Below, one piece after another: positions 1 through 39,169 of a DNA stretch of 39,169 nt. The stretch's first letter is position 1, and each line of letters begins with the position of its first letter. Origin of the DNA: Planctomycetota bacterium (lineage in GTDB: Bacteria > Planctomycetota > JAJSAM01 > JAKLKS01); NCBI GenBank assembly GCA_023150535.1, contig JAKLKS010000008.1:1-39169 (forward strand). Reading direction: 5' to 3'. The notes beneath the pieces are model-generated. The model worked only from the letters and a program-made list of their open reading frames with translations, ran no database searches and had not been told where the DNA came from. The position numbers were made by a program, and so were the translations under genes.

Positions 1-1
1 C

Positions 2-727
2 TCCTACCTCCTGCCGACGACGGTGCCCATGGCCCTCCTGGCCGCCGCGGGCCTCCGGGAGGCGGCGGGGGATCCGGAGGGGCGGGCGGGGCGGCTCGCC
101 CGGCGCCTCGGCGGCGGGGCCGCCCTGCTGCTGGCGGCCGCGCTCGCGGCGGCCCCGCTCCTGCCGGCGGTCCGGGAGCGGGCGGGGGAGGGGGCGCTCC
201 GGGAGGCGGCCCCCGCGCTCTCCCTCTTCGCGGGGCTCCTCGGCCTCGGGGGGATCCTGCTCCTCGCGGGGAGGATCCGCGGGGCGGCGGGGGCGCTGGC
301 GCTCTCCGTCCTGTCCCTCGTGTTCACGCTCCCCCCCCTCTTCCCGCGGTTCGAGAGGGAGCGCTCGGCCCGGGACCTCGCGGGGGCCATCGTCCGCGGC
401 GGCCTCGCGCCCGGCGACCGGCTCTTCGACCTCACCAACGACCTCACCGGGGTCCCGTTCTACGCCGACCACGCGACGGAGCGCTCCCCGGCGGATCCCG
501 CGGACGGGGCGAGGCCCCAGGACCTCCTCGCCGCGCTCTCCCGGGGGGAGCGGGTCTTCGCCGTCCTCGACCACGACCCGGCGGACGGGCGGGCGCGGGG
601 GCCGGGGAGGCGGACCCAGTGGGAGCGGATCCTCTCCCGGTGGCCGGAGGGCGCCGCGCCGCCCCGGGTCCTGTACACGGGCATGGGGAGGGTGGCGGTC
701 GCCTCCCTCCCGGAGGGGCCGCGGTAG
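2..727 (+). CDS. C-terminal part of a GT39/ArnT-like membrane glycosyltransferase (truncated at left edge)
   Basis: Frame open from base 2; reads SYLLPTTVPMALL (like the R/SYLLP..P.ALL segment of GT39 enzymes), hydrophobic helices, then a soluble C-terminal domain ending at TAG 725-727. Confidence 0.6.
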   Translation, partial: SYLLPTTVPMALLAAAGLREAAGDPEGRAGRLARRLGGGAALLLAAALAAAPLLPAVRERAGEGALREAAPALSLFAGLLGLGGILLLAGRIRGAAGALALSVLSLVFTLPPLFPRFERERSARDLAGAIVRGGLAPGDRLFDLTNDLTGVPFYADHATERSPADPADGARPQDLLAALSRGERVFAVLDHDPADGRARGPGRRTQWERILSRWPEGAAPPRVLYTGMGRVAVASLPEGPR

Positions 728-752
728 CCGTCCCGGGACTCGTTCCCAAACC

Positions 753-781
753 TTGGGCCCCGCCGCGGGGGCCGCTACAGT
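753..781 (+). promoter_or_regulatory. Possible sigma70-like promoter (TTGGGC, 17-nt spacer, TACAGT) upstream of the ferredoxin gene
   Basis: TTGGGC 753-758 and TACAGT 776-781 read directly; moderate consensus match. Confidence 0.3.
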
Positions 782-803
782 CCCCGCCGACCGGGAGGGA
801 AGG

Positions 804-1196
804 ATGCCGACCATCACGCTCGTCCGCGAGGGCCGCACCCTGGAGGTGCCGCCGAACGCGATCCTCAGGACCGCGCTGCTGGACGCCGGCGTGGAGGTCT
901 ACCGCTCCCCCGACGACCTCGTGAACTGCAGGGGCAACGGCCTCTGCGGCACCTGCGTCGTGGAGGTCGAGCCGGCGGAGGCGGTCTCCGGCGTCACCTT
1001 CAGGGAGAAGGGCCAGCTCTGGAAGTACGGGGACCGCCCCATGCGCCTATCCTGCCAGGCGAAGGTGATCGCCGACTGCCGCGTGTTCACCCGCCCCCAG
1101 CTCACCCAGGGCTGGATGGGGCACCCCTTCTACGCCCACCTCAAGGAGGGCGTGGGGAAGGGCCCGGCGAGGGAGAAGAGCGACTACCGGGCCTGA
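804..1196 (+). CDS. 2Fe-2S ferredoxin-like protein
   Basis: CRGNGLCGTCVVEV ... LSCQAKV cysteine pattern (C-x5-C-x2-C ... C); ATG 804 preceded by GGGAGGGAAGG. Confidence 0.85.
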   Translation: MPTITLVREGRTLEVPPNAILRTALLDAGVEVYRSPDDLVNCRGNGLCGTCVVEVEPAEAVSGVTFREKGQLWKYGDRPMRLSCQAKVIADCRVFTRPQLTQGWMGHPFYAHLKEGVGKGPAREKSDYRA

Positions 1197-1447
1197 GACC
1201 GCTCCCAGGCGGCCTTCACCAGCGGGTCGATCACCTTCGCCAGCGCGAGGTTGTCCGGGAACTCGCCGGTCTTCAGCTTCGAGTACACGAGATCGCTCCC
1301 GACCGTCACCTCGAACTTCCCCCCGTCCGAGGGGACGAGGACGAACCTGCCGACCTTCCGCTTGTAGCGATCCATGAGGTCCTGGACCAGGCCGACGGCC
1401 TGGGGCTCGTAGTTTCAGACGGAGCAATAGACGATGGTGATGTCCAC
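1184..1447 (-). CDS. SelW/Rdx-like thioredoxin-fold selenoprotein with in-frame UGA (Sec) at 1415-1417
   Basis: Minus strand from GTG 1447 with AAGGAGGT 7 nt upstream: (V)DITIVYCSV[U]NYEPQAVGLVQDLMDRYKRKVGRFVLVPSDGGKFEVTVGSDLVYSKLKTGEFPDNLALAKVIDPLVKAAWERSQAR; C-x-x-U at the usual CxxU/CxxC site; the ORF track only reports the 3' part (1184-1375). Confidence 0.85.
1387..1403 (-). promoter_or_regulatory. Candidate bacterial SECIS hairpin just downstream of the UGA codon
   Basis: Minus strand CCAGGCC-GUC-GGCCUGG, perfect 7-bp stem; loop G is 19 nt after the UGA. Confidence 0.65.
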
Positions 1448-1509
1448 GGGGGTGACCTCCTTGCGGGGATGATGATAGCGCCGCCCCCCCGCGGCCCCAG
1501 AATCCCGGC

Positions 1510-1707
1510 ATGACCCCCTCCGGGGAGGCCGGCCCCGCCGGCGCCTCCCCCTCTCCGCCCCGCCCCCGCCGCCGCCGCAGGACCCGCCGGCGGTGGAAGT
1601 CCGTCCTCACGCGCCTGCGCCGGTTCCGGGTCCTCGGCTGGCTCCTGCTCGCGGCCGGGCTCACGGCCCTCCTCCTTCGGGCCCTCGACGGCCTCTTCGG
1701 GAAGTAG
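1510..1707 (+). CDS. Small Arg/Pro-rich single-TM hypothetical protein
   Basis: 65-aa ORF with one hydrophobic segment (VLGWLLLAAGLTALLL); no clear SD. Confidence 0.3.
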   Translation: MTPSGEAGPAGASPSPPRPRRRRRTRRRWKSVLTRLRRFRVLGWLLLAAGLTALLLRALDGLFGK

Positions 1708-1750
1708 CCCCCGCCGGTAAAGGAGGGGACCGTGCCCTCCGCACCGGACA

Positions 1751-2302
1751 ATGGGCCCCATGGACAGCGGGCGGACCCCCTCCGACGGCCCCGCCTCCCC
1801 CGCGGTGGGGGAAGGACTCCCCTGGTTCGCCCTGTACGTGAAGAGCCGCCAGGAGCGCACCGTCGAGGGGGGCCTCGCGCGCCTCGGCCTCGGCACCTAC
1901 CTTCCCATGATGGAGAAGGTCCGGAAGTGGAGCGACCGGAAGAAGGTCGTCCGCGTCCCCTACTTCCCCGGCTACGTCTTCGTCCGCTGCACCGAGGAGG
2001 AGCGCGGGCTGGCCTGGAAGCTCCCCGGCTCCATCCGCTACCTGGGGGCGGAGGGGAGGGCGACCCCCGTCGACCCCCGGGAACTGGAGGCGGTCCGCGA
2101 GGCGCTCCTCCGGCGGGTCCCCTTCGAGCCCTACCCCCACCTCGCGCCGGGCCAGCCCGTGACCGTGACGGCCGGGGCCCTCAAGGGGCTCACGGGGATC
2201 CTCGTGGGGAAGAGGAGGAACTTCCGCCTGGTCCTCCAGATCCGGGCCATGGGGCAGGGCATCGCCGCCGAGGTGGACGCCACCGACGTGGAGCCGATCT
2301 GA
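1751..2302 (+). CDS. NusG-family specialised transcription antitermination protein (RfaH/LoaP/UpxY-like)
   Basis: WFALYVKSRQERTV ... YLPM ... YFPGYVFVR NGN-like domain plus C-terminal KOW-like GQPVTVTAGALKGLTGILVGKRRNF; located at the head of an EPS locus. Confidence 0.88.
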   Translation: MGPMDSGRTPSDGPASPAVGEGLPWFALYVKSRQERTVEGGLARLGLGTYLPMMEKVRKWSDRKKVVRVPYFPGYVFVRCTEEERGLAWKLPGSIRYLGAEGRATPVDPRELEAVREALLRRVPFEPYPHLAPGQPVTVTAGALKGLTGILVGKRRNFRLVLQIRAMGQGIAAEVDATDVEPI

Positions 2303-3786
2303 TGGCCCCCCCCGCGGGCGGCGGGCCCCCGATCCGCGAGGGGGCGTGGACGGCGTCGGTGCTCCTCGTGCTCGCCTCCTTCCTCTTCGCCTGCCTGACG
2401 CTGGGCGCCGTGGAGCCCTGGGCGCAGTCGGTCCTCGGCGCCGGGGCCGCGGCGGCCCTGCTGCTCGCCCTCGCGGCGGGGCGTCTCCATCCCCTGCCGG
2501 GCGGGGAGGAGGCGCGGGTCGGGCTCCTCGTCCCCGAGATGTTCGTGCTCGGGATCCTCGCCCTCGGCGTCCTCCAGGTCCTTCCCCTCCCCCCGGAACT
2601 GCACAGGACCCTCTCCCCGGCGGCGGCGCGCGTCTTCGACGACGGTCTTCCCCCCGAGGACGGGGGGCGGTGGAGGACGCTGAGCGTCTACCCCTGGGCC
2701 ACGCGGGTGGAGGTCCTGCGGCTGGCGGCCCTGGGGGCGGTGTTCTCCCTCTTCGCCCGCGGGCTGCGGCGCACCTCCGAGGCCCGCTTCGCACTGGGGG
2801 GGTTCGTGGCGCTGGGGACGCTGGCCGCGGTCCTCGGCGTGGTCGACTCCTCCCTGGAGGGGGGCCTCCTCGGCTGGTACCCCCGGGAGGGGACCTTCCG
2901 GGATCGGGTGGCGGGGGTCCTCGTGAACCCCAACCACTTCGCGGGTCTCCTGGAGATGACCCTGCTGGCCGCCCTCGGCCTCCTCTTCGCTGCGGGGGCC
3001 CGCGAGGAGGGCGGGGAGGGGCGGGAGCGGGGCGGCCGGTTCCGTCCTCCCTGGGCCCCGGGGGACGGGGGACGGGGGCTCGCGCTGCTCCTCGCCGCGG
3101 CCCTCTGCGGCGGGGCCCTCCTCCTCACCGGGTCCCGGCTGGGCGCCTTCGCGGCCCTCCTCGGGGCGGGGGTGCTCTCCGTCCTCCTCCTGCGGGGGAG
3201 GCCGTCCCCCGGCCTCCTCGGGGGCATGGCCCTCGCCGCGGGGGTGCTGCTGGCCGTGAACGCGTGGATCGCGGGGGACCGGGCCCTGGGGCGCTGGAGC
3301 CTCTTCTTCGCCGGGGGGGACTCCCTGGCGGGAGGCCGGCTCGAGGCCTGGCGGGCCGCCGGCGCCATGGGCCTCGACTTCCCCGTCGCGGGGACGGGGT
3401 GGGGGACCTTCGGCCACCTGTTCCCCGCCTACCAGCCGCCGGACCTCCCCGGCACCTGGGACCACGCCCACAACGACTGGCTCCAGGCCTTCGTGGAGGG
3501 GGGAGTGCCCGGGGCCCTCCTGGTGCTGGGCTTCTGCGCCTCCTGGCTCGAGGGGGCGGGGAGGGCCGCCCTCGAGGGCCCCCTCCGCCGCCGCGCCCTG
3601 GCGGCCGGATGCCTGGCGGGAGTCCTCTCCCTCGGGGTCCACGGCACCGGGGACTTCAACTTCCAGATCCCCGGGAACGCCTTCCTGCTGGCCGCCCTGG
3701 CCGGTATCGCGCTGGGGCTCGACCCGGGGAGGGGGGGGAGGGGGAGGACGGGAACGGGGAGAGCGGCCTCGTCATCGGGAGGATAG
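2302..3786 (+). CDS. O-antigen ligase/polymerase-like (Wzy_C) multi-pass membrane protein
   Basis: Many TM segments; NPNHFAGLLEM and HAHNDWLQAFVEGGVPGALL motifs typical of Wzy_C proteins; start overlaps the NusG stop (TGATG). Confidence 0.85.
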   Translation: MAPPAGGGPPIREGAWTASVLLVLASFLFACLTLGAVEPWAQSVLGAGAAAALLLALAAGRLHPLPGGEEARVGLLVPEMFVLGILALGVLQVLPLPPELHRTLSPAAARVFDDGLPPEDGGRWRTLSVYPWATRVEVLRLAALGAVFSLFARGLRRTSEARFALGGFVALGTLAAVLGVVDSSLEGGLLGWYPREGTFRDRVAGVLVNPNHFAGLLEMTLLAALGLLFAAGAREEGGEGRERGGRFRPPWAPGDGGRGLALLLAAALCGGALLLTGSRLGAFAALLGAGVLSVLLLRGRPSPGLLGGMALAAGVLLAVNAWIAGDRALGRWSLFFAGGDSLAGGRLEAWRAAGAMGLDFPVAGTGWGTFGHLFPAYQPPDLPGTWDHAHNDWLQAFVEGGVPGALLVLGFCASWLEGAGRAALEGPLRRRALAAGCLAGVLSLGVHGTGDFNFQIPGNAFLLAALAGIALGLDPGRGGRGRTGTGRAASSSGG

Positions 3787-3858
3787 GCCCCCCCGGGGCT
3801 TACCGACGTCCCGCCCCCCCCCCCGCCCGCCGCGGCCGCGCTCCTGACGGGTTCTTTG

Positions 3859-3888
3859 CTGACCCCGGCCCCACCCGGTCGATACAAT
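3859..3888 (+). promoter_or_regulatory. Candidate sigma70-like promoter for the EPS operon (CTGACC, 18-nt spacer, TACAAT)
   Basis: Read directly; lies in the longest intergenic region of the window (3787-4156). Confidence 0.4.
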
Positions 3889-3890
3889 CC

Positions 3891-4156
3891 TCGGTTCGAT
3901 CCTGCCGTAAGCCGCTTTTCCGTCGCGAGTTCGCAACGGAGCGGGATCGACGATCCGGGGTCCGAAGGGGACCTCCGGACGGGAGACTCTCGGTCGCAGG
4001 GTTTCGGGGAAGGTCCCGGCCGGGCCGGTCCAGGGGACGGCCCAGCGCCGGGTTTCCGGGACGGTCGCGCGGCGCCCGGGAGTTCCCGCCTGTGACCGAG
4101 AGAGCGGAGCATTGGTGCGGTGCCTCCCCGGGAAGGGAGGGCCGGGAACGGGAGCC
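3891..4156 (+). ncRNA. Structured 5' leader of the EPS operon; candidate riboswitch, attenuator or antitermination element
   Basis: Closing helix 3987-4000 with 4089-4102 (14 bp, one G-U), bulged hairpin 4022-4043, hairpin 3912-3944, RBS-proximal hairpin 4123-4140, and an imperfect 21-nt repeat at 3995-4015 and 4046-4066. Confidence 0.55.
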
Positions 4157-5512
4157 ATGAATCCGGTCGTCGCCGGGGCCGTCCTCGTCGCCGGGTGCGC
4201 CCTGATCCTCCAGCAGTCATGGGTGGTCGCGGTCCAGGACCTCGACCTGCGCCCCGTGGCGCTGGCCGCCTACAGGAAGGCTCCCCTGCCCCCGGCGGAG
4301 GCGCTTCCCCTGCTGGAGTCCGCCCGGGCACGGGACGGCACGAGGGCCGACGCCTGCCTCCGGCTGGGGGAGGCCCTGGACGCCGCCTCCCCCCCGGGCC
4401 CCCCCGCGGACCCCCGCATCGGGGCCCGCTACCGGGAGGCGGCGCGGGCCTTCCCCGCCTCGGGACTCTCCCAGTACCGGCTGGCCATGATCCTCCTCCG
4501 GGAGGGGCGGGAGCCCGAGGGACGCCACCACCTCGCGGTGGCGGCGGACTGCGCCGGCAACCACCCCGCCCTCCTCGCCCACCTCGGCGACTGGCACCTC
4601 GGGCTCTGGAAGAGGACCTCCGACCCGGCCGCCCTCCTCGACGCCCTCTCCTTCCACCGGCGGGCCGTCGCGCGGGACCCCTGGCTGCTCCTGCCCGCCC
4701 TGCGGTCCCTCGACGGCTCCGTCCCGAGGGGCGAGGACCTCCGCTCCCTCGCGCCGGCGGACGGGGAATCCCAGGCGACCCTCGCCCTCTTCCTCCTCAC
4801 GACGGATCGCGGGGAGGTGGGCGCCCGGGTCCTCGAGGCCGCGGGGGATCGGATCCCGCCCGCGCGCCGGGCGGATCTCCACAGGGCCCGGGGCCGGGCC
4901 CTCCTCGGCGCGGGGAGGAGGGAGGAGGCCTTCGCCTGCTTCCGCGCCTCCCTCGCCGGCGGGGAGGACGGGGAGGCCGCGGCGGCGGCCCTCGAGGGGG
5001 ACCTGCGCTCCCTGCCCGCGGCGGAGCAGGCGGCCTTCTGGGCGGGCGTCCCGGGAAACCTCCGGAGGGTCCGCATGGCCCGGGCGCGGGCGCTCCTCGC
5101 GGCGGGGGAGGCGGAGGCGGGCCTTGCCCTCCTGGACGGGCTCCTGGCGGAGGTCGACGCCGCGGAGGCGGAGGCGCCCGGGGACGCCGCCCTCCGCCGC
5201 CTCCGGGTGGAGGGCCGCACCCTGCGCATGAAGGACTGGATCCGCCGCGGCGAACCGCTCCAGGCGGCGCTGGAGGCGGCGGCCATCGCCCGCATCGACG
5301 GCCGGGCCGCCTCCTTCGCCGCGGCGGCGCGACTCTACGCGGCGGCGGGGGACGCCGAGCGGGCGCGGGAGGCCTGGGAGGCCGCCCTCGCCCGGATCCT
5401 CCCGGGGGAGGAGGCGCTCGAGGCCTCCCTCCGGAGGGAGAGGGCCGCGTCGGCCGGGCGCACCCCGGCGGCGGACGGGAAGAGGGGCGGGGCGAGGAGG
5501 ACGGACCGATGA
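4157..5512 (+). CDS. TPR-repeat protein with N-terminal membrane anchor
   Basis: N-terminal hydrophobic helix then repeated Ala/Leu-rich helix pairs; GGGAG upstream of ATG. Confidence 0.7.
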   Translation: MNPVVAGAVLVAGCALILQQSWVVAVQDLDLRPVALAAYRKAPLPPAEALPLLESARARDGTRADACLRLGEALDAASPPGPPADPRIGARYREAARAFPASGLSQYRLAMILLREGREPEGRHHLAVAADCAGNHPALLAHLGDWHLGLWKRTSDPAALLDALSFHRRAVARDPWLLLPALRSLDGSVPRGEDLRSLAPADGESQATLALFLLTTDRGEVGARVLEAAGDRIPPARRADLHRARGRALLGAGRREEAFACFRASLAGGEDGEAAAAALEGDLRSLPAAEQAAFWAGVPGNLRRVRMARARALLAAGEAEAGLALLDGLLAEVDAAEAEAPGDAALRRLRVEGRTLRMKDWIRRGEPLQAALEAAAIARIDGRAASFAAAARLYAAAGDAERAREAWEAALARILPGEEALEASLRRERAASAGRTPAADGKRGGARRTDR

Positions 5513-6462
5513 GCCGACGGAACCGCCGCTTCAGGACGCTCTGCGCCGCGGCCCTCGCCGCCCTGGCGGCCGCGGGTCCCGCGCCCCTTCCCGCCGCGGA
5601 GGGGGAACCCGCACCGGCCCCGGCCGCCGCCCCTCCCGGGGGAGCGGGGAAGGGGGAGGCGCCGCCCTCCGGGGGGCTCCGGGTCCTCGAGGGGGGGGGC
5701 GCGGTCATCCGGGCCGGGGACACCCTGGACATCTCGGTCTTCGGGCACGCGGAACTCTCCAAGGAGGCGAAGGTCCAGCCCGACGGGACGATCTACTACC
5801 CCTTCCTCGGACAGGTCGTGGTGAAGGGGGAGAAGGTCGGAACGGTGTCCGAGGCCATCGCGGCCGCCCTCGAGAGGGACCTCCGCCTGAGGCTCCCGAA
5901 GGTCTCCGTGGCGGTCACGTCCTTCGCCCCCCGGACGGTCTTCATCCTCGGCCGGGTCGCCTCCAGCGGGTCCCACGAGATCCCGGTGACCCAGCCCCTG
6001 TCCCTGCTCCAGCTCGTCTCGCTGGCGGGGGGGTTCCTGGAGGACGCGGACCGCGCCCGGATCCTCGTGCAGAGGATCGACGAGAAGACCGGCGGGAAGG
6101 GGACCCTCGTCTTCAACCTCGCCGGCATGGAGAAGAGCGGGGACCTGTCGGGGGATCCCGTCCTCCAGGACCAGGACACGGTGATCGTCCCCAAGGCGGA
6201 GGAGATCTCCGTCATCGGGCAGGTGACCGACCCGGGGACCTTCTACGCGAGCGAGGGGGTCGCGCTGACCCTGCTGCGGGCCGTGGCGCGGGCCAAGGGG
6301 TTCACGCGCCTCGGGAAGTCCTCGGCCGTCATCTGGAAGCGGAAGACGGCCAGGGGCTTCGAGACCCAGACCGTGGACGCGGACGCCATCATCGAAGGGA
6401 CGGCGCCGGACCCGGTCCTCGGGCCCGGGGACGTCCTCTTCGTGCCGGAGCGGGCGTGGTGA
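5509..6462 (+). CDS. wza: Polysaccharide export protein (Wza-like; Poly_export plus SLBB domains) with signal peptide
   Basis: RAGDTLDISVFGHAELSKEAKVQPDGTIYYPFLGQVVVKG; VFILGRVASSGSHEIP; SVIGQVTDPGTFY; LGPGDVLFVPE; ATGA overlap with upstream gene. Confidence 0.9.
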   Translation: MSRRNRRFRTLCAAALAALAAAGPAPLPAAEGEPAPAPAAAPPGGAGKGEAPPSGGLRVLEGGGAVIRAGDTLDISVFGHAELSKEAKVQPDGTIYYPFLGQVVVKGEKVGTVSEAIAAALERDLRLRLPKVSVAVTSFAPRTVFILGRVASSGSHEIPVTQPLSLLQLVSLAGGFLEDADRARILVQRIDEKTGGKGTLVFNLAGMEKSGDLSGDPVLQDQDTVIVPKAEEISVIGQVTDPGTFYASEGVALTLLRAVARAKGFTRLGKSSAVIWKRKTARGFETQTVDADAIIEGTAPDPVLGPGDVLFVPERAW

Positions 6463-6517
6463 CGGCGGGGGCGGCGGCGGGATCGGCACCGGCGCGGGCA
6501 TCGCGAAAGGAGCGGTC

Positions 6518-8662
6518 GTGAACGGGAACGAGAAGGGGGGCATCGCCCCGGGCGCCGGGGCGGCGCCCCCGGAGCCGGAATCGGGGGACCTGCGGGACGT
6601 GCTGGCGGTCCTCTACCGCCACCGGTGGTCCTCGCTCCTCGCCTTCGTGGTGGTGGCCGCCGCGGGCACCCTCCACACGCTCCGCACCACGCCGATCTAC
6701 CAGTGCGCCCCGGCCCTGGTGGAGATCACCTCCCAGAACTCCGGCATCGCCACGCTCCAGACTCTCTTCGACCAGGAGTACGTCTCCTCCCAGAACTTCG
6801 AGACACAGCTCGCCCTGCTCAAGTCCCGCTCCGTCCTGCAGGCCGCCTACCAGGAGGTCCCCGAGGCGAAGAGGGTCATGTCGGCGGGGGAGTTCTCCGG
6901 CTCGGTCGTGGTCACCCCGGTTCGGAACTCCTTCCTCATCAAGGTCGCCTTCGAGAGCCCCTGGCCGGACGTGAACCCCCTCTGCGCGAACGCCGTGGCG
7001 GAGACCTTCATCGCCTCGGGGAAGACCCAGCGGGTGAACCGCAACGAGATGGCGGGGAAGGAGCTGGAGGACCGGCGGAAGGCCCTGCGGCAGGAGCTGG
7101 ACGCCGTGGACGCGAGGATCCGGGAGTTCCGCGAGAGGATCTTCAACGCCCCGGAGCTCCGGGTGTCGGACGTCACCGCGGAGAAGGCCAAGGCGGACAA
7201 GCTGCTCGCGGACTTCGAGGCGCGGGTGGACGAGCAGAAGGTGAAGCTCGTGCGCCTGGAGCGGACCATGGCGGAGGTCCGCAGGGCGAGGGAGGCGGGC
7301 AACCTCGACCAGGTCTCGGAGGTCTTCGACAACCGGGAGGTCGCGGAGATCACCCGGGAGCTCCGGCTCAAGGAGTTCGAGCGGGCGAGGCTCGTGGCGG
7401 GGTACGCCGAGGACGCCGAGCAGGTCCGGGCCGTGGACCTCGACATCAGGACCCTGGAGGAGCGCCGGAGGAACCTCATCGCCACCATCGTCGGCAAGAT
7501 CGAGGCCACCTGGGAGACCACGAAGGCGGAGACGGAGGAGATCCTCCGCCTCCGGGACGAGCGGCGCGCGGAGCAGCAGAAGCTCGCCGGGCTCGCCGTG
7601 GAGTGGGCCGGTCTGGAGGCGGAGAGGGACCGCATCCGGGCGGAGCTGGCGGACCTCGGCGCCCAGTTGAGCGCGGTCCAGGGCATCTCCGGCTTCGACC
7701 TCGCCCCCGCCGCCCTCCGCGAGAGGGCCTCGGTGAGCCGGGCGCAGGTGGAGCCGCGCCCCGCCCGGGACATCACCCTGGCCCTCGTCCTCGCCCTCAT
7801 GCTGGGAGTGGGGACCGCCTACCTCCTGGAGCAGTTCAACGACTCCGTCACCCGGCCGGAGGAGGTGACCCGGGTGACCGGGCTCCCCATCCTCGGCATG
7901 CTCCCGCGCATCACGGGCAAGGGAGGGGAGGCGGACGTCGCCGTCCTCCAGGACTCCAAGTCGGAACTGGCGGAGGCGGTCCGCATCATCCGGACCGGGA
8001 TCCTCTTCACCCCGAGCGGCCGCGCCGAGCGCCGGCGGATCCTGGTGACCAGCGCCGAGACCGGGGAGGGGAAGACGCTCCTGTCCGCGAACCTGGCGGC
8101 GGCCCTGGCCCAGACCGGGGAGGGCACGGTCCTCGTGGACTGCGACCTCCGCAAGCCCCGGGTCCACAAGGTGTTCGGGCTCGGGAACGAGGACGGACTC
8201 ACGCGGATCTTCGCCGACGGCCAGGTCCGGCCCCGCACCCATCGGATCGCCCGGGAGGAGGGGGCCCCCCTCGACGTCGTGACCAGCGGCCCCATCCCGC
8301 CCAACCCCGCGGAGCTCCTCGGGGGGGAGAGGATGCGGGCGTACCTCGTGCAGGCCTCGGAGGAGTACCGCCGGGTGGTCCTCGACTCCCCTCCCGCCGG
8401 TCCCGTGTCCGACCCCGCCCTCCTCGCCCGGGAGGTGGACGGCGTCATCCTGGTGGTCCGCCTCGGGAAGACCTCGATCCGGGGCATCCGCCGGGCCTGC
8501 GACCACCTGAACAAGGTCGGGGCCCCGCTCCTCGGGGTGGTCCTCAACGGGGCCAGCATGGGGGGGGGCTACTACTACTATTACTACTACCGAAGGTACG
8601 GATACTATGGGTACACTTCGGATGTCAAGGAGCCGGGTGACGGCAGGCCCACGAGGGAGTGA
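6518..8662 (+). CDS. wzc: Wzc-like chain-length determinant fused to a BY-kinase (tyrosine autokinase)
   Basis: Wzz-like N-terminus, coiled coil, Walker A SAETGEGKTLLSANLA, VLVDCDLRKPR, and tail GGGYYYYYYYRRYGYYGY; GTG start at 6518 with AAAGGAG upstream. Confidence 0.9.
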   Translation: MNGNEKGGIAPGAGAAPPEPESGDLRDVLAVLYRHRWSSLLAFVVVAAAGTLHTLRTTPIYQCAPALVEITSQNSGIATLQTLFDQEYVSSQNFETQLALLKSRSVLQAAYQEVPEAKRVMSAGEFSGSVVVTPVRNSFLIKVAFESPWPDVNPLCANAVAETFIASGKTQRVNRNEMAGKELEDRRKALRQELDAVDARIREFRERIFNAPELRVSDVTAEKAKADKLLADFEARVDEQKVKLVRLERTMAEVRRAREAGNLDQVSEVFDNREVAEITRELRLKEFERARLVAGYAEDAEQVRAVDLDIRTLEERRRNLIATIVGKIEATWETTKAETEEILRLRDERRAEQQKLAGLAVEWAGLEAERDRIRAELADLGAQLSAVQGISGFDLAPAALRERASVSRAQVEPRPARDITLALVLALMLGVGTAYLLEQFNDSVTRPEEVTRVTGLPILGMLPRITGKGGEADVAVLQDSKSELAEAVRIIRTGILFTPSGRAERRRILVTSAETGEGKTLLSANLAAALAQTGEGTVLVDCDLRKPRVHKVFGLGNEDGLTRIFADGQVRPRTHRIAREEGAPLDVVTSGPIPPNPAELLGGERMRAYLVQASEEYRRVVLDSPPAGPVSDPALLAREVDGVILVVRLGKTSIRGIRRACDHLNKVGAPLLGVVLNGASMGGGYYYYYYYRRYGYYGYTSDVKEPGDGRPTRE

Positions 8663-8667
8663 ACGGA

Positions 8668-9315
8668 ATGAGGCTCAGGACCTTCGTTCTCGCAGCCGGC
8701 GCGGCCCTCCTCGCGGCCGTCCCGGTCGTCGTCGCCGGCCAGCAGGCCCCCGTCTCCATGAAGGCCGGTGACAAGGACGCCCCCCGCTTCGTGGGCGGGT
8801 CCGGGAAGACCATCCCCGGCGGCGCCGTGGAGATCGTCCAGTCCGGCTCCGGCGCCTCCTTCGCCCCGTCCGGGGGGGCCACCGCACCCCTGGGCGACAG
8901 CCTCGGCCGGATCCTCGAGGGCGTGGGCGGGGCGCTGTTCAGCGGCCCCGGCGAACTCGCCGTCCGGGGCGGGGTCTCCTTCTTCGTCCCCGAGGGCTCC
9001 GTCGTCGAGGCGGAGGTGGGACCCACCGGCAACGTCACCTTCAAGGTGGTGAAGGGGAAGCTCTACGCCCGCAACCGGGACGCGGTCCTCATGATCGGGC
9101 AGGGCGGCGGCGTGGGTTCCACGCCCTCCGGGCGCTTCACGGGCCTCTCCGGGGAAGGGGAGGCGAGCCGCACGGGGTCCGAGGGCACGGAGACCGTCGG
9201 CTTCTCCGGCTCCGGGGCGATGGAGGACATCCAGCGGATGTTCTACCAGGTGACGATCTTCGAGGAGATGCTGCCGACCCAGGGCGCCGTCAGCAGCAGC
9301 GAGGCGTTCCGGTAG
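8668..9315 (+). CDS. Secreted protein of unknown function
   Basis: Signal peptide MRLRTFVLAAGAALLAAVPVVVAGQQ; beta-rich FFVPEGSVVEAEVGPTGNVTFKVVKGKLYARNRDAV segment; lies between Wzc-like and barrel genes. Confidence 0.65.
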   Translation: MRLRTFVLAAGAALLAAVPVVVAGQQAPVSMKAGDKDAPRFVGGSGKTIPGGAVEIVQSGSGASFAPSGGATAPLGDSLGRILEGVGGALFSGPGELAVRGGVSFFVPEGSVVEAEVGPTGNVTFKVVKGKLYARNRDAVLMIGQGGGVGSTPSGRFTGLSGEGEASRTGSEGTETVGFSGSGAMEDIQRMFYQVTIFEEMLPTQGAVSSSEAFR

Positions 9316-9323
9316 GGGAGGAC

Positions 9324-9348
9324 GGTCGGGGGGAGGACGCCCCCGGCC
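9324..9348 (+). other. Intercistronic stem-loop
   Basis: GGTCGGGGG-GAGGACG-CCCCCGGCC, 9 bp with one G-U; no U-tract follows. Confidence 0.4.
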
Positions 9349-9405
9349 GGGAGAGCCTGAGGAAGACCTCCCCGGCGGGAGGGGCACAGGGAACGGAAGG
9401 GCACC

Positions 9406-10875
9406 ATGCGCATCACCACAATGGGGATTCTCATCGCCTCGCTGGCCGTCGGCTCCGCTCCGGCCGCGGCGGCGGAGGGCGATGCCGTCCTCCTGGCCGA
9501 GGGCTCCGGGAAGAAGGAGGAGCCCGCGAAGGGGGCCGCTCCCGGCAGGGACGGTCCGGCGAAGCCGGAGCCCGTGAAGCCCGCGCCCGAGAAGCCCGCA
9601 ACAGAGAAGCCCGCAACGGAGAAGCCGGTGCCGGCGAAGGCGCCCTCCCCCGCCGCCCCTCCCGTGGTGGATCCCGCCCCCGGTATGGCCGCGAGCCAGA
9701 TCGACTACTTCCAGAACGGCGTGGACGGGGAGATCTTCATCCCCATCCGCAACCTCTACATCCCCGCCGGCAAGGGCCGGCAGTTCGGCAACTGGATGGG
9801 GAGGATGTTCTTCACCGAGAAGGCGACCTGGGACGACAACATCTACGCCACCGAGAAGGACAAGGAGGACGACTTCATCTTCCTCTCCACCCTCGGCGCG
9901 AGCTTCGTCCGGCAGGGCTCCGACTTCTCCTCCGAGGTGACCCTCTCCGGCACCTTCGAGGCCTACCTCGACGAGTCCGAGAACAACTTTCTGGACCTCT
10001 ACGGCAGGGCGGGCTTCCAGTACGGGTTCCGGAAGGGCTTCGTGCGCTTCACCGACGTCTTCAGCCGCAGCGAGGACTCGGTCCAGAGCGTCACCAACGG
10101 GGTCGGATCGGGCCCCCTCGTCTTCACGGGAGCCGACAAGGTGTTCCAGGTGTCCAACGAGGCCAGGGTCGTCGGCGGCTACGAGTTCACGAAGGCGCGG
10201 ATCGAGGGCTCCTACACGAACGTCCTCCGCAACTACGGGAAGGGCCTGGAGGACCTCGACGGGATGGAGCACGTCTTCGCCCTGAGCCCCTCCTACAGGA
10301 TGTCGCCCAAGGCCGAGGTGGGCGTCGAGGTCGAGTACCGGATGCAGGGCTACGACGAGCGCGTCAACAACGACTACGACTCCTGGGCCGCCTACGCCAC
10401 GGCGAAGTACCTGCCGACCCCCAAGGTCGAGGTCTACGGCCGCCTCGGCTACCTCTCCCAGGACATCGACGAGGGCAGCGGCACGGTGATCGACGACGAG
10501 GAGTTCAGCGGCTTCGCCGGCCGCGCCGGGCTCCTTTGGAAGGCGACCGCCAAGGTGAAGGCCGACCTCTTCCTCTCCCAGGACATCCACCCGGTCCAGG
10601 GGGCGAACTACCAGTACGCCACCCTCCTCGGCGCCTCCCTCGCCTGGGAGATCGACCCGATCTGGAAGGCCGACTTCCGGGTCACCTGGCAGGACTCCGA
10701 CCCCTCCGTCGGCGAGGACCAGGGCTACTACACCGGCTCCGGCCGCCTCGGGTACCGCATGAGCGAATGGACGGAGCTGGCCTTCCAGTACGAGCTCAGG
10801 GCCCGGTCGAGCAGCACCCTCCACTCCGATTTCGTGAACCACCGGGTCAGCCTGCAGCTGAGCCTCCTCTTCTAG
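9406..10875 (+). CDS. Outer-membrane beta-barrel protein (EPS-locus type)
   Basis: Signal peptide, Pro/Lys/Glu-rich linker, alternating beta strands (EVTLSGTFEAYLDESENNFLDLYGRAGFQYGF...), terminal VSLQLSLLF. Confidence 0.82.
   Translation: MRITTMGILIASLAVGSAPAAAAEGDAVLLAEGSGKKEEPAKGAAPGRDGPAKPEPVKPAPEKPATEKPATEKPVPAKAPSPAAPPVVDPAPGMAASQIDYFQNGVDGEIFIPIRNLYIPAGKGRQFGNWMGRMFFTEKATWDDNIYATEKDKEDDFIFLSTLGASFVRQGSDFSSEVTLSGTFEAYLDESENNFLDLYGRAGFQYGFRKGFVRFTDVFSRSEDSVQSVTNGVGSGPLVFTGADKVFQVSNEARVVGGYEFTKARIEGSYTNVLRNYGKGLEDLDGMEHVFALSPSYRMSPKAEVGVEVEYRMQGYDERVNNDYDSWAAYATAKYLPTPKVEVYGRLGYLSQDIDEGSGTVIDDEEFSGFAGRAGLLWKATAKVKADLFLSQDIHPVQGANYQYATLLGASLAWEIDPIWKADFRVTWQDSDPSVGEDQGYYTGSGRLGYRMSEWTELAFQYELRARSSSTLHSDFVNHRVSLQLSLLF
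9577..9634 (+). repeat. Short tandem repeat encoding a (K)P-(A/E/T)-EKPAT linker
   Basis: Translation KPAPEKPATEKPATEKPVP; repeated gagaagcccgcaac units. Confidence 0.6.
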
Positions 10876-10942
10876 GCGCGGACCCGGCTCCCGGCGGCCT
10901 CACGCGGCGCGGCGCGCGCCGACCCGCTCCCCCTCCGCCTCC

Positions 10943-12841
10943 ATGATCGTCCGGAAAAACCACGTCCGGCACCTCCTCCTGCTCCTCCTCGACGGGGGCA
11001 TCGGGGCCCTGTGCCTGCTCGGCGCCATGGCGCTGCGCTACGAGGGGGACATTCCGAGGGCCGTCGAAGGCCACCTGCGGAATCTCCTCCCCGTCGTCGC
11101 GGGGGCGCGCATCCTCGCGAGCCTGATCCTCCGGCTCCACCGCTGGTCCTTCCGCCACTCCGGGCTCACGGACGGCTCGCGCGTGCTCGGGGCCGGGCTC
11201 CTCGGGAGCGGGCTCTTCGTGATGGTCGTCTTCGTCATGCGCCTCCCGGAACCCCCGCGGTCGGTGATCCTCATCGAGTTCCTCCTCTCCACGATGGTGA
11301 TGGCCGGCCTGCGGTTCTCCCCGCGCCTGGCCTGGATGTACCTCGCCGACCGGGAGGTGGGGAAGCGGTCCGACGCCCTCACGACCGTCATCCTCGGGGC
11401 GGGGACCGCGGGCGAGGCCCTGCTGCGGGACCTCCGCCAGTCCCGCGCCCACAACTTCCGGGTGGTGGGCTTCCTCGACGACGACCGCGCCAAGTGGGGC
11501 ATGGTGGTGGGGGGGCTGGCGGTCCAGGGGGGGCTCGACGAGCTGCCGCGCGTCGCCGTGGAGGAGGAGGTCCGCCACGTCCTCATCGCCATCCCCCGCC
11601 TGCCCGCGGCCCGCCTGCGGGAGATCCTCGACCGCTGCTCCGACCTCTCCCTCACCTACAAGATCCTCCCCCTCTCCTTCCGCTACCTCGACGACCGCGT
11701 GAGCGCCGCCATGCTCCAGGACCTCACCCCGGAGGACCTCCTGCCGCGCGCGGCCGTGGACCTCGCGGAGGGGGGGCACCTCGGGGCCATCGCGGGGAAG
11801 GTCGTCCTCGTCACCGGGGCGGCCGGCTCCATCGGGAGCGAGATCTGCCGGCAGCTCCTCGCCTCGGGCGTCGCCCGGATCGTCATGGTCGACATGAACG
11901 AGAACGGGCTCTACCTCCTCCAGAGGCGCTTCGAGCGGGAGTTCCCCGGGAGGGCCGTGGAGGCCGAGGTGGCGGACATCCGGGACGAGGGCCGGATCCG
12001 GGGCCTCTTCGCGAAGTGGCGGCCCCGGGACGTCTTCCACGCGGCGGCCCACAAGCACGTCCCCCTGCTGGAGACCGCCCCCGGGGAGGCGGTGAAGAAC
12101 AACGTCCTGGGGACCCTCCACCTCGCCCGGGCAGCCGACGCCGCGGGGGCGGAGCGGTTCCTCTACATCTCCACGGACAAGGCGGTCCGCCCCTCCAGCG
12201 TCATGGGGGCGACGAAGCGGGTGGGGGAGATGGTGGTGCGGGACCTCGGCCGCCGCTCCAGGACCCGCTTCTGCGCGGTCCGCTTCGGCAACGTCCTGGG
12301 ATCGGCGGGGTCGGTGGTCCCCCTCTTCCGGGAGCAGATCGCCGCCGGGGGGCCGGTCACCGTGACCGACCCCGAGGTGCGGCGGTACTTCATGACCATC
12401 GGCGAGGCCGTGGGCCTCGTGCTCAAGGCCGGCTACGGGGACCACGGGGACCTCTGCGTCCTCGACATGGGGGAGCCCATCCGCATCGTGGACCTCGCGC
12501 GCCAGATGATCACGATGGCGGGCCGCGTTCCGGACGTGGACATCCCCCTCCGCTACACGGGCCTCCGCCCCGGGGAGAAGCTCACGGAGGAGCTCCTCAC
12601 CGAGGAGGAGGAGAGGACCCACCGGGTGACGGAGAAGATCTTCGCGGCCGACAGCCCCCTCCCGCCGACGGGCCTGGAGGCCGGGATCGAGGAACTGGCG
12701 CGGGCCGCCGCCCGGGAGGACGGGGACGCCGTCCGCGCCGCCCTGCGGAGCCTGGTCCCGAGCTACCTCCCCCCGGTAGGGGTCGCGGCGCCAGCCCCGC
12801 GCGCCGAGCCCGCGGCGGCCGCCCCCGGCGGGGGGGCCTGA
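10943..12841 (+). CDS. CapD/WbpM/PglF-like nucleotide-sugar 4,6-dehydratase/epimerase with N-terminal membrane domain
   Basis: VTGAAGSIGSEICRQLL Rossmann motif, AAAHKHVPLLE, STDKAVRPSSVMGATKRVGE, N-terminal TM helices and second NAD-binding region VILGAGTAGE. Confidence 0.92.
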   Translation: MIVRKNHVRHLLLLLLDGGIGALCLLGAMALRYEGDIPRAVEGHLRNLLPVVAGARILASLILRLHRWSFRHSGLTDGSRVLGAGLLGSGLFVMVVFVMRLPEPPRSVILIEFLLSTMVMAGLRFSPRLAWMYLADREVGKRSDALTTVILGAGTAGEALLRDLRQSRAHNFRVVGFLDDDRAKWGMVVGGLAVQGGLDELPRVAVEEEVRHVLIAIPRLPAARLREILDRCSDLSLTYKILPLSFRYLDDRVSAAMLQDLTPEDLLPRAAVDLAEGGHLGAIAGKVVLVTGAAGSIGSEICRQLLASGVARIVMVDMNENGLYLLQRRFEREFPGRAVEAEVADIRDEGRIRGLFAKWRPRDVFHAAAHKHVPLLETAPGEAVKNNVLGTLHLARAADAAGAERFLYISTDKAVRPSSVMGATKRVGEMVVRDLGRRSRTRFCAVRFGNVLGSAGSVVPLFREQIAAGGPVTVTDPEVRRYFMTIGEAVGLVLKAGYGDHGDLCVLDMGEPIRIVDLARQMITMAGRVPDVDIPLRYTGLRPGEKLTEELLTEEEERTHRVTEKIFAADSPLPPTGLEAGIEELARAAAREDGDAVRAALRSLVPSYLPPVGVAAPAPRAEPAAAAPGGGA

Positions 12842-12855
12842 GAGAGAGCCGGCCC

Positions 12856-12874
12856 CGTCCCCCCCGCGGGGACG
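12856..12874 (+). other. Intercistronic stem-loop
   Basis: CGTCCCC-CCCGC-GGGGACG, 7 bp. Confidence 0.35.
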
Positions 12875-12886
12875 CCGCGCCCCCCG

Positions 12887-13726
12887 ATGGAACCGCTGGA
12901 CCCCCCGCCCGCGCCCGCCGTCCTGGAGATCGGCCCCCGGCCCTCCCTCCGGTCCTGGCTGTCCGACCTCTGGGAGTACCGCGCCGTCCTTTCCGCCCTC
13001 GCCCGGCGGGACCTCCGCTCCAGGTACAGGAAGGCGGTCCTCGGGGTCGGCTGGGCGGTCCTCCAGCCGCTCGTCCAGGTGGGGGTCTTCACCCTCATCT
13101 TCCGCGGGGTCGCGAGGGTGGACACCCCGGTCCCCTACCCGGTCTTCGTGCTGGCGTCGCTGCTGCCCTTCAACCTCTTCCAGCAGATCGTCTCCCAGGG
13201 CACCCCCTCCTTCGCGAACCTCCACGCCGTCGTGTCCAAGGTCTACTTCCCGCGGGTCTTCACGGTGATGGCGGCCTCCGCATCCCCGCTGGTGAACGGG
13301 GCCGTGACGGCGGGGATCCTCGCCGGCCTCCTCGCCGGGTTCCGGGTCGCCGTCCCCGCCTCGGCGCTCCTGGCGATCCCCCTCCTCCTCTGCATGGTGC
13401 TGCTCTCCGTCGGGGCCGCCGCGATGCTGGCGGCCCTCAACGCCCGCTTCCGCGACGTCCAGCACGTGCTCCCCGTCGCCCTCCAGGTGCTCCTCTACGT
13501 CTCCCCCGTCCTCTACCCCATGGATCGCCTTCCGGAGGCGGGGAGGATGCTGGCGTCCGTGAACCCGGTGACCGGGCTCGTGGACGGGTTCCGGTCCTGC
13601 CTGCTGGGGACGGAGCCCCATTCCTGGGGCCTCGTGGGGGCCGGGGCGGCCCTCTCGATCGCGCTCTTCGCCGCGGGCCTCCTGGTCTTCGACAGGACGC
13701 AGGCCGCGCTCGTGGACGAGATGTGA
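12887..13726 (+). CDS. wzm: ABC-2 type polysaccharide exporter permease (Wzm-like)
   Basis: LARRDLRSRYRKAVLGVGWAVLQPLVQVGVFTLIF and later TM segments; coupled to ABC ATPase gene. Confidence 0.9.
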   Translation: MEPLDPPPAPAVLEIGPRPSLRSWLSDLWEYRAVLSALARRDLRSRYRKAVLGVGWAVLQPLVQVGVFTLIFRGVARVDTPVPYPVFVLASLLPFNLFQQIVSQGTPSFANLHAVVSKVYFPRVFTVMAASASPLVNGAVTAGILAGLLAGFRVAVPASALLAIPLLLCMVLLSVGAAAMLAALNARFRDVQHVLPVALQVLLYVSPVLYPMDRLPEAGRMLASVNPVTGLVDGFRSCLLGTEPHSWGLVGAGAALSIALFAAGLLVFDRTQAALVDEM

Positions 13727-14907
13727 TGGACTTCGCGGTCCGCACCGAGGGCCTCTCCAAGTCCTTCCGGATCCGGCGCGCCGACGCCGGTGGGCGCCTC
13801 CGGACCGTGGAGAAGGCCGCGCTCCGCGACGTGGACCTCCGGGTCGAGCCCGGGGAGGTCCTCGGACTCATCGGGCGCAACGGGGCGGGCAAGAGCACGC
13901 TGCTGCGGATCCTCTCCCGCATCACCGCGCCCACGCGCGGGCGGGCCTGGATCCGGGGGCGCGTCGCGGCCCTGCTCGAGGTCGGGACGGGGATGCACCC
14001 CGACATGACCGGGCGGGAGAACGTCTTCCTCAACGGGGCGCTCCTCGGGATGGGGACGGCGGAGATCCGGCGGAAGTTCGACGAGATCGTCGACTTCTCC
14101 GGGGTGGAGGAGTACATCGACACGCCGCTCAAGCACTACTCGAGCGGCATGCGGGTGCGCCTCGGCTTCGCCGTGGCGGCCTGCCTCACCGCCGACATCC
14201 TCATCGTGGACGAGGTGCTGGCGGTGGGGGACGCGGCGTTCCAGGCGAAGTGCCTGGGGACCATGTCCCGGCTCGCGGGCAGCGAGCGCACCGTCCTCTT
14301 CGTCTCCCACAACCTCGACGCCGTGCGCTCCCTCTGCGGGAGGACGGCGGTGCTGGAGGCCGGGGTGCTGGAGGGGCCGATGCCGACGGGGGAGGCGCTG
14401 GACCGCTACCTCGAACTGGCGGGGCCGCGGGCGGAGGCGGCCCCCGCGGTCCGGGAGAGCGGGGGCCTCCGCCTGGAGGGGTTCGAACTGCGGGGCGGGG
14501 AGGGCGGCCCCCTCCGGAGGCTCGAGTCCGGCGGGAGGCTGGTCGTCCTCGGCTCCATCCTCGGTTCCGTCGTGGAGCCCGCGCCCGTCCTCATCCTGCG
14601 CTTCTCCGCGGGGTGGTCGGACCGGGTGGCCGTCGTCACCTCCCGCCTGGGCGGGGTCGCCCTGCCCGCGTTCGGGAAGGGGATCGACTTCCGGATCGAC
14701 TGCGGCCCGCTCTGGCTCATGCCGAGGACCTACGACCTCCACCTCGCCCTGAGGGGATCCCGGGGCAGGTCCATCGCCGACTGGGAGCACCTCGGGCGGA
14801 TCGAGGTCGCCGCTCCCCCCTCCATCGCCGCCCTGACCCTGCCGCCCGAGGACCGCCGCGGGTATGTCCACGTCCCGGCGTCCTGGACCGTGGAGGAGCG
14901 GCGGTGA
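13726..14907 (+). CDS. wzt: Polysaccharide ABC transporter ATPase (Wzt-like) with C-terminal Wzt-C-like domain
   Basis: GLIGRNGAGKSTLLRILSRI, YSSGMRVRLGFAVA, DEVLAVGD; about 125-aa beta-rich C-terminal extension. Confidence 0.92.
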   Translation: MDFAVRTEGLSKSFRIRRADAGGRLRTVEKAALRDVDLRVEPGEVLGLIGRNGAGKSTLLRILSRITAPTRGRAWIRGRVAALLEVGTGMHPDMTGRENVFLNGALLGMGTAEIRRKFDEIVDFSGVEEYIDTPLKHYSSGMRVRLGFAVAACLTADILIVDEVLAVGDAAFQAKCLGTMSRLAGSERTVLFVSHNLDAVRSLCGRTAVLEAGVLEGPMPTGEALDRYLELAGPRAEAAPAVRESGGLRLEGFELRGGEGGPLRRLESGGRLVVLGSILGSVVEPAPVLILRFSAGWSDRVAVVTSRLGGVALPAFGKGIDFRIDCGPLWLMPRTYDLHLALRGSRGRSIADWEHLGRIEVAAPPSIAALTLPPEDRRGYVHVPASWTVEERR

Positions 14908-16094
14908 GCCCCGCCCGCCCCCGGGTTCTCTACCTCTCCTCCTGGGCCATCGGCCCGGGGGGGCAGGGGGAGATCTCCTTCCTCCACGAGCAGATCGAGG
15001 AGATGGCCGGGGCGGTGGACGCCCTGTTCCTCGAGCCCCGGTTCGCCTCCTGGCACCGGTGGGCCCTGCTGCGCCTGCGGGGGAGGGACCGGGAGGAGGG
15101 GGCCCGCGTCTGGGGCGGGGGGGTCCGGGAGATCCGCGTCTCCCTGCCGCGCTTCAGTTCCCGGGTCACCGGGCGGGGCCTGCTGGAGGAGGTCGCGGCG
15201 GCGGGGCCCGCGCTGGCCGCGAGGCTCCGGGAGGCGGGGGCCGTCCCGGACCTCGTCCACGCCAACGTCACCTTCCCCGCGGGGCTCTGGGCCCGGGGCC
15301 TCCTCCTCTCCCTCGGCGTCCCCTACCTGCTCCAGGAGCACCAGGCCCCCTTCGAGAAGCAGTCGGGGAAGGACCCCGGCGGGGAGCGGCTCCGGGCGGT
15401 CATGGGCGGGGCCGCGGAGGTGGTGGCCGTGGGTGAGGACCTGGCGGGGCGGATGCGCCCCTTCCTGCCCCCCGGGAGGGAGGTCCGGATCGTCCCGGAG
15501 ATGGTGCGGACCGACCTCTTCCGGCCGGCCCCGCGGCGGGAGTTCCGCGCCCCCCTCCGCCTCGTCTCCGTGGGCGGACTCGTGGAGCGGAAGGGCTACG
15601 AGGACCTGATGCGGGCCGTGGCGGCGCTCCGCTCCTCGGGCCTCCCCTGCGAGGCCAGGATCCTCGGCGAGGGGCCGGACCGCCTGGAGGGGATCCGCCG
15701 GGACCTCGGCCTCGAGGGCGCGGTCCACCTCCCCGGCCACGCGGGCAGGGAGGCGGTCCGCGCCGCCCTCGCGGCGTCCGACATCCTCGTGCACGCGAGC
15801 CGCCTGGAGACCTTCGGCATCGCCCCCGCGGAGGCCCTCGCCTGCGGGCGGCCCGCGGTGACCACCGCCTGCGGGGGTCCGGAGACCTACGTGGACGCCT
15901 CCTGCGGCGCCGTGGTCCCCGCGGGCTCCCCGGGGGCCCTGGCCGCCGCCGTCCGGGAGGTCGCGGCCTGCCTCGACGCCTTCGACCCGGAGGTCCTCCA
16001 CGCCCGCGTCGCCGGGCGCTTCGGCCCCGCCGCCCACCGGGCGCGCATGCTCTCCCTCTACGAGGGGATCCTCGCGCGGGGCCATGCAGCCTGA
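14904..16094 (+). CDS. GT4-type glycosyltransferase
   Basis: GT-B signatures: LVSVGGLVERKGYEDLMRAV; SDILVHASRLETFGIAPAEALACGRPAVTT; GTG start in GTGA overlap. Confidence 0.87.
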   Translation: MSPARPRVLYLSSWAIGPGGQGEISFLHEQIEEMAGAVDALFLEPRFASWHRWALLRLRGRDREEGARVWGGGVREIRVSLPRFSSRVTGRGLLEEVAAAGPALAARLREAGAVPDLVHANVTFPAGLWARGLLLSLGVPYLLQEHQAPFEKQSGKDPGGERLRAVMGGAAEVVAVGEDLAGRMRPFLPPGREVRIVPEMVRTDLFRPAPRREFRAPLRLVSVGGLVERKGYEDLMRAVAALRSSGLPCEARILGEGPDRLEGIRRDLGLEGAVHLPGHAGREAVRAALAASDILVHASRLETFGIAPAEALACGRPAVTTACGGPETYVDASCGAVVPAGSPGALAAAVREVAACLDAFDPEVLHARVAGRFGPAAHRARMLSLYEGILARGHAA

Positions 16095-17079
16095 GGGGGC
16101 CGGTCCCGTCTTCATCGTGGGATGCGAGAGGTCGGGCACGACCCTCCTCCGCCTCATGCTCAACGCCCACCCGGCCCTGGCCATCCCCGGGGAGACCTGG
16201 TACCTCCCCGAGCTGGAGGAGGAGCGGGAGCGGATCCGGGGGGAGGGGGCCGCGGACTGGAGGGAGCGCATCCTCGCTGTCATCACCGCCAAGAACACCT
16301 TCCCCGAGCTCGGCGTCCCCCGGGAGGAGATCGCCGCGGCCCTCGCGGGCGTCGACGTCGCCGACGGGGGGGCGGTCCTCTCCTGCGCCCACCGGGCCTT
16401 CGCGGCCCGGGAGGGGAAGCCGCGGTGGGGGGACAAGACGCCGGGGTACGTGCGGCGGCTGCCGCTCCTCGCGCGGCGCTTCCCGGGGGCCTCGGTGATC
16501 CACGTGGTCCGGGACGGCAGGGACGTGGCGCTCTCGCTCCTCGACAAGCCCTTCGGCCCGAAGACGGTCGTGGACGCCGCGGTCCACTGGAAGGCGCGGG
16601 TGGAGGAGGGGGAGAGGGAGGGGCCGAGGCTCTTCGGGGCGCGGTACCGGGAGGTCCGGTACGAGGATCTCGTCGCCGGTCCCGAGGAGCGCCTCCGCTC
16701 CCTCTGCACCTGGCTCGGCCTCGGGTTCGACGCGGCCATGCTCCGGTACCACGAGAGGGCGGGCTCCTACCTCCGCGAGGAGCACCACTGGCACGGCAAG
16801 ACCCGGACGCCCGTGGCCGGGGATCGCTCGGGAAGGTGGAAGGGGGAGATGGCCGCCGGGGACCAGGTCTGGTTCCAGCGGATCGCGGGGCGGACGCTGG
16901 CGCGGCACGGGTACGAGCCCACACCCCACCGCAGCGCCGCCGTCTCCCTGCGCTGGGCGGTGCGGGGGATGAGGCTCGGGGCGGCCGGGTCCTGGCTCCG
17001 GGCGAAGATCGGGGCGAGGAGGCTCCTGAGGGCTGCGGGGGTTCCGCTCCCCGAGGGGGCACGGAGGGCTCGCCGGTGA
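16084..17079 (+). CDS. PAPS-dependent sulfotransferase
   Basis: 5'-PSB-like FIVGCERSGTTLLRLML and 3'-PB-like IHVVRDGRDVALSL. Confidence 0.85.
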   Translation: MQPEGAGPVFIVGCERSGTTLLRLMLNAHPALAIPGETWYLPELEEERERIRGEGAADWRERILAVITAKNTFPELGVPREEIAAALAGVDVADGGAVLSCAHRAFAAREGKPRWGDKTPGYVRRLPLLARRFPGASVIHVVRDGRDVALSLLDKPFGPKTVVDAAVHWKARVEEGEREGPRLFGARYREVRYEDLVAGPEERLRSLCTWLGLGFDAAMLRYHERAGSYLREEHHWHGKTRTPVAGDRSGRWKGEMAAGDQVWFQRIAGRTLARHGYEPTPHRSAAVSLRWAVRGMRLGAAGSWLRAKIGARRLLRAAGVPLPEGARRARR

Positions 17080-17879
17080 CGGCTCCCGCCGGACCGCTCC
17101 TCAACTTCGTGCACGTGCCCAAGACGGCGGGCACGACCTTCCTCTCCATCCTGCGCAACAACTACCCGGCCGACCGGACCTTCGCCATCGACGGCATGGA
17201 CCCCGGGGCCTCCCTCCGCCGCTTGGAGGAGATGGACCCCGGGGCCCGGGCGAGGCTGGTGCTCCTCATGGGGCACTGGAGCATCCTGGGGGAGCGGTTC
17301 TTCCCGGGGCGCCCGATCACGAGGATCGTCTTCCTCCGCAACCCCCTCTCCCACTTCCTCAGCATGTACCACTTCATCCGGGGCAACCCGCGCCACCTCC
17401 AGCACGAGGATGCGCGCCGGATGGACCTCGGGGAGTTCCTGGCGTTCCGGAAGGGGATGAACCTGGACAACATCCAGACCCGGAACCTGGCGGGAATCGC
17501 GACGAACATGGTGGCGGGCAGCATCGACTTCTCCGTGGAGGGGGACCGCTGGCTGGAACGGGCCGCGAGGGAGGTCGACGCGTCGAGGTACGTCTTCGTC
17601 ACCGAGGAGTTCGACGCGGCTCTCCGGATCCTCAGGCACGACGGACTGCTCAGGGACATCCGGTACCGCGAGCTGATGGTCTCGGTGGGGAAGTCCGGGG
17701 TCGAGGTCGCCCCGGACCTCCGGGAGGCGATCCTCGCGGGGAACCGATTCGATGCAATCCTCTACGAGCGGGCCCGGGCCAGGTACCTGGACGGCCTCGC
17801 GGCCTATCCCCCGGAGGTGAAGCGGCCTCCCGGCTGGGCGGCCCGCCTCCGGGAGGCGCTCGGGATCCGGGGCGGATGA
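17076..17879 (+). CDS. Sulfotransferase, Sulfotransfer_2-like
   Basis: NFVHVPKTAGTTFLSILR and IVFLRNPLSHFLSMYHF; GTG start in GTGA overlap. Confidence 0.8.
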   Translation: MTAPAGPLLNFVHVPKTAGTTFLSILRNNYPADRTFAIDGMDPGASLRRLEEMDPGARARLVLLMGHWSILGERFFPGRPITRIVFLRNPLSHFLSMYHFIRGNPRHLQHEDARRMDLGEFLAFRKGMNLDNIQTRNLAGIATNMVAGSIDFSVEGDRWLERAAREVDASRYVFVTEEFDAALRILRHDGLLRDIRYRELMVSVGKSGVEVAPDLREAILAGNRFDAILYERARARYLDGLAAYPPEVKRPPGWAARLREALGIRGG

Positions 17880-19129
17880 GCACGCACCCTGAGTGCATCC
17901 ACGTCGTCCAGGGGGAGATCCGGGACGGCGGTGTCGTGCAGGCGATGGTGGTCGCCCGGACGCGGGCGCTCGCGCGCCTGCCGGGGATGCCCCGCTTCCG
18001 GATCCTCTTCCTCGAGCCCTGGGGGACCGCCCGCCTCCCGGCCGCGCGGGAGGCACTGGCGGCCCACCGGGCGCTCTGGCCGGAGGGGCGGATGGACCTG
18101 GTGCCCTTCGTGTCCCGGATGGGGGCGGGGGCGGGAGGAGCGGCCCTCGCCCTCCGCCTCGCCCCGTGGCGCCTGCGGCGACGGAAGCCCGTCTTCCACG
18201 CCCGGGGACCCCGCGCGGCCTGGAGCGCCCACGGGGCGCGGCGGATCCTGGGGGGCGGCCGGGTCGTGCTCGATCTCCGGGGACACGGCCCCTTCGAGGC
18301 CCTGCACAGGGCCGGCTTCCCCTCCCTCGAGGGGGCCGACGCGAGGGCCCGCGCCTCCTTCGACGCCGCCCTGGCGGCGGAGCGGAGGGCGGCGGTCGCG
18401 GCGGACCACGTCCTCGCCGTCACGGAGGGGCTGCGGCGCCACGCCGTGGAGGATCTCGGGGTGCCCGAAGGCGGGACGGACGTCGTCCCCAACTGCGTGG
18501 AGGGCGTCTCCTGGTCGCCGGAGGCCCGGGCGGCGGCGAGGGCCCGGTGGGGGAACCCCCCCGGGCCGGTCCTCCTCTACTCCGGCCGCGTGGGGAGGGA
18601 GAGGACCCCGGACCGGATGTTCGAGGTCCTGGCCGCGCTCCTCCGCAGGGAGCCGGGGGCGCGCCTCGTCGTCCTCACCTACCTCGACCAGGTCGGGGAC
18701 TGGGAGGGCCTCCTCGGCCGGCACGGGATCCCGCGGGAGGCCGTGATCGCCGGGTCGGAGGACAGGGACGGCGCGCTCGCCCTCCTCCCCGGGGCGGACG
18801 CGGGGCTCGTCTTCTACGAGAGGGCCGCCCGCTACGACGAGTGCACCTCGCCCATCAAGTTCGCGGAGTACCTGTCCGCGGGCCTCCCGGTTCTGGCGCT
18901 GGACACCGTGGGCCCCGTGGTCCGCGACGTCCGCGAGGGGCGGCTCGGCTGGGTCCTCCCCTTCGAGGGGGGGGCCGCCGCGGCGGAGGCGGCGGCGGAG
19001 GGGATCCTCCGGTCCTTCCGCGGGGAGCGGGAGGCGCTCCGGGACCGGGCGCTGGCCTGGTGCCGGGAGCGGTACACCTGGGAGGCCCACCTCCCGGCCG
19101 CCCGGCGTGCCTACGGGATCCCGGACTGA
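17876..19129 (+). CDS. Glycosyltransferase (GT4-like)
   Basis: VLLYSGRVGRERTPDRMFEVLAALL; LPGADAGLVFYERAA; SPIKFAEYLSAGLPVLA. Confidence 0.8.
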   Translation: MSTHPECIHVVQGEIRDGGVVQAMVVARTRALARLPGMPRFRILFLEPWGTARLPAAREALAAHRALWPEGRMDLVPFVSRMGAGAGGAALALRLAPWRLRRRKPVFHARGPRAAWSAHGARRILGGGRVVLDLRGHGPFEALHRAGFPSLEGADARARASFDAALAAERRAAVAADHVLAVTEGLRRHAVEDLGVPEGGTDVVPNCVEGVSWSPEARAAARARWGNPPGPVLLYSGRVGRERTPDRMFEVLAALLRREPGARLVVLTYLDQVGDWEGLLGRHGIPREAVIAGSEDRDGALALLPGADAGLVFYERAARYDECTSPIKFAEYLSAGLPVLALDTVGPVVRDVREGRLGWVLPFEGGAAAAEAAAEGILRSFRGEREALRDRALAWCRERYTWEAHLPAARRAYGIPD

Positions 19130-19131
19130 AC

Positions 19132-21063
19132 ATGTGCGGCATCTTCGGCGTCCTCGACGGCCGCGCCCCGGTGGACGGGGCGGGGGCGCGGGCGGCGCTC
19201 CGGCAGCTGGAGCACAGGGGACCGGACGGGGAGGGCGTCTGGACGCGGCCGGGGGGGGCGTCCCCCCACGTCCTGCTGGGGCACCGGCGGCTCTCCATCC
19301 TCGACCTGAGCGGGGCCGCGGCCCAGCCCATGGAGACGGAGGACCGCCGCCTCGTCGTCACCTACAACGGGGAGATCTACAACTTCGTCGAGGTGAGGGA
19401 GGAGCTGGCGGCCCTCGGCCGCCGGTTCCGCTCCACGGGGGACACGGAGGTCCTCCTCCACGCCTACCGCGAGTGGGGACCGGCCTGCCTCGACCGTTTC
19501 AACGGGATGTTCGCCTTCGCCGTCTGGGACGAGGAGCGCCGCACGCTGTTCGCCGCCCGCGACCGCTTCGGGGAGAAGCCCTTCCACTACGCGCTCGACC
19601 CGGCGACCGGCCGATTCGCCTTCGCCTCCGAGGTGAAGGCGCTGGCGGCGCTCCCCTGGGTGGACCTCTCCCTCGACGACCGGGCGCTCTACCGGTTCGC
19701 CGTCGCGGGGGAGCTGGCCGGGAGCGGGCAGACCCTCTGGCGCGGGGTGCGCCGCCTCCCCGCCGCCCACCGCCTCCTGCTCCGGTGGACCGGGGAGGCG
19801 TGGGACCTGCGCATGGAGCGCTGGTGGGACGTGGACCTCGCCCGCACCTCCGACCTCCCCCTGGAGGAGGCCGCCCGCCGGTTCCGGGAGGTCTTCGAGG
19901 ACGGCATCCGCCTGCGCCTGCGGAGCGACGTCCCCGTGGGCACGAGCCTCTCCGGCGGGCTCGACTCCTCGGCCGTCGTCTGCCAGATCCACGCGCTGGG
20001 CGCGGCCGGGGGGCAGAAGGCCTTCACCGCCCGGATGACCGACCCGTCCCTGGACGAGGGGCGCCACGTCGCCGAGGTGCTCCGGAGGACCGGCGTCGAG
20101 GGGCACGAGGTCTGGCCGAGCGCCGCGGTGCTGCGGGAGGTGTTCCCCCGCTTCTGCCGCCACATGGAGGAGCCCTTCCGCTCGACGAGCCAGTTCGCCC
20201 AGCACCTGGTCATGAGGCTCGCGGCGGAGAACGGGGTCACGGTCCTCCTCGACGGCCAGGGGGCGGACGAGATGCTGGCGGGGTACGAGCCCTACCAGCA
20301 CGTGCTCTTCTCGGCCCTCGCCGAGGAGGGGCGGTTCGGCGACCTCTACCGGGAGTCCCGGTCCTTCCGCGCGCGCCACTCGCGCCCCTTCCCCCTGTCC
20401 CTGCGGGCCGCCCTGGGGCGCGCCTTCCCCGGGCTGCGGACGATCCGCAGGGGGATCGCCTCCCGGGCCGGGGAGGGCCGTGGAGCCCGGTCCCCCTGGG
20501 GCCTCGCCGAGGGGTTCACGGCCGCCCACGGGGGGGAGGACTTCCCCGGCGAGACGGAGGGCCCGCGGGACCTCCTCACCCGCAAGCTCCACTTCGATTC
20601 CACGAGGGGACCCCTCCAGGAGCTCCTCCGCTACGGGGACCGCAACTCCATGGCCTTCTCGCGGGAGCTGCGCCAGCCGTTCCTCGATCACCGCCTCGCC
20701 GAGTTCCTCTTCTCCCTCCCCCGGGAGCACAAGCTCCGCGGCGGCGAATCCAAGCGGGTCCAGAGGCTCGCCTTCCGAGGCCTCGTCCCCGATTCCATCC
20801 TCGACCGGAAGGACAAGCTCGGCTACCGCGCCCCCTGGGATCCCTGGGCCCGGGGGGAGATCCGGGAGTGGGTGATCGGCGAGATGGAGCAGGCCGCCTC
20901 CGTCCTCGGGGCCAGGGTCCGGCCCGACGCCATGGACGCGGTCCGCGCCGCGCTCCTCCCCGGCGACCGGCCGCTGGACCTCCCCCTCATGGCGTGGATG
21001 TCCCTCGGGGAGGGCCTCGCGGCCATGGCCTCCGTCCGCCGGGCGGCGGGGGGGGCCGCGTGA
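19132..21063 (+). CDS. asnB: Glutamine-hydrolysing asparagine synthetase, paralog 1
   Basis: MCGIFGVLDG with Cys2, HRGPDG, TYNGEIYNF, SLSGGLDSSAVV, LLDGQGADEMLAGY. Confidence 0.93.
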   Translation: MCGIFGVLDGRAPVDGAGARAALRQLEHRGPDGEGVWTRPGGASPHVLLGHRRLSILDLSGAAAQPMETEDRRLVVTYNGEIYNFVEVREELAALGRRFRSTGDTEVLLHAYREWGPACLDRFNGMFAFAVWDEERRTLFAARDRFGEKPFHYALDPATGRFAFASEVKALAALPWVDLSLDDRALYRFAVAGELAGSGQTLWRGVRRLPAAHRLLLRWTGEAWDLRMERWWDVDLARTSDLPLEEAARRFREVFEDGIRLRLRSDVPVGTSLSGGLDSSAVVCQIHALGAAGGQKAFTARMTDPSLDEGRHVAEVLRRTGVEGHEVWPSAAVLREVFPRFCRHMEEPFRSTSQFAQHLVMRLAAENGVTVLLDGQGADEMLAGYEPYQHVLFSALAEEGRFGDLYRESRSFRARHSRPFPLSLRAALGRAFPGLRTIRRGIASRAGEGRGARSPWGLAEGFTAAHGGEDFPGETEGPRDLLTRKLHFDSTRGPLQELLRYGDRNSMAFSRELRQPFLDHRLAEFLFSLPREHKLRGGESKRVQRLAFRGLVPDSILDRKDKLGYRAPWDPWARGEIREWVIGEMEQAASVLGARVRPDAMDAVRAALLPGDRPLDLPLMAWMSLGEGLAAMASVRRAAGGAA

Positions 21064-22313
21064 GCGGGGAGACCACCGTCCTCGTGGCCACGCCCCTCTG
21101 GCCGCTGGCGCACAACCCCCGGGCGGGCGTGTTCCTCCTGCGGCAGGCGCTGCGGCTCGCCCGGAGGGGGCTGCGGTGCGAGGCCCTCGTCCTCCGGCCC
21201 GCCCCTCCGGCGTTCCCGGGGCGGCTCCTGCGGCGGTCCTGGTGGGTGTATCAGTACAAGATACTCTTCGGCCCGCCTCCCGAGGGCGGGATCCCGGTCC
21301 GGGTGGTCCCCTTCGAGGGGACCGTGGCCCCCGGGGAGGACCCCGTCCCCGCCATGGGTCGGGCCCTGGCCCGCGCGACGGGGGGCGGGCCGGGCCCCCG
21401 CGTCGTCTACGCGCAGTGGCTGTGGACGGCGGGGGCGGCGGCGATCCTCGCCCGGGAGGAGACCGGCGTCCCGGTCGCCGCCATGGCGAGGGGAGGGGAG
21501 CTGAACCCCTCGGAGTGGCCCTCGACGCGGCCGGACTGCCTCCCCTGGTGCGCGCGGGTCCTCCGGGAGGCGGACGCCCCGCTGGCGAACTGCAGGCACC
21601 TGGCGGGGCTGGCCGGGGACCTGGAGCCCTCGGTCCGCGGGCGCATCGACGTCGTCTACAACGGGTGCGACGGGACGGTCTTCAGGCCCGCCGCGGACCG
21701 GGAGTCCCTGCGCCGGTCCCTGGGGATCCCCTCGGGCGGCCGCGTCGCGCTGATGGTGGGGGAGGTCACGGCGCGCAAGGGGGTGCCGGAGATCCTCGAG
21801 GCCTGGCGCGGCTTCCGCCGCACGCGGCCGGAGTGGAGGCTGCTCCTCGTGGGGCACCTGCCGGAGGCGGCCGTCCGGCGGGAGGTCCTCGCCGCCGCGG
21901 GGGACGGGGTCGAGGCGCCGGGGCCGGTGCCTCCCGACCGCGTGCGCGCCCTCCTGCAGGCCGCCGACCTCTACCTCCAGCCGAGCCGCTCCGAGGGCCT
22001 CCCCAACGCGGCCATGGAGGCCATGGCGACCGGGCTCCCCGTCGTCGGGGGGGACGCCTGCGGGATCCGCGAACTCATCGACCACGGGCGCAGCGGCTGG
22101 CTCGTCCCCCCGGGGGACGCCGCGGCCCTCCTCGCCGCCATGGAGGAGGCGGCGGGGGACCCCGCGGGGGCTGCGCGCCGCGGGGAGGAGGCGCGCCGGA
22201 CGATCCTCGAGCGCTTCGACCCCGAGCGGGAGGCGGACCGGCTGGCCGGCCTCCTCCGTCGCGTCGCGGAGCGGGGGGCCCGGCCGGCGGTCCCCGCGGC
22301 GGGGGGAGGGTAG
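21060..22313 (+). CDS. GT4-type glycosyltransferase
   Basis: VALMVGEVTARKGVPEILEAW; LYLQPSRSEGLPNAAMEAMATGLPVVG; GTGA overlap start. Confidence 0.88.
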   Translation: MSGETTVLVATPLWPLAHNPRAGVFLLRQALRLARRGLRCEALVLRPAPPAFPGRLLRRSWWVYQYKILFGPPPEGGIPVRVVPFEGTVAPGEDPVPAMGRALARATGGGPGPRVVYAQWLWTAGAAAILAREETGVPVAAMARGGELNPSEWPSTRPDCLPWCARVLREADAPLANCRHLAGLAGDLEPSVRGRIDVVYNGCDGTVFRPAADRESLRRSLGIPSGGRVALMVGEVTARKGVPEILEAWRGFRRTRPEWRLLLVGHLPEAAVRREVLAAAGDGVEAPGPVPPDRVRALLQAADLYLQPSRSEGLPNAAMEAMATGLPVVGGDACGIRELIDHGRSGWLVPPGDAAALLAAMEEAAGDPAGAARRGEEARRTILERFDPEREADRLAGLLRRVAERGARPAVPAAGGG

Positions 22314-22317
22314 CCCC

Positions 22318-24195
22318 GTGTGCGGCATCGCGGGCATCGTCGGCCCCCCGGCCGCGGAGGCGGCCGGCCCGCTGGCGGAGATGGTGCGGAGGCTCCGCCA
22401 CCGCGGGCCGGACGGATCCGGCCTCCGCTCCGAAGGGAACGTCCACCTCGGGCACACCCGGCTCTCCATCCGCGACCTCTCCCCCCTCGGGGCCCAGCCC
22501 ATGGGGGACGGGCCCGGGGCGCCCTGCATCACCTACAACGGCGAGGTCTACGGGGTCGACCCCCTCCGCGGGTGGCTCTCCTCCCGGGGAAGGACCCTCC
22601 GCTCCCGCACGGACACCGAGGTGGTCCTCCGCCTGTACGAGGAGGTCGGCCGCTCCCTCCTCGGCCGGCTCAACGGCATGTTCGCCTTCGCCCTGTGGGA
22701 CCCCGGGGCCCGGCGCCTCCTCCTGGCGCGGGACCGGCTGGGGATCAAGCCGCTCTTCTACGCCTTCACGCCCGGCGCCCTCTACTTCGCCTCCGAGGTC
22801 AAGGCCATCCTCGCGGCCATGGGGCGGGTCCCGCCCCTGCGCCCCGACGGCATCGCCCAGTACCTCGTCCAGGGGTACGTGAACGCGCCGGACACGATCT
22901 TCGCGGGGATCCGCTCCCTCCCCGCGGGGCACCTCCTCGACCTGCCCGTCCCCGCGGAGGGGCCGCCGGCCCCCGCGGAGCCGGAGGAGTGGTGGGACGT
23001 CCCCTTCCGCGGCGAGGGGGACACCGACCCCGCCGCCTGGGTCGAGGAGGTGGGGGCGCTCCTCCAGGACGCGACCTCCCTCCAGATGGAATCCGACGTC
23101 CCCCTGGGGGCCTTCCTGTCGGGAGGCGTGGACTCGAGCGTCGTCGTGGGGGCCATGGCGCGGAAGGCCGGCGGCGGCTTCCACACCGTGTCCCTGGACC
23201 AGCCGGGAACCGCCCTCTCGGAGGGCGCGAAGGCCCGCGCCGTGGCGGCCCGTCTCGGGACCGTGCACCACGCCATCGAGAGCGGACCGGAGGGGGCGGG
23301 GCGGTTCTTCGACCTCCTGCGCCACTTCGACGTCCCCTTCAACGTCTCGTCCCTCCTGAACGCCTGGCTCGTGAGCGCGGAGGCGCGGCGCTGGGTGACC
23401 GTGGCCCTCTCCGGGGACGGGGGGGACGAGCTGTTCGGCGGCTACGGCTGGTACCTCGGCGACGCGGCGCGGAGGGCGGCCTCCGGCGGGCCCCGCCTGC
23501 CGGGGGCCCTCGCGGGGCTGCTGCCCGAGGACCTGCGGGGGGCGGCCCGCCTGCGGGCCCTCGCCCGGGGGGAGTTCGAGCTCGTCCACGAGAGGGACCA
23601 CGCGCTCGGAAGGGGGACGGCGGAGCGGATGACGGGGGCCTCCCTCCGGGGCTGGGAGGAGGAGGCGCGCCGCGTCCACGGGAGGCACGGGAGGAACCCG
23701 CTGGAGAGGGCGATGTACTTCGACCTCAAGCGGTTCCTCCCCGACCAGGTCCTCGCCAAGGTGGACGCCGCCTCCATGGCGGTCTCCCTGGAGGTGCGCC
23801 CCCCCCTCCTCGACCACCGCCTCGTGGAGCTCGCCGCCCGCATCCCCGTGGAGGCGAAGATCCGGGACGGGCGGGGGAAGCTCCCCCTGCGGGCGCTCCT
23901 GGCCCGCTGCGCCCCCGCCGCCGTCCTCGACCAGGGGAAGGTCGGGTTCGAGGCGCCGCTCCACCGCTGGGCGGTGCCGGGGGGGGCCCCGGCCATGGCG
24001 CGCGAGCTCTCCTCCGGCTCCTGCCGCTGGAGGGGATGGCTGGACCCCGCGGTCGTGTCCCCCCTGCTCGACGCCGTCCGCAGCCCGGGCCTCCTCCGGG
24101 TCCCGCGCGCCGGCTTCGCCTGGTCCCTCCTCCTGTTCGAGCGGTGGCTCGCCGGCGGGGGGGCGGATTCCGCGGCCCCCGGGGGGGCGCCGTGA
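22318..24195 (+). CDS. asnB: Glutamine-hydrolysing asparagine synthetase, paralog 2
   Basis: (GTG start) MCGIAGIVG, HRGPDGSG, TYNGEVYG, FLSGGVDSSVVV, LSGDGGDELFGGY. Confidence 0.93.
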   Translation: MCGIAGIVGPPAAEAAGPLAEMVRRLRHRGPDGSGLRSEGNVHLGHTRLSIRDLSPLGAQPMGDGPGAPCITYNGEVYGVDPLRGWLSSRGRTLRSRTDTEVVLRLYEEVGRSLLGRLNGMFAFALWDPGARRLLLARDRLGIKPLFYAFTPGALYFASEVKAILAAMGRVPPLRPDGIAQYLVQGYVNAPDTIFAGIRSLPAGHLLDLPVPAEGPPAPAEPEEWWDVPFRGEGDTDPAAWVEEVGALLQDATSLQMESDVPLGAFLSGGVDSSVVVGAMARKAGGGFHTVSLDQPGTALSEGAKARAVAARLGTVHHAIESGPEGAGRFFDLLRHFDVPFNVSSLLNAWLVSAEARRWVTVALSGDGGDELFGGYGWYLGDAARRAASGGPRLPGALAGLLPEDLRGAARLRALARGEFELVHERDHALGRGTAERMTGASLRGWEEEARRVHGRHGRNPLERAMYFDLKRFLPDQVLAKVDAASMAVSLEVRPPLLDHRLVELAARIPVEAKIRDGRGKLPLRALLARCAPAAVLDQGKVGFEAPLHRWAVPGGAPAMARELSSGSCRWRGWLDPAVVSPLLDAVRSPGLLRVPRAGFAWSLLLFERWLAGGGADSAAPGGAP

Positions 24196-25541
24196 GGACC
24201 GTCCTCGTCTTCGCCCACGAGTGCGCCCCCCACCACAGGGCGGAGTCCACGATCGGCGCCCAGCGGCCCGCCTCCTTCGCGCGCCACCTCCCGGAGTTCG
24301 GTTGGAGGGCCGTGGTGATCTGCTGCGGGAGGGAGGGAAGGGAATCGGCCGAGGAGCGGGACCTCCGGGGGATCGCGGAGGAGGCGGAGGAGCGCCTGGG
24401 GGCGGCCCCCGCGGGGGCGTCCCTCGTCCTCCCGACCCCCTCCCTGCGGTGGGACGGGCGGCTCGACCGGTGGTGGAGGCGATCGGCCCGCGGCGGCGGG
24501 GGCGGCCCGGTCTGGCCGCTCCTCCGGCGTCCCCTGACCGCCGCGAAGTTCGCCACGGGGGACTGGTCCCAGTCCTGGCAGCCCTGCGCCCGGGCGGCGG
24601 CGGAGGGGGTCCTGCGGGCGACCCCGGTGCACGCCTGCATCGGGGAGCACTCCCCGGACGCCGGGCTCTTCCTCGGGAGGTGGCTCCACGCCGTGAAGGG
24701 GATCCCCTGGGTCGCCGACTTCCGCGACCCCGTGCTGGACCCCTTCGGTCCCCTGGGGAGGGCGCTCTACGGGAGGGTCGCGCGCTCCCTCGTCTCGACG
24801 GCGGCGGCCACGGTGAACGTCCACCCCGCCTGGGCGGAGGAGGACCGCAGGACCCTCGGGCGGCCCGCCCACTGCGTCCCCAACGGGTTCGAGCCGGGCG
24901 AGCACGCCGCGCCGGCGCCCCCGGCGCCGGGGCCGGCCGTGGCCGCCTTCTTCGGCAGCGTCCGGCCGTGGCACCGGCTCGACCTCGTCATGGACGGGCT
25001 CCTCGACGCCGGGCCCGGCGTCCGCCTCCTCTACCGCGGGGACGCCTCCGCCCGGGTCCTCGCGGAGGCCCGGCGCGCCGGGGTCGCGGACCGGGTGGAC
25101 GCCGCGGCGGCCGTGCCCCGCGGCGAGGCCCTGGCCCTCATGTCCTCCGCGGACCTGCTGCTCCTCCTCTCCCGGCCGCCCGCGGCGGCCGGCGGGCGGG
25201 CGGAGGAGTGGTACCCGGCGAAGGTGTTCGAGTACTTCGGGGCCCGGCGGCCGATCCTCTGCGTGCCCGGCGACGGATCCTCCCTGGACGCGCTCCTGCG
25301 GGAGACCCGGACCGGGGTCCCCGCGCGGGACCGGGCCTCGGTCGCCTCCGCGCTGGCGGCCGCGGCCCGCGCCCGCCGCGGCGGGACCCGGCTCCCCTGG
25401 GAAACGGGCGTCGCGCGGGTGGAGCCGCACACGCGGAGGGCCCGGGCCGGGGACCTGGCCCGGATCCTGGACGGGATCGCCCTCCCCGCGCCCGCCGCCC
25501 CCGCGCGGGCGCGGGGCCCGCAGGAGGTCGGGGCGCCGTGA
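24192..25541 (+). CDS. Glycosyltransferase (GT4-like)
   Basis: GIPWVADFRDPVLDPFG; VAAFFGSVRPWHRLDLVMDG; AKVFEYFGARRPILCVPGDGS. Confidence 0.8.
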   Translation: MRTVLVFAHECAPHHRAESTIGAQRPASFARHLPEFGWRAVVICCGREGRESAEERDLRGIAEEAEERLGAAPAGASLVLPTPSLRWDGRLDRWWRRSARGGGGGPVWPLLRRPLTAAKFATGDWSQSWQPCARAAAEGVLRATPVHACIGEHSPDAGLFLGRWLHAVKGIPWVADFRDPVLDPFGPLGRALYGRVARSLVSTAAATVNVHPAWAEEDRRTLGRPAHCVPNGFEPGEHAAPAPPAPGPAVAAFFGSVRPWHRLDLVMDGLLDAGPGVRLLYRGDASARVLAEARRAGVADRVDAAAAVPRGEALALMSSADLLLLLSRPPAAAGGRAEEWYPAKVFEYFGARRPILCVPGDGSSLDALLRETRTGVPARDRASVASALAAAARARRGGTRLPWETGVARVEPHTRRARAGDLARILDGIALPAPAAPARARGPQEVGAP

Positions 25542-26629
25542 GCCTCCCCGCATCCCTCCGGATCCTGGCCGTCGCCGAGACCTGGCTCGGCGCCGACGGG
25601 GACGGCTACGTCCGCGCCTTCCGCCGCCTCGGCCACTCCGTGCGCGTGGTGCCCGCGGAGGAGTACGTCCCGGGGCGCTGGCGGGGTGCGGGGCTGCGCG
25701 CCCTCCGGAGGCTCCTGGAGGGGAGCATGGTGCGCGAGTACGAGGAGGCGCTCGTCGCCCAGGCGGCGGCGTTCCGGCCCCACCTCCTGTTCGTCTTCAA
25801 GGGGAAGTACGTGACGCCCGGGGCGGTGGAGAGGGTGCGGCGGACCGGGGCCGTGGCCGTGAACTTCTATCCCGACGTCTCCTTCCTCTCCCACGGCCCG
25901 CTCCTGCCGGGCGCCCTGCCGCTCTACGACTGGGTCTTCACGACCAAGACCTTCGGGCTGGAGGACATGAGGCGGTCCCTCGGCGTGACCCGCTCCTCCT
26001 TCCTGCCCCACGCCGCCGACCCCGACGTCCACCGGCCCGTGGAACCGTCGCCGGAGGAGCGGGAGCGCTACGGATGCGACGTCTCCTTCATCGGGACCTG
26101 GTCCCCCAAGAAGCAGGCCCACCTGGAGGCCCTGGCGGCGGGGCTCGGGGGGCTCCGCCTGAGGATCTTCGGCGCGCAGTGGGAGGGGAAGGGGGCGGTG
26201 CTGGCGCCCTTCATCGAGGGGCACGGCGTGCACGGCCTCGAGTACGCCAAGGCGATCGGGGCCTCCCGGGTGAACCTCTGCATCCTGAGCGAGGCCCGGC
26301 GGGGGGCGTCCAGCGGGGACCGGATCACCTCCCGCACCTTCCACATCCCCGGGGCGGGCGGGTTCCTCCTCCACGAGAGGACCGACGAGTTCCTCGCGCT
26401 CTACCGCGAGGGCGCGGAGTGCGGCGCCTTCGGGAGCCCTGAGGAGATGGCCGGGCAGGTGCGCGCCTGGTGCGGCGACGAACCCCGGCGGGCGGCGGCC
26501 GCGGCCGCGGGGAGGAGGCGCCTCCTGGCCGACGGGCACACCACCGACGCCCGGGTGCGCGCCGTGCTCGCGAAGGTCGAGGAGATCGCACGGGGCGGAC
26601 CCGGGGCCCCGGACGGGAGGATCCCGTGA
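25538..26629 (+). CDS. CgeB-like glycosyltransferase family protein
   Basis: RPHLLFVFKGKYV; AVNFYPDVSFLSH; YDWVFTTKTF; SFIGTWSPKKQAHLEALA; ITSRTFHIPGAGGFLLHERT. Confidence 0.75.
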   Translation: MSLPASLRILAVAETWLGADGDGYVRAFRRLGHSVRVVPAEEYVPGRWRGAGLRALRRLLEGSMVREYEEALVAQAAAFRPHLLFVFKGKYVTPGAVERVRRTGAVAVNFYPDVSFLSHGPLLPGALPLYDWVFTTKTFGLEDMRRSLGVTRSSFLPHAADPDVHRPVEPSPEERERYGCDVSFIGTWSPKKQAHLEALAAGLGGLRLRIFGAQWEGKGAVLAPFIEGHGVHGLEYAKAIGASRVNLCILSEARRGASSGDRITSRTFHIPGAGGFLLHERTDEFLALYREGAECGAFGSPEEMAGQVRAWCGDEPRRAAAAAAGRRRLLADGHTTDARVRAVLAKVEEIARGGPGAPDGRIP

Positions 26630-27396
26630 CGGCGGACGGACGCGGGGCGGGAGGCGCCGGCGACTACCGGCGCCGGATCTTCGAGCGGTACGCGTCCGCC
26701 TTCAAGGGGAACCCCGGTCCCGCGGAGGCGGAGGCCCGGTGCCGCTCCCACGCCGCCGCGCTCGACTCCATGCTCGGTCCCTGGCTGGCCGCGGATCGAC
26801 CCTCCCGGGTCCTGGAGATAGGGTGCGGGGCGGGCGCCTTCCTCTGGTGGGCCCGGTCCCGGGGCATCGGGGAGGTCGCGGGAGTGGACCTGTCGGGGGA
26901 GATGGTGGCCCAGGCCCGCTCCCTCGGGCTGCCCGCGGAGCTCGGCGACGCGCGCTCCTCCCTGGCGGAGCGCCGGGGGCTCGACTGGATCGTGGCCTTC
27001 GACCTCGTGGAGCACTTCCGCCGCGACGAGGTGTTCGAGGTGCTGGAACTCTGCCGCGGCGCCCTGCGGGAGGGCGGGAGGATCCTCCTCTCCACCCCCA
27101 ACGCCGCGGCCTGGCGCCCCGGGCCGGTCGCGGCCGGCGACCTCACCCACGAGACGATCTTCACCCCCTCCACCATCCGCCTGGCGCTGGAACTGGCGGG
27201 TTTCCGGGACGTACGGGTGGCCGAGGTCCCGCCGCCCGTCCACGGTCCGCTCTCCCTGGCCAGGAGGGTCCTCTGGGCCGCCGTCCGGCGGATCCCCTGG
27301 CTCATCGACAGGATCGAGACGGGCGGCGACGGCGGCGGCATCTACACGAGGGTGATGTTCGTGGCGGCGGCCCGGGGGGCGGAGGGAGGACCGTGA
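26626..27396 (+). CDS. SAM-dependent methyltransferase (class I)
   Basis: VLEIGCGAGAFLWWARSRGIGEVAGVDLSGEMV; DWIVAFDLVEHF; GGRILLSTPN. Confidence 0.88.
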   Translation: MTADGRGAGGAGDYRRRIFERYASAFKGNPGPAEAEARCRSHAAALDSMLGPWLAADRPSRVLEIGCGAGAFLWWARSRGIGEVAGVDLSGEMVAQARSLGLPAELGDARSSLAERRGLDWIVAFDLVEHFRRDEVFEVLELCRGALREGGRILLSTPNAAAWRPGPVAAGDLTHETIFTPSTIRLALELAGFRDVRVAEVPPPVHGPLSLARRVLWAAVRRIPWLIDRIETGGDGGGIYTRVMFVAAARGAEGGP

Positions 27397-28613
27397 GCCG
27401 CCCGCGCCTGGCCGTCGTCGTCAGCCACCCCATCCAGTACTTCGCCCCCTGGTACCGGGCCGTCGCGAGGGCGGGGGTGCTGGACCAGCGGGTGTTCTTC
27501 TGCTGCGACTGGGGAACGGAGGGCTACAGGGACCCCGGATTCGGGATCGAGGTGAAGTGGGACATCCCCCTGACCGAGGGCTACGACCACGAGTTCCTCC
27601 CCATCGCCCGCCGGCCCGTCCGGCTGCGGTTCCGCGAGGTGGACAACCCCGCGGTGGGGGAGGCGCTGGACCGTTTCCGGCCCGACGTCGTCCTCGTCTA
27701 CGGCTACGCCCACCGGACCCAGTGGAGGGCGGCCTCCTGGGCGAAGCGGAGGGGCGTGCCGGTCCTGCTCTACTCCGACTCCCACGGCGGCGTCCGACCC
27801 GGGCCTCTCAAGCGCGCCCTGAAGGCCCTCGTCGTCGGCCGCTTCTACTCCATGGTCTCCGGCGCCCTCTCCGTGGGCGAGAACAACGCCGTCTACCATC
27901 TGCGGTACGGGGTCCCCCGGGAACGGCTCTTCCCCTGCGTGCTCCCCGTGGAGACGGCGAGGTTCGAACTGGGGGAGGAGGAGCGGCTCGCGGCGCGGGC
28001 CGCCACGCGCGCCCGGCACGGGATCCCGCCGGAGGCCTTCGTGGTCCTGTTCTCCGGGAAGCTCGCGGAGCACAAGAGGCCGGGGGACCTGCTGGACGCC
28101 TCGTGCCTCCTCGGTCCCGGGATCGTCCGGTTCCTCCTCGTCGGGGAGGGGGCGCTCCGCCCGGCGCTGGAGGCGCGCTGCCGGGAGGCGGGGATCGGTG
28201 GCGTGCACTTCACGGGCTTCGTCAACCAGGCGCAGCTCCCCGCGGTCTACGCGGCGGGGGACCTCCTGGCGGTCCCCTCCTCCATGGACAACCACCCCCT
28301 GGTGATCCCCGAGGCGGGGGCCATGGGGATCCCGGTCCTCCTGAGCGACAGGGTCGGCTCCATCGGGCCGACGGATTCGGCGAGGCCCGGCGTGAACGCC
28401 CTCGTGCACCCCTGCGGGGACGCGGCCGCCATCGCGGCGGCTGTGGAGCGCCTGGCCGGGGACCGGTCCCTGCTCTCCGCCCTGTCGGAAGGGGCCCGCG
28501 AGGTGGTCCGCCACCAGACCCCGGAGAGGGCGGCCGGGTGCCTCGCGGACGCCGTCGCCGCCCTGGCCGGCCGGCGGGCGCCCGCGGCACCGCGGGGGAG
28601 GGGCGGACCGTGA
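27393..28613 (+). CDS. GT4-type glycosyltransferase
   Basis: VVLFSGKLAEHKRPGDLLDA; LLAVPSSMDNHPLVIPEAGAMGIPVLLSD. Confidence 0.85.
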   Translation: MSRPRLAVVVSHPIQYFAPWYRAVARAGVLDQRVFFCCDWGTEGYRDPGFGIEVKWDIPLTEGYDHEFLPIARRPVRLRFREVDNPAVGEALDRFRPDVVLVYGYAHRTQWRAASWAKRRGVPVLLYSDSHGGVRPGPLKRALKALVVGRFYSMVSGALSVGENNAVYHLRYGVPRERLFPCVLPVETARFELGEEERLAARAATRARHGIPPEAFVVLFSGKLAEHKRPGDLLDASCLLGPGIVRFLLVGEGALRPALEARCREAGIGGVHFTGFVNQAQLPAVYAAGDLLAVPSSMDNHPLVIPEAGAMGIPVLLSDRVGSIGPTDSARPGVNALVHPCGDAAAIAAAVERLAGDRSLLSALSEGAREVVRHQTPERAAGCLADAVAALAGRRAPAAPRGRGGP

Positions 28614-30109
28614 TCCCCCTGCTCCGGCGAGTCGCCTTCTTCGCGCTCCTCTGCGGCTGGTTCCTGCTCCTCGGCGGCTACCTGTTCCTCGACCCCGTGC
28701 TCCTCTCGCTGGGGACGTTCCTCGTGGGCGCGGGATACGCGGCGCGGCAGTACACCCACCCCGACCCGGGGAGTTTCGACGCGCCGGCCCTGTACTGCCT
28801 GTTCGCGGGCTTCTGGTTCGGCCTGTCCAACTTCGCGGGGTACGTCTCCAGGGACGGGAGGTTCGAGGACGTCTTCTGGGACTGGCAGTCCGACGACCAC
28901 ATCCCCCTGGGCCAGGCACTGGGCTCCCTGGCGGTGGTCGTGCCGCTGGCCGTCGACGCCGTCTACCGGGGCCTCCGGCGGGGACGGCCGCTCGCCGTCC
29001 CGGGGAACCGCTGGGACCTCTCCTTCGCCCCGGCGCGGGCGGTGGCCGCGGCCCTCCTCCTGGCCGGGGCGACCTGGACCTTCAGGCTGTTCGGCATCGA
29101 CGGGGACGGCCTCGGGACCTTTCAGGTCTTCATGCTCCAGGGCGCCAACGCCGCCATCTTCCTCCTCGTCCTCCTCCTCCTCGACGGGAGCGTCGAACCC
29201 CGCCGCCGGAGGTTCGTCCTCGGGTCCGCCGCCCTGATCCTCCTGGCGGAGATCTACTTCGGGGTCTTCTTCTCCTTCATGAGGGAGAGGACCTTCTGGC
29301 CCCTGTTCTCCCTGGGGATGCCCTTCCTCCTGCGCAGGAGGATCGACCTTCGCACGGGCGTCGCGCTCGCCTGCGCCCTGGCCGCCTTCGCGGTGCTGTT
29401 CCAGGTGCTGGGGGAGACGCGGGGAGCGAGGGTGACGGGAGGGGCCAAGGCGGACCTCCTGGCGCGGGAACTCACCTCCGGCGAGGCGGGGGGGCGGACC
29501 GCCGACAGCATCATCGGACGCGTCGAGGAGGGAGGGGCGAACCTGCTCGCGAGGACCTCGACCTTCAACCAGCTGAGCCAGGTCGTGCGCCTCGCCGAGG
29601 AGGACGGGTTCTACGGGGGGGAGACGCTCTCCTACCTGGCCTACGTCTTCATCCCCCGGTTCGTCTGGCCGGAGAAGCCCCTCGTGGTGACGGGGCGGTG
29701 GTTCGCGGAGAAGATCGGGCGCGGGTACTACCGGACGGGGGGGGAGTTCACCAATTCCGTCAACATCACCCCCGTGGGGGAGTTCTACCTCAACTTCGGC
29801 TGGGCCGGTGCCGTGGCGGGCATGGCCGTCCTGATGCTCCTGCTGCGGGTCCTCTGGGACGCCGCCCGGTTCGTCGATCGCCCCCTCAATCCGGTGGGCC
29901 AGTCCATCGCCCTCCTCGCCCTCCAGGTGTGCGTCTTCACCGGGTCCCACGCCGGGGTGCTCGTGGACCTGTTCACGAAACTCCTCATGCTCCTCCTGGC
30001 CAACGGGGCGCTGGCCCTCCTCGCCGGGCGGGGTTCCAGGGGAGGCTCGACGGTCGTCCCGGTCTCCTCTCCCGTCGGCGGATCACCGGGGGCGGGGAGG
30101 ACGGCCTGA
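28610..30109 (+). CDS. Wzy-like O-antigen/EPS polymerase (multi-pass membrane protein)
   Basis: Multiple TM helices, long soluble loop, PRFVWPEKPLVV ... NSVNITPVGEFYLNFGWAGAVAGM typical of oligosaccharide repeat-unit polymerases. Confidence 0.75.
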   Translation: MIPLLRRVAFFALLCGWFLLLGGYLFLDPVLLSLGTFLVGAGYAARQYTHPDPGSFDAPALYCLFAGFWFGLSNFAGYVSRDGRFEDVFWDWQSDDHIPLGQALGSLAVVVPLAVDAVYRGLRRGRPLAVPGNRWDLSFAPARAVAAALLLAGATWTFRLFGIDGDGLGTFQVFMLQGANAAIFLLVLLLLDGSVEPRRRRFVLGSAALILLAEIYFGVFFSFMRERTFWPLFSLGMPFLLRRRIDLRTGVALACALAAFAVLFQVLGETRGARVTGGAKADLLARELTSGEAGGRTADSIIGRVEEGGANLLARTSTFNQLSQVVRLAEEDGFYGGETLSYLAYVFIPRFVWPEKPLVVTGRWFAEKIGRGYYRTGGEFTNSVNITPVGEFYLNFGWAGAVAGMAVLMLLLRVLWDAARFVDRPLNPVGQSIALLALQVCVFTGSHAGVLVDLFTKLLMLLLANGALALLAGRGSRGGSTVVPVSSPVGGSPGAGRTA

Positions 30110-31188
30110 TCCTCCTCGCGAGCATGGTCACGGGGGTGCCGGACGGCGGGGTTCCGGTCGTGAACAGGCTCATCCTCGACGCCGCGGAGGCGCGGGGGGA
30201 GCCGGTCACGGTCGTCTCCCTCCAGGACCACGGCGCCTCCCCGGCGCCACACTGGTCGGGGCACGGTTTCCACGGATCGGGGGGGAGCCGCCTGCGCTTC
30301 CTCGCCTCGGCGCTGGGAGTCCGGGACCCCGGACGGGCGCTGGTCCTCGCAACGCACGCCGGGCTCGCCCCGGTGGCCAGGGCGGCGGCCATCGTCCGGA
30401 GGGCCCCGCTCCTCCTCTTCCTCCACGGCGTGGAGGCGTGGGGGCAGCAGGGGGTCCTCGACCGGTGGGGCATCGCGGGAAGCCGGGCCCTGGTGACGAA
30501 CTCCCGCTTCACCCTGGAGGAGTTCCGGAGGTCGCACCCGCGGTTCGCCACCCTCCCGGGGGAGGTCTGCCACCTCCCCGCCCGTCCCCTGGGAGGGGTC
30601 GATTCCAGAGGGACTCCGGCTCCCCGTCCTCCCCGGGCGATCGTCGTCGGGAGGCTCTGGGGCCGCGGTCTCCTCAAGGGACAGGCGCAGCTCCTCGATG
30701 CGTGGCCGGGGGTGGTGCGCCGGATCCCGGGCGCCGAACTCTGGATCGTCGGGGAGGGGGATGGACGAGCCGGGCTGGAGGAGAGGGCGCGGGCGCTCGG
30801 CCTGGGCTCCTCCGTCCGGTTCCTGGGCTTCGTCTCCGACGCCGCACTCGACGCCGCCTACCGCTCCTGCGACGTCTACGCCATGCCGAGCAGGGGGGAG
30901 GGGTTCGGCCTCGTGTTCGCGGAGGCCATGGCGAGGGGGCTTCCCTGCATCGCGAGCCGGTTCGACGCGGGTTCGGAGGTCGTCGTCGACGGGGAGACCG
31001 GGATCCACGTGGACCCCGACGACCCCGCGGAGATCCTCGGCTCCCTCCTGCGCCTCCTGGGGGACCGGGAAGCGGCGCGGAGCATGGGGGAGGCGGGCCG
31101 GCGCCGGGCCGGGGAGCACTTCACGGTGGAGCGGTTCCGGTCCCGCCTCGGGGAGATCCTCGCGAAGTACGGTGGAGGTGAGCCCTGA
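30106..31188 (+). CDS. GT4-type glycosyltransferase, proposed CTG start
   Basis: GGGGAGG-ACGGC-CTG; reads (M)ILLASMVTGVPDGGVPVVNR...; AIVVGRLWGRGLLKGQAQLLDAW; CDVYAMPSRGEGFGLVFAEAMARGLP. Confidence 0.82.
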   Translation: MILLASMVTGVPDGGVPVVNRLILDAAEARGEPVTVVSLQDHGASPAPHWSGHGFHGSGGSRLRFLASALGVRDPGRALVLATHAGLAPVARAAAIVRRAPLLLFLHGVEAWGQQGVLDRWGIAGSRALVTNSRFTLEEFRRSHPRFATLPGEVCHLPARPLGGVDSRGTPAPRPPRAIVVGRLWGRGLLKGQAQLLDAWPGVVRRIPGAELWIVGEGDGRAGLEERARALGLGSSVRFLGFVSDAALDAAYRSCDVYAMPSRGEGFGLVFAEAMARGLPCIASRFDAGSEVVVDGETGIHVDPDDPAEILGSLLRLLGDREAARSMGEAGRRRAGEHFTVERFRSRLGEILAKYGGGEP

Positions 31189-32333
31189 CCGCCGTCCGCG
31201 AGGTCCACTACCACGCCCTCGGCGCGAAGGCGGGGGGCGGGCTCACCTATTTCCGGGAGGCGGTTCCGGAGGTGGCCGCCCTCCTCGCGGAGCGCGGCGT
31301 GCGCCTCGTCCTCCTCGTTCCGGGGGGCATGGCCCTCCCCCCCCTGGCCGGGGAGGTCGAGGTCCGCGAGGAGCGCCGTTCCTCGGAGGGGGCCCTCCGC
31401 AGGCTCCACTTCGACCAGGTGGTCCTCCCCTGGAGGCTCCGCGGCCGATCCGACGCCGCCGTCTACGGTTCCGGCTCCCATGTCCCCCTCGGCGGCGCCG
31501 CCCGCCGCGTGGCGCTCCTCCGCAATGCCATCTACTTCGATCCGGCCTTCCTCCTGCGCGAGACCCCGCTCCGCCGCGCCCGGTGGGTCCTGGAGGGCGG
31601 CCTCATCGCCGCCGCCGCGGCCCGCTGCGCCCGCGTCCTCTACCCGACCCGCGCGATGCAGGACCTCGTCGAGGCCCGCCACCCCGCCCTTCGAGGCCGG
31701 GGCGCGGTCGCCCCCTACGGCATCTCCGCCGCGTTCCTCGAGGCCGGCCCGCTCCCGCCGCCCCCGCCGCGGCCCGACGGGCGCGCGACCTTCCTCTGCG
31801 TCATGAACTACACCCTCCAGAAGAACCTCGGCCTCGTGCTCGCGGCCCTCGCCGCGGCGAAGGGGGAGCGGCTCCCCGTGCGCGTCATCGTGACGTCCGA
31901 CCTCCGGTCCGGGCCCGCCGCCTGCTTCGCCGCCGACCGGGCGGCCGTGGAGAGGCACGACCTCGTCGGCACCGGCCACCTCGTCCCCGCGGGGGCGAAG
32001 CACGGGGCGGACCTCCTCGCCGCCTACCGGGAGGCCGACGCCGTCCTCTTCCCCTCCTTCTGCGAGTCCTTCGGCCACCCCCTGGTGGAGGCGATGGCCC
32101 TCGGCCGCCCCGTCCTCGCCTCCGACCTCCCCTTCGCCCGGGAGGCCTGCGGCCCCCACGCCCACTACTTCGATCCCTGGCGGCCGGAGGGGCTCCTCGA
32201 GGCGTGGCGCCGGTGGCCGGGGATCTCCCGGTCGCTCCCCCCGGCGGACCGGGGCGCCCTCGCCGCCCGCTTCTCCTGGAGGGGCCACGCGGAGCGCGTC
32301 GTGGACGCGCTCCTCGGGACGGAGGCGGCCTGA
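31185..32333 (+). CDS. GT4-type glycosyltransferase, proposed CTG start
   Basis: GGAGGTGA SD, then CTG 31185; in-frame TGA at 31179; reads (M)TAVREVHYHALGAKAGGGLTYFREAV...; ADAVLFPSFCESFGHPLVEAMALGRPVLASDLP. Confidence 0.82.
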   Translation: MTAVREVHYHALGAKAGGGLTYFREAVPEVAALLAERGVRLVLLVPGGMALPPLAGEVEVREERRSSEGALRRLHFDQVVLPWRLRGRSDAAVYGSGSHVPLGGAARRVALLRNAIYFDPAFLLRETPLRRARWVLEGGLIAAAAARCARVLYPTRAMQDLVEARHPALRGRGAVAPYGISAAFLEAGPLPPPPPRPDGRATFLCVMNYTLQKNLGLVLAALAAAKGERLPVRVIVTSDLRSGPAACFAADRAAVERHDLVGTGHLVPAGAKHGADLLAAYREADAVLFPSFCESFGHPLVEAMALGRPVLASDLPFAREACGPHAHYFDPWRPEGLLEAWRRWPGISRSLPPADRGALAARFSWRGHAERVVDALLGTEAA

Positions 32334-32334
32334 G

Positions 32335-34260
32335 ATGTGCGGCCTCTGCGGCATCGTCGGCCGGCTCCCCCTCGACCGGATCGGGGCGATGAACTCCCTC
32401 CTCGCCCACCGGGGGCCCGACGACGCGGGGGAGTGGCGCGACCCCGCCGCCGGGGTCGCCCTCGGCCACCGGAGGCTCTCCATCCTCGACCTCCGCCCCG
32501 AGGGGCGCCAGCCCATGGAGAACGAGGACGGCACGCTGCGCCTCGTCTTCAACGGGGAGATCTGGAACCACCTCGCTCTGCGGGCGGAGCTCGAGGGGAA
32601 GGGGCACCGCTTCCGCTCCCGCACCGACACCGAGGTGATCCTCCACCTCTACGAGGAGGAGGGGGCGGAGTGCCCGAGGCGCCTGGACGGGATCTTCGCC
32701 TTCGCCCTCTGGGACGGGCCGCGGCGGCGGCTCCTCCTGGCCCGGGACCACCTGGGGGTCAAGCCCCTCTACTGGGCGGCGCCGCCCGGGGGGATCGTCT
32801 TCGCCTCGGAACTGAAGTCCCTGCTCGTCCACCCGGAGGTCCCGAGGGAGATCGACCCGGAGGCGGTCCTCGCCCACCTCTCCCTCGTCTGGGCCCCCGC
32901 CCCCCGGACGATGCTCCGGTCGGCGCGGAAGCTCGAGCCCGGCCACCGCCTCCTCGCCGACGGGGAGGGCCGCGTCCTCGACCACTCCCCCTTCTGGGAC
33001 GTGCCCTTCGACGGGACCCGGGAGCCGGGGACCTTCGCCGACCACGCGTCCGGCGTCCGGGAGCGCCTCCTCGCGGCGGTCCGGGCCCAGCGCATGGGGG
33101 ACGTGCCCGTGGCGGCCTTCCTGTCGGGGGGCGTGGACTCGACGGCGGTCGTGGCGGCCCTGGCCCGGGATTCCCGCGAACCCGTGGTCGCCTACACCGT
33201 CGGCTTCGGCGAGGGGGCCCGGCCCGACGAGAACCCCGAGGACCTCCCCTGGGCGCGGCTCGCCGCGCGGCACATCGGGGCGGACCTGCGCGAGGTGCGG
33301 GTCGTCCCGGACGTCATGGCCTTCGCGGAGGAGATGGTCTGGCTGCTCGACGAGCCCCTGGCCGATCCCGCCTGCATCAACGTGCTCCTCATCGCCGAGG
33401 CGGCGCGGCGGGACGGGTTCAAGGTCCTCCTCTCGGGGGCCGGCGGGGACGACCTCTTCTCCGGCTACCGCCGCCACTGGGCGCTCTGGACGGAGAGGTT
33501 CTGGTCCTGGATCCCGGGGCCGCTGCGGCGGGCCGCGGGGTCCGGGAGCCGGGTGGCCGGGGGGGGCGGGGCGCTCCGGCGCCGCGCCGGAAAGTATCTA
33601 TCGGGGATACACCTGGAGCCGGCCGAGAGGCTGCTGCACTACTTCCTCTGGGCCGACGGGGACGTGGTGGGGGGGCTGCTGGGGCCGCGCCTGCGGGAGC
33701 CGCTGGGGGGCTCCGACCCCCTCGACGCGCTCCGGGAGTCGCTGCGCCGCATCCCGGGCGAGCCCTCCCGCCTGAACCGGATGCTCTACCTCGAGCAGAA
33801 GCACTTCCTCCCCGACCACAACCTCGCCTACACCGACAAGATGGGCATGGCCCGGGGGGTGGAGGTGCGGGTGCCCCTCCTCGACCGGGAGCTCGTGGAG
33901 TACGCGGCCCGCCTCCCCCCCGGGGACAAGGTGCGCGGCGGCCGGACGAAGGCGGTCCTCAAGGAGGCGGTGCGCCCCCTCGTCCCGGCGGCGATCCTCG
34001 ACCGGCCGAAGACCGGCTTCGGCGCGCCGCTCCGCCGCTGGATCCGGGAGGACCTCCGGGACCTCGTCCGGGAGACCCTCTCGGAGCGGAGCCTCGCCGC
34101 GAGGGGGCTCTTCGATCCGCGGGCGGTGGCCTCCCTCGTGGAGGCCAACGAGCGCCGGGAGGTGGACGCGTCCTACCTCGTCTTCTCGCTGGTCTGCATC
34201 GAGATGTGGCAGCGGCGGTTCCTCGACGGCGGCGGCCCCGCAACGGAGGCGTCCCCATGA
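32335..34260 (+). CDS. asnB: Glutamine-hydrolysing asparagine synthetase, paralog 3
   Basis: MCGLCGIVG, HRGPDDAG, VFNGEIWN, FLSGGVDSTAVVA, LSGAGGDDLFSGY. Confidence 0.93.
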   Translation: MCGLCGIVGRLPLDRIGAMNSLLAHRGPDDAGEWRDPAAGVALGHRRLSILDLRPEGRQPMENEDGTLRLVFNGEIWNHLALRAELEGKGHRFRSRTDTEVILHLYEEEGAECPRRLDGIFAFALWDGPRRRLLLARDHLGVKPLYWAAPPGGIVFASELKSLLVHPEVPREIDPEAVLAHLSLVWAPAPRTMLRSARKLEPGHRLLADGEGRVLDHSPFWDVPFDGTREPGTFADHASGVRERLLAAVRAQRMGDVPVAAFLSGGVDSTAVVAALARDSREPVVAYTVGFGEGARPDENPEDLPWARLAARHIGADLREVRVVPDVMAFAEEMVWLLDEPLADPACINVLLIAEAARRDGFKVLLSGAGGDDLFSGYRRHWALWTERFWSWIPGPLRRAAGSGSRVAGGGGALRRRAGKYLSGIHLEPAERLLHYFLWADGDVVGGLLGPRLREPLGGSDPLDALRESLRRIPGEPSRLNRMLYLEQKHFLPDHNLAYTDKMGMARGVEVRVPLLDRELVEYAARLPPGDKVRGGRTKAVLKEAVRPLVPAAILDRPKTGFGAPLRRWIREDLRDLVRETLSERSLAARGLFDPRAVASLVEANERREVDASYLVFSLVCIEMWQRRFLDGGGPATEASP

Positions 34261-36425
34261 AGCAGGTGCTCCAGCACGTGGATTCCGGCGCGACGGAGGT
34301 CCGGGAGGTCCCGGCCCCCATCGCCGGGGCTGGCGAGGTCCTCGTCGCCAACCGGGCGTCCCTCGTCTCCGTGGGCACGGAGAAGATGCTCGTGGAGTTC
34401 ACGCGCAAGACCCTGCTCGGCAAGGCGCGGGAGCGCCCCGACCAGGTCCGCCGGGTCCTCCAGAAGATGCGCCAGGAGGGGGTCTTCGAGACCCTGCGCC
34501 AGGTGCGCGCGCGCCTCGCGGAGCCCCTCCAGCTCGGGTACTCCGCGGCCGGGGTCGTGCTCGAAGTCGGGGCCGGGGTCTCCCGGTTCCGGCCCGGGGA
34601 CCGGGTGGCGAGCAACGGGCCCCACGCCGGGGTCGTCGCGGTGCCGCAGAACCTCGTGGCCCGCATCCCCGGGGATGTCCCTTTCGAGGAGGCCTGCTAC
34701 GGGGTCGTCGGCTCCATCGCGCTCCAGGGTGTGCGGCTTGCCTTGCCCCACGTCGGCGACCGGGTCGCGGTGGTGGGCCTCGGCCTCCTCGGGCAGGTGA
34801 CGGTCATGCTGCTGCGCGCCTCCGGCTGCCGCGTGCTCGCCACCGACCCCGACCCGGCGCGGTGCGCCCTCGCCGCCGGCTTCGGGGCGGAGGCCGCGAC
34901 GGGGGCGGACCTCCCGGCGCTCGTGCTCGAGCGCACCGACGGGCAGGGGGCGGACGCCGTCCTCATCACCGCCTCCACGGAGAGCAACGGTCCCCTGGAC
35001 CTCGCGGCCGAGGTCGCGCGGAGGAAGGCGCGCATCGTCGCCGTCGGGGCCGTCGGCCTCCAGGTCCCGCGCAGGGCCTTCTACCCCAAGGAGCTGGAAC
35101 TGGTCGTCTCCTGCTCCTACGGGCCGGGGCGCTACGACCCGCAGTACGAGGAGCGCGGCCGGGACTACCCCTACGCCTACGTGCGGTGGACGGAGCAGCG
35201 CAACATCGAGGCGGTGCTGGAGCAGATCGCGGCGGGGGCCCTTCCCGTCGGCCGGCTCACGACGCATTCCTTCGGCATCGAGGAGGCGGACCGGGCCTAC
35301 GCGATGCTGGAATCGGGGACGGAATCCCCCCTCGGGGTCGTCCTGCGCTACCCGGAGACCGTCCCGTCCGACCTTCCTCGGGAGCGCACGGTCCCCCTCG
35401 TCCCCCTCCCGCGGCCCGCGGCCCGGGGGGAGGTGGGGATCGGCTTCGTGGGGGCGGGGAACTTCGCCTCCCTCGTGCTGCTCCCCGCCCTGGCCGCCGT
35501 CCCCGGCGCCCGGCCCCGGGTCCTCTGCTCCGCGGGAGGGGTGAGCGCCGTCACCCGCGGCGATCGGCACGGCTTCGACCGGGCCTGCACCTCCATCGAC
35601 GACGTGCTGTCCGACCCCTCGGTGCAGGCGGTTTTCGTCGCCACCCGCCACGACCTCCACGCGGAGCAAGGCCTCGCGGTGCTCCGGGCGGGGAAGGCGC
35701 TCTTCCTCGAGAAGCCGCTGTCCATCTCCCCGGCCCAGCAGGCGGCCTTCGAGGAGGGGATCGCCGCCCTCGGCGCATCCTGCCCGCCCTGGATGGTGGG
35801 GTTCAACCGCCGCTTCGCCCCCGCGGCCCGGGAGGTGCGGGAGTTCCTGGCGGCGGCGCCGGGGCCGAAGACCCTCTCCTACCGCTTCAACGCCGGCCCC
35901 ATCCCCGCGGACCACTGGACGCGGGACCCGGAGGTGGGGGGAGGGCGGATCCTCGGGGAGGCCTGCCACGCCATCGACCTCTCCTCCTTCCTCGTCGGCG
36001 CCCCCGTGGTGCGGGTGCACGCGGAGGCGGTGGCGCCGGGCGGCGCCGCGGGCTCCGGGGAGGACCAGGCCTTCCTCCTGCTGCGCTTCGCCGACGGGTC
36101 GGTGGCCTCGGTCGGGTACCTGGCCGGCGGGGACAAGTCCTTCCCGAAGGAGAGGATCGAGGCCTTCGGGGGAGGGCGGATCGCGGTGCTCGACGACTTC
36201 CACGCGGTCACGACGGTGGCGGGGGGCAGGTCCCGCACCCGCAAGATGGACCGGGACAAGGGCCACGCCGCGGAGGTGGCGGCCTTCGTCGAGGCGGTCC
36301 GCAGGGGGGAGCCGTCGCCCGTGCCGGCGGCGGCGAGCCTCAACGCCTCCCGGGCGGCGCTCGCCTGCCTGGAATCGCTCGCGACGGGCGTGCCGGTGGC
36401 GGTGGAGGCCCGGGCCGCGCCATGA
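34257..36425 (+). CDS. Bi-domain oxidoreductase: Zn-ADH/MDR-like N-terminus fused to Gfo/Idh/MocA C-terminus
   Basis: VAVVGLGLLGQVTVMLLRASGCRVLATD (MDR Rossmann) and VGIGFVGAGNFASLVLLPAL ... ALFLEKPLSIS (Gfo/Idh/MocA) in one frame with no stop. Confidence 0.9.
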   Translation: MKQVLQHVDSGATEVREVPAPIAGAGEVLVANRASLVSVGTEKMLVEFTRKTLLGKARERPDQVRRVLQKMRQEGVFETLRQVRARLAEPLQLGYSAAGVVLEVGAGVSRFRPGDRVASNGPHAGVVAVPQNLVARIPGDVPFEEACYGVVGSIALQGVRLALPHVGDRVAVVGLGLLGQVTVMLLRASGCRVLATDPDPARCALAAGFGAEAATGADLPALVLERTDGQGADAVLITASTESNGPLDLAAEVARRKARIVAVGAVGLQVPRRAFYPKELELVVSCSYGPGRYDPQYEERGRDYPYAYVRWTEQRNIEAVLEQIAAGALPVGRLTTHSFGIEEADRAYAMLESGTESPLGVVLRYPETVPSDLPRERTVPLVPLPRPAARGEVGIGFVGAGNFASLVLLPALAAVPGARPRVLCSAGGVSAVTRGDRHGFDRACTSIDDVLSDPSVQAVFVATRHDLHAEQGLAVLRAGKALFLEKPLSISPAQQAAFEEGIAALGASCPPWMVGFNRRFAPAAREVREFLAAAPGPKTLSYRFNAGPIPADHWTRDPEVGGGRILGEACHAIDLSSFLVGAPVVRVHAEAVAPGGAAGSGEDQAFLLLRFADGSVASVGYLAGGDKSFPKERIEAFGGGRIAVLDDFHAVTTVAGGRSRTRKMDRDKGHAAEVAAFVEAVRRGEPSPVPAAASLNASRAALACLESLATGVPVAVEARAAP

Positions 36426-37270
36426 CCTCCGCCCGGGAGTGGGTCCGCCGGAACACGCTGGGGAGGAGCACCGCCCTCTCCCGGTGGTACTACGGGCGCC
36501 GGGCGGCGGCGGAGTTCGCGGGCGGCCGCGACGTCCTCGCGATCCTGACCCCCGGGCACGTCGGCTCCACCTCCGCGGCCCGCTCGCTCGAGGGCTGGAT
36601 GCCGGAGCGCGTGTTCCTCAACCTCCACTCGGTGAACCGGGACCTCTCGCGGGAGAGGGGGCCGATCCCGCCGCGCATGGTGCGCGAGTGCTGGGTCGGG
36701 GAGCGGCTGGAGGGGCTCCTCCGGGACAGGGACTGGGACGTCGTCAACGTGGTCCGCGACCCCGTGGCCGCCAACGTGGGGGGGCTCTTCCACGTGCTGG
36801 AGTCCTGGCACGGCGGCGCCCTCGCCCGGTTCCGCGCCGCGGGCGCCGGGCCGGGGGAGCTGCTCGAGTTCTACCTGCGGGAGGGGCGCCACCACGAGTA
36901 CCTCGCCCGGTGGCACGACGGGGAGCTGAGGGACCGCTTCGGCGTGGACGTCCTCGGGGGGATCCGGGACCCGTCGAGGGGGTGGTGGACGGTGGGGAAC
37001 GGGAGGGTGCGGGTCCTCGTGCTCAAGCTGGAGCGGATCGGGGAGTGCTGGGAGGAGGCGATCCGCTCCCACTTCGGGAGGTCCGCCCCGCCGCTCCTCC
37101 GGGCGAACGAGGCGGGCTCGAAGCCCTATGCCGATCTCTACGCGGCCTTCGACGGGGCGATCCTCCCCCCCGACCACCTCGATCGGCTCCTCGGGTCCCG
37201 CTACGCGACCACCTTCTACTCGGAGGAGGAGCGGGCGGCCATCCGCCGGAAGTGGTCCCGGCCCCGCTGA
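36422..37270 (+). CDS. Putative capsular polysaccharide synthesis protein, sulfotransferase-like (NKWYS-like)
   Basis: LTPGHVGSTSAARSLEGW (PSB-like) and VVNVVRDPVAANVGGLF (3'-PB-like). Confidence 0.65.
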   Translation: MTSAREWVRRNTLGRSTALSRWYYGRRAAAEFAGGRDVLAILTPGHVGSTSAARSLEGWMPERVFLNLHSVNRDLSRERGPIPPRMVRECWVGERLEGLLRDRDWDVVNVVRDPVAANVGGLFHVLESWHGGALARFRAAGAGPGELLEFYLREGRHHEYLARWHDGELRDRFGVDVLGGIRDPSRGWWTVGNGRVRVLVLKLERIGECWEEAIRSHFGRSAPPLLRANEAGSKPYADLYAAFDGAILPPDHLDRLLGSRYATTFYSEEERAAIRRKWSRPR

Positions 37271-37272
37271 CC

Positions 37273-39169
37273 ATGGCACCCTCCCGCCTCCTCTCCTCCG
37301 CCCGCATCGCCCGCCGCATGGGGCTGCGGTGGACCGGCGCGCGCCTCCTCTACGAGCTGCGCCGGCGGGCCGGCGTCCTGGAGCGGCGCACGCCCGCCGC
37401 CGGGTGGGACCGCTGGTCCCTCCCGCGGGTGGCCCCGTCCCTGGCGGCCGGGGGCCTCGTCGCAACGCTCCGCGCCCTCCCTTCCCCCCTCGCCCCCGCC
37501 GCGGGAGGCCCCTGGCCGGAGGGGGAGCCCGGCGATCCGCCCCCCCCCCCCCCCCGGGCCCCCGGCGGGGGGTGCCGCCCCGGGGGCCGCCTCCCCCCCC
37601 GCGGGGGGATCGACGTGAAGCGGTTCTGGGAGCCGGCCCGGTTCCCCGCGGCCTACGCCGCCGCGAGGGCCTGGCGCCACCGCGGGGACGCCGGGCCCGC
37701 GGAGGAGTTCTGGCGGGCGGTCGCCGCCTTCCGCGCCGCGAACCCGCCCAACCTGGGCCCGCAGTGGATGTGCGGGCAGGAGTGCGCGATCCGCGTCCTC
37801 GCCTGGACCACGGCCCTCTTCGCCCTGCGGGACGCGCCGGGGACGACGGGGGAGCGCGCCGCGGCGCTCCTGGAGACGCTCGCCGCCCACGGGGATCGCA
37901 TCGAGGCGAACATCGGCTACGCCGTCCTCCAGAAGAACAACCACGGCGTGAACGAGGCCCTCGGCCTGTTCACGCTCGGGAGCCTCCTGCCCTTCCTCGC
38001 CGCGGCCCCCCGCTGGGAGGCCCTCGGCCGCGCCGTGCTCGAGGCGGAGGTGGAGCGGCAGTTCCTCGGCGACGGCTCCTACGTCCAGCACTCGGTCAAC
38101 TACCACCGGCTCGTGCTCCAGTCCGGAGCCCTCGGCATCCGCGTCGGGGAGGCCGCCGGCCGCCCGCTGTCCGCGGGCTTCCGGGCCCGCATCGCCGCCG
38201 GGGCCCGCTGGCTCGCCGCCCTCGTCGATCCCGCAACGGGCGCGGCGCCGAACCACGGCTCCAACGACGGGGGGATCCTGCTCCGCCTCGACGGCCTCCC
38301 CTTCGAGGACCACCGACCCGCGGCGGCGCTCGCCGCCTTCGCCGCGGAGCGGCGGCGCGTCTACCCGGCGGGGCCCTGGGACGAACCGGGGGCCTGGCTC
38401 TTCGGGAGGGAGTACCTGGACGCGCCCCCCGGGGCCGGGGCGCGGGCGGAGCTCGCCGCGGCCGAGGGCGGGTACCACACGCTCCTCGGCGAGGGGACCT
38501 GGGCCTTCACCCGGTGCGCCGCCCACCGCGACCGCCCCGGCCAGGCCGATCTCACCCACGTGGACCTCTTCGCCCTCGGGCGGCCCCTCGCCGCCGATCC
38601 CGGGACCTTCGCCTACAACGAGCCTCCCCCCTGGCGGAACGGGCTCGCGGGGACCGGCGTCCACAACGCCGTCTCCGTGGACGGCCTCGACCAGATGGAG
38701 AAGGGGCCGCGCTTCCTCTGGCTGGACTGGACGCGGGGGAGGGTCCACCGGCGCGCCTCCGACCCGGCGGGCCGCTGGGCGCTCCTCGACATGGAGCAGG
38801 ACGGCTACCGGCGCATCGGCGTGCGCTGCCGGCGGGCGCTGATCCTCCTCGGGGGGCGCCACTGGCTCGTGATCGACGACCTCGGAGGGGAGGGGGAGCG
38901 GGAACTGTCGGCGCAGTGGCTGCTTCCCGGATCCACGCTGCGGGAGGCCGCTCCCGGGGAGTGGGGGATCGGGGGACCGGCGGGGCCGTGGCGTTTGATC
39001 CTCAGGACCCTCGCGGCCGGGAGCGGCGCGGCGCCGACCGCGGCGCGCCTCGTCCGCGGGGAGGAGGGGGGCGTCCTCGGGTGGTGGTCGACGCGGTACC
39101 TCGCCAGGGAGGCGGCGGCGGGGATCCTGGCGCGGGTGCGGGTGCGGCTGCCGGCGCGGAGGGCGGCGC
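37273..39169 (+). CDS. Heparinase II/III-family protein (truncated at right edge; absent from the supplied ORF track)
   Basis: ATG 37273, open to window end: IDVKRFWEPARFPAAYAAARAWRH; WMCGQECAIRVLAW; QKNNHGVNEALGLFTLG; DGSYVQHSVNYHRL; ADLTHVDLFALGRPLAADPGTFAYN. Confidence 0.87.
   Translation, partial: MAPSRLLSSARIARRMGLRWTGARLLYELRRRAGVLERRTPAAGWDRWSLPRVAPSLAAGGLVATLRALPSPLAPAAGGPWPEGEPGDPPPPPPRAPGGGCRPGGRLPPRGGIDVKRFWEPARFPAAYAAARAWRHRGDAGPAEEFWRAVAAFRAANPPNLGPQWMCGQECAIRVLAWTTALFALRDAPGTTGERAAALLETLAAHGDRIEANIGYAVLQKNNHGVNEALGLFTLGSLLPFLAAAPRWEALGRAVLEAEVERQFLGDGSYVQHSVNYHRLVLQSGALGIRVGEAAGRPLSAGFRARIAAGARWLAALVDPATGAAPNHGSNDGGILLRLDGLPFEDHRPAAALAAFAAERRRVYPAGPWDEPGAWLFGREYLDAPPGAGARAELAAAEGGYHTLLGEGTWAFTRCAAHRDRPGQADLTHVDLFALGRPLAADPGTFAYNEPPPWRNGLAGTGVHNAVSVDGLDQMEKGPRFLWLDWTRGRVHRRASDPAGRWALLDMEQDGYRRIGVRCRRALILLGGRHWLVIDDLGGEGERELSAQWLLPGSTLREAAPGEWGIGGPAGPWRLILRTLAAGSGAAPTAARLVRGEEGGVLGWWSTRYLAREAAAGILARVRVRLPARRAA
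37540..37555 (+). repeat. Poly-C tract (C16) inside the heparinase-like CDS
   Basis: Counted directly: gatccg followed by 16 C then ggg; encodes poly-Pro in the current frame. Confidence 0.9.

Follow-up and report, generated by a model that had tools for sequence, protein, structure and literature searches.

A reading frame interrupted by UGA

A short minus-strand gene near the start of the window (the whole stretch of DNA analysed, 39,169 nucleotides from a Planctomycetota bacterium) raises the question of whether a UGA codon within it ends translation or encodes selenocysteine. Mechanical gene calling on this strand yields just a truncated ORF at positions 1184-1375, as a preliminary description of the sequence had expected of standard gene callers. 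Continuing upstream through the UGA gives the peptide VDITIVYCSV[U]NYEPQAVGLV..., in a frame that stays open to the TAG ending at 1184 (Table 1). Translation places the UGA at the second redox position of a CxxU motif (YCSVU, residues 7-11 of the read-through protein), and both this placement and the GTG start with its strong Shine-Dalgarno sequence 7 nt away are as the preliminary description had proposed. The reading that we favour, and hold to be almost certain, is that the minus strand at 1184-1447 carries an intact gene for a SelW-like (Rdx) thioredoxin-fold selenoprotein with a Cys-x-x-Sec site, whose UGA is read by means of the selenocysteine machinery and a hairpin.

Table 1. Coordinates of the selenoprotein gene, its signals and its neighbours in the window
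Feature	Position	Strand	Evidence and remarks
SelW-like (Rdx family) selenoprotein gene	1184-1447	minus	87 aa, GTG start, TAG stop, single in-frame UGA; UGA-read-through translation, PF10262 and TIGR02174 matches
UGA codon, putative selenocysteine, CxxU second redox position	1415-1417	minus	UGA at the same codon in 103 distinct homologs
Cys codon (TGC), CxxU partner	1424-1426	minus	sequence; YC or FC in 103/103 distinct UGA homologs
GTG start codon	1445-1447	minus	homologs have ATG/GTG starts at the aligned position (MKIxIEYC..., VKLRLEYC...)
Shine-Dalgarno AAGGAGGT, 7 nt upstream of GTG	1455-1462	minus	sequence
bSECIS hairpin CCAGGCC-GUC-GGCCUGG (or, counted as 6 bp, with loop C-GUC-G)	1387-1403	minus	fold; kept in 13 homologs
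2Fe-2S ferredoxin-type ORF (Fer2, PF00111)	753-1196	plus	converges on the selenoprotein gene; ends overlap by 13 bp as called
NusG-family protein (PF02357)	1751-2302	plus	upstream of apparent polysaccharide export and polymerase genes

The family assignment depends on reading through the codon. The Rdx profile PF10262 (cut-off 22.6 bits) matches the read-through protein with 68.1 bits over profile positions 2-72 of 74, and the truncated ORF with 38 bits over positions 26-72, the C-terminal two thirds of the profile; this agrees with the earlier claims that the ORF lacks its N-terminal part and that the gene belongs to the SelW/Rdx family. In a search of the source genome the Rdx match runs across the UGA (E = 7.4e-16). 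The read-through protein also passes the CXXU_selWTH model TIGR02174 (53.7 bits, cut-off 34.2) and does not reach the Campylobacter equivalog model NF041051 (70.9 bits, cut-off 88). Its nearest solved structures are the SelW-related 2FA8, 2OBK, 2P0G and 2NPB, the last of these, mammalian selenoprotein W, being a weak match (E = 0.0026). A search of plasmids for the gene gave no match.

The ferredoxin-type ORF of Table 1 was tried as a conserved partner and rejected: tblastn finds no copy of it in the flanks of those homologs that were fetched with longer flanks. The NusG-family protein is possibly an RfaH-like regulator of the polysaccharide cluster.

The hairpin downstream of the UGA

The hairpin has a perfect 7-bp stem whose first nucleotide is the 12th after the UGA, and its loop begins at nucleotide 19, with 18 nt between. 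The preliminary description had the stem right; the 19 nt that it gave as the distance of the hairpin is the start of the loop. The bSECISearch model, as set out in PMC13188914, has a stem of 4-16 bp and a loop of 3-9 nt whose first or second nucleotide is G, at a distance of 16-37 nt from the UGA. The window hairpin agrees with it in stem (6-7 bp), loop (GUC or CGUCG) and spacing (17-18 nt).

A selenoprotein gene could nevertheless contain such a stem as a by-product of GC-rich coding, with no function as a bSECIS, and folding energy gives this alternative some room. The hairpin is as stable as dinucleotide shuffles of the same GC-rich DNA (z = -0.89, with 35 of 200 shuffles as good), and therefore its significance comes from the comparison with homologs. 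Averaged over 62 homologs against a synonymous-codon control, the folding z-score is -0.57 just after the UGA versus -0.14 to -0.37 further downstream. We dropped z-scores as proof of a bSECIS, since they are too weak both for the window alone and for the 62-homolog mean, which makes covariation and codon bias the evidence that is needed.

Covariation is present. The same stem is found in 13 homologs, the window included, with GGC or AGC as codon +8 after the UGA and a loop of CGUGA, CGUGG or CGUCG. Their alignment has 97.4% of stem cells paired, and its covariation score is reached by no shuffle. Three of the six pairs show two-sided changes (C-G to U-A, A-U to G-C and G-C to C-G), two of them resting on one homolog (L062) and the third on four. 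When the 3' partner is slid by 1-3 nt, pairing falls from 97% to 1-41%. These observations, the fit to the model, and the presence of another hairpin 4 nt downstream in homologs that lack the window loop all speak against a by-product of coding, which we regard as very unlikely. A bSECIS-like hairpin in the bacterial range, as first described, is thus borne out by the covariation and by the loop, stem and spacing rules.

Two hairpin positions in one family

About 82 other loci have a different hairpin, with a 5-nt loop (mostly GGUCU, AGUUU or AGUCU) located 4 nt further downstream, GGU or AGU as codon +8, and 87% of cells paired. The window has the rarer of the two positions (13 versus about 82 loci). 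The window-class position also pairs at 77% in the 82-locus class, so that the pairing count alone cannot separate the classes there, but codon bias can. Glycine at +8 is encoded by GGU in 42 of 47 cases versus 63 of 615 at the other positions in these genes (p about 6e-32), and serine at +8 by AGU in 40 of 50 versus 25 of 390 (p about 3e-30), both values being uncorrected for relatedness. The peptide V-S/G-L is written as GUC-GGU-CUG or GUC-AGU-UUG/CUG in the 82-locus class, and as GUG-AGC/GGC-CUG, with the loop C-GU-G/C-A/G, in the window class. GUG is never paired with GGU or AGU, and the sole intermediate is the window itself, with GUC-GGC-CUG.

Two family-level groups (f44 and f57) each hold both classes, and in the window's order the window's own group (f1) and f2 are of the window class, while the two members of f3 are not. 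This distribution points to repeated switching or gene transfer. When hairpin position is mapped onto a protein tree, 6 changes are needed; the tree is built on 78 columns and poorly resolved, and a single origin of the position may be compatible with its starred branches. On balance we consider it fairly probable that the bSECIS of this family can sit at either of two positions separated by 4 nt and has switched between them more than once, that SelB tolerates the shift, and that the coding constraint is satisfied largely by synonymous codon changes. Three further Rdx-UGA homologs (L112, L126 and L138) fit neither position by simple stem count; their bSECIS may be interrupted or shifted.

The codon across the phylum and the selenocysteine machinery

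For comparison we used a sample of 296 genomes from the same phylum. An Rdx gene is found in 110 of them, and in 108 of these it contains an in-frame UGA. The preliminary description had named homologs that end at this codon or lack Cys or Sec there as evidence against a selenoprotein; the phylum homologs carry UGA, with 103 distinct UGA loci among those read, and Cys in 3 and Gly in 3. Three genomes with a CxxU copy also contain a paralog that has Gly (GGC) at the Sec position (L075, L076 and L077, reading YCVPGNY or FCEVGNY); these paralogs are possibly non-redox duplicates.

Rdx-UGA is associated with selA: a strong match occurs in 100 of the 108 Rdx-UGA genomes, and both Cys-only genomes lack one (Fisher p = 2e-14, uncorrected for relatedness and indicative only). 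Several of the 8 Rdx-UGA genomes that lack a strong match are incomplete assemblies. The split between strong and weak matches is our own, drawn from E-values, and a borderline genome (G122, 4.5e-81) was put with the weak ones; the count of 100 in 108 is untouched by this, because that genome has no Rdx match.

The source genome assembly (4.4 Mb, 529 contigs, 88% complete) contains all four genes that the preliminary description had proposed to search for: selA (490 bits), selB (above cut-off, the N-terminal domains and the C-terminal end sharing one frame), a single tRNA-Sec or selC (80 bits, above the Rfam gathering score, with the anticodon TCA confirmed by ARAGORN) and selD (384 bits). A UGA also lies within the selD frame (LTSLSHGAG-U-ACKVPQEDL; locus L019, G000:C521:10378-11301, minus strand) at SHGAG-U-ACK, which we take to be the known Sec/Cys site of SelD, and SelD of this genome is very likely a selenoprotein as well. 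Matches to formate dehydrogenase alpha in the source genome have no internal UGA; among these families the selenoproteins found are therefore the SelW-like protein and SelD.

With this machinery, Sec-tRNA(UCA) would be made with SelA and SelD, and SelB would deliver it while binding the hairpin just past the UGA, at which the ribosome would read the codon as selenocysteine. The product is predicted to be most likely a small thiol/selenol oxidoreductase.

A different amino acid at the UGA, whether Trp, Gly or Cys, placed there through a reassigned code or suppression, might be suggested by the Gly codon of the three related paralogs. The chance of this is negligible in the face of a full set of Sec genes with tRNA-Sec(UCA), a UGA in selD, a conserved hairpin that fits the bSECIS model, and the CxxU form of the family elsewhere (PMC1088965 and PMC2398784). 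A true stop, in an Rdx gene that has decayed or was misread, would explain why gene calling returns the truncated ORF only, but the start and Shine-Dalgarno sequence are intact, protein similarity is unbroken across the UGA, and the UGA lies at this codon in all distinct UGA homologs read; its presence in 108 of 110 Rdx genomes, with the Sec machinery and the selD UGA, therefore excludes a pseudogene, chance stop or sequencing error for all practical purposes. The selenoprotein that the preliminary description proposed is thus supported, and from this combination we infer the insertion of selenocysteine itself.

Implications and comparison with known systems

Truncation of this gene by mechanical calling is to be expected phylum-wide: Rdx-UGA is present in 108 of the 296 sampled genomes, and annotated proteomes therefore likely under-report the family. 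The Rdx family also offers a natural data set for the evolution of the bSECIS, in which the spacing tolerance of SelB is testable, since the hairpin, which overlies a stretch coding for a conserved peptide, has shifted by 4 nt. The only point of mild novelty here is that a single gene family has two alternative bSECIS positions; we found no description of such a case in a limited literature search.

The gene itself belongs to a known selenoprotein family and is an ordinary representative of it. SelW-like proteins are found in the Sargasso Sea (PMC1088965) and GOS (PMC2398784) surveys, and in the latter they are, with SelD, the most widespread. Very few Cys homologs of the Sec form are described among Sec-using bacteria in PMC1794560, and the ratio of UGA to Cys in the phylum agrees with this. 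An interaction with glutathione is noted for the SelW family in PMC1088965, which together with CxxU suggests a thiol/selenol redox role for the bacterial family.

Bacterial SelW-like selenoproteins (PF10262, TIGR02174; PMC1088965 and PMC2398784) share with the window gene a short thioredoxin-like protein, an N-terminal CxxU, and a UGA followed by a bSECIS. We see no essential difference from them, the score below the Campylobacter cut-off apart. Mammalian selenoprotein W (2NPB) is homologous, by a weak match, and both proteins have CxxU, but its SECIS lies in the 3' UTR, whereas that of the window gene is a bacterial SECIS within the coding region. From the canonical bSECISearch model, in the form given in PMC13188914, the Rdx family in this phylum differs by its two hairpin positions 4 nt apart.
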